45,474 nt of DNA, taken from IMG/VR virus record IMGVR_UViG_3300036945_000687, positions 1 to 45,474 of that record. One strand, written 5' to 3'. Each line of letters begins with the position of its first letter. Position 1 is the first letter of the stretch. Source of the DNA: a virus. The notes under the pieces were generated by a model. That model worked only from the letters and a program-made list of their open reading frames with translations, searched no databases and was not told where the DNA came from. Made by a program: the position numbers and the translations under genes. Positions 1 through 45,474 of this stretch are shown here, one piece after another.

Positions 1-390
1 TGTGGCGAGAGCAGTTTGCGGAACCTGCCCATTCTGCCGCGCCTGCATCCTTTGCATGACATCGCCGATACCGTCACGAATACCGCCAAAGCCGCCGCCA
101 TAGTTGGACCAGTCGAAACCAGCAGCGGGCAGCGCGGTCGCAGGCTGCACCGTCTGCGTTGGCTGTTCAATCCCGTAGAAGTCATTCAGCAGCGCGCCCG
201 CATTGGTGCCGGTCTGCACGAACGGGGAGAGCGTGGCTTTGTTTTCGCCGTAAATCTCTTTTGTGAGCGCGTTGTTATTGGCCGCAGTTGCCGAAGCGTC
301 CGCAGATGCCTGCTTGGCCGCAGAGTTCGACTTGGAAGCCGAGATAGCAGCGCCACCGGCTATCAATCCTGCACCAGCAACAATCACCAT
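1..390 (-). CDS. Ejection (DNA transfer) protein, 5' part only, cut by window edge
   Basis: The first 130 residues of a gene that runs off the left edge. The N-terminus is a Gly/Ala-rich hydrophobic stretch followed by a Ser/Ala/Asn-rich segment, as in P22 gp7-type internal proteins released into the cell with the DNA. Residues 1-84 are nearly identical to those of the complete gene at 44715-45467, then the two diverge in a Gly-rich linker. It begins 2 bases after the stop of the GNAT gene, so it belongs to the same leftward operon. I read it as a second allele of the same gene, created where a circular or permuted genome was linearised. A true tandem duplication cannot be excluded. Confidence 0.75.
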   Translation of the reverse strand, partial: MVIVAGAGLIAGGAAISASKSNSAAKQASADASATAANNNALTKEIYGENKATLSPFVQTGTNAGALLNDFYGIEQPTQTVQPATALPAAGFDWSNYGGGFGGIRDGIGDVMQRMQARQNGQVPQTALAT

Positions 391-397
391 GCCTAAT
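140..397. repeat. Terminal repeat, left copy (imperfect)
   Basis: Bases 140-397 align without gaps to 45217-45474; I count about 11 mismatches in 258 positions (about 96 percent). The match runs to the last base of the window, and to the left of base 140 the two copies are unrelated. This is what two alleles of one locus at the ends of a circularly permuted or terminally redundant phage genome would look like. Confidence 0.85.
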
Positions 398-848
398 TTC
401 CAATCCATTTGGAATGGTATGTTTCGACAGGCTCAAAACCCAATGCCGTGAACAACCGCGATGAATCTTTGTGGAGTTTAGACCCTAGAAACATTCGCTG
501 AACACCACGGCGCTTTGCCTCGCGTTCAACAGCTCTAAAAAGTCTCAGTCCGGCAGTACCGCCACGGACACTGGCGACTGTATAGTATATATCCATCGTC
601 AAAGTCAAACAATCTCGGTAGTGCAGACTTGGCTTCACGAAGCCCAAAAAGTACCCGACCAACTCGCCCGACTGCCGCAACGTGACCAGCATCAGTTCGC
701 CCGCAGCGTCGAGTGCGTCATAGACTTCCTGCATGGGATTAAGAGGCACTTTATCCTTGTTCAGTGCCAGTTCTTCCCAATGCGCCGGATAGATCGCGTT
801 CAATTCCGGCAGGCAGGACTGATAAGGCTCGACTTGCGCGGTGATCAT
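393..848 (-). CDS. GNAT-family acetyltransferase-like protein
   Basis: 151 residues, a normal length for a single GNAT domain. Around residues 92-103 there is an acetyl-CoA-binding motif of the type V-R-G-G-T-A-G-L, followed by a helix rich in Arg and Glu, and the C-terminus has the usual G-F beta-bulge (A-L-G-F-E-P-V). Its start overlaps the stop of the 2OG-oxygenase-like gene by 4 bases (ATGA), and it lies just before the ejection-protein genes, the place of gene 14 in P22-type late operons. Its substrate is unknown; modification of a virion, host or surface component is possible but not shown. Confidence 0.75.
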   Translation of the reverse strand: MITAQVEPYQSCLPELNAIYPAHWEELALNKDKVPLNPMQEVYDALDAAGELMLVTLRQSGELVGYFLGFVKPSLHYRDCLTLTMDIYYTVASVRGGTAGLRLFRAVEREAKRRGVQRMFLGSKLHKDSSRLFTALGFEPVETYHSKWIGN

Positions 849-1384
849 GGCAACCTCACGTCAACAATGCACACAATCCTGTCGTCTGCGCTGTTATTGA
901 TGACCTCATGCTCCGTCCGGTTATTGATCCACCATACCGAGCCGGATTCAAAGTTCACGGTCTCGTCCTGAATGCGGAAAATCGCGCCCGGACGGCTCTG
1001 CAAAACAATCTGATAGCGCGTATACATCAGCGCGGGCGCGCCTTGGTCTATGTGCGGCAATATCCGCCCACCGGGACGCAAACGCGTAATAATGACGCGG
1101 CCCAACCCAATACCGCCAACGCGGCGCATCAGGTCGAGGGCGTGCGTGCGCAATTCCGGCAACTGATACCAAGCCGCATAGGGGTAGGCCGTGATGTCAT
1201 CTATAACGTCGTTTTGATCATCACCCACGCGGTTAAACATCATCCAGATGTCGTCAGCGTCTGCATGAGCCGTGCCGGGGTGGCTTGTCCGAAGGTCGTT
1301 GATGTTCCACAGATCAGGCTTTGCGGCCAATGTCGCAAGCGTCTGTGTCGGATCGATTGAGCCGATATGCAGGAAATGCTTCAT
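845..1384 (-). CDS. Aspartyl/asparaginyl beta-hydroxylase-like 2OG-Fe(II) oxygenase
   Basis: 179 residues. The second half has the iron-binding facial triad of this fold: H111-x-D113 in the segment R-P-G-G-R-I-L-P-H-I-D, and H159 in R-T-E-H-E, followed ten residues later by R169, the usual place for the 2-oxoglutarate-binding Arg. The Gly/Pro motif before H-x-D is typical of the Asp/Asn beta-hydroxylase family. It overlaps the GNAT gene and sits between the tail needle and ejection genes. A role in modifying a virion or host protein is inference. The gene shows no damage, so activity is plausible. Confidence 0.75.
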   Translation of the reverse strand: MKHFLHIGSIDPTQTLATLAAKPDLWNINDLRTSHPGTAHADADDIWMMFNRVGDDQNDVIDDITAYPYAAWYQLPELRTHALDLMRRVGGIGLGRVIITRLRPGGRILPHIDQGAPALMYTRYQIVLQSRPGAIFRIQDETVNFESGSVWWINNRTEHEVINNSADDRIVCIVDVRLP

Positions 1385-1400
1385 AAATCCCCTAGTTGGA

Positions 1401-2171
1401 TCATAGCCTCACCGAAGAATAACCGTATTGACGCCAGAACCCGCCGCCATCACAGAACGCAAAGAACGTACCGTTATTTGGCAGTGATGTGCCGATGTCA
1501 GAGCCGCCGGGAAACGCCAGTGTGACAGCACCACCGCTCACATTGCTTACCGCCACACCCTCGCCACTGGCATAGCCAGACGCGGGGAACGTCACTGTAA
1601 TGCCCGCCGTGGTGATCAATAAATTGCCGCCCTTTTGCGTGCTTCCGAGCGTTGTCGTGCTGCTCAGCACAAATTGGCCATTGGACCGCACGCCCGGTTT
1701 GCCTGTCAGGTCCGCAAACGCGCCAGACGTTGCCACAGTTGCTAGGCCCGATATGTCAGCCGCAACATGCCCATGAACGATAGGCGCATAGGCTGCATCG
1801 CCTTCCGCATCAGTCAGATATTGCGGGTGCGGATCGGGCTTGGCTTCATGGTCTGCAACGGTTTCCAAAGCCGCAAGGCCTGTAACATCATCCTGCACAA
1901 CGATGATTGCTGCCTGCGCCGCCGCAATGTCCGCAACAGCCGCGGTCAGTGTGGCCTGCGTCACCTCTAGCGCGGCCTGTGCTTCCTCTAGGCCCTCTTG
2001 CGTGGCTGCAATCTCAGTAATAGTGGCGTTGATGCTGGCAAACGCGCCTTCAATGGCCTCCATCGTCTTCTGCCAGTGAATTTGCATTTGCGCCGTCGGT
2101 GTCCCCGCGCTCTCGAAATAGGCTTTCTGGCGTTGCAGGCGCGCAAGACTGACTACGGTCGGTTCAATCAT
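1401..2171 (-). CDS. Tail needle / fibre protein (P22 gp26 position)
   Basis: 256 residues. Residues about 35-100 are Ala/Thr/Gln-rich heptads that should form a trimeric coiled coil. Then comes a D-P-H-P-Q-Y-L motif common in tail-fibre shafts, and a beta-rich Gly/Ser/Thr C-terminus that could form a knob. It lies directly after the gp4- and gp10-like genes, interrupted only by an HNH gene, which is the position of the DNA-plugging tail needle in P22. The sequence itself is too simple to prove homology, so the role rests on order, coiled coil and length. Confidence 0.65.
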   Translation of the reverse strand: MIEPTVVSLARLQRQKAYFESAGTPTAQMQIHWQKTMEAIEGAFASINATITEIAATQEGLEEAQAALEVTQATLTAAVADIAAAQAAIIVVQDDVTGLAALETVADHEAKPDPHPQYLTDAEGDAAYAPIVHGHVAADISGLATVATSGAFADLTGKPGVRSNGQFVLSSTTTLGSTQKGGNLLITTAGITVTFPASGYASGEGVAVSNVSGGAVTLAFPGGSDIGTSLPNNGTFFAFCDGGGFWRQYGYSSVRL

Positions 2172-2719
2172 TGTCGCCCGCCTACAGCTTTTTCTCTCCC
2201 ATGATTTTCATGATAATCTAAAACAACTTCAGCACCACGCCTTGCAGCGACAGCCTCCTCTTTGGTGTCGTAAAAGCCCAAGCTTTTCTTTTTTTCATCG
2301 CCGACACCGATCGAGGCAGACCAGCGCCCTAAATCTTCGCGCCAATGAACACCATGGAAACCAGAAACATTGTTCGAGGATAACGACCTATTTCTTGCGT
2401 TGGTGCCATTTGTGACAACCCGAAGGTTCGCAATTCTGTTATCAGCGGGGTTGCCATTGATGTGGTCAATCTGCCCCCTCGGTGGCTCCCCGTGGAATAT
2501 CTCCCACGCCACCCGATGGGCTTTTAAGCCTATCCCGCACAAAGAAAGCTTTAAGTAACCTTTTGTGGTAGGCGCACCAGCGATAGCACCGGCATACCTA
2601 GTGCGCCAAATCCTATGGCCTTTATCCGTTTTAAAATGCTCTCTTGGACGCATCTTCCAAGTCAACAATCCATTCTCAGGATCGTATGACAGGGCTTCTT
2701 GAATATATTGTGTAGACAT
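2168..2719 (-). CDS. HNH homing endonuclease with AP2-like DNA-binding domain
   Basis: 183 residues. The core has A-H-R-V-A-W followed by I-D-H-I-N-G-N-P-A-D-N-R-I-A-N-L-R, the usual HNH_3 nuclease signature (residues about 67-105). Then S-G-F-H-G-V-H-W and a G-F-Y-D-T-K-E-E-A segment match an AP2-like DNA-binding domain. It is a paralogue of the gene at 14659-15192; both end in Y-H-E-N-H-G-R. It sits between the gp10-like and needle genes. Its TGA stop overlaps the needle ATG, so the insertion keeps the downstream start. Selfish homing element by family knowledge. Confidence 0.88.
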   Translation of the reverse strand: MSTQYIQEALSYDPENGLLTWKMRPREHFKTDKGHRIWRTRYAGAIAGAPTTKGYLKLSLCGIGLKAHRVAWEIFHGEPPRGQIDHINGNPADNRIANLRVVTNGTNARNRSLSSNNVSGFHGVHWREDLGRWSASIGVGDEKKKSLGFYDTKEEAVAARRGAEVVLDYHENHGREKAVGGRQ

Positions 2720-2762
2720 GATGTATTCTACATCCCGTTCACATGAACATCAATAACAAACA

Positions 2763-4118
2763 TTACTTTCTCCCGCCTCCGGGCTCATTAATTAATACAC
2801 CGCTGCATCGTATATCAACCGGATCGGTCACGCGGAATTGCACAAGCAACGAAGGTCGCGACGCAACACCAAGCCCGCGCCATTGCACTTCCGTTCGATA
2901 CTTGCCTTGCGCGCCGAGCGACTTTTGCCGCCAATCACCCCAAGTCTTGCCGTCATCGCGCGACATACGCATTTCAATGACCGGATCATCGTAATCGCCG
3001 GTCAAAAATGGCGTCTGCCCGACATTCACCCGCGCCACGATATTGCTGATACGGATAGCGCCGCCATCGATAGGCAATCCCGCCGACCATAGCCGCTCCA
3101 TCTGCCCGCCTAGATCGACATGACCCGCGCCAAAGGCCAGCGTCCGACCATCCACGCCCGAACCGAAAACACCGCCTGAAAAGCAGCTTGGCACCCAACG
3201 ATTGAAACCATAGCTTTTCCATTCCGACCATTGGCCGGTACGAGGCTGGAAAACCTGCGTTTCATTGTCGAGTTGAAGACAAAGGTATTCGTTGCCGCCC
3301 ATCACGAACGCAAACAGGCTTACCTCTGCGCTGGCTTCGATGCGTTCTTGCAGGCCGTTGTTCGAGATGATGTTGTTTTCATCCGACATGCAAACCTGAT
3401 TTTCGTGCGTCACCCATGCGAACGATGATCCGATAGCCGCCGCGCATCCCGTGCCACGAATGCCCTTTTCGATCACGCGGCCCTCAAGTGGCTGAAACGG
3501 CAATTCAGCATCGCCAGTGTTCGGCCAAAACTCCACCGTCTCGGAGCCAAACAACAGCAGAATGTCATCGATGAACAGCGCATCGCGAAGGTTGTCAGGC
3601 TGGTTTTCAGCCGTGGCGAAGTCGAGTGGATCGACCGTGCTTGCTAGAATCGGTGTCCAATAGAATTTGCCCGTGTCAGCCCGTAACGCGATGAACCGGC
3701 CAGCGCCTGCAATGACCTTGATCACCGAAGCGCCGTCAGGGAATGCCACGTCTGCCAATGTGGTGCCGTTATAGTAACGCAGCGCCCCGCCCGCCGCCGC
3801 CATAACACCGCCTTCATTGCCAGCGACCGACACAGGCCCATCGCCGGGGATCGCGCCCAAATAGGTCGTGCCGCGATACAGCGCACCGAACGACACGCCA
3901 AACAAGTCACCCGACTGTACTCCATCCTTGCGGAATACAGCCTTGACCGGCCCCGTGCCCATATCTGCAGCCCGATCAATAACCGCCATACGGCTTTGCA
4001 GCGCCTTGCCAGTCTTTTCCGTTGGTGCCTGTTCGAGCACCATATTGGTCACAGACAGCGGTGGAAGCCCGCCGCGCCCGCGCTCATAGGATGATGTAGC
4101 AAATTCAATATTCGCCAT
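2763..4118 (-). CDS. P22 gp10-like packaged-DNA stabilisation / tail hub protein
   Basis: 451 residues, close to P22 gp10. The protein is a run of short beta motifs: trigger-like G-x-x-Y-R-G-T-T-Y-L-G, a G-R-F-I-A-L-R segment, D-D-I-L-L-L-F-G-S-E-T-V-E-F-W near the middle, and a late segment with M-R-M-S-R-D-D-G-K-T-W. These are characteristic of the P22 gp10 family, which forms the ring joining portal/gp4 to needle and tailspikes. Its start overlaps by one base the stop of the gp4-like gene, matching the P22 order 4-10-26. Confidence 0.8.
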   Translation of the reverse strand: MANIEFATSSYERGRGGLPPLSVTNMVLEQAPTEKTGKALQSRMAVIDRAADMGTGPVKAVFRKDGVQSGDLFGVSFGALYRGTTYLGAIPGDGPVSVAGNEGGVMAAAGGALRYYNGTTLADVAFPDGASVIKVIAGAGRFIALRADTGKFYWTPILASTVDPLDFATAENQPDNLRDALFIDDILLLFGSETVEFWPNTGDAELPFQPLEGRVIEKGIRGTGCAAAIGSSFAWVTHENQVCMSDENNIISNNGLQERIEASAEVSLFAFVMGGNEYLCLQLDNETQVFQPRTGQWSEWKSYGFNRWVPSCFSGGVFGSGVDGRTLAFGAGHVDLGGQMERLWSAGLPIDGGAIRISNIVARVNVGQTPFLTGDYDDPVIEMRMSRDDGKTWGDWRQKSLGAQGKYRTEVQWRGLGVASRPSLLVQFRVTDPVDIRCSGVLINEPGGGRK

Positions 4119-4777
4119 CAGGCAGGCCCCATGTAGTACGAGGCGGGCCGGTATGCGTCGAACAATTCCCGCTCGGTCATTTGCGCGCGTTGGACAAGTT
4201 CGGCAGATGGCGGGGTGTCGCTAAAGATATTGCAGCACCGGAGCGCGAGGTTGGTCATTACCGCCTCGGTCCATTCTTCAGGAATATCGATGGTTTCGCT
4301 AGGATCGGTTACGGTATCAAGCGCGCGGTCAATATCGAGCGACAGCGTATAGTCGGCAGTCGGCACAGGCCAGACCGTCAGGACAAGCGCGCCCGCGTTT
4401 TGCTCGACGTTGTAAATCGATGGTGTGCCCGATGCCGCCTTGTTGGGTAGGACGGCGTAATCATCCCGCTCGAAACGGCTCATGGCGCGTTGATTGGTGG
4501 CGCTATCTACATAGCGCGCGCCGTTCACTTCACGCACATAGACCGGCAACGTAATGGACGCCGTATCAGCCGTTCCAGAAGCTGTGTAGACTTCCTGCGT
4601 CCATCCAAGCCCGCGAGTACCCCAAGTCTTCAGCATGGCGTTCAGGCGGAAAATGCAGGCGTTCATTTCATCGGCTTCAGGATCATCCCCGAATGCGATG
4701 GTGCCGTTTTCAAGCAAGGCGTTCTTGATGAAGTCCCGCGCCGTGGTGCTAAATGCCGTGGTGCCGCTGGTTGTCAC
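4118..4777 (-). CDS. P22 gp4-like head-completion protein
   Basis: 219 residues. It begins T-A-R-D-F-I-K-N-A-L followed by N-A-C-I-F-R-L-N-A-M-L-K-T-W, a helical pattern typical of P22 gp4 head-closure proteins, and ends in a helical segment with R-A-Q-M-T-E-R-E-L-F. In P22 twelve copies extend the portal ring after DNA packaging. It lies between a small zinc-ribbon protein and the gp10-like gene, overlapping both by 1-4 bases. No peptidoglycan-hydrolase signature is visible to me. Confidence 0.75.
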   Translation of the reverse strand: MTTSGTTAFSTTARDFIKNALLENGTIAFGDDPEADEMNACIFRLNAMLKTWGTRGLGWTQEVYTASGTADTASITLPVYVREVNGARYVDSATNQRAMSRFERDDYAVLPNKAASGTPSIYNVEQNAGALVLTVWPVPTADYTLSLDIDRALDTVTDPSETIDIPEEWTEAVMTNLALRCCNIFSDTPPSAELVQRAQMTERELFDAYRPASYYMGPA

Positions 4778-5025
4778 AGGTCGCTTGCCTCCGTAGTGTT
4801 CGGGGTGTTGTCCACCTGATTGTCAGGGCGAGCATTCGGCAGCGGAACGCCTTCAGCCTTGACGCGTGGCGGGGTCATTTCGGCGGGCTTCGGGTCTAGG
4901 TCTTTCCGGCACACCATCGCGCCGGTCCATTCCTTGACCAGATCACGCAGGCGGAATTTGAAACCACACCGATCACAAATCGAGTAGACGCCGCCGGGAA
5001 TGTAGGAACTGCTACCTTCAACCAT
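4774..5025 (-). CDS. Small zinc-ribbon virion-operon protein
   Basis: 83 residues from the ATG at 5025, which has a good AGAGG ribosome site 8-9 bases upstream; an in-frame start further up has none and would run into the capsid region. The N-terminal half has C-D-R-C-G-F followed by V-C-R-K-D, three cysteines of a likely zinc ribbon with a fourth ligand not obvious. The C-terminal third is Pro/Asn-rich and probably disordered. Such small CxxC proteins recur beside gp4-like genes in related phages. Function unknown. Confidence 0.6.
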   Translation of the reverse strand: MVEGSSSYIPGGVYSICDRCGFKFRLRDLVKEWTGAMVCRKDLDPKPAEMTPPRVKAEGVPLPNARPDNQVDNTPNTTEASDL

Positions 5026-5087
5026 TGCGCGGACCTCTGAAAAGAAAAGTGCCCATCCTATAAAGGCGATGGGCCTTCCTTGTTTTA

Positions 5088-6002
5088 CTAGGCTCCAGCA
5101 CTTCCAAAGCAGCCGCGCCAATCGGCCCAGCCCGTAGCGAAACGCTCGGTTGCCTTGGCCTTGGCGTTCTCGGTGTCGAAGTCGTTATCCTTGGTGAATT
5201 CCAAGGCGCGACGGTTGAACGACAACAGACCATACGGAATGTCCGTGGTCAGGAACCACGCATCGCTGTCCGTCAGGTACGGGTCAACGATGACCATATC
5301 AACCAAGCCCTTTGCCTTCAGCACGTTCACGTTGTTCGTGTTCGTGGTGTCGGTCTTGGCACCAGACTGAAGTTCGCTGTCCAGAATGCGCGAGGCATTG
5401 AACATTTCAGACGGGTGGATGATCAAGGCCTTGGGCATTGCACCAAGGATATGACCACGGGCGTTCTTCATGGTGCTGATTGCCGTCACGGCGCTTTCAA
5501 GGGCGCTTTCAGACAGATCGGCAGCAGTCAGAAGGTTCGATTGGTTGCCCGACAAGGTGGGATGCGCAGCAGAGAACAGCGCAACACCATCGCCGCCGAC
5601 ATACGAACCCGAAAAGCCACGGTTCAGCACATTGGCGTGAACGATGCACTTGGTCGTATTCATCGAACGGGCCAGTTCAGCCGAACGACGCTCCGAGATG
5701 GTCTTATACTGACCGTCTTCGATAGCTTCGCGCGTGACAATGTAGCCCAGACCATAAACCACGTTGGTGAAACGCGACTTGTAGCCTTCGCCGTCATTGT
5801 CGTACTGGATCGACGCGCCTTCAGGCTTCGGAGCAGCAAGACCAAAGCCAGTAGCTTCGGCAATTTCCTCGTACGCCTTGTCAGACGTTTCCATCTGGAA
5901 ATACGCTTCGTATGGCTTGCCATATTCGTCGTACTTATTGCCGAACCATGCCTTTACGCCGGGCCAAAGGTTCGACGGGTGGTTTGAACGAGTAATAGTC
6001 AT
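5088..6002 (-). CDS. Major capsid protein (HK97-type fold, probable)
   Basis: 304 residues, starting T-I-T-R-S-N-H-P-S-N-L-W-P-G-V. It has an E-loop-like acidic/aromatic N-terminal part, a segment V-T-R-E-A-I-E-D-G-Q-Y, then H-P-T-L-S-G-N and a late V-D-P-Y-L-T-D-S-D-A-W-F-L, all usual in Mu/podovirus-type major head proteins. It follows scaffold and the small head protein. Family is assigned from order, length and motif pattern. Confidence 0.82.
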   Translation of the reverse strand: MTITRSNHPSNLWPGVKAWFGNKYDEYGKPYEAYFQMETSDKAYEEIAEATGFGLAAPKPEGASIQYDNDGEGYKSRFTNVVYGLGYIVTREAIEDGQYKTISERRSAELARSMNTTKCIVHANVLNRGFSGSYVGGDGVALFSAAHPTLSGNQSNLLTAADLSESALESAVTAISTMKNARGHILGAMPKALIIHPSEMFNASRILDSELQSGAKTDTTNTNNVNVLKAKGLVDMVIVDPYLTDSDAWFLTTDIPYGLLSFNRRALEFTKDNDFDTENAKAKATERFATGWADWRGCFGSAGA

Positions 6003-6014
6003 GTTCCGTCCTCC

Positions 6015-6599
6015 TTAGACGCCAGTGGTGCCAGCAGCGGGGGTTTCAGTGGCTTCGACAATCGAGACGAGCCATACAGGGCCGGTGCCGCCGATGGTGT
6101 TGCCGATGGTCTGGTCAAACGCGACAATGCGCATCTGTGCCGAAGTGGTGGCCTTGGTGGAGCTGTCCAGCATATAGCCCGACTGCTTCGTGTAGACGCT
6201 GCCCGAACCAGCCACGAGATCAGCGTTGTTGCCGATGTCCGTGGTTGCCAGAGCGCCACCAACTGCGTCTTCTTCGATGGCAAACAGAAGGTTGTAATCA
6301 TCCGCAACAAGCAGATAATCAGCTTCCGAAGCCGCACGATAGCCGCGATTGATTGCCGTGGTGGAACCGGCTGCAACGCCGTCCTTGGGAGCAAAGCCCA
6401 CAACAACGCCCGTTATATTGGCACCAGCAGCGGCACGCGCAGCACCAGGAACGCCAGCAGCGTCACCCGTGCCAGAGATAATGACCGGATCACCAACAAA
6501 GATGTTGTTCGTTTCTCCGGCAGCGACAGAATACAGATTGCAAGCGCCGTTGTACGGTGCCCCGCTCTTGTATCGAATTGGTTTCAGACCAAAAGCCAT
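6015..6599 (-). CDS. Head-associated (decoration/stabilisation-like) protein
   Basis: 194 residues starting F-G-L-K-P-I-R-Y, then a Gly/Ala/Thr-rich beta protein. The pattern Y-N-G-A-C-N-L-Y followed by F-V-G-D-P-V is typical of small capsid-associated proteins that precede the major capsid gene in podoviruses. It lies 12 bases upstream of the capsid start and one base from the gene before it, so it is co-translated with head genes. No transmembrane part. Decoration is inferred; a minor structural role is the alternative. Confidence 0.6.
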   Translation of the reverse strand: MAFGLKPIRYKSGAPYNGACNLYSVAAGETNNIFVGDPVIISGTGDAAGVPGAARAAAGANITGVVVGFAPKDGVAAGSTTAINRGYRAASEADYLLVADDYNLLFAIEEDAVGGALATTDIGNNADLVAGSGSVYTKQSGYMLDSSTKATTSAQMRIVAFDQTIGNTIGGTGPVWLVSIVEATETPAAGTTGV

Positions 6600-7058
6600 T
6601 TAGACCTCCGTGAGTTTGTTTCCCGGCACGGAGTAAAGTTCTTCCGAGCCAGCGCGGTCGGCAGTCGGTCGGGCAAGCTGTTCATTGTCGCGCTGCTTGA
6701 TCGCGGCCAACTTTTCGGCCTGATCTTGCGCCATGAATGCTTTAGGCTTCATCAGCAGATGCTGTTGCATCGCCTTGCCTTCCGAGTTTCGACCACCGTG
6801 GATAGGTGCAACGTCGGGCACTTTGTCCCAATCGTCGTTTTGCGTCAGTTGCTGAATCCGTGAACCGTCATCACGCCCCCAACGAAACTCCATATCGGGG
6901 TGGGCTTTGATGACTTCTGCGGGGATCGCCAGTTTTGACGCAATGCCACCCGATCTACGGCGGCGCTCGGTGTTCGTCGTTTCGTCACGCTTCGGACGCC
7001 CCGGACGGCGGGTTTCTGTTGCGCTATCTAGCACAGGTTTAGAATCTTGCATATTCAA
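6600..7058 (-). CDS. Conserved head-operon protein, basic N-terminus
   Basis: 152 residues. Residues 15-38 are rich in Arg, Pro and Lys (R-R-P-G-R-P-K-R), which suggests nucleic-acid contact. A central M-E-F-R-W-G-R-D-D-G motif and a C-terminal helix follow. Overlaps the scaffold gene stop by 4 bases. Small proteins with an M-x-F-R-W core are found near scaffold genes in several podoviruses, but their role is not established. I give no function. Confidence 0.55.
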   Translation of the reverse strand: MNMQDSKPVLDSATETRRPGRPKRDETTNTERRRRSGGIASKLAIPAEVIKAHPDMEFRWGRDDGSRIQQLTQNDDWDKVPDVAPIHGGRNSEGKAMQQHLLMKPKAFMAQDQAEKLAAIKQRDNEQLARPTADRAGSEELYSVPGNKLTEV

Positions 7059-7840
7059 TTTTCCTCATACCAGATTTTAGCGTAATCCTCGCGCTTGATG
7101 CCGCGTGTTCGCTCAAAATCGATGGCTGCTTTCTGTGCATCGGCGGGAAGCGACGAAAAGCCTTTCTTGCCCGATACTGCCGCGCGATTGCCCGGAGTGT
7201 TCAGGGGTGCGGGTTTGGGTTTGGGCTTCTCTGCTTCAAAGAATTCGGGGAACATGGCCTTTGCTTCGCGCTCGACGATAGCCAATTGCCGCGCATGGCC
7301 GAGGCCGGTGGCAGCGAGTTCATTGGTGCGATTGATCGCCCATGCTGTCGCTTCCTGATCCTTTTGGAACCAGCTGGCGTTGCGCTCTATGAATGCGTGC
7401 GTTTCGTCTGGAACGGTTGGCTGAACAACGGCGTCTACCTTCGCCAATTCTTTTTCAGCACGGCGGAAGGTTTCCAGATCGCCAGCGTCAAAGGCTTCGT
7501 TCTGCTCTTTCAGCAGCCGGTCACGTTCCTTGGCGACTTCGCGTTCTGTGATGGTGGCAGACGTTCGGGCCACGCGGGCAAGCTGGTCTTCAACACCCTT
7601 GAGGCGGTTCGATAGCTTGTGGTTTACATCCACCGTGGCGCGCATGAAGTCGTGCGCGGGCTTCCATTTCTCAGGATCGCCCTTCCAATCGTCTTTCGGA
7701 CGCCAACCCATTTCGGAGGCTAGGCCCTCAAGCGTTACCGGCTCCGGTTCGCTTTGGGGTGTTTCTGTGACTTCGGCAACTTCGCCTTCGTCAATCGCCT
7801 CGTCTCCCGACGATGCATTCTGTTCAAGGTCCATAGACAC
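7055..7840 (-). CDS. Scaffold-like head assembly protein
   Basis: 261 residues, acidic at the N-terminus (Glu/Asp/Pro-rich, first 35 residues), with long charged helices (residues about 80-145) likely to form coiled coils, and a basic C-terminal tail ending R-E-D-Y-A-K-I-W-Y-E. This charge layout and the place between portal and capsid are typical of internal scaffolding proteins, where the C-terminal helix binds coat subunits. No protease signature is seen. Confidence 0.75.
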   Translation of the reverse strand: MSMDLEQNASSGDEAIDEGEVAEVTETPQSEPEPVTLEGLASEMGWRPKDDWKGDPEKWKPAHDFMRATVDVNHKLSNRLKGVEDQLARVARTSATITEREVAKERDRLLKEQNEAFDAGDLETFRRAEKELAKVDAVVQPTVPDETHAFIERNASWFQKDQEATAWAINRTNELAATGLGHARQLAIVEREAKAMFPEFFEAEKPKPKPAPLNTPGNRAAVSGKKGFSSLPADAQKAAIDFERTRGIKREDYAKIWYEEN

Positions 7841-7888
7841 TCACTCTTGCCCTGTAAGGCGGGCCACCGATCCCGACTGCCGGGAAAC

Positions 7889-8128
7889 TTAGTAAAGCGC
7901 CAAAATGTCTGTTGCGGTCGTGCCGGTTGCGAGAACCTGCGCCGGACGGATAGGCAGGATGCCGACAGGTGCGCCCTTGAATACCACCGCGCCGCTCTTG
8001 CCCTTCATGACAACAGCCACATCGCCAGACACGCCAACGTAAAGGCCGCGAGGGTACGAGAGAACCGTCACATCGCTTGGCGTAATGGCAACGGCATAAT
8101 CCGCCGCCGAAATATCCCGTCCACTCAT
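7889..8128 (-). CDS. Small conserved virion-type protein
   Basis: 79 residues with the pattern I-T-P-S-D-V-T, R-G-L-Y-V-G-V-S-G-D-V-A-V, and A-T-G-T-T-A-T-D-I-L-A-L-Y at the end. This is a recognisable small beta protein in many alphaproteobacterial phages and gene-transfer-like clusters, usually near head genes. Its biochemical role is not known to me. The ATG overlaps the stop of the GroES-like gene by 4 bases. A 48-base gap separates it from scaffold. Confidence 0.6.
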   Translation of the reverse strand: MSGRDISAADYAVAITPSDVTVLSYPRGLYVGVSGDVAVVMKGKSGAVVFKGAPVGILPIRPAQVLATGTTATDILALY

Positions 8129-8457
8129 TGGATCACCCCTTTCAGATCGCTGTCAGTGACGATGCGATATTTGCGCCCGTCGTCGCCTTCAAACTCGGTC
8201 CCGGCATATCGCTGGAACATCACAACATCACCCGTGGCAGGCGTATCGGTCACGCCCGACCAATCGCCGCCCGTGAATGCCATCTGCGAAACGTCAACGA
8301 TGCGCCCCTTTTCGGATGCGCTGTTTTCGCGCTCAACGTGCTTTGTGGGCAGGATGATGCCACCAAGGGTCTTTTCCTCGACCACATCAAGCGCAACCAG
8401 CACGTTGTAACCCATCGGACGCAGGCCGGGTTTGCAGTCTTCAAGCTTCGGGATCAT
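8125..8457 (-). CDS. GroES-like (Cpn10) co-chaperonin
   Basis: 110 residues. The beginning R-P-M-G-Y-N-V-L-V-A-L-D-V-V-E-E-K-T-L-G followed by G-I-I-L-P matches the N-terminal strand and mobile-loop boundary of Cpn10; a V-x-x-G-D-V-V-M-F-Q-R-Y-A-G-T-E segment and D-G-R-K-Y-R-I-V-x-D-S-D-L-K-G-V-I match the rest of the fold. The region between E-K-T and I-L-P is short and hydrophobic (L-G-G), the loop that docks on GroEL. By analogy with T4 gp31 it could help the host GroEL fold the capsid protein; its place between portal and scaffold fits. Confidence 0.8.
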   Translation of the reverse strand: MIPKLEDCKPGLRPMGYNVLVALDVVEEKTLGGIILPTKHVERENSASEKGRIVDVSQMAFTGGDWSGVTDTPATGDVVMFQRYAGTEFEGDDGRKYRIVTDSDLKGVIQ

Positions 8458-8677
8458 TGATAACCTTCCAATCGTCGAAAGTGTTGCCGGTGAAGGTGTT
8501 GCTCACCTCTACCCGTGCGCGGGCTGTGTGCAGTGCCAGAGGGTCAAGGTTGCCCTCCCAAGCCAAACCTTGCCACGCCTGCATCTCGCGCTCGGCAAGG
8601 GTTTGCATCGCCGCCATGACGTATTGCGTGACAGGCAGTTGCAGCCATTCCGCAAAGTCTTTTTCGTCAGGATGCAT
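8441..8677 (-). CDS. Small head-operon protein of unknown role
   Basis: 78 residues, helical, with W-L-Q-L-P-V-T-Q-Y-V and a C-terminal D-D-W-K-V-I. Its start lies inside the 3' end of the portal gene (11-base overlap) and its end overlaps the GroES-like start, so it is translationally coupled to both. No motif I can name. Length and place would suit a small head-tail factor, but this is only context. Confidence 0.55.
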   Translation of the reverse strand: MHPDEKDFAEWLQLPVTQYVMAAMQTLAEREMQAWQGLAWEGNLDPLALHTARARVEVSNTFTGNTFDDWKVINDPEA

Positions 8678-10718
8678 CGGCCATCCCCATGCCAGCCTTC
8701 ATCGCCTCAAGTTCTGCCTTGTCGCGGTTGAGTTGCAGCGTGCCTGCGTCCAGTTCAACCGATGCAGCCTTTGCCGCCGCGTCGGTTTCATCCTTGACCG
8801 CCTTTGCCACCTTGCCGCGAATGGTTGCCTCTGCGTCCTGCATCGCCATCGCTTGCTCTGGTCCGGGCGGTGGCGGTGGCGGCATAATCTTGTCGATGTC
8901 TTCCACGTCCGCAGCCTCGTAAACGCGCCGCAGCACTTCGCGCACATCACCACCAACAGCTTGCAACGGCTCGACAGTGGACAGCAGGAATTGCGCGCGG
9001 GCCATACGTTGCATCTTTGTCACGCTCGACGGATCGCTAACCGGCGCAATATCCATATCCCGCCCGTCGAAGTCTTTTCGGATGTCCGCAGCGGGATCAT
9101 CCAGCAATTCCATGTATTCAGCTTGCGCGCGTTCATCAGCATGGGTGCCGATGTTGCGATACAGGATTTTGAATTCGCCCTTAAGGCCCAGATACACCCG
9201 CTTGTAGATCGCGGTGAACACCTGCAAGCCTTGTTCGATCAGTGCCAGCGTGGTGCCGACCTGCCCGTTGTTCGAGCCTTCGCCGGTCAGAATGTCCTTG
9301 ATCGACGCAATATCCCGCGCCGCACCAAGGATGAGGTCCAGCAAATTGAACATCACCTGATTAACCTGCGGGAACGTGCGCTCAACAATCCCGTTGCGCA
9401 GCGCATCGCCCGACACCGGCACAGTCTTGTATTCACCCGGACGCCAACGCAGGGACGACGATTGCCCACGCCCTTGCAGTTTCAGGCCCGACGCGACAAA
9501 CCCGCCACCAGCCACAGCAGCGGTGTTCGCATCGATCATCTGATTGACAAGCGTATTGATCACGTTGCCGTATTGGTGGAGCAAATGCGCCAAGCCGATA
9601 TTGTAGAACGTGCCTTCAGGGTTCGGCATAAACCCGTATTTCGTATAAAACTTGCGGCGTTCGATATAGGCCACATCGGTTTCCGCCATCTGCACTTGCT
9701 CTGGCCCGAAGTCCGGCACGATGCGCAGTAGCTGGCGCGACTTGTGATCGATGGTCACGATATACGGCTCGTCAATGCCATCGTCATCCAGATCGAAATA
9801 GGCCTGCGCTTCGATCAGGAGGCGCGGGTCTTTCTCGTCAGGATCGAACGTCACCTCCTGCCGGTATTTGCCGGTGCGTATGTCCCGCTTGATTTGGTGC
9901 GGGTATATGCCGTCGATCTCTTCGGTGATTTGCGGCGCGTCATCCAGTGACTTCGACGCGTTGTTCACCACCAGCTTAAGCGCGGGGACGAACTTGCTTT
10001 GGTGCTTGCGGCCATCGAACCACGACTTACGGAATCCGCAGCCAATCGCAGGCATCTGGAACAGCAGCGTGTCGGTTTCAGCTTCCCATGCGTCCATTTG
10101 ATAGAACAGCATGTAGTTCATGTACTGCCGCACACGTTGAGCGCGCTTGGTCTTATCGCCCGGTTCACGCTTCCAAACGGGTGTAGGATCACCTCCTTCC
10201 GGTAACGGCATCGGGCCTTGTGGCGTTACAACCACAGGCCCTTGCTCGGTAAATGCGACAGGCATTCCTTGGAATTGAAAGCGGGGTTGGCCTTGCTCAT
10301 CAAGCACAGGCATCCCGGTGTCATTGCCCACCACCTTGCACGACACCGCCTCGTCACCCTTGACGACAGCGGGATAGGCGCGGGCATTGAACTGCATCAC
10401 GGCAGTTGCAAGCAGGGGGTATTTGACGTTTGAGGCGTTCGGCCAAGGGAAGTCTTTAGCGTCCGCCTTGGTGTTGCCGATCTCTTTCAGCGCAGCTTCA
10501 GCGACATCGGCCCAATCGGACCGGCTCTGCTTGTCGATCTCGTAAGTATCGCAAACCTGATCGACCACACGGGCGATTTGTTCGGACGTGAGATATTCCG
10601 AAATGTCACCTTCGGCCTCAGCAATCTGCATCAGCAAATCGAGCGACTGCATATCAGCCTTGGATTGAATATCCGCGCGGATTGCGTCTTCCGCTTCTAC
10701 TGGAACATCCAATTCCAT
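8667..10718 (-). CDS. Portal protein
   Basis: 683 residues, as long as P22-type portals. Near residue 90 it has F-P-W-P-N-A-S-N-V-K-Y-P-L-L, a signature of this portal group; it then has a conserved middle with Y-G-F-M-P-N-P-E-G-T-F-Y-N-I-G and a long charged C-terminal helix (barrel region, residues about 610-680). The start has a clear AAGGA site upstream. It follows the large terminase, the standard order. The dodecameric portal is the DNA entry and exit channel and the head-assembly nucleus. Confidence 0.88.
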   Translation of the reverse strand: MELDVPVEAEDAIRADIQSKADMQSLDLLMQIAEAEGDISEYLTSEQIARVVDQVCDTYEIDKQSRSDWADVAEAALKEIGNTKADAKDFPWPNASNVKYPLLATAVMQFNARAYPAVVKGDEAVSCKVVGNDTGMPVLDEQGQPRFQFQGMPVAFTEQGPVVVTPQGPMPLPEGGDPTPVWKREPGDKTKRAQRVRQYMNYMLFYQMDAWEAETDTLLFQMPAIGCGFRKSWFDGRKHQSKFVPALKLVVNNASKSLDDAPQITEEIDGIYPHQIKRDIRTGKYRQEVTFDPDEKDPRLLIEAQAYFDLDDDGIDEPYIVTIDHKSRQLLRIVPDFGPEQVQMAETDVAYIERRKFYTKYGFMPNPEGTFYNIGLAHLLHQYGNVINTLVNQMIDANTAAVAGGGFVASGLKLQGRGQSSSLRWRPGEYKTVPVSGDALRNGIVERTFPQVNQVMFNLLDLILGAARDIASIKDILTGEGSNNGQVGTTLALIEQGLQVFTAIYKRVYLGLKGEFKILYRNIGTHADERAQAEYMELLDDPAADIRKDFDGRDMDIAPVSDPSSVTKMQRMARAQFLLSTVEPLQAVGGDVREVLRRVYEAADVEDIDKIMPPPPPPGPEQAMAMQDAEATIRGKVAKAVKDETDAAAKAASVELDAGTLQLNRDKAELEAMKAGMGMADAS

Positions 10719-10762
10719 TGCGTTTCCTTATACCCTTCTGGTCATCGCGACGATGGGTAGGC

Positions 10763-10788
10763 AAGCGCGGTATCACAGTTTCGCGCTT
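10763..10788. repeat. Inverted repeat between large terminase and portal
   Basis: Perfect 7-base arms (10763-10769 and 10782-10788) with a 12-base loop in the 80-base gap between these two genes. No U-tract follows on the minus strand, so it is not a classical terminator. It may be an RNA processing or stability hairpin. Confidence 0.4.
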
Positions 10789-10798
10789 GATGCAAATT

Positions 10799-12115
10799 CT
10801 AGTAGCCGGTTGATGGGTTGCGTCCGTGGTCGTCTTGGTAGTAGTCATCATCGTTATAGGCTTGCGGCTCGACGTAGGTCAGGCACAGTAGCCCAAAGGC
10901 GTCGGCGGAATGTGAATTCTCGTCATGGTTCGGCCCAAGCCCGATGTTGCGCTTTTCGTCTTTCTTCTCGTGATAGGCCCGCAAAGCCTTGATCCCGCCT
11001 GCGCACTTCTTGGCGTCAAACCAGACACGGGCGAAATGTTCACGCACCTTTTCTACACGCATCATCGCCGCGCCCTTACCTTGGTTCGGGATGACATCGA
11101 CCTGATAGCCAGCGTCACGGAATGCCGAGCGATAGGACACGTCAAAAACACGGTCGTTCGTGTCGCCATCATGGGGCAGCACGATGATTGTTCGATCCGG
11201 CGTGTAGTTGTTCCGCCGCAGCCAATCCAGATGCGCGGCGATAGGCTGGCCCTGCACCTCGTAGTGATTGACGCAACGGATGGTCAACCCGACGAACTGC
11301 GCGGCCCAAAATACGAAGTTATCCGCCTTAGCGCCCGTGCCGCCGATGTCGCACACCATGCGGATGATCAAGTGCGGGTCTTCAGGCACGATGGTCAACC
11401 GTCCCTCGCTTTCAGCTTGGCGAATGTGCGTGGTGAAGTATGCGCCTTCGAAGTGGGTCTTGTATCCACATTCCCAGACGTGATCGTAATTGTCCGGGCG
11501 CTTTACCAGATCATCCTGGCGTTCGCGTTCCAGCACGGCAGGAAACCACGGATTGTCGCGCCAGTTGAGTTCAATGATCTTGACATCGGCAGACGTATCT
11601 TTGCGGAACCGCTTATCCGTGGCGCTACCTTCAAGTTCAGGATTCCACGTCACCCATATCTCAGAGTTTTCCTCGCGCACGGTCGGGATAAGCTTTTCCC
11701 ATGCCGCGTCTGTGATTGGCTCGGCTTCGTCAGCCCAACACAGCAGGATTTTAGCCTTCGACTTGAGGCTGTTCAGATTGTGCCGCAGTCCGATGAACGC
11801 GTATTCAATGCGCCCGCAGATCGTGCGAATATAGGTTTCGCCGATGTCGAAGTATGCCGCAAGCCACGGCTCCTCTTGGATTGCCGCCTTAATCTCAGCC
11901 ATCGAACTATCTGCAAGGCTGTTCAGATGCTCACGAACGCACAGGATGATGCCCGTCTTGCCCGCCTGTGCCCACCGCATGGCGTTTACAGCGGTCATCT
12001 TGGCGAATGATCGTGTCTTAGCACTACCGCGCCCACCGTATGCTCCACGATAGCGCGCAGGGCCTAGAAAGACCGGAATAAGCTTCGGGGGTAGTTGGAC
12101 GGTTACGCTGGTCAT
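10799..12115 (-). CDS. Terminase large subunit (Terminase_3 / PBSX-like family)
   Basis: 438 residues. Walker A is G-G-R-G-S-A-K-T at residues 27-34, Walker B is I-L-L-C-W-A-D-E at 123-130, and a coupling motif W-V-T-W-N-P-E follows. The nuclease half has the first metal-binding acid in V-C-D-I-G-G-T-G-A-K-A-D-N and a late D-E-N-S-H-S-A-D-A-F segment. It cuts and pumps phage DNA into the prohead. Overlaps the small terminase by 4 bases. Confidence 0.92.
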   Translation of the reverse strand: MTSVTVQLPPKLIPVFLGPARYRGAYGGRGSAKTRSFAKMTAVNAMRWAQAGKTGIILCVREHLNSLADSSMAEIKAAIQEEPWLAAYFDIGETYIRTICGRIEYAFIGLRHNLNSLKSKAKILLCWADEAEPITDAAWEKLIPTVREENSEIWVTWNPELEGSATDKRFRKDTSADVKIIELNWRDNPWFPAVLERERQDDLVKRPDNYDHVWECGYKTHFEGAYFTTHIRQAESEGRLTIVPEDPHLIIRMVCDIGGTGAKADNFVFWAAQFVGLTIRCVNHYEVQGQPIAAHLDWLRRNNYTPDRTIIVLPHDGDTNDRVFDVSYRSAFRDAGYQVDVIPNQGKGAAMMRVEKVREHFARVWFDAKKCAGGIKALRAYHEKKDEKRNIGLGPNHDENSHSADAFGLLCLTYVEPQAYNDDDYYQDDHGRNPSTGY

Positions 12116-12393
12116 TCTGGACCGCTTAACATCACCTCAGTGATTGTCTTGAATGTGCCGGTTGCCTCAATTTGCTGTGGCAGCACTTTACCAAGCAAAG
12201 ACATGTAAGCGACCGGCTGTTCAATCGCCATCTTTGCCAAATAGTCCGCCCCGCCGATTTTCTCGAATGACACCTCCACCGCCTCGCGGATTGTCTTGGT
12301 CAATTTATTAACCGCGCCCTTGGGTCGTCCTTTGCCAGCAGCAGGCGGTTTTCGTTTTTCAGTATCTGTCACTTTTTTAGTGAGCGCGCCCAT
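12112..12393 (-). CDS. Terminase small subunit-like DNA-binding protein
   Basis: 93 residues. The N-terminus is Lys/Arg-rich and has G-K-G-R-P-K-G-A-V-N-K, an AT-hook-like start typical of many small terminases; helices with G-G-A-D-Y-L-A-K-M follow. It directly precedes and overlaps the large terminase, which is the strongest evidence. It would recognise the packaging site, which I cannot locate. Confidence 0.7.
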   Translation of the reverse strand: MGALTKKVTDTEKRKPPAAGKGRPKGAVNKLTKTIREAVEVSFEKIGGADYLAKMAIEQPVAYMSLLGKVLPQQIEATGTFKTITEVMLSGPE

Positions 12394-12620
12394 CAGGTAG
12401 CCTCCTTTTGCATTGGGCGACCCTCAGGATATTCCCACTGGTCGCAAACGTCTTCGTCATCATGCCAAACGTACATAAAGCTTGTCGTTTTTCCGTTTGT
12501 GATGGGTATCAGTTGCATCCAGCCCTGCCGGACGTGGCTTTGTAAGCATTGCCCGTAATCAAGATCAGGCCCGCACGCTGTCAGGAGAAGGCAAAGGGTA
12601 GGAATAAGCCGCCGCATCAC
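12393..12620 (-). CDS. Small predicted lipoprotein
   Basis: 75 residues. The N-terminus M-M-R-R then a hydrophobic run ending L-L-T-A-C-G is a good lipoprotein signal, with Cys16 as the lipidated residue. The mature part is about 60 residues with three more cysteines and several Trp/Tyr. It overlaps its upstream neighbour by 4 bases and touches the small terminase. Outer-membrane or periplasmic lipoproteins in phages often block superinfection at the surface, but no known family is visible here, so that is speculation. Confidence 0.6.
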   Translation of the reverse strand: MMRRLIPTLCLLLTACGPDLDYGQCLQSHVRQGWMQLIPITNGKTTSFMYVWHDDEDVCDQWEYPEGRPMQKEAT

Positions 12621-12856
12621 ACCCTCCCCTTAGACGAGGGCCGGTAATACAGCCCCCCAACGCACATCATCGGATCGCAGTCAGTCAGCTTGAACACCTC
12701 AGGCGCATCCCAATCCACACGCATGAACTGGTAGGCGCTGTTGCGGTCAAAGCCTTCGGTGTAGCCGCCATTCAGGACATCGAGCACGGGCAGCAAGCCG
12801 CAGGACTTCATCCATGCTGTGTTTTCGTCCGTGCGTGTTGCTTGTGCGCGTCCCAT
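12617..12856 (-). CDS. Hypothetical protein
   Basis: 79 residues from the ATG at 12856, which has a G-rich site (GGGGTGGGG) just upstream. It has no signal or membrane segment; there are four cysteines (S-C-G-L-L, D-C-D-P-M-M-C) and many aromatic residues. It overlaps the lipoprotein gene by 4 bases. Not recognised. Confidence 0.5.
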   Translation of the reverse strand: MGRAQATRTDENTAWMKSCGLLPVLDVLNGGYTEGFDRNSAYQFMRVDWDAPEVFKLTDCDPMMCVGGLYYRPSSKGRV

Positions 12857-12895
12857 CACCCCACCCCCATCATTGCGTTAATAACCTTGCGCGCC

Positions 12896-13090
12896 TCACC
12901 CGACCTTGCGAACGGCAACGATATCGCCGCAGCTTCCGTCGTGTATCCAAACAAGCTGGTTGCGAGTGAACGCCTGCTCTCTCCAAATGCCTTCCCGCCA
13001 CGGTCCGCGCAGGATGATTTGAAACGGGCCATCGTCGCGGGGTTCGCGGTTGCCGGGCCATGAATGGAAGCCTTTAGGAAAGTCATTCAA
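12896..13090 (-). CDS. Hypothetical protein after helicase
   Basis: 64 residues, start ATG at 13090 overlapping the helicase stop (ATGA). The sequence has F-Q-I-I-L-R-G-P-W-R-E-G and L-V-W-I-H-D-G-S-C-G-D-I-V-A-V, a plausible small beta fold. A longer alternative frame at 12856-13086 has a Ser/Ala-rich composition that reads like a shadow. Function unknown. Confidence 0.55.
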   Translation of the reverse strand: MNDFPKGFHSWPGNREPRDDGPFQIILRGPWREGIWREQAFTRNQLVWIHDGSCGDIVAVRKVG

Positions 13091-14511
13091 CGATCCACCT
13101 TCACAAAGCGCGACTTGCGAAAGTCGAATGTGACCGAGACTTCATCCTTGCGACCGGGCAGGCCCATGCGAACCTTTGTGGTGATGATCTTGGCGAGATT
13201 GTCTTTCGGGTCAGGCCGGTGATAGGTCAGACCGTAATCCGCCTTGTTTGCCCAATTGGCCGAGCCTGAAATGTCGTAGAGGCCGGGAATCTTTTTTGCG
13301 CCCTCTTGTGGCTTGGTCGGGTGTGCCACGATCCAGAACGCAACATCGTATTGCTTGGCAAAGCGTTTGATCGCCCTAAGCGCGCGGCTGATATAATCGG
13401 TTTCCGTTTCGTCGCGGCGGCGCTTGTGTTCCAGTTCGTTCCACGGATCGAGAACGATCATTTTGACGCCGTGGCGAAGTACCGCAGTACGGCAGAGCGA
13501 CAGGAATAGATCGAGATCCATTTCCATATCCTCGTCCACCGCCTGCGAAATGATGTTCAGTCGCGCCTGTAGCAGATCGTCCACATCGCCCGCGTCATCC
13601 ACCTTGTGCAGATCGATCATGGCGCACTGGCAAATTGCCGCCTTGAGGCCATTGCGCAGGATTGGCTTCACGTCCGTTTCAAAGCTGGCAACGCAAACCG
13701 GAAAATGATTTTCAAGCGCGTGCCCGATGATTTGGTTCATCATCGTGGACTTGCCCATATTGGCATAGCCAGTGACCACAGTTAGCGTTCCCGGCACGAT
13801 TGCAATCATGTCTGCAATTTCGGGAATGCCGATGCTGTAGCTGCGCACTTCGCCCTTTTCGGGAAAGTCTGAAAGCTTGTAGAGGCCTTGCACCGGATAA
13901 GGCTTTGCTTCCCCGATGCACTTGGCGACTGCCAGCGCGCCGTACTCTGCAAGCACTTCGTTCAGGTCTTTGCAGGGGAACGGGTACTCGATGAACTTGC
14001 ATCGATCGGCACCAAGCAGCGCAACCAGATCGGCGCGCAAGTGATGCCCCGGTTGGTCATCATCCACCGCCAGCACGAACTCTTTCACTTCGGAAAGTTC
14101 AGCCGCGTGACGGTCCACCCATTCGTAACGCTTGGCGTTGTCGAGGTCAGCCGTGACCGTGGAAGGCGCACCGTTGGGCACGGACACCACCAGTTCGCAA
14201 CCCGACTGGATCGCCGCTATCGCGTCCCACTCCCCTTCCGTTATCACGACAGGCGCTTGCCCGCTCCGTGCTTTCGGATCGCGCAGGCAATCCGCGTTCC
14301 AAAGCGCAAGCGGCGCTCCGGTGTCCATCCGATGATCCTTTTCGGAGGTCAGCCGGTACTTGTGGTTGATCGCCTGCCCAGCTTCGAGATACGGGATTGA
14401 GAGCCATGCCTTGCCGTCCCGCATGATCGTTTCCAGCCCAAGCTTGGCGGCAAGCATCGGATCGAGACCGCGTGCTTCGATCCATGCGGAATGTTTCGGG
14501 TGAATTGTCAT
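13087..14511 (-). CDS. Toprim-DnaB-type replicative helicase (T7 gp4-like, lacks zinc domain in frame)
   Basis: 474 residues from ATG 14511, preceded by AGGAG with 6-base spacing. Toprim residues T-E-G-E-W-D-A (E92, E94) and V-D-D-D (about 150-152) are present, then a RecA-type helicase with Walker A G-Y-A-N-M-G-K-S (248-255), a Walker B I-V-L-D-P-W-N near residue 370 and a late A-H-P-T-K-P. In T7 gp4 a zinc-binding domain is fused in front; here that domain is encoded in another frame just upstream (see 14147-14662). The open frame actually begins at 14565, but the start at 14511 has the better ribosome site. It would unwind the fork; primase ability depends on the zinc part. Confidence 0.88.
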   Translation of the reverse strand: MTIHPKHSAWIEARGLDPMLAAKLGLETIMRDGKAWLSIPYLEAGQAINHKYRLTSEKDHRMDTGAPLALWNADCLRDPKARSGQAPVVITEGEWDAIAAIQSGCELVVSVPNGAPSTVTADLDNAKRYEWVDRHAAELSEVKEFVLAVDDDQPGHHLRADLVALLGADRCKFIEYPFPCKDLNEVLAEYGALAVAKCIGEAKPYPVQGLYKLSDFPEKGEVRSYSIGIPEIADMIAIVPGTLTVVTGYANMGKSTMMNQIIGHALENHFPVCVASFETDVKPILRNGLKAAICQCAMIDLHKVDDAGDVDDLLQARLNIISQAVDEDMEMDLDLFLSLCRTAVLRHGVKMIVLDPWNELEHKRRRDETETDYISRALRAIKRFAKQYDVAFWIVAHPTKPQEGAKKIPGLYDISGSANWANKADYGLTYHRPDPKDNLAKIITTKVRMGLPGRKDEVSVTFDFRKSRFVKVDR

Positions 14512-14662
14512 TGATTGCTCCTGAAAATCCGCAATTGTGGCAGTGGTAGACGACGCCTTGGGCATCCTTGGTCACGCTCAAACATCGGTCTTTTTTATTT
14601 CGACGTGTTGCACTGCATTGAGGGCATGTAGTTTTTCCCGGCTTTGTTGGTCGCCATGTCAT
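14147..14662 (-). CDS. Primase zinc-binding domain, out of frame with helicase
   Basis: The first about 52 residues form the zinc ribbon of T7-like primases: C13-x2-C16 and C41-x2-C44, with a conserved Y-H-C-H-N-C-G-F-S-G-A. After this the frame stays open to 14147 but the rest is Arg/Ser-rich with no similarity, while the real Toprim sequence is encoded one base over (+1). The helicase ribosome site AGGAG lies inside the zinc-ribbon codons. Either the zinc protein is separate, a +1 frameshift joins the two, or a base was lost in this genome or its sequence. Start overlaps the HNH gene by 4 bases. Confidence 0.65.
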   Translation of the reverse strand: MTWRPTKPGKTTCPQCSATRRNKKDRCLSVTKDAQGVVYHCHNCGFSGAINDNSPETFRMDRSTRSRSDACRQAWAGNDHAGRQGMALNPVSRSWAGDQPQVPADLRKGSSDGHRSAACALERGLPARSESTERASACRDNGRGVGRDSGDPVGLRTGGVRAQRCAFHGHG

Positions 14663-15192
14663 GCCGCTCTCCCATGATTTTCATGGTAGCCAAATTCCCG
14701 TTCAGCGGATTTTCTGGCATCAGCAGCAGCGTTCAGATCGTCAAAATAGCCAAGGCTTTTTGATCGGCCATTGACCTTGATCCTTGCCTGCCATTTAGCG
14801 AACCGAGCATTCCAACCGACGCCGTTGACGCCAGATGAGTTGTTAGAGTTAGCCCGCCTGTTGCGTCCGTTCTCAGCGTGGCTTACCGCCCTCAGGTTCG
14901 CGATTCTGTTGTTAGCTGGATCACCGTCAATGTGATCAATATCCTCTGGCGCGTCCTCGCCATGTACAATCAGCCATGCCAAACGGTGCGCCTGATAAAA
15001 CTTGCCATTGATCGAAATATGAATGTAGCCGCGATGACTGACAGAGCCAGCCATGCCGTTCGCGAAACGCGCATTCCATGCATTTTGGGCGTGGTCAGTC
15101 GAGAACCATTCCCGGCCTCGCTCTTTCCAGAAAAAGTCGCCGTGCTCAGGATAATATTCAATCAAGCTGTCTAGCTGTTCGCGGGTCAACAT
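14659..15192 (-). CDS. HNH homing endonuclease with AP2-like domain (second copy)
   Basis: 177 residues from ATG 15192, chosen because AGGAGG stands about 8 bases upstream; an earlier in-frame start lacks this. It has A-H-R-L-A-W then I-D-H-I-D-G-D-P-A-N-N-R-I-A-N-L-R (HNH_3) and S-G-V-N-G-V-G-W plus L-G-Y-F-D-D-L-N-A-A-A (AP2-like). It is a paralogue of 2168-2719, sharing a 19-base identical stretch at the 3' end. It sits exactly in front of the primase zinc ORF and its stop overlaps that start. Confidence 0.88.
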   Translation of the reverse strand: MLTREQLDSLIEYYPEHGDFFWKERGREWFSTDHAQNAWNARFANGMAGSVSHRGYIHISINGKFYQAHRLAWLIVHGEDAPEDIDHIDGDPANNRIANLRAVSHAENGRNRRANSNNSSGVNGVGWNARFAKWQARIKVNGRSKSLGYFDDLNAAADARKSAEREFGYHENHGRAA

Positions 15193-15241
15193 GGTCGAGC
15201 CTCCTGATTTGTGTTTCCCGGCTTGGTTGGGCGAAAGTCCG

Positions 15242-15397
15242 TCATGGTTCCGCCCTATCCGCCGCATCCCGAAGGATTCGAGCCATTGCCGCGTAGACTG
15301 GTTTGGTCAGGTCCATGGGCGGGTGACTGTGCTTTTCCAACTCAGTCAGGCGGCGCTCAATTTCCGAAAGCCGCTGTTCAAGCGATGGGGTAGGCAT
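15242..15397 (-). CDS. Small coiled-coil protein
   Basis: 51 residues from ATG 15397, which has AAAGGGG six bases upstream. Residues 3-22 are heptads (L-E-Q-R-L-S-E-I-E-R-R-L-T-E-L-E) that should form a short coiled coil; the tail is helical. It overlaps the 3' end of the helicase-loader gene by 20 bases. Function unknown; a helper of replication is only suggested by place. Confidence 0.5.
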   Translation of the reverse strand: MPTPSLEQRLSEIERRLTELEKHSHPPMDLTKPVYAAMARILRDAADRAEP

Positions 15398-16004
15398 ACG
15401 CATCCCCTTTCTTTTCGACCGCCAAAGCCTCTTGGTTTTTCTTAGCCAGCCAGCTTGATGTGGATTGGAACCACTTGGCTTTGACCGCCGCATCTTGGAC
15501 GGAAAGCCAATCATCCCTGTTTTGGAGGCTTGCTAGCAAATCGAGATTTGAGAAGGCTTTGCGCCAATTCTCAAACCCCGCCTTAGTCAGCCGAATGACA
15601 GACCCGGAAAAAGCGTAAGCGCCCTTCTTACTTTCTTCTTTTTCTGTATCTGTATCTGTATCTGTATCTGGGGGCGTTACTGAAACGTTTCGTTTTGCGC
15701 GAAACTTCTGCACCCTATCTGTAGAAGTGTCTGATTTGTATTGATATTTTGACCATCCGTGCGGAGCGTAACCATCGCCTAATACAACGATAAGGCGCAT
15801 GCTTATCAAGCGTTCAACGCCCGTTGATAGGTGGTCTAAGCGCCTCTTAAGGATGTGCTTAAGATCATCTAGGCAAGGGATTGTGCCGTCGTTTTCAGAC
15901 GCCACAGAGAGCAGTTCTACCCATAGGCGGAACTCTTTGTCGGACAGGCGGGCAACCTTTGGGTTGCGCATCGCATCAGAGTGGAAGCGGAACCAGCGGC
16001 TCAT
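15378..16004 (-). CDS. Replication initiator / helicase loader-like protein
   Basis: 208 residues. The N-terminal part (W-F-R-F-H-S-D-A-M-R-N-P-K-V-A-R-L-S) is a winged-helix type region common to phage replication proteins of the lambda O / DnaT class, then comes a linker with a D-T-D-T-D-T-D-T run and a C-terminal helical domain with W-R-K-A-F-S-N. The repeat-coded linker lies where lambda O carries the origin. It stands two genes upstream of the Toprim-helicase, the usual order. Confidence 0.65.
   Translation of the reverse strand: MSRWFRFHSDAMRNPKVARLSDKEFRLWVELLSVASENDGTIPCLDDLKHILKRRLDHLSTGVERLISMRLIVVLGDGYAPHGWSKYQYKSDTSTDRVQKFRAKRNVSVTPPDTDTDTDTEKEESKKGAYAFSGSVIRLTKAGFENWRKAFSNLDLLASLQNRDDWLSVQDAAVKAKWFQSTSSWLAKKNQEALAVEKKGDAYAYPIA
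15643..15670. repeat. Tandem hexamer repeats; candidate origin region
   Basis: TCTGTA is repeated four times with a partial fifth, beside an AT/pyrimidine-rich stretch (about 15626-15643). They lie in the middle of the replication-protein gene, the position of the lambda origin iterons. No DnaA box was looked for systematically. They could also be a simple coding microsatellite. Confidence 0.35.
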
Positions 16005-16186
16005 TAAACAGCCTCCAGCCCATAAACTTCCAATAGGGTTTCGGCTGCATCATCAGTGATGACACCCATATCCCTTAACTGGAGCACTACCCTACGGCGG
16101 GTATCCTGCCCCTCGTAGGTTTCCACCAGAGCACCCATCAAAGATAGGCGCTTTGCCCGAAGCAAAATGTAGGAAACATCGGCCAT
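16004..16186 (-). CDS. Small hypothetical protein, replication operon
   Basis: 60 residues, helical (L-L-R-A-K-R-L-S-L-M-G-A-L-V). It touches the start of the loader gene and shares its first base with the end of the gene upstream, so it is likely co-translated. The acidic C-terminus with I-T-D-D-A-A-E-T-L-L is unremarkable. Not recognised. Confidence 0.55.
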   Translation of the reverse strand: MADVSYILLRAKRLSLMGALVETYEGQDTRRRVVLQLRDMGVITDDAAETLLEVYGLEAV

Positions 16187-16389
16187 TAGCTAAGCCTCCA
16201 AAATGCTTGAATGAAAGCGGCCCAAGCGTCCGAAACGAGGATTTGAAAGCATTCCTCGTCGGTCAGCGTAGGATCGGCGCGCTCTGACAGACGTAGAGCG
16301 CAGTAACGGGCGTAGGCTTTGTTTGCCTGTGCTTCGTCAAAGCCGGTTATGAGTATCGGCAGGGAAGCGTCTTGGATGGGGCCGCTCAT
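16186..16389 (-). CDS. Small hypothetical protein, replication operon
   Basis: 67 residues, helical, with Y-A-R-Y-C-A-L-R-L-S and a Trp-rich C-terminus (D-A-W-A-A-F-I-Q-A-F-W). Overlaps the RusA-like gene stop by 4 bases and abuts the next gene. No recognisable domain. Expressed with the replication genes by position. Confidence 0.55.
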   Translation of the reverse strand: MSGPIQDASLPILITGFDEAQANKAYARYCALRLSERADPTLTDEECFQILVSDAWAAFIQAFWRLS

Positions 16390-16742
16390 AGCGACACCTC
16401 GATATAAAACCGGCCTTTGCGCGCCGTATCGAACTCGACAACAGGCGCTTCAAAATGGCGGTCATTGATGCCGAGAGCGTCGGCAATTCCGTCCAGGTAC
16501 GCCTTTGCAGCAGCCGAGCAGTTATCCTTGTCAGGTAGCGGCCCTGTCTTCTTGCCTGATACGATAATCTTGACGGGGATGCGGACAGGGTGGCTCTCAG
16601 GCTTAACCGTGCCGAACACTTCCCAAGCGCCAGCCATGCCCCAACCGCGATGCTTTACCTTTTGCCGGTTTACAGCATGGTAGTTGCTGCGCGGACCATT
16701 CGGCCAAAGCAGTTTGTCGGGATATGGCAGGTCCACAATCAT
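16386..16742 (-). CDS. RusA-like Holliday junction resolvase
   Basis: 118 residues from ATG 16742, chosen because it overlaps the stop of the gene before (ATGA); the open frame continues upstream without a better start. The core has P-D-K-D-N then K-A-Y-L-D-G-I-A-D-A-L-G-I-N-D-R-H-F, the conserved Asp residues of the RusA family that bind metal. It would resolve branched DNA made during recombination and replication before packaging. Confidence 0.82.
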   Translation of the reverse strand: MIVDLPYPDKLLWPNGPRSNYHAVNRQKVKHRGWGMAGAWEVFGTVKPESHPVRIPVKIIVSGKKTGPLPDKDNCSAAAKAYLDGIADALGINDRHFEAPVVEFDTARKGRFYIEVSL

Positions 16743-16936
16743 GCCGCCAACTCCACCAACGAAGCCTTGACCTCTGCCCAATAGGCAAGAGCCGTGCTTT
16801 CACCGATGCCCATTGCCTTGGCGGCGGCGCGGATCGTTTGGCCGTCTGCCACACGGTCTGCCAGTTCATCGCGACGCGCGAGACGTAGGGCGGTTTGTTT
16901 GGCGCGTGCCAGTGCAGCGGCTTCTGTGCGTGTCAT
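16739..16936 (-). CDS. Small helix-turn-helix protein
   Basis: 65 residues. Residues 27-60 read D-R-V-A-D-G-Q-T-I-R-A-A-A-K-A-M-G-I with a following S-T-A-L-A-Y-W, a good helix-turn-helix pair like those of resolvase-type and terminase-type DNA-binding domains. The N-terminus is Ala/Arg-rich. Regulatory or DNA-binding role inferred from this alone. Overlaps its neighbours by 4 bases on both sides. Confidence 0.55.
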   Translation of the reverse strand: MTRTEAAALARAKQTALRLARRDELADRVADGQTIRAAAKAMGIGESTALAYWAEVKASLVELAA

Positions 16937-17214
16937 GCCACCCGCCTTGCTGAGCAGAGTGCAGCGACAAACCGGCGGTTCGCCTCGTCCATGCTGTTCT
17001 GATAGCGTTCGTCCATCCAGACGACGGTACGGTCGAAGTCACGTTGGGCGCGGCCTATCTTGGCTTTGTGCGATTGGCGGAATTTGGCGATAGTCTGGAC
17101 GCATGGCGAGTTGTCGTAATGTGCTGCTATCTCGCGGCAGATACGTTCGTTGCTGTCGATATACTGGACAAGGCAACGCGCCATCGCGTTCGGGCTGTTG
17201 TGAAATTCACGCAT
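16933..17214 (-). CDS. Hypothetical charged helical protein
   Basis: 93 residues with many Arg, Asp and Asn. A central helix Q-S-H-K-A-K-I-G-R-A-Q-R-D-F-D-R-T-V may bind nucleic acid. It touches the regulator gene upstream by one base. Not recognised. Confidence 0.5.
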   Translation of the reverse strand: MREFHNSPNAMARCLVQYIDSNERICREIAAHYDNSPCVQTIAKFRQSHKAKIGRAQRDFDRTVVWMDERYQNSMDEANRRFVAALCSARRVA

Positions 17215-17681
17215 TACGCTGCACCGCCCGCGCTCGAAAGCGGCAGGAACGTAGCAACCAACTGGTCAGCAGCATCGCGGACAGCTTGGCGCTCAGTGTG
17301 ATCGAAGCGACCATCAGCCGCAGCGGTCGCAATCGTCGCCATATGCGGCAGCGCGCTTGAAACGATGTGATGCGCTTCAACCTGCTGCGCATCGACACGG
17401 CGCGCGGTGTAGCAGATCACGCCCACCAAAGCAGAGACGCAATCTTCGCCCAGCGCGTAAGCAAGGTTGAAGGCATCAGCAGCGGAAATGCGGCGTTGCT
17501 TGGCTGGATCACGCGAAACGATTTGGTCAATCGTGTAGACGTTAACCGCGCTCTCCTTTTCGAGAGTGCCACGGTTGAATGTACGGCCATCGTATGCGCG
17601 ATGGATATGGCGGCGTAAAATGGTGCGGATTTGTTCGTCCGATGTCATGCCGACATTTTGGACAGAATTGTGTTCAGGCAC
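17214..17681 (-). CDS. Phage regulatory protein (CII-position HTH)
   Basis: 155 residues from a GTG at 17681 with GAGG about six bases upstream; the later ATG 17648 has no such site. It has an H-R-A-Y-D-G-R-T-F-N-R-G-T-L-E-K-E-S-A-V-N helix-turn-helix-like segment (residues about 27-50) followed by the W-less repeat S-A-A-D-A-F-N-L-A-Y-A-L-G-E-D and a C-terminal acidic helix. This is a recurrent regulatory gene in alphaproteobacterial prophages, lying like lambda cII between cro and the replication genes. Target unknown. Confidence 0.6.
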   Translation of the reverse strand: MPEHNSVQNVGMTSDEQIRTILRRHIHRAYDGRTFNRGTLEKESAVNVYTIDQIVSRDPAKQRRISAADAFNLAYALGEDCVSALVGVICYTARRVDAQQVEAHHIVSSALPHMATIATAAADGRFDHTERQAVRDAADQLVATFLPLSSAGGAA

Positions 17682-17711
17682 TTGCTACCTCACAATTATG
17701 GAAAGAGTTGA

Positions 17712-17816
17712 TCACAGCAGCCCGCAGGCTTTGAAAATGAGCAGCCAAAGGCAGCCAGAGGCACAGCCACCGAAAACGAGCGCGTTACGGGCGCGGGCTT
17801 GGGTGTTGCGGCCCAT
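17712..17816 (-). CDS. Possible small membrane protein (34 residues)
   Basis: A basic start (M-G-R-N-T-Q-A-R-A-R) followed by a hydrophobic stretch that could span the membrane once. The ribosome site is weak and the ORF is short. It lies between the regulator and the cro-side genes on the same strand. Included as a possibility only. Confidence 0.28.
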   Translation of the reverse strand: MGRNTQARARNALVFGGCASGCLWLLIFKACGLL

Positions 17817-17903
17817 GGGTCAGCGCCCTTCACCGGAGGAGATTGACTCTCCCCCGGCTTTGGCCATCGTTGCGCTTCCAAACACCAACGAAGGAATCGA
17901 AGA

Positions 17904-18056
17904 ATGGCCGTATCTGACGACGCCGCCGCCATTGCCGCCGCACAACTTGCCGCCGCTCTTGCGCACACCAAGGAAGTTCAGAGCGCAATCGCTCCCGAAA
18001 TGGCCTTGCTGCAAATTCACAAACGCTTTTTTGACAGGATCAAGAGCGCGAAGTGA
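17904..18056 (+). CDS. Small Ala-rich protein on the opposite strand
   Basis: 50 residues: M-A-V-S-D-D-A-A-A-I-A-A-A-Q-L-A-A-A-L-A then V-Q-S-A-I-A-P-E-M-A-L-L-Q-I. AAGGA stands eight bases before the ATG and the codons follow a strong third-position GC pattern, so it looks coded rather than chance. It points against the leftward operon around it and its end overlaps by 17 bases the end of the gene at 18040-18201. No function suggested. Confidence 0.45.
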   Translation: MAVSDDAAAIAAAQLAAALAHTKEVQSAIAPEMALLQIHKRFFDRIKSAK

Positions 18057-18201
18057 TAGCGTTAATGTGTTCGAGCAGGTCTCTGGCGGTCTGCTCGTCC
18101 GCGCCAGTGACGAAAGCGTAAATCCGCTGGGCTTGCTCGATATTACCGTTGGCAAGTCCGACGCAACGCAGGGCGACTTCTTGCTGTTCAGGCGAACGCA
18201 T
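18040..18201 (-). CDS. Small protein downstream of cro
   Basis: 53 residues: M-R-S-P-E-Q-Q-E-V-A-L-R-C-V then A-Q-R-I-Y-A-F-V-T-G and T-A-R-D-L-L-E-H-I-N. The start has AAGGA 8-9 bases upstream. It is helical and shows normal coding composition. It directly follows cro on the same strand, so it should be in the same early leftward transcript. A longer open frame covering it (17820-18236) has a shadow-like Ser/Gly composition and is rejected. Confidence 0.6.
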   Translation of the reverse strand: MRSPEQQEVALRCVGLANGNIEQAQRIYAFVTGADEQTARDLLEHINAITSRS

Positions 18202-18239
18202 GGTGTGTTTCCTTTTGTGATGTGTTGCGCGCCCATGGG

Positions 18240-18449
18240 TCAGGCGGCTTGGGATGGGGTGTTGGCCAGCGCAGCCAGATCGACGCCGCTTTGCTCTGCA
18301 AGCCTACGAACGTCCGGCATCCGCCAATCTGGGATTTCCCCGCTTTTGGAAAACTTCCAACTGGACACGGTTGAAGGTGTGAGGTTCAGCGCCGTGGCGA
18401 CTTTAGAAGTTCCCCCAAGCGCGGCGATGATGGTTGAAGCGTTCTGCAT
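18240..18449 (-). CDS. Cro-like repressor
   Basis: 69 residues, the usual length. Residues 5-45 give an HTH of the Cro/YdaS type: A-A-L-G-G-T-S-K-V-A-T-A-L-N-L-T-P-S-T-V-S-S-W. It faces the CI gene across the operators. The predicted -10 (18456-18461) ends only six bases before the ATG, so its mRNA would be leaderless. Likely represses the CI side to commit to lysis, by lambda analogy. Confidence 0.82.
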   Translation of the reverse strand: MQNASTIIAALGGTSKVATALNLTPSTVSSWKFSKSGEIPDWRMPDVRRLAEQSGVDLAALANTPSQAA

Positions 18450-18455
18450 TCCCGA

Positions 18456-18484
18456 CAGTTACGATAATCGTAACTTGATTGCAA
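18456..18484 (-). promoter_or_regulatory. Leftward promoter (pR-like) for cro
   Basis: On the minus strand TTGCAA (18484-18479) is followed after 17 bases by TAACTG (18461-18456). The perfect operator palindrome lies in the spacer and -10. Spacer and -10 resemble those of the rightward promoter at 20089-20117 (both end in TTATCG then TAAC), which supports both. Confidence 0.7.
18458..18474. promoter_or_regulatory. Operator site O1 (perfect palindrome)
   Basis: GTTACGATAATCGTAAC, a perfect 8+1+8 inverted repeat overlapping the cro promoter. Related sites occur at 18492, 18518, 20074 and 20099, so it is the likely CI/Cro site. Confidence 0.85.
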
Positions 18485-18491
18485 GCGGGTA

Positions 18492-18508
18492 ATTACGATG
18501 TCCGTTAT
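18492..18508. promoter_or_regulatory. Operator-like site O2 (half conserved)
   Basis: The left half ATTACGAT matches the operator; the right half is diverged (CGTTAT). It is 26 bases from the next site, centre to centre. Overlaps the region where the CI gene could begin at 18498. Confidence 0.45.
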
Positions 18509-18517
18509 CGACGGCGC

Positions 18518-18534
18518 ATTACGATTTTCGCATG
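18518..18534. promoter_or_regulatory. Operator-like site O3
   Basis: ATTACGATTTTCGCATG keeps the left half and part of the right half of the palindrome. It lies just upstream of the likely CI start (18543), fitting autoregulation of the repressor. Confidence 0.55.
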
Positions 18535-18542
18535 GTGTGCCA

Positions 18543-19136
18543 ATGGTCACACATGACGAAATCATCGCAGAACTGGTGCGCCAGCTTGATGCCAAAAAGG
18601 TAACTGGGCGCGGGATAGCCTCGCTGTTAAAGATTGCACCGGCGCGCGTCACCGAAATGCGGAAGGGTGAACGTCGAGTGCAGCCTCACGAAATGTCAGT
18701 GCTTGCCCAATTTTTCGGCATGGGTGAAATTGATACTGGCCCAGACACCAATGTCATTTGGGTGCCTGTCATTGGCATAGCGGCGGCGGGCTGCTGGAAA
18801 GAGGCTATCGAACTGCCGTCCTTCTTGGTGCCAAGAATTAGAAAGGCTGGATGCAACCAGGCATTTGCCGTTCAGATCGACGGCGATAGTATGGATAAAC
18901 TACTGCCAGACGGCGGCTATGCAGTGATTGACCCCGATCAAAAGCAGTTGAACGATAAACGCATCTACTTGATCCAGAACGGCGGCGGCGAGACAACTAT
19001 CAAACGCTACCGCACCGAGCCTTCACGCTTTGAGCCGGTTTCCAACAACCCCTCACACAAGATCATCCATATGGGAGAGCACGAAATAATCGTGCTGGGG
19101 CGCGTCGTTTCCTATACCAGCGATGTAGGTTTGTGA
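18543..19136 (+). CDS. CI/LexA-type phage repressor (S24 peptidase)
   Basis: 197 residues from ATG 18543. The N-terminal HTH is followed by V-I-G-I-A-A-A-G-C-W with the Ala82-Gly83 bond as likely self-cleavage site. The S24 catalytic pair is S116 (D-G-D-S-M-D) and K154 (T-I-K-R-Y-R). This should bind the operators in the lysogen and be inactivated through RecA after DNA damage. An in-frame ATG at 18498 gives 15 more residues, but it lies in operator O2; neither start has a strong ribosome site. Confidence 0.9.
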   Translation: MVTHDEIIAELVRQLDAKKVTGRGIASLLKIAPARVTEMRKGERRVQPHEMSVLAQFFGMGEIDTGPDTNVIWVPVIGIAAAGCWKEAIELPSFLVPRIRKAGCNQAFAVQIDGDSMDKLLPDGGYAVIDPDQKQLNDKRIYLIQNGGGETTIKRYRTEPSRFEPVSNNPSHKIIHMGEHEIIVLGRVVSYTSDVGL

Positions 19137-19390
19137 TGATGCGCATCACCGGAATTGCGTTATCGTTGCTGGTTGCGATTCCTGCATTCGCGCAAGCCGA
19201 ACCTGCAAGCCCCGGCCCCCACACACTCGTTATCTCCGACAGACAGGGCATGACGCGTATAGACTACCCAACGGGTGCAAAGTGCCTTCGCGCACGGGAT
19301 GCGATACGTAAACAGACTGCGCCGCCACCAAACACACCCGGCGTCATTTATGGCCGGTCCAGCGTCAAAGCATTCTGCGTCCCCCGCTAA
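19136..19390 (+). CDS. Small secreted protein in the lysogen transcript
   Basis: 84 residues; the start overlaps the repressor stop (TGATG). Residues 4-20 are a clear Sec signal peptide (I-A-L-S-L-L-V-A-I-P-A-F-A-Q-A), cleaved after A-Q-A or A-F-A. The mature part is about 65 residues, basic, with two cysteines. Being behind CI, it should be made in the prophage state, as is usual for lysogenic-conversion or superinfection-exclusion proteins. Family not recognised. Confidence 0.65.
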   Translation: MMRITGIALSLLVAIPAFAQAEPASPGPHTLVISDRQGMTRIDYPTGAKCLRARDAIRKQTAPPPNTPGVIYGRSSVKAFCVPR

Positions 19391-19421
19391 CCCGCCCTGT
19401 TTGTGATGTGAGGAAAAACTA

Positions 19422-19844
19422 ATGGCAGTTTTTATAGGTGGTGGAAATTTTGGCACCGCGCCGGATGGTTGGTATTTCGACGTACTCACAAACATTTGCT
19501 CCGGTTTTGAAATGGGCACAGAGCGCGGCGAAGACGTGTGGCTTCAAGGCAAAGTCATCGATGGTCAGTTCATCTTTAACGGGCGCTTATTCACAAAGTC
19601 CGGGCAAGTCGGCGCGATCTTTGATAGTTTTCCTGCCCGGCAAGCCCCCGAAGGCTGGACCCAGCGACGCCGTATCGACGTTGAAGGCTATGAGTTGGTC
19701 AACATCGACGGCGAGGTGATCTTTTCCTATCGGGTAGATGGCAAAGGTTGCACCGTCGATGTTGACTTATACAAGGCTGATGGCTCCTTAGGTGTCCACA
19801 GAGGCCAAGACGGCATAATCTGCCACATTCCCTTGCGCATGTGA
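19422..19844 (+). CDS. Hypothetical protein, lysogen transcript
   Basis: 140 residues, Gly-rich, mostly beta (G-G-G-N-F-G-T-A-P-D-G-W-Y-F-D then E-D-V-W-L-Q-G-K-V-I-D-G-Q-F-I-F-N-G), preceded by a GAGGAAAA region. No signal peptide or membrane segment. It ends before a terminator, so it shares the CI transcript. Function unknown; exclusion or immunity is only suggested by position. Confidence 0.6.
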   Translation: MAVFIGGGNFGTAPDGWYFDVLTNICSGFEMGTERGEDVWLQGKVIDGQFIFNGRLFTKSGQVGAIFDSFPARQAPEGWTQRRRIDVEGYELVNIDGEVIFSYRVDGKGCTVDVDLYKADGSLGVHRGQDGIICHIPLRM

Positions 19845-19991
19845 CTGGACTTCATCCAGCCACGCTGAAACGTCGGCCAGAATTTCAGCCTTTGGCTTGC
19901 TGGCCAAGCGAACCGTATTTTCCGTAAAGCTATCGTTCGGTGTGATGTGAATCGTACTTGTAGCGATCACAAAAGCATTCTGAATATCCAT
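19788..19991 (-). CDS. Possible antisense small protein
   Basis: 67 residues with normal composition (I-H-I-T-P-N-D-S-F-T-E-N-T-V) and GAGG just upstream of the ATG, but it overlaps the end of the plus-strand gene by 57 bases and begins next to a terminator. No promoter is evident on this strand beyond the operator region at 20.1 kb. Uncertain. Confidence 0.35.
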   Translation of the reverse strand: MDIQNAFVIATSTIHITPNDSFTENTVRLASKPKAEILADVSAWLDEVQSHAQGNVADYAVLASVDT

Positions 19992-20022
19992 AAAGCCTCG
20001 CTCGTTTGAGTGGGGCTTTTTT
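19992..20022 (+). terminator. Intrinsic terminator after the CI operon
   Basis: Stem AAAGCCTC (19992-19999) pairs with GGGGCTTT (20011-20018), one wobble, 11-base loop, then a run of T. It ends the rightward lysogen transcript before the early promoter at 20.1 kb. Confidence 0.75.
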
Positions 20023-20073
20023 GCGCCCCGTGTGAGGGTGATAGCAGGCTAAAAAACGAAAGGCACCAAATTA

Positions 20074-20090
20074 ATTACGATTTTCGTATT
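20074..20090. promoter_or_regulatory. Operator-like site O4 (OL cluster)
   Basis: ATTACGATTTTCGTATT matches the operator well in both halves. It overlaps the -35 of the rightward early promoter and lies 25 bases from O5, centre to centre. Confidence 0.65.
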
Positions 20091-20117
20091 GACGTAAGAT
20101 TACGGTTATCGTAACAA
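20089..20117 (+). promoter_or_regulatory. Rightward early promoter (pL-like)
   Basis: TTGACG at 20089-20094, 17 bases, then TAACAA at 20112-20117. It drives the dense gene run from 20159 to the integrase and beyond. Operators O4 and O5 cover it, so CI should shut it off. Confidence 0.7.
20099..20115. promoter_or_regulatory. Operator-like site O5
   Basis: ATTACGGTTATCGTAAC differs from O1 at three bases. It covers the spacer and -10 of the rightward promoter. Confidence 0.75.
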
Positions 20118-20158
20118 GGCTTCAGCAAGACGGATTGCCCGTCGCTGGAGCCACCCCG

Positions 20159-20410
20159 ATGCAAATCACCCTTCACCATTTTGAACAGATCGACGGCCTT
20201 ATGTCGTCGCTCCTGCGCATGGGCGAATTTGAAACCTGCGCCGACCCGCGCGGTTATATTCGCACCGAAAACCGCCTGCTTGATGCTTGCATCGCAGCGA
20301 CCAGCTACGACTACGCGAACGACTTCGCTTCCGGCCTTGAATGCGCCGCGCACATCGTCACCGGCGGCCTGCTTGGCACGCTGGAAGTGGTTGACGAGGT
20401 GGCAGCATGA
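20159..20410 (+). CDS. Early-operon first gene, hypothetical
   Basis: 83 residues from ATG 20159 with GGAG about nine bases upstream. It begins M-Q-I-T-L-H-H-F-E-Q and has an acidic helical middle with D-A-C-I-A-A-T-S-Y-D-Y-A. It is the first gene after the early promoter and overlaps the next gene by 4 bases. First early genes often counter host defences, but nothing here shows this. Confidence 0.6.
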   Translation: MQITLHHFEQIDGLMSSLLRMGEFETCADPRGYIRTENRLLDACIAATSYDYANDFASGLECAAHIVTGGLLGTLEVVDEVAA

Positions 20411-20943
20411 ACATTGCAAACGTCACTGACGTTGTAGTGCGCCGCTTTACAGCGAAATATAAAATCAACCCTGAAACAGGGTGCTGGGAATGGCTCGCTG
20501 GGCGTTTTAATAAAGATTACGGCTGTTTTGCATTCGATGGCAAAATGGTGAAAGCTCACAGGTTTTCTTATCTACTGCACAACAGCGACCCTACTGGCGG
20601 GTTTGTATGCCACCACTGCGATAATCCAACGTGCGTAAATCCGGACCACCTATATTTAGGTGATTTCCAGTCAAATAGTGATGACCGTTTGAATAGGGGT
20701 CGCCATGCTGGATGCGCCAGTAAAGCGCCGCCGCGTGTAGTTGGTTTCGGGATTGCCCCGCTACAAATAGCAAAAGAGCGCGGAAAATGTGCGCAGTATT
20801 GCAAGAAATGCGGACATCATCGCATCGACGACCTTCCGCGATCTGGCTCCACCTCACCACGATGCCGAAATTGCAAGCGGCAGCATGTGCGCAACTCGCA
20901 CAGCGTTAAGCGCGCCCTAAAAATTGAAGGGTTGAAAGCATGA
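20407..20943 (+). CDS. HNH homing endonuclease
   Basis: 178 residues. T-G-C-W-E-W-L-A-G is followed by K-A-H-R-F-S-Y and then V-C-H-H-C-D-N-P-T-C-V-N-P-D-H-L-Y-L-G, the HNH_3 pattern with CxxC-type zinc ligands (residues about 18-82). A second zinc ribbon Y-C-K-K-C-G-H-H and C-R-N-C near residues 135-160 may bind DNA. It overlaps both neighbours by 4 bases. Confidence 0.85.
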   Translation: MNIANVTDVVVRRFTAKYKINPETGCWEWLAGRFNKDYGCFAFDGKMVKAHRFSYLLHNSDPTGGFVCHHCDNPTCVNPDHLYLGDFQSNSDDRLNRGRHAGCASKAPPRVVGFGIAPLQIAKERGKCAQYCKKCGHHRIDDLPRSGSTSPRCRNCKRQHVRNSHSVKRALKIEGLKA

Positions 20944-21317
20944 ATATTCAGACCGCCATCACCACAGCGCCCCGCGCTCTCACCGAACAACGCAACGCAT
21001 GGCATAACAAGTCCGGCGTTGGTCATTGCAGCACTTGCGACGACACCGGCATTGTCGCCAGCAACGAACGCCCCTCCACATGGAATCCATATCCTGAAGC
21101 GGCCTGCAACGATTGCAGCGGTGAAGATACCGCCTGCGAAGTGTGCGGGAACACCGTGCATGTGAAGGGCTGGGACTGCCTCGTTTGCGATATGGCGTTG
21201 GAGATCCCCGCCAGCCAGCTTGACGAGGACACCGCGCTTATTCTGGCACAGTCGCTGGTTGCCGCTGTCAAGGCTGCTGCAAAGCACCGGGCGCAGGTTC
21301 GGGAGTTGGCGGCATGA
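20940..21317 (+). CDS. Zinc-ribbon hypothetical protein
   Basis: 125 residues with three CxxC-type groups: C-S-T-C, C-N-D-C and C-E-V-C plus C-L-V-C, so two zinc ribbons are likely (residues about 30-85). A helical Ala-rich C-terminus follows. Such small early zinc proteins are frequent in phages of this type. Role unknown. Confidence 0.55.
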   Translation: MNIQTAITTAPRALTEQRNAWHNKSGVGHCSTCDDTGIVASNERPSTWNPYPEAACNDCSGEDTACEVCGNTVHVKGWDCLVCDMALEIPASQLDEDTALILAQSLVAAVKAAAKHRAQVRELAA

Positions 21318-21634
21318 GCGCGCTGACTGCAGGTAACTGGATTGCGTTCCAGAGCGAAAGCCAAAAGGCAAACGTCACTAAATCCCCACTGCCACACTGG
21401 TCAGTTGGTATCGAGCATGAGAACAACCTCTGCCACGGCGTAGGCGCAAGCGGCACATACATGCTGGTTAGCGGCATTTGCAGCGAGGCCGACGCTAAGG
21501 CGATGGCAGCAAGCAAAGACCTCCTCGAACTGGCCTATCAATACCAGTCCGACCTACGCCACCCGCCCACCGCTGACAGCGTAACCCGCCGACTTGAGCG
21601 CATTGCCGCCGTGTTGGCGAAGGTTGGTGCGTGA
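21314..21634 (+). CDS. Hypothetical early protein
   Basis: 106 residues. The first half is beta-like (G-N-W-I-A-F-Q-S-E-S, W-S-V-G-I-E), the second half is helical and ends L-E-R-I-A-A-V-L-A-K-V. Overlaps neighbours by 4 and 1 bases. The layout W-x-V ... N-x-x-A-x-A-M-A resembles common early-phage proteins of unknown role. Confidence 0.5.
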   Translation: MSALTAGNWIAFQSESQKANVTKSPLPHWSVGIEHENNLCHGVGASGTYMLVSGICSEADAKAMAASKDLLELAYQYQSDLRHPPTADSVTRRLERIAAVLAKVGA

Positions 21635-21807
21635 TGGATAAGTTGGATTACCGCGTGGCATCCGTTGTGATTGGCTCACAGGCATTCTCAGCCGGTTGCG
21701 ATGCTTTGCTTAGCGCGCATCAAGCAAAATTCCTTTGGGCAATTGTCGCAGGTTTTGCGGCTTACGGCCTTGGTTGGCTCACAGTCGCATTGTGGAGGGA
21801 AGCATGA
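21634..21807 (+). CDS. Small membrane protein
   Basis: 57 residues starting in the previous stop (TGATG). Residues 31-53 (F-L-W-A-I-V-A-G-F-A-A-Y-G-L-G-W-L-T-V-A) should form one membrane helix. It ends overlapping the next ATG. Not recognised. Confidence 0.5.
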   Translation: MDKLDYRVASVVIGSQAFSAGCDALLSAHQAKFLWAIVAGFAAYGLGWLTVALWREA

Positions 21808-21992
21808 ACCCCACAGGCTGGAACGTCTCCTACAACGACGCCGCCGTTTCCGATCCTTGGCAGGCAAGCCACCTCGACAAATGCGTGACCGTGTTTGGCC
21901 GGGACATTGCTGAGCTTGGGCTTGCGATGATCGATGAACACCGCCGCCATTCGCCCGATGCGCGTTGGCTGGCACAGGCTGGGGTACGGTGA
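21804..21992 (+). CDS. Hypothetical early protein
   Basis: 62 residues from ATG 21804. W-N-V-S-Y-N-D-A-A-V-S-D-P-W-Q-A-S-H then a helix with C-V-T-V-F-G-R-D. Starts in the previous stop and is followed by another TGATG junction. Unknown function. Confidence 0.5.
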   Translation: MNPTGWNVSYNDAAVSDPWQASHLDKCVTVFGRDIAELGLAMIDEHRRHSPDARWLAQAGVR

Positions 21993-22141
21993 TGCAACCC
22001 ACATACGAAACCTTCGACGCGCAACTGAAAGCCACGCTGGAAAGCCTGCGCCGCTGGAACGAAGCCGAGCGCGAGGTTGCACAAGCACGCTTGGATATGG
22101 CCCGCGATGTTCGGGCGCAGATCAAGGACGCGACACAATGA
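21992..22141 (+). CDS. Small charged helical protein
   Basis: 49 residues, one long amphipathic helix (A-T-L-E-S-L-R-R-W-N-E-A-E-R-E-V). It starts in the previous stop codon and its end overlaps the next ATG. Unknown function. Confidence 0.45.
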   Translation: MQPTYETFDAQLKATLESLRRWNEAEREVAQARLDMARDVRAQIKDATQ

Positions 22142-22401
22142 GCACACTTTACCCCTGTCTGCGCGCCGAAATTGCTGGCGGCACATTCATTCACGAAACT
22201 TGGGATGATTGCGTCAATGCTAGACTAATCGCGCTGGTCGATAGTTCTTACACCGCCGAAATGTTTTGCCGGATGCTGGCTGAGAAATGCTCGCCAGAAG
22301 ATGGTCGCCATTGGATTATCACCAACGCGACTGGCGGCAATCAGGAACGCTGGAACCGCAAGCGTGTGGACGCCGAGCGCGCCAAGACAGGTGCCGCATG
22401 A
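22138..22401 (+). CDS. Hypothetical early protein
   Basis: 87 residues from ATG 22138, chosen by the ATGA overlap. Mixed helix and strand with three Cys (Y-P-C-L-R-A-E, M-F-C-R-M-L-A-E-K-C). A region W-D-D-C-V-N-A-R-L-I could be a small globular domain. Unknown. Confidence 0.5.
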   Translation: MSTLYPCLRAEIAGGTFIHETWDDCVNARLIALVDSSYTAEMFCRMLAEKCSPEDGRHWIITNATGGNQERWNRKRVDAERAKTGAA

Positions 22402-22526
22402 AGCACACCCTCTCCCAGATCGCCCACACGTACCGCAGCAACCCGCGCGACTTTTGGCAATGCACTGCTGTTGTGCCGGTTGCGTTCAGTTTCTTTGTCA
22501 CCCTGCTTTGGATTGCATCGCGATGA
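22398..22526 (+). CDS. Small membrane protein
   Basis: 42 residues; residues 21-40 (C-T-A-V-V-P-V-A-F-S-F-F-V-T-L-L-W-I-A-S) are one membrane helix after a polar N-terminus. ATGA overlaps on both sides. Function unknown. Confidence 0.48.
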   Translation: MKHTLSQIAHTYRSNPRDFWQCTAVVPVAFSFFVTLLWIASR

Positions 22527-22690
22527 GCCTCCTCCACGACCTCCGCAAAATCCTCGTCCTGCCAACGCAGTGCGGCAAGGAAATCCGCGCGCCTGAAACG
22601 CTGCTGCTGCCCATGACCAAAGCACAGGCGGCGGATTGGGAAGCACTTAGGAAACATCGGGACAGCCAGACAGGAAAGGCATCATCATGA
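22523..22690 (+). CDS. Hypothetical early protein
   Basis: 55 residues: L-L-H-D-L-R-K-I-L-V-L-P-T-Q and then a helical, basic tail. It overlaps the annealing protein gene by 4 bases. No motif. Confidence 0.42.
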   Translation: MSLLHDLRKILVLPTQCGKEIRAPETLLLPMTKAQAADWEALRKHRDSQTGKASS

Positions 22691-23433
22691 ACGCCGTTAG
22701 CAAAATAGAAGCAGGCGCGGCCCTACTGCGCTCGCCATTCCCATCCCACCAGATCAGCAAGCTTCCCAAGCCAACGAAGGCGCAAACCGACGCGGTAAAG
22801 GCAGACTTCAAGAAAGGCGTCCGGTGCCAAGTGTGTGGCGCATGGCATCACCCCGATGTCGTCCACTTGGATTATGTCGGGCACGCTGCCCTGACTGACC
22901 GGCTGCTTGACGCAGACCCCGCTTGGTATTGGGAACCATTGGCGTTCGATGAAACCGGACTGCCCGCGTTCGACAAAACAGGCGGCTTGTGGATCAGGTT
23001 GACCGTCGCTGGCATCAGCCGACTTGGCTATGGGCACGCCGCCGCAAAGCAGACCGCAGACCCCGGCGCGCGGGAAAAGGAAGTCATCGGAGACGCCTTG
23101 CGCAATGCAGCAATGCGGTTTGGCGCGGCACTGGACCTTTGGCACAAAGGCGACCTTCACGCCGATGATGAAGACGCAGAGGCTCCCAAGCCCGCGCAAC
23201 GCGCAGATGCACCACAGGAAATGCCGCCTGCCGAATATGCGCAGATCGTCAATCTACTTAAGGCGACCGGCGTTCCGGCTGACGCGCTTCTCAAGGAATA
23301 CAAGGTCAAGAGCATCAAGCTTTTGAACCATGACCAGTACGCCAACGCAGTCGAACGCCTGACTGTGAAACTGGCAGAGAAAGCCAAGGCCGAAACCAAC
23401 GGAAAAGTCCTTGAGGACGAAATCCCATATTGA
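22687..23433 (+). CDS. RAD52-type single-strand annealing protein
   Basis: 248 residues. After a basic N-terminus there is D-P-A-W-Y-W-E-P, then G-G-L-W-I-R-L-T-V-A-G-I-S-R-L-G-Y-G-H and E-V-I-G-D-A-L-R-N-A-A-M-R-F-G-A-A-L-D-L, the RAD52/Sak-like signature (residues about 78-155). A C-terminal acidic and helical region follows. It would anneal complementary single strands in phage recombination, with the SSB gene two genes downstream. In many phages a nuclease partner stands next to it; none is obvious here. Confidence 0.8.
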   Translation: MNAVSKIEAGAALLRSPFPSHQISKLPKPTKAQTDAVKADFKKGVRCQVCGAWHHPDVVHLDYVGHAALTDRLLDADPAWYWEPLAFDETGLPAFDKTGGLWIRLTVAGISRLGYGHAAAKQTADPGAREKEVIGDALRNAAMRFGAALDLWHKGDLHADDEDAEAPKPAQRADAPQEMPPAEYAQIVNLLKATGVPADALLKEYKVKSIKLLNHDQYANAVERLTVKLAEKAKAETNGKVLEDEIPY

Positions 23434-23444
23434 GGTGAAGGGTT

Positions 23445-24410
23445 ATGATCTACAAATCTAGCAGTGGCGACAAAGAGATTGCGACAATGCCGCTTTCATA
23501 CGCCCTGAACGCCTTGCGCAAGCTGGAGCGGACCGAGCCAGAGCGCATAGACGAGATTGCCGCACTCAAGGCGCACACGGACAAGTTGGCGGCTGAAAAC
23601 ACAGCCAAGGCGCTTAATCCAGAACCGCGCGAACCTGCCATGGGTGACAACGGCGGACCACCTATCGAGGACGCTAAGCCCGAAGGCCGCACGGCAGTTG
23701 AAACTCACGTTGACGACCTTTTGACCGAGGCCGCTAATTGGGCGGATGGCGTTGCTCTGGAACGCCAAGAGCAGGCCGATACCGTAGGCAAGTTGCAGCG
23801 CATGTTGCAGGAAGCCGCAAGGATGGTGGACGAACGCGCCACGGTTGAAAAGAAGCCCCATCAGGACGCAGTTGCCAAGATTGGTGACTGGCAGAACAGC
23901 TACACTGCCAAGGGCCTTAAAAAGACACCTGACGGCAAACTGACAAAGGCCATTCTTGCCACCAGCAACCTTACGACTGGCTGGCTTAGGAAGCAGGAAG
24001 CCGAGCGCAAAGCGATTGCCGACAAGCTGGCACTGGAAGCCGCCAAAGCCGCGCAAGACGCCATTGCGCAGCGCCAAGAGGCCAAGGCTTCAACTGACAT
24101 CGAAGTGATGGACAAGGCCGAAGACGCGCTTGCCGCCGCTAAAGCCTTGATCGCTCAAGCCGATGGCGTGGCAAAGGAAAAGGTCAGGGCCGTAGCTGGT
24201 GACGGATACCGCGCCATTACGCTTCGATCCATCTGGGATGCCGAAGTCACCAACTACGCGGAAGCCTACAGCCACTACAAATCGAACCCCGATTTTATGG
24301 CCGAATTTCACGCGCTCATTCGCAAGTGGGCGGACAAAGACGCCCGCAACGAAGCAACCCGCCGAACTATTCCCGGCGTTAAATTCCACGAGAACAAGGT
24401 AGCTGCATAA
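23445..24410 (+). CDS. Coiled-coil protein beside the annealing protein
   Basis: 321 residues, mostly helical and highly charged; heptad-rich between residues about 30-60 and 165-240. It has M-G-D-N-G-G-P-P-I-E-D near residue 67, a phrase common in alphaproteobacterial phage proteins, and ends I-P-G-V-K-F-H-E-N-K-V-A-A. This kind of protein recurs between annealing and SSB genes in such phages; its biochemical task is unknown. GAGG precedes the start. Confidence 0.6.
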   Translation: MIYKSSSGDKEIATMPLSYALNALRKLERTEPERIDEIAALKAHTDKLAAENTAKALNPEPREPAMGDNGGPPIEDAKPEGRTAVETHVDDLLTEAANWADGVALERQEQADTVGKLQRMLQEAARMVDERATVEKKPHQDAVAKIGDWQNSYTAKGLKKTPDGKLTKAILATSNLTTGWLRKQEAERKAIADKLALEAAKAAQDAIAQRQEAKASTDIEVMDKAEDALAAAKALIAQADGVAKEKVRAVAGDGYRAITLRSIWDAEVTNYAEAYSHYKSNPDFMAEFHALIRKWADKDARNEATRRTIPGVKFHENKVAA

Positions 24411-24844
24411 TGGCCTTTCTGACGGAAAAAGAAGCCAATCGGTTCGCCAGAAAGACCGAATGGCAAGGTGATTGCCTGATTTGGAAGGGTAGCCGTAACT
24501 CAGAAGGATATGGCACCGTAACGTTGCGCAATGCTTCATGGAAGGCCCACCGCATCGCATACGTTGATGCTTGGGGCGCAATTCCCACAGGGAAGGTTGT
24601 GCGCCACAAATGCGACACCCCTGCCTGTGTGAACCCGTCACATCTTGAGGTCGGCACCGATGCCGACAATGCCAAAGACAAAGCCATCCGCAGGCGCACC
24701 AAGATCAAAATAAACGACGATCAGGTGCGCCTAATAAGACGCGATAGTCGCGTGATGAGAGAAATTGCAGCCGCCTATAAAATCAGCGTGGCGGCAGTGT
24801 GTTTAATCAAGTCCGGCAAACGTCGGTTTTACGTAGGAGGTTAA
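24410..24844 (+). CDS. HNH endonuclease with C-terminal HTH
   Basis: 144 residues. [21 protein letters not shown] and [19 protein letters not shown] make the HNH_3 domain (residues about 19-90). The C-terminus I-N-D-D-Q-V-R-L-I then [10 protein letters not shown] is a small helix-turn-helix of the homing-endonuclease type. It is inserted between the coiled-coil gene (TAATG overlap) and ssb. Confidence 0.85.
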
Positions 24845-24845
24845 G

Positions 24846-25301
24846 TTGGCCGGAACCGTTAACAAAGTCATCATCGTTGGCAACCTTGGGCAAGACCCTG
24901 AGGTCAAATCCTTCCAGAACGGTGGGCGCATCGCAAACCTGCGCATCGCCACTTCGGAAAGCTGGAAAGACAAAGCAACCGGCGAGAAGAAAGAGCGCAC
25001 CGAATGGCACAGCGTTGTCCTGCAATCGGATGGCTTGTGCAGTGTTGCCGAACGCTACCTGAAAAAGGGCAGCAAGGTTTACATCGAAGGCAAGCTGCAA
25101 ACCCGTAAGTGGCAGGATCAATCCGGCGCGGACCGCTACAGCACAGAGGTTGTGGTGGGCATGGGCGGCGCTTTGACCATGCTTGACGGCCCGCAAGGTG
25201 GGAATTCCAACAAGTCCGAAAACCAAGCGAATAGCGGTGGGAATGGCGGATTTGCAGGGAATTCAAACCAAGACGATTTGGACGACGATATTCCGTTCTA
25301 G
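24846..25301 (+). CDS. ssb: Single-stranded DNA-binding protein
   Basis: 151 residues. It starts at TTG 24846, preceded by AGGAGG at the right spacing and in frame with [14 protein letters not shown], the usual SSB opening. The OB-fold (residues 1-110) has W-K-D-K-A-T-G and T-E-W-H-S-V-V, and the tail ends D-D-D-I-P-F, the acidic tip that binds partner proteins. Probably coats single strands during phage replication and annealing. The rare start codon likely lowers translation. Confidence 0.92.
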
Positions 25302-25387
25302 CCAGTCACCTGCCGCGCCAACGGCCTTTCGCATCGCTGGCAGACCGATGGGCGAACGTCTGCCAACCCCACACATAGGATAGACCG

Positions 25388-25756
25388 ATGGCATTACCCC
25401 GCCGCATTGCCAAAGAAAAGAACCGCTCGGATCGCTGGCGTTCCCCGGCACACTGTACCTTTGTGCGACAGCATGAATGCTGCGTGCCGGGATGCACCAA
25501 CCGCCCGATTGAGGTTGCCCACGTCCGCAACGGTTCCGACGCTGGCATGGGCCGGAAGCCATCAGACTTCTACACCATCAGCCTTTGCGGAGGCTTGGAC
25601 GGCCATCATGCAGAACAGCACCGCATTGGTGAACCGTCCTTTGCCATCAAACACAAGATCGACCTTCACGCGCTGGCGGCAGAGTTTGCAGCCGAAAGCC
25701 CGAAGGCCAGCGAGATCAAGCGCATTCGACAGGAAAGGTTGTCCCATGCCGCATAG
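25388..25756 (+). CDS. HNH/DUF968-like nuclease
   Basis: 122 residues. C-C-V-P-G-C-T then I-E-V-A-H-V-R-N-G-S-D-A-G-M-G-R-K and L-C-G-G-L-D-G-H-H-A-E-Q-H match DUF968-like phage proteins with an HNH-type zinc site (residues about 32-85). It overlaps NinB by 11 bases. A recombination-linked nuclease role is a family-level guess. Confidence 0.7.
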   Translation: MALPRRIAKEKNRSDRWRSPAHCTFVRQHECCVPGCTNRPIEVAHVRNGSDAGMGRKPSDFYTISLCGGLDGHHAEQHRIGEPSFAIKHKIDLHALAAEFAAESPKASEIKRIRQERLSHAA

Positions 25757-26213
25757 AATTATCGCCAACGAGGCCGACCTGATCGACCTTGGCCGGTTGC
25801 TTGGAAACCTTACCCTCCCGATCACCGTGGAATGGGTGCAAGGCCGCGACCGGACCAGCGAGCAAAACAAACTGCAATGGCTTTGGGCAAATGAGGCCGC
25901 GATGCAGCTTGGCGACCGGACAGGCGCTGAATTGCAGCGGGATTGGAAGCTGCGCTTTGGCGTTCCGATCCTACGTGAAGCCAGCCCCGAATTTCGCGCC
26001 ACATATGACAAGCACATTCGCCCCCTGCCATATCAGGAAAAGGTGGCGTTCATGGATATGATCGATGTGACCAGCGCCATGAAGGTTCGGCAGATGGTGG
26101 CATTCTTGGACGCCGTACAGCGTGAATGCCTTGAGCAAGGATTGCACCTCACAGACCCATCGCCGGACTTGGCGGCATATCAGAAACGCTATCGCCAAAA
26201 GGAAGCCGCATGA
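25746..26213 (+). CDS. ninB: NinB-like recombination protein
   Basis: 155 residues from ATG 25746; the same frame stays open for 113 codons upstream, but that region is out of frame with the DUF968 gene. It has V-E-W-V-Q-G-R-D-R-T-S-E-Q-N-K-L-Q-W-L-W, then I-R-P-L-P-Y-Q-E-K and M-K-V-R-Q-M-V-A-F-L-D, the NinB (Orf of lambda) pattern. In lambda, NinB binds single-stranded DNA and helps annealing by host RecFOR functions. Confidence 0.85.
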   Translation: MPHRIIANEADLIDLGRLLGNLTLPITVEWVQGRDRTSEQNKLQWLWANEAAMQLGDRTGAELQRDWKLRFGVPILREASPEFRATYDKHIRPLPYQEKVAFMDMIDVTSAMKVRQMVAFLDAVQRECLEQGLHLTDPSPDLAAYQKRYRQKEAA

Positions 26214-26335
26214 CCCGCAACCAATGGGCACACGCCCACCTATCCGACTTACACGCCAAGGCATTGCAGGCCGATCCTGCCGCGTATTGGGCAGGGGTAG
26301 AATTGATGGATTTGCTTGAGGAGGTGTTGAAGTGA
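26210..26335 (+). CDS. Small helical protein
   Basis: 41 residues, helical (W-A-H-A-H-L-S-D-L-H-A-K-A-L), acidic at the end. ATGA overlap with ninB and GTGA overlap with the next gene show it is translated. Unknown. Confidence 0.45.
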   Translation: MTRNQWAHAHLSDLHAKALQADPAAYWAGVELMDLLEEVLK

Positions 26336-26697
26336 GTTTCTATCGCGAAACCATCATCAAAGCCGTCAGGAAGCCGCGTCAGTGCGTTGGATGTTGCGCA
26401 ATGATCAATGTAGGAGAAAGCGCGCTTGATTGCTCTGGTAAGCATGATGGCGACTTCTGGAGTGCAACCTACCATCAGGAATGCCGCGCCGCCGAATGTG
26501 CTTTGAACGACCTGCGCGATTATCGCGATGGCGACGATTGGATGGCTCTGAGCGATATTGAATGGGACGATTGGCTTTGGCTGATTATCGATCATCCACT
26601 TGTTGCCGAGCGAATGAGGATCACCGCCGAACGCTACCAGAAAGTGGTAGATGAAAGAGAGCGTTGCCGCCTCGCATTTGCACAGGTGCGCACATGA
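26332..26697 (+). CDS. Hypothetical protein with Cys cluster
   Basis: 121 residues starting at GTG 26332, which overlaps the previous stop. C-V-G-C-C-A then C-S-G-K-H and Y-H-Q-E-C-R are a likely zinc site (residues about 18-55). The middle is acidic with D-D-W-M-A-L and D-D-W-L-W-L. Functions of such small early zinc proteins are unknown. Confidence 0.55.
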   Translation: MSFYRETIIKAVRKPRQCVGCCAMINVGESALDCSGKHDGDFWSATYHQECRAAECALNDLRDYRDGDDWMALSDIEWDDWLWLIIDHPLVAERMRITAERYQKVVDERERCRLAFAQVRT

Positions 26698-26954
26698 CCG
26701 ACCACATAACCCCGCATGTTCACCCATCACGCCGCCACCTGATCGAGCCGGATGCCGAAAGGCTGGCAAAGGTTGCCCGCCAAATACGCCACGCCTTAGC
26801 CAATCTCGAATTGCGCTCAAATGCGCCGTATTGGCAAGGGTCTAGCCCATCGGCCAAAACATCGGGTTATGCAGTGGCGGGAATACCAGACTGGCAATTG
26901 CGCCAATGGTTGCACGCGATTGAAGGCATGGAGGACGCACCCGATGCTGCCTGA
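26694..26954 (+). CDS. Hypothetical early protein
   Basis: 86 residues from ATG 26694 (ATGA overlap). Begins T-D-H-I-T-P-H-V-H-P-S-R-R-H-L. Helical middle with A-K-V-A-R-Q-I-R-H-A. C-terminal W-L-H-A-I-E. Not recognised. Confidence 0.48.
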   Translation: MTDHITPHVHPSRRHLIEPDAERLAKVARQIRHALANLELRSNAPYWQGSSPSAKTSGYAVAGIPDWQLRQWLHAIEGMEDAPDAA

Positions 26955-27168
26955 ACCCATCACCGCCTATCTCGACGAGCAAAGCATCCCCCACGACGAT
27001 CTAGACGCATCGTTTCGGGAGATAGGGCTGGACATACTGGACTGCCTTGAGATGTTTTTCCTTATCGAAGAACACGCCAAAAATCCGATTGGGCTGAAGG
27101 ACGACGTTTACGAACGCTGGCAGACGCTTGCCGATGTGGCGAAGGTTGCGCGGGAGTTGGCAGCATGA
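26944..27168 (+). CDS. Acyl-carrier-protein-like fold, carrier serine absent
   Basis: 74 residues from ATG 26944. It has the ACP pattern of an acidic helix pair around F-R-E-I-G-L-D-I-L-D-C-L-E-M-F-F-L-I-E-E-H. In real ACPs the D-S-L-D motif carries phosphopantetheine on the Ser; here the matching position is Ile (D-I-L-D). So either it is a divergent, inactive relative or the likeness is chance. Overlaps the gene before by 11 bases. Confidence 0.5.
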   Translation: MLPEPITAYLDEQSIPHDDLDASFREIGLDILDCLEMFFLIEEHAKNPIGLKDDVYERWQTLADVAKVARELAA

Positions 27169-27452
27169 GCGATTGGCAGGCAGGTGACTTGGCATTGTGT
27201 GTGAACGATGGCGTTCTGCATTGTGGCCACGGCAAACACGACGCATCACGTAGCGTAAAAAGCGGCGCAGTCATTCGAGTGGACGCAATCGGCAAGGCAT
27301 CAGTTTTGGCAGGATATGGCGACTGCGATTGTGATGTGCTGATTTTTGGCAGCGGACAGGGATTGTCTATGCGCTTCGTCAAAATCACCCCCGGCCACAA
27401 GATCACCGGCTCCGAGGTTGACCAGAAACAGCCGTGGAAGGTGGGGGTATGA
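27165..27452 (+). CDS. Hypothetical early protein, Cys/Gly-rich
   Basis: 95 residues, beta-rich: W-Q-A-G-D-L-A-L-C-V-N-D-G-V then S-G-A-V-I-R-V-D-A-I-G-K-A-S-V-L and G-L-S-M-R-F-V-K-I-T-P. Resembles small SH3-like beta barrels. Overlap ATGA with the genes on both sides. No known name. Confidence 0.5.
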   Translation: MSDWQAGDLALCVNDGVLHCGHGKHDASRSVKSGAVIRVDAIGKASVLAGYGDCDCDVLIFGSGQGLSMRFVKITPGHKITGSEVDQKQPWKVGV

Positions 27453-27766
27453 CTGCGGAACGCGCGAAGGTGGACATGCTCACCGCAGACGAAGCCGCCG
27501 AACTGCTAGGCATCAGCGAACGCACATTGCGGAAGCTACGCCAGCGCGGGGAAATCCGCTATATTGCCATCAGCGACCGGATCATCCGGTACTTTGCAGA
27601 AGACTGCGAAGCCTTTCTACAAGCCAAACGCCGGACAGATACACCATGCCAACGCCCATCAAAGACAAACGTTCGCCTAACTGGCAGTATGACTTCCAAA
27701 GGGGCGGGCGGCGGTTTTATGGCTCGACGGGAACGGCTAATAAGCGATCGGCGCAACGCTACATAG
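27449..27766 (+). CDS. Excisionase-type helix-turn-helix protein
   Basis: 105 residues from ATG 27449. Residues 7-60 hold an HTH_17 pattern: M-L-T-A-D-E-A-A-E-L-L-G-I-S-E-R-T-L-R-K and then Q-R-G-E-I-R-Y-I-A with I-R-Y-F-A-E-D. This fold is shared by excisionases and other DNA-bending proteins, and the position directly before integrase supports an excisionase role. Its last 40 residues overlap the integrase start by 121 bases in another frame. Confidence 0.68.
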   Translation: MTAERAKVDMLTADEAAELLGISERTLRKLRQRGEIRYIAISDRIIRYFAEDCEAFLQAKRRTDTPCQRPSKTNVRLTGSMTSKGAGGGFMARRERLISDRRNAT

Positions 27767-28752
27767 ACAATCTGGTCAATGAGATTGCCGAAGGCCGGAA
27801 TGGCAAAACACATATCAGCCTGAATTTAGCCTGCGATGCACTATGGCAGGACAAGGCGCAGTTTGACCGATCGTGCAGGACGACGGAATACCAGCTTGCG
27901 AACCTGATCGAAGGCCTTGGCGCAAATAAGGCGCTGGCAGATTTAACGATCGCAGACTTTAACCACTACATCGCCAAGCGCCGCGCAAAGGTGAGCAACA
28001 CCAGCGTCAACCGTGAACTGGAATTGGCCCGCCGCGTTTGGAAACATGCCGCCCGCAGCCACATGGTTAGCCCGATCGAATGGGGCGCGCTAATGCTAAA
28101 AGAGCCAGAGGAGCGCGTGCGGGAACTATCCGCCAAAGAGGAGGAGCGCCTTTTCGCCACACTTCCCGAATACCTGAAGCCGGTCGTTGAATTTGCCATC
28201 CTGTCTGGCCAGCGCCGATCGGCAATTGTCAGTTTGCGTTGGGATAAGATCGACTGGAACAACGGCGAGGCGGAAATCGTCAACAAAGGCGGCGGGTTCC
28301 ACAAATTCCCGCTATCGCCGGTCATGGTGCAAATCATCCTGGAGCAACCCAAACTGGACCATTGCCCGTTTGTATTCACCTACGTTTGCGATCGATCGGC
28401 ACCAAAGCGCGCTGATAGGCCGCACAGGGTCAAGGGAGAGCGTTACCCATTCACGCCGCAAGGATGGAAGCGCAAATGGGTAAAGGCGCTGAAAGACGCT
28501 GGAATCGCAGATTTCCGCTTCCATGACTTACGCCACACCAGCGCCACACGGATCATTCGCGCATCAGGCAATCTGAAGGCCGCGCAAAAGCTGCTTGGCC
28601 ACACTGATATTCGGACAACCGCCCGATATGCGCACGTTGGCATGGATGACCTACGCGAATTGATGAGTGACACGGAGTCACGGAATAGCACCGGAAAGCG
28701 TTTGACGGATAAGCCGAAAACAGGCAATATCCCTAGCGTTACAGAGGAGTGA
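27646..28752 (+). CDS. int: Tyrosine-type integrase
   Basis: 368 residues from ATG 27646. Catalytic residues are visible: R190 in L-S-G-Q-R-R-S, H293-x-x-R296 in H-D-L-R-H, H319 in L-L-G-H-T and Y328 in A-R-Y-A-H-V. An N-terminal arm-binding and core-binding part precedes them. It would catalyse integration at tRNA-Pro(UGG), whose 3' half lies 8 bases after its stop. The long overlap with the HTH gene suggests coupled synthesis. Confidence 0.92.
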   Translation: MPTPIKDKRSPNWQYDFQRGGRRFYGSTGTANKRSAQRYIDNLVNEIAEGRNGKTHISLNLACDALWQDKAQFDRSCRTTEYQLANLIEGLGANKALADLTIADFNHYIAKRRAKVSNTSVNRELELARRVWKHAARSHMVSPIEWGALMLKEPEERVRELSAKEEERLFATLPEYLKPVVEFAILSGQRRSAIVSLRWDKIDWNNGEAEIVNKGGGFHKFPLSPVMVQIILEQPKLDHCPFVFTYVCDRSAPKRADRPHRVKGERYPFTPQGWKRKWVKALKDAGIADFRFHDLRHTSATRIIRASGNLKAAQKLLGHTDIRTTARYAHVGMDDLRELMSDTESRNSTGKRLTDKPKTGNIPSVTEE

Positions 28753-28756
28753 GAAC

Positions 28757-29410
28757 ATGCTTTGGGACCAGAGGGTCGTAGGTTCGAATCCTATCTCCCC
28801 GACCACTTATCCAACAGTTTCAAGCACTTCCGAAGCGCCGGACGCGGAACGGAAGGGAAACGCACGGAAACGCGCAACCGTTATCGGGCGCAACAGCACC
28901 GGAATAATCACGGACGCCGCTGCTCAATTGGAAGCAGCGTGCGCCGCTGAGACTTTCGAAGATGAAAACGACTGGCTTGCTTGGCCGGAAAAAGGATGGG
29001 GCACGCCGTTCTTTTGCCCCGTGCGATGGCTTGCCTATACCGAGCGGTTCAGCGTCGATCTGAACACGCCCGCCCCTGCGCTGCCATCCTACTTTCCCGA
29101 TCCTATCCCATCCGATCGGTGGGCGCGTCGGTGTGAATCGGGTCTGGCTGATTACACATACTTCGCAAAGAACAAGCTGGACGGCACAATCAAGATAGGC
29201 CGGTCAAAGCAGCCATCTTATCGAATCAGCACGCTCCACAATGACGCGCGCGGGATGCCTGCTTCTAAATTGGCGATCGTGCCGAATGGTGAACTTGAGC
29301 GCGCTTATCATCGCTTGTTCGCCCGTTGGCGCGTCGAAGGTGAATGGTTCGCGCCCCATCCCGAAATTCTCGCAGAAGTCGAGCGCATCAAATCGGAGTA
29401 CCCGCAATGA
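28757..29410 (+). CDS. GIY-YIG/T5orf172-like nuclease, start spans attP
   Basis: 217 residues. The C-terminal half has Y-T-Y-F-A-K-N-K-L-D-G-T-I-K-I-G-R-S then R-I-S-T-L-H-N-D-A-R-G and E-G-E-W-F, as in GIY-YIG-like T5orf172/MUG113 domains. The ATG at 28757 follows an AGGAG site inside the integrase stop region, but its first 16 codons are the tRNA-Pro-derived core. On integration at the core, the start would be separated from the rest. No internal ATG precedes the domain; a TTG or GTG start is possible. Confidence 0.65.
   Translation: MLWDQRVVGSNPISPTTYPTVSSTSEAPDAERKGNARKRATVIGRNSTGIITDAAAQLEAACAAETFEDENDWLAWPEKGWGTPFFCPVRWLAYTERFSVDLNTPAPALPSYFPDPIPSDRWARRCESGLADYTYFAKNKLDGTIKIGRSKQPSYRISTLHNDARGMPASKLAIVPNGELERAYHRLFARWRVEGEWFAPHPEILAEVERIKSEYPQ
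28761..28805 (+). other. attP core: 3' half of tRNA-Pro(UGG)
   Basis: From the anticodon loop TTTGGGA (28761-28767) through the T-arm GGTTCGAATCC to the acceptor end CCCCGACCA the sequence matches a bacterial tRNA-Pro 3' half, with encoded CCA. The C1-G72 type acceptor and G37 are tRNA-Pro marks. The 5' side of the anticodon stem is missing, so it is not a tRNA gene but an integration core restoring the host gene. Confidence 0.85.
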
Positions 29411-29865
29411 CCGAGAAAACCCAACCTATACAGGCCGGTAGCTATGGCGAGGGCGTGAAAACTTTTGCCACCCCCACCACGATAGCCGCCACGGGGAAAG
29501 CACCGGATGCCGAGAATGTGCGGGAGGTGTTAGAGGCGGCTTGGAATACCATCCATGGCGACCAAAAAGCGCCTTGGGAGAGGCTGGCTTTTGGTGTGGG
29601 ACGTAGCCGCTTCCGCCGCTTCCTCGACGCCGAAGCTTACACCGATGCAGCGCTTATGTTGGTGCCGAACGATGGCTCTGTGAATATGCTAGATTTAGAA
29701 TTTAGCTATGAGCCGAGTGAACCAGAAGTTTGGTCGGCCTGCACTATTCGATGGTATCCCCCACATAAGAGCGGTGGGGATTGGCACGCTCGGATTGAGA
29801 GCGGCCCTATACCCGCCCTAGCCATCGCCCGCGCAGCCCTATCCGCCGCCACAGGTGAAGCATGA
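29407..29865 (+). CDS. Hypothetical early protein
   Basis: 152 residues from ATG 29407, overlapping the previous stop. It has an R-R-F-L-D-A-E-A-Y-T-D-A-A-L-M-L-V-P segment and W-S-A-C-T-I-R-W-Y-P-P. Proteins with A-L-M-L-V-P are common in early regions of alphaproteobacterial phages. A tiny 17-codon ORF (29862-29915) may link it to the next gene. Role unknown. Confidence 0.52.
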   Translation: MTEKTQPIQAGSYGEGVKTFATPTTIAATGKAPDAENVREVLEAAWNTIHGDQKAPWERLAFGVGRSRFRRFLDAEAYTDAALMLVPNDGSVNMLDLEFSYEPSEPEVWSACTIRWYPPHKSGGDWHARIESGPIPALAIARAALSAATGEA

Positions 29866-29907
29866 ACGAGACACCAGAGAGCGCACTCTCGCAGGCAGGA
29901 GGCGCAA

Positions 29908-30102
29908 GTGAGTGAGACTTGCTCGACGTGCCGGTTTATCCTGCACAAAGCGGCAGTGCATGAAGATGGCTGGCCAGAGATGGTTTATAAGTACGAACGC
30001 TGGCTGTGCCGTCGCTATCCCCACACCGAGAAGAAAATGCCTCACAATTGGTGTGGCGAACATTCCCCATCCCACCAACCCAAGGAGGGCTGTCATGGGT
30101 GA
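29908..30102 (+). CDS. Small zinc protein
   Basis: 64 residues from GTG 29908, with AGGAGG just upstream. Four cysteines (C-S-T-C, W-L-C-R-R-Y-P, W-C-G) and H-K could bind one zinc. A run of similar short proteins is frequent in these phages. Function unknown. Confidence 0.5.
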   Translation: MSETCSTCRFILHKAAVHEDGWPEMVYKYERWLCRRYPHTEKKMPHNWCGEHSPSHQPKEGCHG

Positions 30103-30367
30103 GGGGCGGATAAAGATCGAAAGATGCACATGTGGCAAGGCTCCTCAGTTTGTGGCCGCGATGGTCGCAGAGGATGCCGTGGAGTCGCAGTACGTCTGCC
30201 AGATTGGCAACCGCATTCCCGGAGGCGGCACAACCTTGGGAGGGTGCGGCAAGCAAGGGCCAGAGGTTGAAGACGCATACAGCGACCGCTTGACCGCCGC
30301 ATCCAGTTGGAACGCGATGATCCGCGCTGAATGCCTAGCCACCACAGGAGGCCATAATGCAGACTAA
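30095..30367 (+). CDS. Lar-like zinc-ribbon protein (tentative)
   Basis: 90 residues from ATG 30095 (AGGAGG upstream). R-C-T-C-G-K-A-P, Y-V-C-Q-I-G and G-G-C-G-K, then A-S-S-W-N-A-M-I-R, follow the layout of Lar-type restriction-alleviation proteins (zinc ribbon ending in a W-N helix). The likeness is limited, so the name is tentative. It would protect the phage DNA from type I restriction if right. Confidence 0.4.
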   Translation: MGEGRIKIERCTCGKAPQFVAAMVAEDAVESQYVCQIGNRIPGGGTTLGGCGKQGPEVEDAYSDRLTAASSWNAMIRAECLATTGGHNAD

Positions 30368-30698
30368 CCCAGAGCCGCTACCAGTGGCAAAACTGGTTGA
30401 ACTGGATGATGCTTGCTTAGGCCTTGATGAGAAGCCTTTAGCTGATGATGAGCCGACTTCATTTCCCATCGACGCAGGCGAGTTACGCGAACTGTTGCGC
30501 GGCTATCGTGTCCAAGCAGCCTTTGCCGAGCGTGAAGCGCGGTTGGTGGGGGCTTTGGGTATAGTCGGTAAGGTACTGCCATCAGCAGCCGGATTAGACG
30601 ACGCGCCTGATAGCAAGATCATCGCCTGTTACATGAGCATGGGCGAAATGCGCGCCATCAAGGAAGCCCTCGCAGCCCCTAAAGGACCGGACCAATGA
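30357..30698 (+). CDS. Hypothetical early protein
   Basis: 113 residues, acidic helical. M-Q-T-N-P-E-P-L-P-V-A-K-L-V then R-E-L-L-R-G-Y-R-V-Q-A-A-F-A-E-R-E-A-R-L. Overlaps both neighbours. AGGAGG stands before its ATG. Not recognised. Confidence 0.48.
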   Translation: MQTNPEPLPVAKLVELDDACLGLDEKPLADDEPTSFPIDAGELRELLRGYRVQAAFAEREARLVGALGIVGKVLPSAAGLDDAPDSKIIACYMSMGEMRAIKEALAAPKGPDQ

Positions 30699-31558
30699 CT
30701 GATACGCAGATCGAAGTGAGCCAACGCGCAAGGGGAGCGGCGGCGGATTGGGCTAAGATGCAGTCCCGACACGCCCAAGCCGCTAATATGCGCCGTGGCA
30801 GTTGTGACACCGCACCATTGGTCCAGTTGTTCGCCCGCTTTGAACGCGACATCCTCGCCACCCACACAGATGCAACGCCTGTTGCCGAAGCGTGGGCAGG
30901 AATGGAAGCTGCGATGCAAGACCCTGACTATGCTTGGGGATGGCATTGCAATCTTGCTGTGCCGATCATGGACGCAACCGGCATCACGCATGAGCAAGCG
31001 AACATGGCAGCGGCACACTTGATGCAGCACTTGTGGAAGTGCGACATAACCACACATCCGCATTACCAATATGAAAAGAGCGGCGCGCAGGCTTATGCGG
31101 AATTTCGGATTGATGCGGACAAGGTAGATACAGTAATCCAGGCGGACATCGACGCGGCTCGAAGCATCTGGCATCGTTGCGACGATGGCCCATATTGCGA
31201 ATTGCCTCAGTGGCTCGTCCAAGCCTTCGCAGCCCACCGCGCCACCCGCACAGATGCAACGCCTGTTGCTTGGCGGCGTCGGCGCATGTGGGACAGTCCG
31301 TCAGATCCAGCAGGCATGGTTCATCTGTGGGAGCCATGCAGCGCCAAAGAAGCGACAGGCCATTTCGACAGGACGCCCGGTTACGAATACCGCGCCCTCT
31401 ACACCCGCCCACCCGCAACCGATGTGGCTGCGCTGGTGGAGGCTGCGAAGGCGTTTGCGGAGATTGACCTGACCGGATCAGGTTTGCCAGACGACTTCGC
31501 AATGAACGTCCTCGCCATCCGCCAAGCCCTCGCACCCTTCACGAAAGGCCAACCATGA
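30695..31558 (+). CDS. Modular accessory protein with in-frame repeat
   Basis: 287 residues. Middle part W-H-C-N-L-A-V-P-I-M-D and E-Q-A-N-M-A-A-A-H-L-M is a recurrent phage early motif (residues about 90-115). The C-terminal part E-Y-R-A-L-Y-T-R-P-P-A-T-D-V-A-A-L-V-E-A resembles Eaa-type proteins. Two 30-base near-identical direct repeats (30856-30885, 31240-31269) are 384 bases apart, that is 128 codons, so the gene looks like joined modules. Confidence 0.55.
   Translation: MTDTQIEVSQRARGAAADWAKMQSRHAQAANMRRGSCDTAPLVQLFARFERDILATHTDATPVAEAWAGMEAAMQDPDYAWGWHCNLAVPIMDATGITHEQANMAAAHLMQHLWKCDITTHPHYQYEKSGAQAYAEFRIDADKVDTVIQADIDAARSIWHRCDDGPYCELPQWLVQAFAAHRATRTDATPVAWRRRRMWDSPSDPAGMVHLWEPCSAKEATGHFDRTPGYEYRALYTRPPATDVAALVEAAKAFAEIDLTGSGLPDDFAMNVLAIRQALAPFTKGQP
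30856..30885 (+). repeat. Direct repeat, copy 1
   Basis: 30 bases matching 31240-31269 with one mismatch; coded as T-D-A-T-P-V-A in both. In-frame spacing suggests recombination between modules of early proteins. Confidence 0.8.
31240..31269 (+). repeat. Direct repeat, copy 2
   Basis: Partner of 30856-30885, one mismatch in 30 bases. Confidence 0.8.
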
Positions 31559-31995
31559 CTGACACCATCCCCAAAGTGAAGCCCGCCAAGATCGAAGAAC
31601 CGGTTGCATGGTATGCCGGAACCAGCGAAGAATACATGAACATCGGTGGGCCATTCAAAACCCGTGAGGAAGCCATTGCAGAGGGACGCAACGACCGATG
31701 CGGCGACCCCTTCTACATTTGCAACGCCGCGCTCTATGGTTGGTCTGCGCCCGATGCTGAAAGCGTCATAGATGGCTGGGTCAATGACCATGATGAATTG
31801 TGGTGGGATGATGGCTTTAGCGGATTCGATGCCACGAAAGACGCAGAGATTGCCGCGCAAAATGATTTGCAGACCGTCCTGAACGAATGGTTTGAACGTC
31901 ACAGGTCTATCCTACCAACGCCCACCGCGTTTTGCATTCACACAGGCGGCGAATGGATTGACCAACCCCAGCCAGTCGAGGAACCCCAGCCATGA
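31555..31995 (+). CDS. Hypothetical acidic protein
   Basis: 146 residues: P-V-A-W-Y-A-G-T-S-E-E-Y and F-K-T-R-E-E-A-I-A-E-G, then W-V-N-D-H-D-E-L-W-W-D-D. It is acidic, with a Pro-rich tail. It recalls conserved phage early proteins without known role. Overlaps neighbours by 4 bases. Confidence 0.5.
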   Translation: MTDTIPKVKPAKIEEPVAWYAGTSEEYMNIGGPFKTREEAIAEGRNDRCGDPFYICNAALYGWSAPDAESVIDGWVNDHDELWWDDGFSGFDATKDAEIAAQNDLQTVLNEWFERHRSILPTPTAFCIHTGGEWIDQPQPVEEPQP

Positions 31996-32273
31996 CCACC
32001 ATCCCCGACCACGTAGGCCGTGAAGCCGTGCGGCTGATGAATGAGACTTATGGTTACGCCATTTATAGATGGCCGCTTAATCGTGAAAACACCCACGTCA
32101 TCACAGTAGCCAAGCTGTTGATGAACCCGCCTGCACCGATGACCGATCCTGACGAGGAAGCGGCGAAAAGGGTGATTGCAGAGTGGTGCAGGCATGGACC
32201 TGATAGCAACAGCCTCACCCGCGCCACAGAGCAAATGCGCAAGGAGCGTGAAGCATGGGAGGCGGGACAGTGA
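31992..32273 (+). CDS. Hypothetical early protein
   Basis: 93 residues, I-P-D-H-V-G-R-E-A-V-R-L-M-N-E-T-Y, then E-E-A-A-K-R-V-I-A-E-W. Helical. The stop overlaps the next start at 32270. Not recognised. Confidence 0.48.
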   Translation: MTTIPDHVGREAVRLMNETYGYAIYRWPLNRENTHVITVAKLLMNPPAPMTDPDEEAAKRVIAEWCRHGPDSNSLTRATEQMRKEREAWEAGQ

Positions 32274-32491
32274 AGACGGCGGAGCAAATCGCGGCGGGGC
32301 TTAGCCATGCACAGAGGGAAGCGTTGATTGGCTGCACACCTTGGGACGTTGAAGTCGGCGCCGGTATTGCCATCGCGTTCATATGCAATGGGCTTTTGGA
32401 AGATAGCACCATTTGCGATGATGGCGTCCAATTGAACAAAACTGGCCTCGCCGTCCGCGCAATCCTGAAGGAACAAGCCGATGCTAAGTGA
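32270..32491 (+). CDS. Hypothetical early protein
   Basis: 73 residues from GTG 32270, which overlaps the previous stop and has GGGAGG upstream. A-Q-R-E-A-L-I-G-C then L-N-K-T-G-L-A-V-R-A-I-L-K, a pattern seen in small phage proteins of transcription-factor-like length; unknown. Confidence 0.5.
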   Translation: MKTAEQIAAGLSHAQREALIGCTPWDVEVGAGIAIAFICNGLLEDSTICDDGVQLNKTGLAVRAILKEQADAK

Positions 32492-32723
32492 GCAGCAGAT
32501 CGCGGAAGGCTGGTTGCCTCATGACGGCGGGCCTTGTCCTGTGGACTTGATGGCTAAAGTCGAGGTAATGTTTCGTTCCGGTGAGATACGCTATAAACGT
32601 CGTGCGCAATGGTGGACTGCATTCGACACGGTTTCCAAGTTTGCCGAACATGACTTGTGGCAGCATCAAGCGCCAAACCATGACAACGACATCATCGCCT
32701 ACAGGGTGGAGCCAAAGCCATGA
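32481..32723 (+). CDS. Hypothetical early protein
   Basis: 80 residues. W-L-P-H-D-G-G-P-C-P-V-D and V-M-F-R-S-G-E-I, then Q-W-W-T-A-F. Such W-L-P-H-D-G-G-P proteins (DUF551-like) recur in phage accessory regions. Role unknown. It overlaps both neighbours. Confidence 0.52.
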   Translation: MLSEQQIAEGWLPHDGGPCPVDLMAKVEVMFRSGEIRYKRRAQWWTAFDTVSKFAEHDLWQHQAPNHDNDIIAYRVEPKP

Positions 32724-32803
32724 CAGCCGGTCTAATCGTCGGCTTTGTCCTGTTCTGGATTCCAGCAATCCTTGCCCGCATAATTTGGAGGTATCTGCGA
32801 TGA
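32720..32803 (+). CDS. Tiny membrane protein
   Basis: 27 residues: mostly one hydrophobic helix (G-L-I-V-G-F-V-L-F-W-I-P-A-I-L-A) and a basic end. ATGA overlaps on both sides suggest it is real. Confidence 0.45.
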   Translation: MTAGLIVGFVLFWIPAILARIIWRYLR

Positions 32804-33000
32804 CAGGTATTGTTTCGCCAAACCAACTAAAGTGGGACACTAACGCTCTTTGGTGGCCCATCAAATGGGGAGATCACCCGCTCTGCGGAGATGACCCTTG
32901 CGATGACTTGCACCCGCTTACATGGGTTCACACCTTGCAGCAGTGCCGCGACGAACGCCGCCCCAAGCCGTATTATACGGCGATAAGGTGGAGGCCGTGA
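32800..33000 (+). CDS. Hypothetical Trp-rich protein
   Basis: 66 residues, [12 protein letters not shown] and [11 protein letters not shown]. Six Trp in all. It starts in the previous stop and ends in the next start. No family recognised. Confidence 0.48.
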
Positions 33001-33407
33001 CCAACCTATCCGAAAAGCTGGAGCAATTGAGCGCGGCTGCGACGGAGGGGGAGTTGCACCACTGTGGCTGGGGCGACGGATCAACCCAAATGGGCATGAC
33101 CAACATCTTTAACGAGCATTCCGAAGTCCTGCTTGTCGAATGCATACCAGAACCGGACGCGGCCTTTATTGTGGCGTTGTGGAACGCCTACCGCACCGGC
33201 CAGCTTGTCGCAGTGCAGGCGGATGAACGCAAATTCAAACTTGGCGACCGCGTGACCAAGACCAAGGGCAGCAACTGGACCGGCCTTGTTGTCGGCTTCT
33301 ATTCCACCAGTCTGACACCGATTGGCTATTGCGTGGAAAGCGAAACTGAGCGGGGCAGTGTGCAATTGTATCCGCAAGCAGCACTAGCCGCGAAGGGGGT
33401 TGCGTGA
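32997..33407 (+). CDS. Protein with type II (DfrB/R67-like) dihydrofolate reductase domain
   Basis: 136 residues from GTG 32997. Residues 79-131 match the R67 SH3-like fold closely: [20 protein letters not shown], then L-T-P-I-G-Y-x-V-E-S-E and G-S-V-Q-L-Y-P. Key catalytic positions of R67 are kept (K88 as Lys32, Q123 as Gln67, Y125 as Tyr69); Ile68 is Leu124. The first 75 residues are an extra domain with no known match. R67 works as a tetramer and is not inhibited by trimethoprim. Reductase activity is inferred only. Confidence 0.78.
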
Positions 33408-33583
33408 TGAGTGATAACGTCATCCAAGCCCATTTCGGCGGCGCGCCTTTTCCGCTACTTGCAGAAGTTGAAGAAGCGGTTTGGGGCACGATCATGCAAT
33501 ACGAGGACCGCGTTCCAGTGATGGGTGTTATAGGTGTCCTTAGGTTGATTGAGCACAGGCTTTTAAGTGATGTTCATTCCTGA
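33407..33583 (+). CDS. Last early gene, hypothetical
   Basis: 58 residues starting in the preceding stop (TGATG). Q-A-H-F-G-G-A-P-F-P-L then helical E-V-E-E-A-V-W-G-T-I-M. It ends the rightward gene run. Unknown. Confidence 0.5.
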   Translation: MSDNVIQAHFGGAPFPLLAEVEEAVWGTIMQYEDRVPVMGVIGVLRLIEHRLLSDVHS

Positions 33584-33839
33584 ACAGCCGATCCTTTGAC
33601 ACGTTGCGGGGATGTGTTAGCCTTGCTCGTTCTTTAGGCAATAGTCCGCTTTCCGTTAAGGCCACCTCAAAGAGAAGTGTAAACGGTTTAACCTACTGGC
33701 GCTCTCTACCTCGTTTAACCGCACTACATTTATAGCCTGCCGGGCTGACCCCCACCGATGACCGTCCAGTCTGCCGTGGTCGCATTTACCTCTCGCATTG
33801 AAAGGTGTGGCGTTTATGTGCGGATATCCCTTAGCCATC
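33584..33839. other. Noncoding stretch, 5' part of the structured region
   Basis: No believable protein gene on either strand; open frames here have shadow-like composition. Small self-complementary elements such as TAAACGGTTTA occur, but I could not build a convincing fold. It may be the 5' part of the RNA described next. Confidence 0.4.
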
Positions 33840-34190
33840 CAGCTAGGCGTCAGGGGGAGCGGAAAGTACCCACCGTATCAGGTATGGGTCAAAAGACTCC
33901 CGAGATATCTGCCCGTCAGAGTGGGCAACTCTCTTTGTGGATTAATCAGTTTGGCCGCGATAGATCGAGATAAACGATCAAAAGTCGGCACTACACTTTT
34001 CATCCAAGGCAGCTTTTTTGCCTAGCCCGCCGGAGAAAGCGCCAACGCGCATAACCGGGTTGAAAAGTGACCGATCCTGCGGTAGTACGAGGTTCGGGGC
34101 GATGGCATGGGCTAGATGCTGTCGTCCCGGATACCTTAGCATTTGTTCCCGTTATGGGCTAATGCAAAGCCTGAATCACTAACAGGCTTA
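33840..34190 (+). ncRNA. Candidate structured noncoding RNA (ornate-phage-RNA type)
   Basis: Several elements agree on the plus strand. A 16-bp hairpin (34093-34108 with 34116-34131) has four G-U pairs that would be mismatches on the other strand. Its apical loop GGGCTAG is a perfect complement of CTAGCCC at 34022-34028, so a pseudoknot is possible. CAGGTAT (33879-33885) pairs with ATATCTG (33905-33911). An H-type pseudoknot is visible at 33910-33932: TGCCC with GGGCA, interleaved with AGAGT and ACTCT. Two of these elements share bases 33910-33911. A tRNA follows, as for GOLLD/ROOL RNAs. Ends are not known. Confidence 0.5.
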
Positions 34191-34204
34191 TTGATTGATT
34201 TTTA
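34167..34204 (+). terminator. Hairpin with T-rich tail before tRNA-Thr
   Basis: AAGCCTG (34167-34173) pairs with CAGGCTT (34183-34189) around a 9-base loop; a T-rich stretch including five T follows by 34203. It could end the structured RNA or be a spacer before the tRNA. Confidence 0.45.
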
Positions 34205-34212
34205 CGATTAAT

Positions 34213-34288
34213 GCCGTTGTAGCTCAGATGGTAGAGCGCCTGCCTTGTAAGCAGGATGTCCGGGGTTCGATTCCTCGTTGCGGCTCCA
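34213..34288 (+). tRNA. tRNA-Thr (anticodon TGT)
   Basis: 76 bases with D-arm, anticodon stem CCTGC/GCAGG (34239-34243, 34251-34255), loop CTTGTAA with anticodon TGT at 34246-34248, T-arm with TTCGATT, and encoded CCA. The acceptor stem has one T-T opposition and two G-U pairs. It decodes ACA. Phage tRNAs often help late gene translation; here it sits between the converging operons. Confidence 0.9.
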
Positions 34289-34312
34289 ATTGTTCCCGCT
34301 CTACATGGGCCA

Positions 34313-34328
34313 CACTGTGCGCACAGTG
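34313..34328. promoter_or_regulatory. Perfect 16-base palindrome
   Basis: CACTGTGCGCACAGTG, centred at 34320/34321, with no spacer. As DNA it could bind a dimeric protein; as RNA it folds poorly because there is no loop. It differs from the CI operator. Target unknown. Confidence 0.4.
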
Positions 34329-34427
34329 CTATGTATCGGGCTTGAGGAAGGGCTGAGAACCGTGGCGCATGTGTCCACGTAATAGGCCGAACGGGATGGC
34401 AGAACCCGTGTATAGCAATCTGCTATC

Positions 34428-34465
34428 AGGGCGGCATGACAGGGGGTTCCCAGTTGTGCCGCCCT
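34428..34465 (-). terminator. 9-bp hairpin after the last late gene
   Basis: AGGGCGGCA (34428-34436) pairs perfectly with TGCCGCCCT (34457-34465); the loop is 20 bases. It lies 4 bases beyond the stop of the last leftward late gene. No good U-run follows on the minus strand, so termination is probable from position, not proven. Confidence 0.5.
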
Positions 34466-34469
34466 TGTC

Positions 34470-37262
34470 TTATGGCATCAAGCCCGTCGCGTAGCGCGAG
34501 CATATTTCAGTGCGATTGCCACCTACAACGACACCTTGACGACTGATCGAAGCGGGCAAGCTCGCAAGGCCCGTCAATCCGCCTGTGGTTGGTGTGAGCG
34601 CAAAGCCATTGACCCACAGTGTAATGTCGCTGCCCTTGATCCCGTATTTGATACGATCACCACGCTTTAGAGCGGTTGCCAGCGTAAATGTGGCAAGCGT
34701 GGTGTTTGTGCCGGTCACGCGCTTTAGGATCGTGATTGTCAGTCCGTTCGTGGCCCAATGAAGGCCGATGAAGTTCTGTGCATCAGTCAACCGTAGCGCA
34801 GCCATATTGTTAGCGTTACCGCCCGCGCCACCATAGACAAGCTCTGTCCAATGATCTGCCGATCCCATATCCGGTGATCGCACAACGGCGCGAGTAGACG
34901 TGCTGCTAGACCAAGCCGAGAAGAGCCGGTTGCGGAATACTCGGATATAGCGGGCCTGCCCATTCACCAACGTCCAATTGGCGTTTGCTGAAAGCGATTC
35001 CTCTGGACGCCCAAAGTTATCACTGAACAACGTCCCGGCAGTGTCAGGCAGACCGAACCCTGTCATGCCCATCTGGCTGACAACAGCGTCGCGCAGGACA
35101 TTGACCAAGATCGAAGAACCGACGTTTTCGCCATCACCGCTAAAGCCGTCAGGATGTATTTGGTCCACAAGGGTGCTGTAGTTTGAACGCGGGATAAATA
35201 CCGCGCTATCACCCGGCGCTGGCGTTGCTGCCAAGCCTGCTGAAAGTGCCTGCAAATCGGTAAAGTTGTTGGTCAGAGAACTAACAGCGCCACGGGCTGC
35301 GCCAGACGTGATTGCGACGTAGCTGTTGCCGGTAGGCGTATCGTCCATGCGGACAGCAACGGTTGCCTCTGGCACGTTGATCGTACTTGCGTTTGATCCT
35401 GCACCCAGCACAAACGGGATAGGAGCGCGCAATTCAGGTTGCGTACCGCCAACCGCAGGCTTGCCACTATCACGGCTGCTTTCCGTACGGTCACCAACTT
35501 CAATAAAGCCACCCGTCCATGTATCTGACCGGATCAATCCGTTGAGCGGACCACGGATTGCTTCGCGCACGGCAATTGGCGCTTGGTGCGCCGTAGTCAT
35601 CGGTACGTCTTTGTCAGATAAGGTGATAGTGCCAGTGACCGCACCGCTAATCGGTGTGGTGTTCAGGAACGCCAATGTCAGGGTATTCGTGCCTGTATCG
35701 ATTGCCTCGATCAACTTCATGCCGTTGACCGTTGCGGCCCCTGTCCCGGTTGCGCCAAGAACCTGAATAACCGTGTTTACAGTGTAGATCGAAGCGTTCG
35801 GCACAACCACTGCCAACGTATCTGTTGATGCGGTCACGCTTACCGCAGTGACGTTTGCCACCGAGCCGCGCGCGCTCTGCGTGGTTGGGAAATAGTCGAT
35901 CCCATAGGGCGAAAGTTTGGCCTCAATAAAGTGATGGTCTGTTTGGGTTTGTGCTGCGCTAGTGCCTGCTGTTGTGTCGTTGATGCTCCATTCGGAAATG
36001 AAGTTCTTGACCCCCATCTGCGCTAGTACGGCGGCTTGCTTGTCGAAACGCGCGCCCACTGCCCAAGTGCGGATAGTTGACCCTCCAATGGCAAAGTTGG
36101 CAATCGGCGCACGGCGCTCGCCAACCACTTCAAGCGGAAACCATTTAACTTCAGTTTCAACGAGGCTGTCGCCACCCAGCCCGATAGGCTCACGGATCGT
36201 GCTGCTATCCGCCGTAGTCATCAAGCCAGCAAAGCCGTGCATGACAGGGTGATATGCTGCGCCGCTGCCCGGCGTTGCTGTTGCAGTCACCACCACTGCG
36301 CAACCCGCAGGGATCGGTACGGCAAGAACCATGCGGTCAGTTTCCACCGTCGCGCCGCCTGTAATCGAAAGCGTCGTGCTCGCGCTGATTGTCAGGTCAA
36401 CCGACTGGTTGAGGTAGGATAGGTTTACGGTCCGCGAATACGTAGGCAGATCAACAAATCCCGCCGAACCTGAATTGGTGTGAACCCAACCCGTCAGGAT
36501 CGCAGAAACCGTTGTAATGTCCGCGCCGCTCTCATTCCAATACGTCGAGGATAGCGGAACAGCTACTCCGGTCCCGGTCGGCAGTGGAATGTCATAGCCT
36601 ACGCTTGTCCAAGTCCCGCCCGATGACCGCCCGCTGGTGTTGCTGGCAAGCTGCGTGACTGTGCCGCCACCCGCCACAACATCGCTAGTCCCGGTCGAAG
36701 TACGCGGGCTGTTTGCGCTGTCTGCCAGCGTCTCAACAAGCGTCCATGCCTGCCCTGTAGCCACTGCACCAACCGTTACCGTCCGCGCGCCGCTGTTGAC
36801 GCTCCAACCCGCTGGCAATGTGCCAGTGATCGTGGAACCCGCCGTTGCTCCCGTGATCGCCACAGTTGCGCCGGTTGTTATTGATCCGGGCAGTGTCAAT
36901 GCAGATAGGCTGGCCGCTTCAAACACGTTCGTGACACTGATCGTAAACGTCCGCACAACAGGCGCATCCACGCCATTGCTTGCGCTGATCGTCACCGAAT
37001 GGCTTTGCGCCGTTTCGTAATCGAGAGCCGCTGCCGTATTGAGGTTCGATCCCGACACGGCAAACTTGGCGTCAGGGTCTGCTGTTTTCGTGAAGGTGTA
37101 TGTGCCAGAGCCGCCCACCACCGACAGGACGCCCACCGTTGAACCGGACAGCGCGCTTTCGAGAATGGATGATGCGGTGATTTGCAGCGATGGGCTAGTT
37201 GCACCACCGCCACGCGGAGCCAAGCCAAGCGTCAACGCGCTCGATAGCGACAGACCAGCCAT
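34470..37262 (-). CDS. Large SGNH-hydrolase tail protein
   Basis: 930 residues from ATG 37262, which overlaps the o-spanin stop (TAATG) and has GGAG upstream. First comes an Ig/cadherin-like part (residues to about 190: F-A-V-S-G-S-N-L, V-T-I-S-A-S-N-G-V-D). Then an SGNH esterase: G-L-G-G-D-S-L (Ser366), W-S-I-N-D about 50 residues later, and D-Q-I-H-P (D700, H703). The Ser to Asp/His distance is far greater than usual because a beta domain is inserted. The C-terminal 190 residues look like a lectin/LamG-type jelly roll. Probably deacetylates or de-esterifies the host surface sugar. Confidence 0.7.
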   Translation of the reverse strand: MAGLSLSSALTLGLAPRGGGATSPSLQITASSILESALSGSTVGVLSVVGGSGTYTFTKTADPDAKFAVSGSNLNTAAALDYETAQSHSVTISASNGVDAPVVRTFTISVTNVFEAASLSALTLPGSITTGATVAITGATAGSTITGTLPAGWSVNSGARTVTVGAVATGQAWTLVETLADSANSPRTSTGTSDVVAGGGTVTQLASNTSGRSSGGTWTSVGYDIPLPTGTGVAVPLSSTYWNESGADITTVSAILTGWVHTNSGSAGFVDLPTYSRTVNLSYLNQSVDLTISASTTLSITGGATVETDRMVLAVPIPAGCAVVVTATATPGSGAAYHPVMHGFAGLMTTADSSTIREPIGLGGDSLVETEVKWFPLEVVGERRAPIANFAIGGSTIRTWAVGARFDKQAAVLAQMGVKNFISEWSINDTTAGTSAAQTQTDHHFIEAKLSPYGIDYFPTTQSARGSVANVTAVSVTASTDTLAVVVPNASIYTVNTVIQVLGATGTGAATVNGMKLIEAIDTGTNTLTLAFLNTTPISGAVTGTITLSDKDVPMTTAHQAPIAVREAIRGPLNGLIRSDTWTGGFIEVGDRTESSRDSGKPAVGGTQPELRAPIPFVLGAGSNASTINVPEATVAVRMDDTPTGNSYVAITSGAARGAVSSLTNNFTDLQALSAGLAATPAPGDSAVFIPRSNYSTLVDQIHPDGFSGDGENVGSSILVNVLRDAVVSQMGMTGFGLPDTAGTLFSDNFGRPEESLSANANWTLVNGQARYIRVFRNRLFSAWSSSTSTRAVVRSPDMGSADHWTELVYGGAGGNANNMAALRLTDAQNFIGLHWATNGLTITILKRVTGTNTTLATFTLATALKRGDRIKYGIKGSDITLWVNGFALTPTTGGLTGLASLPASISRQGVVVGGNRTEICSRYATGLMP

Positions 37263-37570
37263 TACTTGCGCTCCATTTCGTTTGCCCACGCCCGAACACC
37301 CGAAAGCTTTGAACGGCAGTCAGAACCAGCAGATCGTTCCGCCAAGATGTATTCGAACACCGCCCGGTCGCGTTCGGCTTGTGCCAGTTGGATCGATGTC
37401 AGGTTGCCCGTTGACCACGGCACGCTGGCAAGGTCTGGCGCTTGTGCAGCATCAGCGCATTGCAGTAACGCAGGCGGTGGAAGTGCGACCACTGGCCTAC
37501 TTTCGCCGCAACTTGCGCAGGCCGTCGCCAAGGGGATCAGTGCCAGCGTTCGCAGCTTTCCGAGCTTCAT
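37262..37570 (-). CDS. o-spanin-like lipoprotein (Rz1-like)
   Basis: 102 residues from ATG 37570. It begins K-L-G-K-L-R-T-L-A-L-I-P-L-A-T-A-C, a lipoprotein signal with the Cys at residue 18, then a Pro-rich region (V-A-L-P-P-P-A-L), as in Rz1. It overlaps the end of the i-spanin gene in another frame by 74 bases. With the inner-membrane partner it would fuse the membranes at lysis. Confidence 0.72.
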   Translation of the reverse strand: MKLGKLRTLALIPLATACASCGESRPVVALPPPALLQCADAAQAPDLASVPWSTGNLTSIQLAQAERDRAVFEYILAERSAGSDCRSKLSGVRAWANEMERK

Positions 37571-37790
37571 CGTTTTCGTCCTGTGTTTTGGATTGTTCAG
37601 ACGCGGCAACCTGTCCCGCTATGTCATCTGCCCGCGCATCGGCCTTCTGTGCTTCAACAGCCGTCTTTAGGCGGTCGTCATGCACTGCATCGGCAACGTA
37701 GCGATTGAGCGCAAACATGAGCGCCAGGACGATTGCCACGCCGATTAGTGGGCGGTGCCAGCGGGCGAGGAATGCGATTGCGGCGATCAT
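37497..37790 (-). CDS. i-spanin-like protein (Rz-like)
   Basis: 97 residues. One N-terminal membrane helix (L-I-G-V-A-I-V-L-A-L-M-F-A-L) followed by a charged helical periplasmic part (A-V-E-A-Q-K-A-D-A-R-A-D-D-I). This is the Rz plan. Starts in the end of the holin gene (4-base overlap) and ends inside the o-spanin gene. Confidence 0.7.
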   Translation of the reverse strand: MIAAIAFLARWHRPLIGVAIVLALMFALNRYVADAVHDDRLKTAVEAQKADARADDIAGQVAASEQSKTQDENDEARKAANAGTDPLGDGLRKLRRK

Positions 37791-38029
37791 TGCGGTTCAT
37801 CCACGGTGGGCACCGGCTGCGAAGGCGAATTGTCCACGGTCACAGATTTATGCGACGGTGTACGCAGAATGCCGATCAAGCCGCCTGTAATGGTCCCCAA
37901 TCCAAACATCTCGACCTTGCCAGCGACAGACGGATAATTCGCCGCGAAAACCAACGTGCCGATGTAGACGACAAGCAGGGCGATTAGCGTTGCGAGGAAC
38001 GCGATCAGTTGGCCGTGGTCTTTCATCAT
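37787..38029 (-). CDS. Holin-like membrane protein
   Basis: 80 residues. Residues 7-31 (L-I-A-F-L-A-T-L-I-A-L-L-V-V-Y-I-G-T-L-V-F) are a membrane helix and residues about 38-55 (V-E-M-F-G-L-G-T-I-T-G-G-L-I-G-I-L) a second one. The tail is Pro/Ser-rich and acidic. Two-helix plan next to endolysin and spanins supports a holin. Confidence 0.7.
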   Translation of the reverse strand: MMKDHGQLIAFLATLIALLVVYIGTLVFAANYPSVAGKVEMFGLGTITGGLIGILRTPSHKSVTVDNSPSQPVPTVDEPQ

Positions 38030-38613
38030 GCACCCCCCATGATTTGCGTAATCACCGGCAGCAGGTCCATGCGTTGCCCCCGGCGGATGCTTGGCGCGTA
38101 GGAAGGCTTCGACACCGGATAGACTGGCACCGCCAAATCAGGCCAAACGCCATCGAAGAACAACGCCGCATCAGCCTTGCGCCGTGCCATGATCGATGCA
38201 GGCTTTGCCCATTCCAGATAGGCTGCGCGGGCTTGGTCGATTAAACCGGCTTTCCAGTGCTTGACCCATGACGCGCGCCCGATTGCGCCCGTGTTCCAGT
38301 GGAACGAAAGTGCGCTGGCCAGTTCATGCTCTTTCAGGCGGCAACCATCGAAAGCCCGCTGCACCGTTGGCAGATACCGCTCGCGCAACAGCCAGATTGC
38401 AACATCGAGTGCCTTTTCAGCCGTTGTGGGCGCGTCGAGATAGCGCGGGTAGACTTTATGACCGCTGGCATTGGTGACGCCCATGCTCCACGTCCAGACG
38501 CCCACGCTGTCCTTATAGGCTTCCAGCACAAGCCCTTCGTGATGTGCCACGGCTGCGACGATCTTGGAGGTTAGCTTAAATTGGAGCGGTGGGGCTTCGA
38601 CTGTTAGGGTCAC
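38026..38613 (-). CDS. Endolysin (GH24-type lysozyme)
   Basis: 195 residues. H-H-E-G-L-V-L-E-A-Y-K-D-S-V-G-V-W-T-W contains the T4-lysozyme triad with exact spacing: E26, D35 and T41. No signal or anchor helix, so it should wait in the cytoplasm for the holin. The C-terminal 50 residues are an extra segment (D-L-A-V-P-V-Y-P-V-S-K-P). Overlaps holin and the gene before by 4 bases. Confidence 0.85.
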   Translation of the reverse strand: MTLTVEAPPLQFKLTSKIVAAVAHHEGLVLEAYKDSVGVWTWSMGVTNASGHKVYPRYLDAPTTAEKALDVAIWLLRERYLPTVQRAFDGCRLKEHELASALSFHWNTGAIGRASWVKHWKAGLIDQARAAYLEWAKPASIMARRKADAALFFDGVWPDLAVPVYPVSKPSYAPSIRRGQRMDLLPVITQIMGGA

Positions 38614-38870
38614 TTGCTACGCTCCCGATCTTCGCGCGCCCGTTCGGCTAAAAACGCTACATTGGCGTCGATCCGCTCCACCTTGGGCACGAGCATGTCG
38701 ATCTTCGTTTCCTGCGTGGCGATGCGGCGTTCATGGTCCTGCACATCAGCCCAGATCACGCCCAAGCCGAATATTAATGTGGCAATGTTCAAAGCCAGCG
38801 CGCTAAACGATATCAGTTCCGCCCGCGTTGCTCTGGTCACGGTCACCTCTTCGGTTGGTGTTTCATTCAT
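38610..38870 (-). CDS. Membrane protein with coiled coil, lysis cassette
   Basis: 86 residues. One hydrophobic helix near residues 21-41 (F-S-A-L-A-L-N-I-A-T-L-I-F-G-L) and then coiled coil (H-E-R-R-I-A-T-Q-E-T-K-I-D-M-L). Overlaps endolysin start by 4 bases. It could be a holin or antiholin partner. A second spanin-like role is less likely. Confidence 0.55.
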   Translation of the reverse strand: MNETPTEEVTVTRATRAELISFSALALNIATLIFGLGVIWADVQDHERRIATQETKIDMLVPKVERIDANVAFLAERAREDRERSK

Positions 38871-38935
38871 GGGCGGAAAACCACCACGCTAGGCAGTTCG
38901 ACGCCGTTCAGGATTAGGGTGGGGCGGATGGTCAT
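38867..38935 (-). CDS. Tiny 22-residue protein
   Basis: M-T-I-R-P-T-L-I-L-N-G-V-E-L-P-S-V-V-V-F-R-P. It overlaps the tailspike stop and the next start by ATGA on both sides, which is unlikely by chance in such a tight operon. Function unknown; it could serve only to couple translation. Confidence 0.5.
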   Translation of the reverse strand: MTIRPTLILNGVELPSVVVFRP

Positions 38936-40821
38936 GCGGTGATTCCGATCACCTGCAGGCCCGCGCCACTTGAGCCACCAGCACCCGCGCTTGTGTAATA
39001 ACCGGGGGCCGTGATTGGCGTGCCGTTGATTTGCGTTTTGTTCGTCGCACCGCCGTTGATGCAGGCCGGATTAATGCCCGTAGGATCGATGGTGATGCGG
39101 ACATTGCCGGTGCCGAACGCATGGATGCCTTGCGGGAAAGCATTGCCCTGTCCGGTGATTGCCGCGCTCACTTGGCCGATGGTGCAGTTCGTCAAAAACA
39201 CGGCAGCTTGCGAACCGGCCTGCCCGTAGTTGTTGATGATGGCCGAGACACGGAAGTCTGCCACCGCGTCAAGGCCGTATGGCCGCTTGCAACCGATGGC
39301 CTTAACGTCCTGCACCACAATCCGGCCTGCCGTTGCGACATAGACACCGAACACGTTTGCACCGGCAGCGTTGGCATTGACGCCCCACACCTGCCCGCCG
39401 ATGATCGTCACACCTTGGCAATCGTGGATGTGATAGCCCGCAAATGCCGATCCGCCCGAAAGCGCGATGTATCCACCCTTAATCTCGATTGCCGAGTAAT
39501 TATTGGTTTCGCGCACTTCGATGCCGGTGCCAGTGATGCCGTCCAGCACAGGCTCAACGATAGACACATCGATATGCGCAGGGCTTCCCGAGGCGCTGTC
39601 ACCATCCAGCACGATTCCAAAACGCGTTGCCGTCGCTTCAGGCCGGATCAGGAACGTATCGACAAAGGCGTTCGTGAGCGTGAAGCCTTCCGATGTCGTC
39701 AATGCAGGCGTGCCACCAATCGAAGCGTTGCAGTCGATCAGGAACAGCGAACCGTTGCCGCCCGATAGGCCGTAAGAGCCGCCGCCATCAGCCCAGAACC
39801 CGCGCCAAAAGTCACCCGTTCCAGTCGTGCCGCTGGTTTGCCGGAATGCCTTGCAGTCCTTAACCAATGACCGGACAACGCCGTTGAAATACATGCCAAT
39901 GGTGTGATCGTCGGCATACACATCCTCAATTTGGCAATGTAGCGCAAACGTCATGCGCAGGCCCGCCGCGCCAAGCTCTGGATTAAGCACCGCAGGAGGG
40001 GTCACAGGCGTTGACCTGCCCAACGATAGGCCAGTGACGCGCGATGCCTTGGCGAAGTCATTGACGCCACCCGCTGGATAGCTTGCCAGACCGACCGCGA
40101 GAACGTCTGCCGTGGCGCTGGTCACCACAATGCGCGTACCGTTGCCGCTTTGCGCGCGGTAGGAGCCTTGCCCTTCAAGCGCGCGATATGGCGGAACACG
40201 AATGACCGCGTTCGTGAAGTAGTCGCCAGCCTCAAGAACCGTGACAGGGCATAGTGCCATGCAAGCGGTAATTGCTAAGACGTTGGCCGCTGGGATGCCG
40301 CCCGTCGATGTCGTCTTGACCGCGCCGAACCACTCCGGCTTGCCGTTGACGCCATCCCATACCCGCGCCCAATAGAAGCCCGCCGTGTTGGATGCCTTGT
40401 AAAGCCCGTTGAGCGCGTCGGTTGGTGTTGAGCCAGACACGCACGCCCACCAGCCCTGCGCCGCGCCTGTGGTCACGTAGCGCGTTTGGCCTGCCACGGC
40501 GGGGAGTGCTGCCAATGCGGTCAGGTTGGCAACGCCTGCAAATAGCGTGGAGTTCGCCGGATCGATGTCACGCAACGTCGAACCCGATGGGGTTTTCAGC
40601 ACCGCGCGATAGGACAACACCGGATTGAAATAGATCGGGACAAACTGCCCGCCACTGTCAGCCGTAACCGTTGCGCCAAGCGAAGTGCCAAGCGTTTCGT
40701 TGGAATAGACAGCCTGCGGTGTGCTGGTCCCGCTTGCGTAGAAAAACCATTGCGCGCCGTCGATTGGCACACCATTGGCGTTCGTCGCGCGTGGCAGTTC
40801 ATTGAATATCTCTGCGGCCAT
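38932..40821 (-). CDS. Tailspike-like receptor-binding protein
   Basis: 629 residues. The first about 90 (A-E-I-F-N-E-L-P-R-A, W-F-F-Y-A-S-G-T-S-T-P, P-I-Y-F-N-P) look like a head-binding domain of P22-type spikes. The rest has short repeating beta motifs (I-E-I-K-G-G-Y, V-T-I-I-G-G-Q-V-W, I-V-V-Q-D-V-K) of a right-handed beta-helix, as in polysaccharide-cutting spikes. Catalytic residues cannot be placed by eye. It would bind and perhaps cut the host surface sugar. Confidence 0.75.
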   Translation of the reverse strand: MAAEIFNELPRATNANGVPIDGAQWFFYASGTSTPQAVYSNETLGTSLGATVTADSGGQFVPIYFNPVLSYRAVLKTPSGSTLRDIDPANSTLFAGVANLTALAALPAVAGQTRYVTTGAAQGWWACVSGSTPTDALNGLYKASNTAGFYWARVWDGVNGKPEWFGAVKTTSTGGIPAANVLAITACMALCPVTVLEAGDYFTNAVIRVPPYRALEGQGSYRAQSGNGTRIVVTSATADVLAVGLASYPAGGVNDFAKASRVTGLSLGRSTPVTPPAVLNPELGAAGLRMTFALHCQIEDVYADDHTIGMYFNGVVRSLVKDCKAFRQTSGTTGTGDFWRGFWADGGGSYGLSGGNGSLFLIDCNASIGGTPALTTSEGFTLTNAFVDTFLIRPEATATRFGIVLDGDSASGSPAHIDVSIVEPVLDGITGTGIEVRETNNYSAIEIKGGYIALSGGSAFAGYHIHDCQGVTIIGGQVWGVNANAAGANVFGVYVATAGRIVVQDVKAIGCKRPYGLDAVADFRVSAIINNYGQAGSQAAVFLTNCTIGQVSAAITGQGNAFPQGIHAFGTGNVRITIDPTGINPACINGGATNKTQINGTPITAPGYYTSAGAGGSSGAGLQVIGITA

Positions 40822-40865
40822 TGTCGTTTCCCAACGAGAGCACCTTTTTACGGGTGGGCTATGAT

Positions 40866-43691
40866 TTAGTTTACGGTATTTTCACCCATTTGTGTAGCCA
40901 TCATGCTATTTTTCGGGATCAATGATTGCGATATTTTCTTTTTGATGCGGTTGTCTTTCACGACGCCGCGCAATGCTTTTATGCCTGTCAGTACAGGGAT
41001 AGGAATTCCAAGCGTTGCACCTAATGTCCCTGCTTCGGTTGTCATAGCTGCTAGATAGGCAACTAGCGTGCGCGCGGTGCCGCTGTTGTTGATTGATGTG
41101 CCAGGCGGGACCGTGTTGATATACTTGACCACATCACGCAAATCTCGGATGCGCCGCGCCATTGTAGGGTCAAAAATGACATCAAGACGGCCATTCTTGT
41201 CCAATTGCTCTACAACGCGCTCAAGAGCAGCTGGCGACACAACCTTTTCATTCTTTGATGTCGTGTTCACATTTGCCGTGGCAACATCTTGAATGTGCCG
41301 GATCGTGGCGCCTTGCAGTTCTTTCCATGCCTGCCGACCTTCAGCGCCTGAAGTCTTGAGCGCGTGGCGTAGGAATTTGATATCTTCAGGGCTTTCGTTC
41401 AGGATCGATTGCGCAAAAACCTTGTTACTCTCGGTCTTGGCGTCGGCCTTGTTCTTGACCGTAGCAACGAGGCGTTCGACCACAGCGCGGTTTTCAAACT
41501 TTCGCGCTTGTTCGATGCGCAGCGCCCGCGCCCGCTTGTAAAGCGCGCCACCCTTGCCCTCGGTTGCCTGATCAATCAACACTTTGAGTTCGCCGCCGTA
41601 GTTCGCATCAGCAGTTCCCGGCGTTGTAGCCTTGTTGATCAGCTTGCGCACTTCTTCCAGCGCGTTCAACGAAATCTCGCCTGTGCCGTCAGGATCGTTC
41701 TTGCGCAGTTGTTCAGACACCGCGCTTAGGACCGGAGCCAGCTTTTCGCGCGTGGTTGGCGTCTGTTCCGCGATGAAGTCGGCAATCTCTTTGTATGAGA
41801 TCGGCTCGGCCATATCGCCAGCAGCTTCGGCGCGACGATACGCCACGTTAACGCGGTCCTTCGCCTGCTTGTAGCCTTCCGATAGCGCCTTGGTCACAGC
41901 ATTGCCCGTTGCCGCGATGTCAGGAGCTTGCGCGCCCGTCAGATCAATGAAACGGTCGAAGTTCTGCAAAACCTGCGTGTTGTTTTCTTCGGCGCGGTCC
42001 CGCAATGGCTTACCAAGCGGGCCAAAGATTTGCTCTTTCTCAAAAGCCAATTGATCAGCGTCACGCATCGCAGCGCCAACCGTCAAATCCACAGGAACCG
42101 GCAGGCCCTCTGCTTGTGACAGGCGCATCATTTCATCAGACGTGCCCGATGCGCCCGCGTCCTTTGAACGCGTGGTGATGGGTGCAAATGGTTCGTCAGA
42201 TTGGCCTGCGTTCACGTCGCCAGCGTCAGGCGTCATCATATCGCCCGCCGCGCCTGTTACAGGCTTAGGCGGCGCGCCACCGCCTGCCCCACCATCAAAA
42301 GGGGGCACCACCTCATCGCCATTGCCACGGAACATGCCACGGAAAGCAGGGGCAGCACGCTTAACGCCCGCTCCGACGCCTTCGCCGAGAACCGAACCAA
42401 GCGCGCCCAACGCAACGCCCGTGCCAACATCCTCGCCAGTGTTCGCCGCATAGATGCCGCCGTAAGCCGCGTCCGTGGCCGCAGTACGGGCAAGTGCGCC
42501 TTTGAAGCCACCACCGGCCAAGCGTTCCGCAAGCGTGCTGGAAACCCGCCCAACGCCTTGACGTGCACCAGCAGCAAGCGCGCCCGTACCGATGGCCGAA
42601 CCGATTACCTCGCCCGCAAATGCCGACTTGGGGTTTAGGGCTTCCAATCCCTGCACCTGATCGCCTGCAAAAAGAGATAGCGCCCCCAAGCCAGCAGCAT
42701 TGACAGCGCCCGTTACCGCAGTGCCGACAGGATGCATCGCAGCTTCGCCCGCCGCTTGCGCCAATGGCGACCGGGTGCCGCTCTTTTGCGGATTGAACGT
42801 GACCGCCTGTTTCTTGTCGCGCGCTTCGATAGCTTGTTGGAATGCCGCCAAGTCTTCCGGCCGGACTTGCCCGCCCGCCGATTCCGCAGCCTTGGTTAGT
42901 TCCTGAACGCCGCCGCCTTGTTGGAAAGCGTTCTGCACCGCCGCCGCAATGGCCTTGTCCTGATCGGTGGAGAAGTTCGCGCCGCCTGTGATGGCGACCG
43001 GAACCGCGTCAACGCCTTGCGGGAATTTCTCAGACCAAATCTTTTCAACGTTGGCTGAATATGGCTCATCGATGCGCGTGCCAGATACCGACGACGGATC
43101 AAGATTGTATTGCTTGGCAAGCGCCTCGTAATCGGTGCGCACGCGGTCATAGGACTGGCGATAGTTGCCGGTCAGGTTCTTCATTTCCTGCAAAACGCGG
43201 TTGCGCACTTCAGGACGGATCAAGCCGCTATCGTCAACGCCGAATTCTTTTTGCAGCCGCGCGACAATCGAGCCTAGCTTGCTGTCACCCGATGCAACGG
43301 TGTTGAATTCCTGTTCACGCACCACCGAACCCGGATCAAGCATCTTGGCGTATGCGGTGATAAGCGCCTGATCGCCCGTTGGTGTTGGCTGCGCGCCAAG
43401 AGCCGACGAGAATTGCCGCATGACAACCTCGTAATTCTTGGCTTCTTCGGACTTGCGGAATTCGTCACGAAGTTTCGCAGCGTTGTCAAAACCTTCGTCG
43501 CGGGTGGCGCGAGATTCAGATGATGACGCAATATCAAGGCGAACAGCATCGTTCTTTTGGCTTTCGTTCGCCCGCGCCTCAGCCGCCGCCTTGCTTGCAC
43601 TAGGCACGCCACGGATAACGCCGGGGAATTGCTTGGCAGGGGCAGGCGTAGGCTCATCATCCCACTGGACCGCATTAGGATCAATCTGCAT
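40866..43691 (-). CDS. Large ejection protein (P22 gp16 position)
   Basis: 941 residues. The N-terminal half is long charged helices; residues about 315-420 are Ala/Gly-rich and hydrophobic (A-A-M-H-P-V-G-T-A-V-T-G, G-A-L-S-L-F-A-G-D), like segments that enter membranes; the C-terminal part is helical. Third in a row of internal proteins, the place of gp16. It starts within the end of the preceding gene. In this family it helps DNA cross the cell envelope. Confidence 0.65.
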   Translation of the reverse strand: MQIDPNAVQWDDEPTPAPAKQFPGVIRGVPSASKAAAEARANESQKNDAVRLDIASSSESRATRDEGFDNAAKLRDEFRKSEEAKNYEVVMRQFSSALGAQPTPTGDQALITAYAKMLDPGSVVREQEFNTVASGDSKLGSIVARLQKEFGVDDSGLIRPEVRNRVLQEMKNLTGNYRQSYDRVRTDYEALAKQYNLDPSSVSGTRIDEPYSANVEKIWSEKFPQGVDAVPVAITGGANFSTDQDKAIAAAVQNAFQQGGGVQELTKAAESAGGQVRPEDLAAFQQAIEARDKKQAVTFNPQKSGTRSPLAQAAGEAAMHPVGTAVTGAVNAAGLGALSLFAGDQVQGLEALNPKSAFAGEVIGSAIGTGALAAGARQGVGRVSSTLAERLAGGGFKGALARTAATDAAYGGIYAANTGEDVGTGVALGALGSVLGEGVGAGVKRAAPAFRGMFRGNGDEVVPPFDGGAGGGAPPKPVTGAAGDMMTPDAGDVNAGQSDEPFAPITTRSKDAGASGTSDEMMRLSQAEGLPVPVDLTVGAAMRDADQLAFEKEQIFGPLGKPLRDRAEENNTQVLQNFDRFIDLTGAQAPDIAATGNAVTKALSEGYKQAKDRVNVAYRRAEAAGDMAEPISYKEIADFIAEQTPTTREKLAPVLSAVSEQLRKNDPDGTGEISLNALEEVRKLINKATTPGTADANYGGELKVLIDQATEGKGGALYKRARALRIEQARKFENRAVVERLVATVKNKADAKTESNKVFAQSILNESPEDIKFLRHALKTSGAEGRQAWKELQGATIRHIQDVATANVNTTSKNEKVVSPAALERVVEQLDKNGRLDVIFDPTMARRIRDLRDVVKYINTVPPGTSINNSGTARTLVAYLAAMTTEAGTLGATLGIPIPVLTGIKALRGVVKDNRIKKKISQSLIPKNSMMATQMGENTVN

Positions 43692-44715
43692 ATTGCGTGG
43701 TCCCGTCAGAGAATTGAATGACCTTGCGACCGTTTGACGTTCCAGTGCGAGTGACCACCTTCACATTGTTCTGTTGCAACCAACCATCGAACGCCGCTTG
43801 CCCGTTGCCGCCAAGGTTGGCTTTGATCGCCGCAGCCTCATCGGGCAGGACATAGCCGCGCGCTGTTGCGTTGCGCAGGGCGGTTTCTGGTTGGATCGTC
43901 GCAGGCGGTGTGATCGCGGGCACAGGGTTTGCCCCGCCTGCGAATGAGGCGACCGCTTGCGGGTTGCGAGTATCCACCAATGTGCCGTTTTCAGGGATGA
44001 CCTGATATTTAGGCTGCGCAAGTTCGATGAACTTCTCCACCAAACCAGCGTTATCAATCGCGCCCTGCAATGCTTGCGGGCTGAACTTGCCGCGATAATC
44101 CGCCATGCCGGTGTAACCCGCCTGAACGCCTTGCTCAACGGCTTGATCCCATGCCGCCGCTTGCTGTTCCGCTGGCAACTGACTGATACGCAGCGCAGCC
44201 TGTCCGGTGAATTTGGTTTGGTCTTCCACCATCCGGCGTTTGTTGGCGTCGAGCGTCTTCCAGCTATCGAAGTCGATCCCGACAAGTTGTTGCAGAGCCG
44301 CCGGATCGCCTTGCGCGGCCTTTTGCCGCAGCCCCGCCGCTTGCTGTTCCTGCGCATATTTGGCGCGCTTGGCTTGCTGGTCTGCCATCTTTCCCTGCAC
44401 TTCGAATGCAAGGCGCGGATTGATCGACGCCAACCGCTCATAGGCGGCTTGGCTGGCTGACTTTTGATCTTCGTTCGGAACAATCCCACCGCCATTGCCG
44501 CCCCACGTTTGCGGGATAACGCCAGACAATGCGCCACCGGCAGCGCCCATAGCCGCGACTGGAGCGCCCGCCGTTGGTGCGCCGCTCGAAGCCGTCATAA
44601 ACGCAGCCAGCGCGCTATCCTCGCGGTTCTGCTTGATCGCCCCGCCGATGTCCGCGCCCAAGGCTAAGGCGTTCTGAAAGCCTGCCAGCGCGGAATTTGA
44701 ACCCCAATTGATCAT
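43681..44715 (-). CDS. Ejection protein (P22 gp20 position)
   Basis: 344 residues. Rich in Ala, Gln and Gly: A-G-F-Q-N-A-L-A-L-G-A-D-I-G-G-A-I-K-Q, long Gln/Ala helices (K-Y-A-Q-E-Q-Q-A-A-G-L), and a C-terminal F-D-G-W-L-Q-Q-N-N-V-K-V. It shares one base with the preceding stop and 11 with the next gene, second of three internal proteins. Composition and order support the role; no enzyme motif. Confidence 0.65.
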   Translation of the reverse strand: MINWGSNSALAGFQNALALGADIGGAIKQNREDSALAAFMTASSGAPTAGAPVAAMGAAGGALSGVIPQTWGGNGGGIVPNEDQKSASQAAYERLASINPRLAFEVQGKMADQQAKRAKYAQEQQAAGLRQKAAQGDPAALQQLVGIDFDSWKTLDANKRRMVEDQTKFTGQAALRISQLPAEQQAAAWDQAVEQGVQAGYTGMADYRGKFSPQALQGAIDNAGLVEKFIELAQPKYQVIPENGTLVDTRNPQAVASFAGGANPVPAITPPATIQPETALRNATARGYVLPDEAAAIKANLGGNGQAAFDGWLQQNNVKVVTRTGTSNGRKVIQFSDGTTQYAD

Positions 44716-45467
44716 CAGCCGAAGCCCTTCAGAATACCGCCGCCCAATGTGCCGAGCGCGTTGCCGAACACGCTTTGCTGTGACAGTGCCGCATTGGCCC
44801 GCGCATCGCTTGCCGCTGTGTTGCTTGCCGCGATGGTGCCCGCGTAATTGGTGGAGACGCCAGCCAATGCACCCGCCGCCGTAAGGCCGACACCCTGTTG
44901 ATTAGCGACACCGCTCGCCCACTGGTTGCGATAGCCCGATTGCAGATTTTGACGGTAAGTCTCTAGCGCCTTCATGGCCGCGCCGGATTGCACCGTGCCC
45001 TTGCCAGCGTAACCGGAGTTTACCGCGTTGCCGCCTTCCTGTTGCTGGAAAGCGTAATCCGAATTCCCGATGTAATTGGCGAATGCAGATCGGCTATCGG
45101 CTTTAGGCTGCGTGACGGCAGGCGTGGGGGTTGGCGTGAAATTCGGAGGCGTATAGAACCCGCCAAAGCTGGACCCGCTGCCAAAGTTAAACCCGCCGTA
45201 AGCCGGAGCCGTAGCGGCAGGCTGCACCGTCTGCGTTGGTTGTTCAATCCCGTAGAAGTCGTTTAGCAGCGCGCCCGCATTGGTGCCGGTCTGCACGAAT
45301 GGCGAGAGGACGCCTTTGTTTTCGCCGTAAATCTCTTTGGTGAGCGCGTTGTTATTGGCCGCAGTTGCCGAAGCGTCCGCAGATGCCTGCTTGGCAGCAG
45401 AGTTCGACTTGGAAGCCGAGATAGCAGCGCCACCGGCTATCAATCCTGCACCAGCAACAATCACCAT
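44715..45467 (-). CDS. Ejection (DNA transfer) protein, complete copy (P22 gp7 position)
   Basis: 250 residues. Gly/Ala hydrophobic start (V-A-G-A-G-L-I-A-G-G-A-A-I), then a Gly/Pro-rich variable linker (residues about 84-120), and a conserved C-terminal part with N-S-G-Y-A-G-K-G-T-V-Q-S-G and Y-R-N-Q-W-A-S-G-V-A-N-Q-Q-G-V-G-L, typical of gp7-type proteins. If the ends join, the GNAT gene precedes it in the operon. The linker differs from the partial copy at 1-390. Confidence 0.75.
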   Translation of the reverse strand: MVIVAGAGLIAGGAAISASKSNSAAKQASADASATAANNNALTKEIYGENKGVLSPFVQTGTNAGALLNDFYGIEQPTQTVQPAATAPAYGGFNFGSGSSFGGFYTPPNFTPTPTPAVTQPKADSRSAFANYIGNSDYAFQQQEGGNAVNSGYAGKGTVQSGAAMKALETYRQNLQSGYRNQWASGVANQQGVGLTAAGALAGVSTNYAGTIAASNTAASDARANAALSQQSVFGNALGTLGGGILKGFG

Positions 45468-45474
45468 GCCTAAT
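45217..45474. repeat. Terminal repeat, right copy (imperfect)
   Basis: Partner of 140-397, ending on the last base of the window; about 11 mismatches in 258. Upstream in this copy the sequence is unrelated to the left end. Confidence 0.85.

Follow-up and report, generated by a model that had tools for sequence, protein, structure and literature searches.

When the first codons of a phage gene are also the attachment site of the phage, where does translation of that gene begin, and what does integration leave of it? The question is raised by the virus record IMGVR_UViG_3300036945_000687, in which a tyrosine integrase gene, a tRNA-derived attP core and a GIY-YIG-like gene follow one another on the same strand. 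We analyzed the whole stretch of 45,474 bases, here called the window.

The phage and its attachment site

Terminase and portal genes are located at 8.6 to 12.1 kb, left of the attachment site, and a DNA-ejection protein is encoded at the right end of the window (44.7 to 45.5 kb). A search of all 45,474 bases for a second copy of the 45-bp core revealed none. With phage genes on both flanks and a single core copy, the site is the attP of a free phage and no prophage end, and the record is free DNA of a temperate sphingomonad phage. The window also carries a tRNA-Thr(TGT) gene at 34213 to 34288. Searches of annotated phages yielded neither a close relative of the integrase-attP-nuclease locus nor a near-identical phage lacking the nuclease gene, and the GIY-YIG matches examined there did not adjoin an attP in the order integrase, attP, GIY-YIG. 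The locus comprises the following features.

27434..27766, plus strand: small DNA-binding protein (Pfam HTH_17, E 1.6e-11), overlapping the integrase start
27646..28752, plus strand: tyrosine integrase of 368 amino acids (PF00589, E 2.1e-26), stop codon TGA at 28750-28752
28680..28695, plus strand: putative P-arm arm-type site ACGGAATAGCACCGGA, within the integrase 3' end, at the same place in relatives
28745..28749, plus strand: Shine-Dalgarno sequence AGGAG, overlapping the integrase end
28757..28759, plus strand: ATG start codon, 1 nt left of the core
28757..29410, plus strand: open reading frame (ORF) spanning attP, 217 amino acids, nuclease domain C-terminal
28761..28805, plus strand: attP core, 45 bp, corresponding to the tRNA-Pro(TGG) 3' part (anticodon loop through CCA)
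28899..28914, plus strand: putative P'-arm arm-type site CCGGAATAATCACGGA, lying in ORF codons 48-53; counterparts occur throughout the integrase family
28928..28930, plus strand: TTG, weak alternative start and first start codon past the core (duplex -3.2 kcal/mol)
29021..29023, plus strand: GTG, weak alternative start (duplex -0.2 kcal/mol)
29153..29380, plus strand: GIY-YIG (MUG113/T5orf172) domain by Pfam profiles, amino acids 133-208

The 45-bp core was found unchanged in the tRNA-Pro(TGG) gene of 8 of the 396 sampled Sphingomonadales genomes, and ARAGORN called the matching host gene tRNA-Pro(tgg). Recombination of the phage in the anticodon loop of tRNA-Pro(TGG) is the best explanation. 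Phage and host already differ at the base adjoining the core on its left; the ATG at 28757 therefore lies outside the core, is phage specific and is absent from attB. Alignment of the attPs of related integrases exposed an arm motif, CCGGAATARTCMCGGA, which in these relatives lies inside the integrase 3' end and again about 130 to 176 nt past the integrase stop. In the 45-kb window it has two matches, versus none in 100 shuffles, and their position and symmetry about the core suggest that 28680-28695 and 28899-28914 are integrase arm-type sites. With the P' arm at 28899-28914, the first ~53 codons of the ORF, and not 16 as proposed in a first-pass annotation, would be attP DNA; its placement of an in-frame tRNA-Pro core in the first codons held. 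The motif offers a means of locating the attP of this integrase family from sequence.

A host-tRNA-identical core, flanking candidate arm-type sites and an adjoining tyrosine integrase are the features of a tRNA-targeting tyrosine integrase module. Relatives of the integrase are 59 to 67% identical. A comparable small HTH gene occupies this position in relatives; the HTH_17 protein encoded at 27434..27766 is a candidate recombination directionality factor. A 51% relative of this tyrosine integrase is the "telomere resolvase" (4998-6116) of Sphingopyxis phage VSN-002, whose attP core (about 6117-6175) is the reverse complement of a tRNA-Pro 5' half, with the same arm motifs and then an HNH gene. 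In other members of the integrase family (L007, L050-L053, L084, and others), the 5' half of a different tRNA follows the integrase gene, likewise reversed. Differing reversed tRNA halves with the same arm motif indicate that switching between tRNA targets and orientations has occurred.

The nuclease and its possible starts

MUG113 and T5orf172 are GIY-YIG subfamilies, and the matches of the ORF product to both, judged against curated cut-offs, were above threshold (PF13455, 29.3 bits versus 22.3; PF10544, 26.9 bits versus 20). The catalytic-type motif residues YF, KIG, R, E, and GEWF are retained and invariant, and Y135, F136, K146, I147, G148, R156, and E181 are invariant in an 11-protein alignment. 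Profile and motif residues identify the product as a predicted small GIY-YIG nuclease of the MUG113/T5orf172 subfamily, in line with the first-pass reading of the frame. In an AlphaFold2 model, pLDDT was about 40 to 60 for most of residues 1 to 120 and mostly >90 for residues 133 to 217; residues 1 to 130 are predicted to be mostly unstructured, and the attP-encoded leader looks tolerant of any sequence. Minimal relatives have about 20 residues ahead of the domain, so the fold can do without the leader. A structure search gave no PDB match at an E value of ≤0.001 (the GIY-YIG entries 1zg2 and 4xm5 were weak top matches), and a PDB sequence search gave no significant match. Pfam detected no domain besides GIY-YIG in the 217-residue protein, and thus no separate DNA-binding domain, residues 1 to 130 being mostly of low confidence in the model.

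The predicted ribosome binding site upstream of this frame, an AGGAG that overlaps the integrase end and precedes an ATG, was confirmed at 28745-28749 and 28757. Of all 748 ATGs in the window, only 0.9% have a duplex with the 16S tail at least as strong as the one here (-10.8 kcal/mol). The TTG at 28928 and the GTG at 29021 are both in frame with the nuclease, and either would give the whole nuclease domain. From the core to the TTG, the frame is open at a P value of about 0.47 in shuffles, so the open frame alone cannot decide the start; from the core to the nuclease domain, the P value is 0.043. Core, arms, and Shine-Dalgarno/ATG exceed chance; taken by itself, the openness between core and TTG does not. 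Among the attPs of related integrases, in our own grouping, to which L098 and L114 were added, the frame is open through the core in 7 of 12 gene-free and 7 of 10 gene-bearing sites. An open frame across attP was rejected as proof of coding, since gene-free attPs are open just as often. Codon use over codons 17 to 57 was coding-like (0.131 versus a 95% limit of -0.035 for wrong frames), but a dispensable stretch of one relative scores nearly as high and these statistics are only suggestive. Scans for sigma-70 promoters and terminators revealed none above chance. We infer, with good support, that in the circular genome translation begins at the ATG before the core, probably from the integrase transcript.

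If so, production of the nuclease from free DNA only would be a natural consequence. Integration was simulated by joining the 5' half of each of eight host tRNA-Pro genes to the right arm of the phage. The outcome was the one envisaged in the first-pass annotation: one end has integrase, Shine-Dalgarno sequence, and ATG, and the opposite end has the nuclease body, located behind tRNA-Pro. In all eight simulated attL sites, the frame meets a TAG 25 nt before the core, no ATG, GTG, or TTG lies between this TAG and the core, and the next start is the weak TTG at 28928. The other suggestion of that annotation was that the nuclease might be made only from host tRNA read-through. The nuclease would then be a product of the lysogen, its body fused to, or started from, the host tRNA-Pro side; in favor of this, the body is co-oriented behind tRNA-Pro in attL, as also seen in a lysogen described below (L098). 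Because a read-through transcript would have no good start at any of the eight candidate attB sites, this suggestion was rejected for this phage; it is largely refuted in silico and highly improbable.

Related attachment sites and lysogens

Within the same integrase family, an ATG lies past the core, directly before the P' arm, in L033, L036, L098, L113, and L114, and the arm reads M-T-N-x-G-I-V. The cargo is PAPS-reductase-like in L033, HNH in L036, and GIY-YIG in L113, L114, and L098; L036 has both start layouts, before and past the core. The arm ATG is missing in the window (CGC) and in L065 (ACG). L065 shares the layout of the window with a different GIY-YIG protein, the Shine-Dalgarno sequence before its pre-core ATG being moderate versus exceptional in the window. 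In L032 and L114, an ATG overlapping the integrase stop opens a short ORF only. A conserved start past the core, named beforehand as speaking against an integration switch, is accordingly found in five relatives and is absent from the window and from L065. The structural logic of the proposed switch stands, but it is not general, as the cargo gene of most relatives begins past the core.

The slot past the core holds varied cargo among relatives (L033, L036, L043, L098, L114, and L032), including PAPS-reductase-like, HNH, staphylococcal-type-nuclease-like (by reading), GIY-YIG, and DNA C5-methylase genes. Where cargo overlaps the P' arm, it is read in one or the other of the arm's two open frames.

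We also examined 114 distinct GIY-YIG loci, 13 of which lie within 1.2 kb after a same-strand integrase, six of these with a recognizable tRNA core. At two of the six (L234 and L215, with unrelated integrases and other tRNAs), there is no start codon between core and domain, which makes the layout in which integration would sever the gene from its start a recurrent one. The pre-core ATG of L234 is preceded by AAAGG, and a frame both open and free of starts had a P value of 0.0025 in shuffles; that of L215 is preceded by GAGG, with the domain about 12 codons past the core. The integrases of L374 and L234 share 65% identity. Both the tRNA core and the cargo protein of L374 differ from those of L234, but ATGAGCC, the frame, and the spacing of exactly 166 nt between ATG and arm are preserved. 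In L388, from the integrase family of L234, a GIY-YIG gene at the core starts after it, and the cargo of L212 and L260 (other integrase families) does so as well. Judged from these sequences, attP is a repeated location of nucleases, a subset of which appear to be read from before the core. At L220 (651-1140), a piece resembling the N-terminal, arm-binding part of an integrase is seemingly fused in frame to a GIY-YIG domain, beside an integrase.

The search for lysogens, either of this phage or of close relatives that carry this GIY-YIG gene, found none; related integrases were present in 14 of 397 genomes, and a close one only in G001. Sphingobium bisphenolivorans YL23 was uninformative as a candidate lysogen, its contig ending inside the core, and its GIY-YIG gene lies elsewhere, near a repressor-like region. 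L098 and L083 are the two ends of one prophage: at attL (L098), tRNA-Pro is followed by the P' arm and an intact GIY-YIG gene with its own post-core start, and attR (L083) consists of integrase and core. This is the only true lysogen seen with a GIY-YIG gene at attL; it has the nuclease gene behind tRNA-Pro, as sought, but with a start past the core. On its contig, IMGVR_UViG_3300020187_000111 (which also holds L106), attL and attR are just about 11.5 kb apart (about 10.7 to 22.2 kb), and the element may be a satellite, a small island, or a decayed prophage with the same type of integrase.

Alternative readings and known systems

Taken together, we favor, at a probability of roughly 60%, the reading that translation of a cargo nuclease at attP begins at the ATG before the core and that integration separates the gene from this start. 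A GIY-YIG cargo gene sits directly after attP; its translation would have been captured by the Shine-Dalgarno sequence and ATG in the integrase/core junction, and the first ~53 codons, made up of tRNA core and P' arm, would encode an unstructured leader. Integration would leave the strong start with the integrase and might in this way silence the nuclease in the lysogen; a homing-type nuclease could then act on co-infecting DNA while the lysogen is spared. The main competitor, a real contender if clearly the less probable one, is that the nuclease is ordinary cargo starting past the core (TTG 28928 or GTG 29021), that the ATG ahead of the core and the open frame are coincidental, and that integration leaves the gene unaffected, the prophage copy being read from tRNA-Pro transcription. 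The P'-arm starts of the five relatives, the intact GIY-YIG gene behind tRNA-Pro in the only lysogen attL, and the lack of enrichment of open attP frames where genes follow all fit this competitor. Against it, the window has CGC in place of the arm ATG and weak post-core starts versus an exceptional pre-core Shine-Dalgarno sequence, and in L234 and L215 the stretch from core to domain contains no start codon. It is improbable that the Shine-Dalgarno sequence and ATG drive only a short leader or junk peptide, perhaps coupled to the integrase stop, and that the nuclease body is a decaying remnant without useful expression in either state. The short ORFs of L032 and L114 and the predicted disorder of the leader would agree with this, but no break separates the leader from the nuclease domain, which is intact and retains its conserved residues, and a frame open all the way from core to domain would rarely arise by chance (P = 0.043).

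Under the favored reading of a severed start, integration might silence the nuclease, which would possibly be made only during infection or after excision. Activity confined to the circular genome would suit co-infection competition or the spread of cargo between attP regions. It is just as possible that selection played no part and that the severed layout arose in passing when cargo settled at attP; occasional capture of an upstream start by such incoming cargo accounts for the mixed layouts equally well. Tentatively, and with more doubt than belief, attPs with their own start and leader frame could have evolved repeatedly to carry exchangeable cargo, often GIY-YIG, expressed only in non-integrated DNA, with a switch by start-codon removal in at least three integrase lineages and tRNA targets. 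If translation does start before the core, integration would be an off-switch through start-codon loss that requires no regulator. This would explain how self-endangering phage nucleases are carried without harm to the lysogen, and prophage annotation would be predicted to miss or mis-start such genes systematically. In the open-licence literature searched, we found no precedent for removal of the start codon of a nuclease by integration.

The closest parallel is provided by mycobacteriophage BPs and its relatives, in which attP lies inside the repressor gene and immunity depends on integration (PMC4557955). As in BPs, attP here lies within an ORF that adjoins the integrase gene, and the protein product would be altered by integration, in our case with the coding sequence altered in silico. 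The split gene is, however, not the immunity repressor, a CI-like repressor being encoded at 18498-19136, away from attP. In BPs, integration truncates the C terminus of the repressor and changes its stability by stabilizing the protein, whereas here the nuclease would lose its start codon; the function in BPs is proven, whereas that in this phage is inferred from sequence. In Myxococcus phage Mx8 (PMC6070905) and the archaeal suicidal SSV-type integrases (PMC8371274), attP lies inside the integrase gene. There, too, the gene that contains attP is rewritten or split by integration, but it is the integrase itself that is split, in its 3' part (Mx8) or internally, while in this phage the integrase would remain intact and the gene behind it would be deprived of its start. 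In both BPs and Mx8 it is the C-terminal end that changes, unlike the loss of a start predicted here.

T5orf172/GIY-YIG genes are regarded as free-standing homing endonuclease genes of lytic phages (PMC10448857). The gene studied here resembles them in its domain, its variable presence, and its position at a phage recombination boundary. The genes described there lie near essential genes, e.g., terminase and nrd, and are not placed at attP, whereas this gene overlaps attP and, unlike them, has no recognized DNA-binding domain and no known target. Lacking a separate DNA-binding domain, and with no placement at attP in that work, it is linked to homing by a lead and not by membership. The attachment site itself resembles those of tRNA-targeting tyrosine integrases with anticodon-loop cores, e.g., that of Boilgate (PMC10865867), in its core of 43 to 45 bp, taken from the tRNA 3' half from the anticodon region, in the rebuilding of the tRNA at attL, and in the arms around the core. 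It differs from them in that attP here would double as coding sequence of the downstream gene.

Follow-up and report, generated by a model that had tools for sequence, protein, structure and literature searches.

The virus contig analysed here in its entirety (45,474 nucleotides; hereafter the window) encodes a 136-residue protein whose C-terminal half is, with near certainty, a member of the DfrB family to which the R67 dihydrofolate reductase (DHFR) belongs. On balance, we lean slightly towards regarding this protein as an R67-type phage accessory protein that would assemble into a tetramer around a central pore and supply reduced folate in place of a FolA-type enzyme. The positions of the gene, of its domain and key residues, and of the surrounding features are collected in Table 1.

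Table 1. Features of the window that bear on the DfrB-domain gene and its phage context.
Feature	Position	Strand	Basis
Tyrosine integrase	27346..28752	+	phrog_1, 9.7e-59
Probable attP core immediately after the integrase, resembling the 3' end of a tRNA gene	28764..28805	+	Sequence; no whole tRNA called there
Upstream ORF, 66 aa, GTGA overlap with the start of the DfrB-domain gene (32997-33000)	32800..33000	+	Without family match
Gene for the DfrB/R67-domain phage protein, 136 aa, GTG start	32997..33407	+	Open frame and domain matches
Extension ahead of the domain (residues 1-77), with helices predicted at 4-17 and 52-76	32997..33227	+	AlphaFold2 model; low confidence between the helices
DfrB/R67-like SH3-type domain, residues 78-130	33228..33386	+	Profile matches and model compared with R67 2rk1
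Codon of residue 88 (K88 = R67 K32)	33258..33260	+	Role from PMC9835603
Codon of W94 (R67 Trp38, dimer-dimer interface)	33276..33278	+	Role from PMC9835603
V122-Q123-L124-Y125 (VQLY; R67 active-site V66-Q67-I68-Y69)	33360..33371	+	Sequence and alignment
59-aa ORF that closes the operon, with a second possible start (ATG) at 33407	33404..33583	+	Without family match

Profile, sequence and structure comparisons agree on the identity of the domain. The initial annotation had read it as a type II DHFR retaining the equivalents of Lys32, Gln67 and Tyr69, and this is borne out: Pfam family PF06442 (DHFR_2) matches residues 77-130 with an E-value of 1.5e-19 and a score of 70 bits (cut-off 25), phrog_31682 matches the protein at 3.6e-22 and R67 chains of the PDB match the domain at 2.4e-15 to 1.8e-14, all far outside what chance would give, the identity to R67 being 58.5% over 53 residues. 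Lys32, Trp38, Val66, Gln67 and Tyr69 of R67 correspond to Lys88, Trp94, Val122, Gln123 and Tyr125, while Ile68 is replaced by Leu124, leucine being a minor natural variant at this position (weighted frequency 0.07), and the residue equivalent to His62 is a glutamate, as it mostly is in phages. In a single-chain AlphaFold2 model the domain has a pLDDT of about 94-97 and fits R67 (2rk1) with an rmsd of 1.0 Å over 57 residues and a Z-score of 12.1, well ahead of the second-best fold (8.7). Against NCBIfam model NF000331, which is named for trimethoprim-resistant DfrB, the protein scores 77.3 bits, below the cut-off of 137; the gene is therefore a relative at the level of the domain rather than one of the known resistance genes.

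The region preceding the domain had been described as an extra N-terminal domain of 75 residues. An extension of very nearly that size, about 77 residues, does exist, but it is an orphan predicted to consist of two helices around a low-confidence stretch. No relatives of these 77 residues were found in viral contigs and no credible ones among INPHARED phages. A Pfam CdiI_N match for this part of the protein (0.012) lies below the cut-off of that family and was ignored, and the proposal of an Ead/Ea22-like N-terminal segment found no support from Pfam or PHROGs.

The reading frame is open throughout 32997-33407 on the plus strand, and the GTG start is preceded by a Shine-Dalgarno-like stretch, AAGGTGGAGG. 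The GTGA overlap at the beginning of the gene and the GTGATGA shared with the 59-residue ORF at its end (33404-33410) amount to a tight-operon layout, in which, as first proposed, the gene is the second-last, a single ORF separating it from a tRNA-Thr gene at 34213-34288. The operon lies between the integrase/attP region and the tail genes, where small plus-strand ORFs form a run with the DfrB-domain gene close to its end; a search for a sigma-70-like promoter found none. The phage-borne tRNA-Thr (TGT) just past the operon shares 91% of 65 aligned bases with the tRNA-Thr genes of P1-like phages. At the other end, the first ORF of the run (28757-29410) adjoins attP and carries a T5orf172/MUG113 domain; because the ORF as listed extends back over the tRNA-like 3' end, translation probably begins further in.

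The contig also encodes a terminase, a portal protein, a primase/helicase, a single-strand annealing protein, an exonuclease and a tyrosine integrase. Sequences of 42 bases similar to the probable attP core occur, with two mismatches, in two alphaproteobacterial genomes, and since this tRNA 3'-end-like sequence adjoins the integrase, the contig would represent the free or circular, non-integrated form of a temperate phage. An exact copy of the contig's terminal 60 bases (45415-45474) lies at 338-397 and the first 337 bases are absent from its end, which suggests a circular genome with a contig start that is an alternative path or an assembly artefact. The nearest terminases are those of phages of Sulfitobacter, Rhizobium and Paracoccus, with that of a Microcystis phage equally near, and a comparable terminase was found in only one of the 385 genomes of an Alphaproteobacteria sample. 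Among 39 records with related terminases the DfrB domain is present in only one, in a copy only 44% identical to that of the window; the gene is therefore an accessory one.

The domain belongs to a large phage family. A single alignment-based scan of IMG/VR yielded 272 confirmed relatives, and the domain was found in 26 INPHARED records and at 53 loci of bacterial genomes; in a search of Sphingomonadales it occurred in only one of 147 genomes, that of the seed itself. Of 120 distinct viral proteins, 54 consist essentially of the domain alone, whereas 40 carry N-terminal, 16 C-terminal and ten both-sided extensions, start codons having been taken mechanically, so that some of the extensions counted may be shorter. 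The 50 N-terminal extensions sort into 38 mutually unrelated groups, and no relative of the window protein's N-terminus was found among them; the closest domain, 81% identical (locus L066), likewise follows a different N-terminal region. The domain is thus freely shuffled among phage proteins. Its partners include a MazG-type pyrophosphatase (phrog_5658, E-value 2e-55) and, as a weak match, a Lar-like restriction-alleviation segment. The domain is either fused to the MazG-type nucleotide pyrophosphatase or placed shortly before it in one group of phage contigs (L043:4111-4791, L044:5419-6063, L054, L056 and L063). A rhizobial/sphingomonad group comprises short relatives, mostly of 70-74 residues, with the sequence KKGRASWRGKIVGWYRTD... 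(L299, L300, L341, L343-L346, L348 and L350); one of its members resides on a Ti plasmid, beside a Tn3 transposase and a recombinase.

Conservation is concentrated in the pore. Across 119 distinct domains of viral origin (effective number 46.5), residues Lys32, Trp38, Gly40, Val43, Gly44, Tyr46, Gly54, Gln67 and Leu74 (R67 numbering) are invariant, in contrast to the freely variable residues 31, 33 and 34, and the mean entropy is 0.30 bits at ten pore positions against 1.56 elsewhere (permutation p 1.5e-4); positions 36, 46, 51, 64 and 65 are counted among the pore positions on the basis of R67 structures. The pattern of the first scan itself held VQ[IL]Y, and the conservation of VQIY was judged by another scan, whose pattern covered the W38-T48 region instead: 53 of its 61 members have VQIY, the rest having VQLY, VQVW or CQLW, apart from two insertion-shifted sequences and a truncated one. 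Purifying selection acts on the domain in these relatives, the median pairwise dN/dS being 0.22 (317 non-independent pairs).

By homology to R67, four copies of the window protein would tetramerise through the domain into an R67-type pore, an arrangement we consider highly probable, with the helical N-terminal arms hanging outside. Such a pore would place dihydrofolate next to NADPH and reduce the former, unblocked by trimethoprim; measurable DHFR activity would be the probable outcome of an assay. The native job may then be to replenish the reduced folate needed for making nucleotides in the infected cell, replacing a FolA-type enzyme. This last step is less sure, and whether DHFR activity is the function for which the protein was selected we regard as somewhat doubtful.

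Thymidylate synthase (TS) makes dihydrofolate and, provided that the domain works as a DHFR, phages that make their own dTMP could use DfrB instead of FolA. Among 50 DfrB-bearing records, 11 have a gene of the TS family, several of them weak or hydroxymethylase-like, and none has a FolA-type DHFR (0/50, and hence 0/11 of those with TS), whereas in 45 viral contigs picked for TS alone, and unmatched for host or phage type, FolA-type DHFR occurs in 22 and DfrB in none. The difference (0/11 versus 22/45) has a Fisher p of 0.004, or 0.03 with only the six independent strict ThyA cases, and points to DfrB taking the place of FolA in some phages. The association of the domain with a MazG-type nucleotide pyrophosphatase in one lineage also counts in favour of this role. 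The TS and DfrB genes were not adjacent in the cases checked. Furthermore, 39 of the 50 DfrB phages, and likewise the window, have neither TS nor FolA-type DHFR, and ThyX was found in none of the 50, so that the folate link explains a minority of cases at most. The folate role is accordingly the leading but not established explanation, and its main rival is another phosphate-bearing ligand.

According to that rival, which we consider unlikely, the R67-like tetrameric pore binds or traps a different small phosphate-bearing molecule (a nucleotide, an NAD-type cofactor or an immune signal), and dihydrofolate reduction is a by-product of bringing dihydrofolate and NADPH together in one pocket. We know of no native DfrB ligand other than these two, and the distribution of FolA favours folate use; on the other hand, the Lys32 and VQxY pore is kept even in phages without a folate enzyme, and the presence of the domain in a single one of the 39 terminase sister phages is what would be expected of a moron or counter-defence gene, though the neighbouring gene families listed included no defence genes. 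R67 lacks a catalytic acid and has been called poorly evolved (PMC9835603), and among small phage proteins Tad2 and Acb4 are precedents for tetramers that trap nucleotide signals (PMC12043709; PMC11722364). By analogy with the latter, a nucleotide-signal sponge was considered for the window protein, but the known sponges have other folds.

It is less probable still that the domain is mainly an oligomerisation module that tetramerises its partner, with the selected function lying in the partner region. Its placement at the N-terminus, at the C-terminus or in the middle of many unrelated proteins, with 38 unrelated groups among the N-terminal extensions, and the invariance of Trp38 would fit such a role, but in 54 of the 120 distinct viral proteins little or nothing is attached to the domain. 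A pure scaffold would also need no invariant Lys32, unless this residue contributes to stabilising the tetramer, as mutagenesis of R67 indicates that it may. Finally, a decaying or passenger gene without function in this phage, as could be imagined from its absence in most sister phages and the lack of relatives of its N-terminal part, is very improbable given the intact frame, the Shine-Dalgarno-like site, the tight overlaps with both neighbours, the retained key residues with a conservative I68L exchange and the purifying selection on relatives.

The initial annotation also raised the possibility that the gene reveals a natural reservoir of R67-type resistance. This is plausible in so far as phage domains are far more diverse than the resistance genes: the canonical DfrB proteins of bacterial genomes form one tight cluster of 17 distinct sequences, with an effective number of 1 at 80% identity against 46.5 for the viral domains, the two sets having been sampled differently. 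Moreover, two phage copies reach 79% (L193) and 77% (L210) identity to R67, on contigs that also hold genes for phage tails, integrase, DNA polymerase and ligase. A tree of the domain that includes phage and clinical DfrB (167 rows, 53 columns) has strong support for only nine of 163 inner branches and is compatible with transfer either way, and a published study favours Burkholderiales chromosomes as the original hosts of dfrB (PMC11662351). A 67-residue gene annotated as DfrB (WP_257792703) is found in class 1 integrons of Pseudomonas plasmids, in the orientation opposite to the cassette array (L298:3477-3680 in NZ_MF144194.1 and around L017:5001-5156 in NZ_CP143525.1). Its product is 64% identical to R67 (DfrB1) and 77-79% identical to phage domains, and it is possibly a second capture of the domain as a cassette. 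That phages constitute the ancestral DfrB pool from which resistance genes were taken more than once, as the DfrB1 type and, separately, as the WP_257792703 type, is a tentative and rather unlikely proposal.

The origin and the natural job of R67/DfrB are open questions (PMC9835603; PMC7725336). The large phage family with its unchanged pore offers many natural variants for assay, the pattern of TS and FolA provides a concrete hypothesis for the natural job of DfrB, and the integron cassette WP_257792703 is a candidate capture from a phage-like source.

Phage-encoded multi-domain DfrB homologues with conserved Lys32, Trp38 and VQIY, forming tetramers and conferring trimethoprim resistance, were described in 2023 (PMC9835603). 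The idea of a phage reservoir and of multi-domain phage DfrB is thus already published, and the gene of the window is a further, ordinary example. In that study, Escherichia coli became resistant to trimethoprim with DfrB-H4 from a Vibrio phage and with three further DfrB-H proteins; DfrB-H5 was a tetramer with DfrB1-like kinetics, DfrB-H4 conferred resistance yet had no activity detectable in lysate, DfrB-H3 from a Pseudomonas phage was not visibly expressed, and the authors considered that DHFR activity may be adventitious in DfrB ancestors. The assayed Vibrio phage homologue is probably our locus L006 (NVP1030O_25, with a DNA methylase about 2 kb away), the domain of which is 74% identical to that of the window. 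With DfrB-H3 to DfrB-H6, which come from phage or mobile-element contexts and several of which confer trimethoprim resistance, the window protein shares the SH3-like domain, Lys32, Trp38, the absence of Trp45 and the fusion to unrelated extra regions; it differs in belonging to another phage, in its own orphan N-terminus and in VQLY instead of VQIY, and is known from sequence.

With R67/DfrB1 (PF06442, NF000331) the protein has in common the fold, the 58.5% identity, Lys32, Val66, Gln67 and Tyr69, and Trp38, but it is encoded by a phage, carries a 77-residue extension where R67 has a short disordered N-terminus, and contains the replacements I68L, W45F and H62E. The chromosomal dfrB genes of Burkholderiales (PMC11662351) likewise represent the same domain family outside clinical plasmids; these are mostly stand-alone proteins of 78 residues that cluster close to DfrB1, whereas the phage domains are far more diverse. 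A further survey also reports phage-encoded relatives, its lytic-phage candidates being 50-72% identical to known DfrB; it found eight dfrB candidates and focuses on dfrA, and is not known to treat the domain partners of dfrB (PMC12466917). Relative to this literature, the present analysis contributes the size of the phage family, the census of domain shuffling, the pattern of FolA exclusion and the closeness of an integron cassette to phage domains.

Follow-up and report, generated by a model that had tools for sequence, protein, structure and literature searches.

What does a temperate phage carry in its one long stretch without a credible protein gene, next to its only tRNA gene? The window analysed here is the whole of IMG/VR virus record IMGVR_UViG_3300036945_000687 (45,474 bases), a temperate phage that encodes an integrase, a CI-like repressor, a portal protein and a terminase. 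The record is classed as linear, yet it has a direct terminal repeat (1–397 and 45078–45474). Positions 169–342 and 45246–45419, near both ends, match one same stretch of a relative, so that the ends appear to be a terminal repeat and the record looks like a complete genome. Plus-strand early genes extend to 33583. The last sizeable one (32922–33407) has a C-terminal domain (residues 104–157) that resembles rhizobial-phage proteins annotated as R67-type dihydrofolate reductase. A late gene converges from the minus strand (34470–37289, stop codon at 34470), and a relative search for its protein found none. No stretch of 400 bases or more in this phage other than 33496–34469 lacks an ORF of at least 80 amino acids, and tRNA-Thr(UGU), with an encoded CCA, lies within that stretch on the plus strand (34213–34288). 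A first-pass annotation of the sequence, which rightly described this gap as lacking a credible protein gene, proposed that it holds a large structured noncoding RNA at 33840–34204 that recalls GOLLD and ROOL or forms a new class.

Are there other copies of such an RNA? BLAST searches with the RNA against phage and plasmid nucleotide collections returned tRNA or chance matches only. Scanning viral contigs for the exact pattern of the pseudoknot described below identified an IMG/VR contig, L164, which aligns to 33630–33943 at 66% identity (E 9e-23) and onward to 34056, and has an nhmmer E of 1.1e-41 in a profile search of 2.1 Mb. A profile of the window and L164 recovered a second and far more divergent IMG/VR contig, L010, which as a query matches window positions 33632–34083 (nhmmer E 2.7e-7 in 2.1 Mb). 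L010 is one of the phage's terminase relatives, a set in which BLAST had found no RNA. A covariance model (R1) trained on the window and L164 only, with L010 left out, ranks L010 third (E 3.3e-5) in 1.36 Mb, where no further match has an E of 10 or less, and recognises in it the core made of helix E, hairpins F and G, the pseudoknot and the UUGUGG that follows. The part common to the members is 33630–34083; as for the tRNA-bearing 3′ part, L164 lacks it and in L010 it does not align. Since the tRNA is absent from both relatives, it appears to be an optional 3′ element of the RNA.

The family comparison thus covers three sequences, the window, L164 and L010. No significant match was obtained in 395 genomes from the family of a Tateyamaria genome (G058), and the best match among 385 genomes of its class (E 0.004, one genome) was at chance level; the RNA is therefore rare among the sequences searched. 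The best match in a second set of loci (L165, E 0.015) was rejected as chance, as it has the 18-mer by which it was selected and lacks the rest. Pattern scans with other sequence blocks gave chance matches apart from the known members, and the contig of a portal relative (G048) stops before the RNA region.

The relatives bear directly on whether the region is a decayed protein gene, or an ordinary spacer with a tRNA leader. Short ORFs do overlap it, and a U-rich hairpin (34167–34203) lies immediately before the tRNA. However, the core is kept in both homologs, which have no tRNA, and a run of 36 bases around the pseudoknot is shared without a single difference by genomes that diverge elsewhere. 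Indels between the window and its relatives disrupt every reading frame and the overlapping ORFs have no Pfam match, on which grounds a protein-coding reading was rejected. The covariation given below also disfavours a decayed gene or spacer, which we regard as scarcely credible. That the phage has no other long ORF-poor gap, and that the indels break all frames, indicates that the region is non-coding.

Which structure do the three sequences share? All elements are described on the plus strand. At the 5′ end, helix P1 (GCCUUG/UAAGGC, 33620–33662) reads GCCAUG/UAUGGC in L164, by eye, with one double change and a 5-nt indel in the loop. Hairpin A (AGAGA/UCUCU, 33671–33707) encloses the conserved GUGUAAACGGWUUAACCWACUGGC and has the same pairs in L164. 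Helix B′ (CGCAC/GUGCG, 33720–33822) closes a domain; it is CGCGC/GCGCG in L164, a double change seen by eye and by scan, and by eye L010 has CUGCCA/UGGCAG at the same place, immediately 5′ of helix E. Hairpin N (CCAC..GUGG, 33752–33779) has inner pairs GAC/GUC that are GGC/GCC in L164 (a double change, by eye), and a 17-nt block at 33772–33788 is unchanged there.

The core begins with helix E (GAUAU/AUAUC, 33823–33909), which surrounds hairpins F and G and is UAUCC/GGAUA in L010. Hairpin F (33828–33856) occupies the same MAFFT columns in L164, paired through double changes: UCCCUU/AGGGGG in the window against UCCUAA/UUAGGG in L164, with three adjacent double changes in columns that were not fitted to the structure, and inner pairs GCC/GGC against GUC/GAC. 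Taken alone, at least three double changes in this hairpin have a probability of 0.067 with substitutions redistributed. Hairpin G (33855–33901) has the form GGGAG-CGGAAAGU-ACCCA-CCGUAUCAGGUA-UGGGU-CAAAAGA-CUCCC. L010 keeps its loops (CGGAA(A)GU, CCGUAUCAGGUA and CAAA(A)GA) and alters both stems, GGGAG/CUCCC to GGGUG/CACCC and ACCCA/UGGGU to UCGC/GCGA; in L164 the hairpin is shortened to GGGGG/CCCCC. A 7-bp stem at 33879–33911 in the first-pass annotation fared less well. Its strands, CAGGUAU (33879–33885) and AUAUCUG (33905–33911), can pair, but the 5′ strand is absent from L164, the relatives lend the stem no support, and it competes with the covarying stems 33823–33827/33905–33909 and 33868–33872/33885–33889.

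Next comes a tight H-type pseudoknot (33910–33932), UGCCC-GUC-AGAGU-GGGCA-ACUCU, which the annotation had read correctly. Its stems, UGCCC/GGGCA and AGAGU/ACUCU, contain 5+5 Watson-Crick pairs and it is identical in L164. Equally tight pseudoknots number four in the phage, both strands summed, and occur in 0.35% of segment shuffles. L010 restores the pseudoknot with a different sequence (GGGC-CUCAUU-CGAG-AUU-GCCC-AG-CUCG; present in 3% of shuffles), and UUGUGG stands directly 3′ of it in all three members.

Further 3′, a 9-bp helix (CACUUUUCA/UGAAAAGUG, 33994–34069) is predicted from the single sequence to close a multiloop, and L164 has an analogous, unaligned helix. Within it lie a hairpin with a loop of six U (GCAGCUUUUUUGC), conserved in L164, and the linker CUAGCCC at 34022–34028 (hairpin and linker, 34007–34028). 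The last large element is the 3′ hairpin at 34093–34131, in which a base check of 34093–34108 against 34116–34131 confirmed all 16 pairs, four of them G-U, as first described; the hairpin scan lists it as 17 bp by one extra outer pair. It is the longest perfect hairpin (loop of 3–8) on either strand of the phage. Just one more perfect short-loop hairpin reaches 14 bp or more, a 15-bp plus-strand hairpin inside the portal gene (8841–8878). The complementarity noticed earlier between the loop GGGCUAG (34109–34115) and the linker is exact, with 7/7 Watson-Crick pairs, and is kept in L164 through a double change (GGGCUAG/CUAGCCC to GGCCAG/CUGGCC). This pairing is predicted to tie the 3′ hairpin to the centre of the RNA.

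How strong is the covariation taken together? The compensating changes that the first-pass annotation had named as a check are present: across the three sequences, 10 of the 26 pairs of the core (33816–33960) are changed on both sides. Paired cells amount to 90.8%, a level reached by 0/500 shuffles, and when the partners are slid by 1–3 columns core pairing falls to 37–52%; because the structure was used to fit the core alignment, these values are biased towards it. Less dependent on the alignment are hairpin F, hairpin G, the L010 pseudoknot and the double change in the loop-linker pairing. The main weakness of the analysis is that a blind count of covariation in contiguous stems, window against L164, is at chance level. 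Because that scan demanded uninterrupted, G-U-poor stems in a fixed alignment, neither hairpin F nor the shifted loop-linker pair was picked up. Hairpin F did emerge from a second scan, run under relaxed G-U limits once the blind result had been seen. With two homologs and these compensatory changes, the proposal of a large structured noncoding RNA beside the phage tRNA is borne out, as is its suggestion of a new class, and a new structured RNA family is very probable.

Where does the RNA begin and end? Helix P1 sets the 5′ end at 33620, and a hairpin followed by a U-run sets the 3′ end at 34190. Together with the homology to L164 and L010 this gives a best-estimate extent, to the first terminator, of about 33620–34190 (about 570 nt). 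The RNA is thus larger than the interval first proposed, 33840–34204, which covers it in part. The probable terminator (34167–34203) was found by a base check and consists of AAGCCUG/CAGGCUU followed by AUUGAUUGAUUUUU; it is absent from the scanner listing because its loop is 9. Alternatively, transcription may continue past the tRNA as far as about 34465, giving about 850 nt with the tRNA inside. The post-tRNA tail (34289–34469) is a candidate for the 3′ end of such a longer transcript; it has a GC-rich hairpin from 34429, reaches up to the stop codon of the convergent late gene, and has folding z-scores of −2.9 on the plus strand and −2.7 on the minus strand. A promoter scan gave no match.

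Is the conserved entity an RNA, or could the DNA itself be conserved, as an origin, packaging or recombination site with secondary structure? Compared with dinucleotide shuffles, 33840–34204 has a folding z-score of −3.45 on the plus strand and −2.05 on the minus strand, so the plus strand is more stable than its shuffles, as a structured RNA had been expected to be. The 5′ part (33584–33839) is not unusually stable by the same comparison (z +1.1), but its homology shows it to be part of the RNA. In L164 the folding energy on the RNA strand is not below shuffles, and the minus strand is equally or more stable in L164 as well as in L010, so the z-scores of the relatives do not favour the plus strand. 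This weak strand preference would suit a DNA site, which phages carry once per genome. Against such a site stand the four G-U pairs of the longest hairpin, the pseudoknot and loop-linker contact, which require single strands, and the placement on one strand beside a tRNA gene. In addition, in all three members a U-rich tail follows the last plus-sense hairpin on the same strand: in the window at 34167–34203 and after the hairpin from 34429, in L164 as CCGCCCCUUCCUU and in L010 as GGAGCGGGCCGUUUCUAUUU. We consider a DNA site very improbable, and favour an RNA made from the plus strand on the basis of the U-rich tails, the G-U pairing in the 16-bp hairpin and, for the window, the better plus-strand z-score.

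Does the RNA belong to a known class? At the gathering thresholds of Rfam 15 the window contains the tRNA only, and at E ≤ 10 the window, L164 and L010 give no GOLLD, ROOL, RNase P, tmRNA, group I/II intron or HEARO, nor a meaningful score for any other family apart from tRNA; for GOLLD and ROOL this search was also run with lax filters. The RNA nonetheless resembles GOLLD, whose expression rises at lysis, in several features: it is large, borne by a phage and located near or around a tRNA (here tRNA-Thr at 34213–34288), and it has pseudoknots and a loop-linker pairing. ROOL is similar in size (about 570 nt precede the tRNA here), is found near tRNA in prophages or phages and has a complex fold with multiple pseudoknots; those of the window are 33910–33932 and the loop-linker contact 34022–34028/34109–34115. 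GOLLD and ROOL form RNA-only cages through loop contacts, GOLLD as a 14-mer and ROOL as an octamer-type nanocage, and tRNAs are sometimes carried in the GOLLD linker (PMC12286853). These features would fit a divergent GOLLD or ROOL RNA that the Rfam models fail to detect, but three divergent members all lack a match at E ≤ 10. The layout of GOLLD is also reversed, since GOLLD is universally conserved in its 3′ region and less in its 5′ region, whereas the present members have the 5′ and central part in common and differ in the 3′ part, with a single tRNA in one of the three members. Such a divergent relative is improbable, and the identity with GOLLD or ROOL entertained at first is not sustained. 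The RNA may work like GOLLD or ROOL; membership in either is not supported, and it is best read as an undescribed family of the GOLLD and ROOL kind carried by temperate phages.

Another pertinent question is whether the RNA acts on its neighbours. Its position immediately downstream of the early operon, with a tail that reaches the stop codon of the gene at 34470–37289, and in L164 too its location on the strand opposite to its neighbours, might be expected of a structured 3′ untranslated end or terminator region of the early operon, or of an antisense regulator acting on the convergent late gene. But the neighbours are unrelated in the other members: the RNA is between convergent operons in the window, between an HTH gene and gapR in L164, and about 2 kb upstream of the terminase, on the opposite strand, in L010. 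Nor would a terminator require the conservation of over 400 bases, complete with a pseudoknot and a contact over long range. A cis-acting element is accordingly judged unlikely. The three unrelated genomic places, with no common neighbour gene, and the lack of any protein gene following the RNA on its own strand in the window argue for a trans-acting RNA and not for a leader, a terminator or antisense control.

How might a trans-acting RNA of this kind work? It would be transcribed from the plus strand, probably in the lytic phase by analogy, would fold to a compact globule and would end at the U-rich hairpins, and the tRNA would be cut out of the transcript by host tRNA-processing enzymes. 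By analogy with GOLLD and ROOL it could act as an RNA particle or a scaffold, perhaps assembled as a homo-oligomer by way of the loop-linker contact, a mode of action that we offer tentatively. The explanation as a whole, a free-standing, trans-acting RNA of about 570 nt that belongs to a new family and acts as an oligomer or scaffold, is in our judgement somewhat favoured. More speculative is a third class of cage-forming phage RNA, with the loop-linker contact made between molecules and the tRNA as cargo or linker.

Several terminase relatives with full genomes have one large unannotated gap each. In the Rhizobium phages RHph_Y1_10, RHph_N2, RHEph18 and RHph_I3_18 the gap is about 430 nt and looks structured (16120–16620 of L180, RHph_Y1_10; 4635–5120 of L186, RHph_I3_18, where an annotated hypothetical protein overlies it on the other strand). 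Between Y1_10 and I3_18, two stems have two double changes each, a result reached by 0/150 controls. Like the RNA described here, the gap of these two phages is non-coding and has a plus-strand terminator and a possible pseudoknot (GCCC-UAU-CUGGU-GGGC-AAC-AUCAG), but R1 scores 2.6 bits at the expected place and homology is unsupported. With default filters R1 gave no match in RHph_I3_18, and with filters off its best scores were 6.2 (L180), 4.6 (L183) and 3.3 bits (L179), none of them significant.

Sulfitobacter phage phiGT1 has a 642-nt gap between annotated genes (L183, 34363–35005) with a plus-strand terminator-like hairpin, and the phage collection contains no relatives of it beyond phiGT1. 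Sulfitobacter phages pCB2047-A (L179, 11754–12265), pCB2047-C and NYA-2014a have an unannotated gap of 511 nt near the terminase. The gaps of phiGT1 and pCB2047-A are unrecognised by R1. A 42-nt motif in the 511-nt gap is 95% identical (E 4e-9) to Rhodococcus phage Dorin (L188, 3001–3042), and in Dorin and Francesca, both Rhodococcus phages, it is located between two tRNA-Lys genes. The motif is closed by a stem of differing letters (CGCGG/CCGCG vs CUGGC/GCCAG), and at E ≤ 10 Rfam gives tRNA only at its loci; the region is possibly another undescribed phage RNA. The Rhizobium and Sulfitobacter gaps are leads, not members of the new family. Should a third cage-forming class exist, they would be further distant or convergent classes.

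Among the few large structured phage RNAs without an assigned role, two, GOLLD and ROOL, were recently shown to form RNA-only cages. Curated libraries overlook large RNAs that are visible as unannotated gaps in phage genomes. An unrelated family of like size and setting would make it possible to test whether phages in general employ RNA particles or scaffolds as a strategy.
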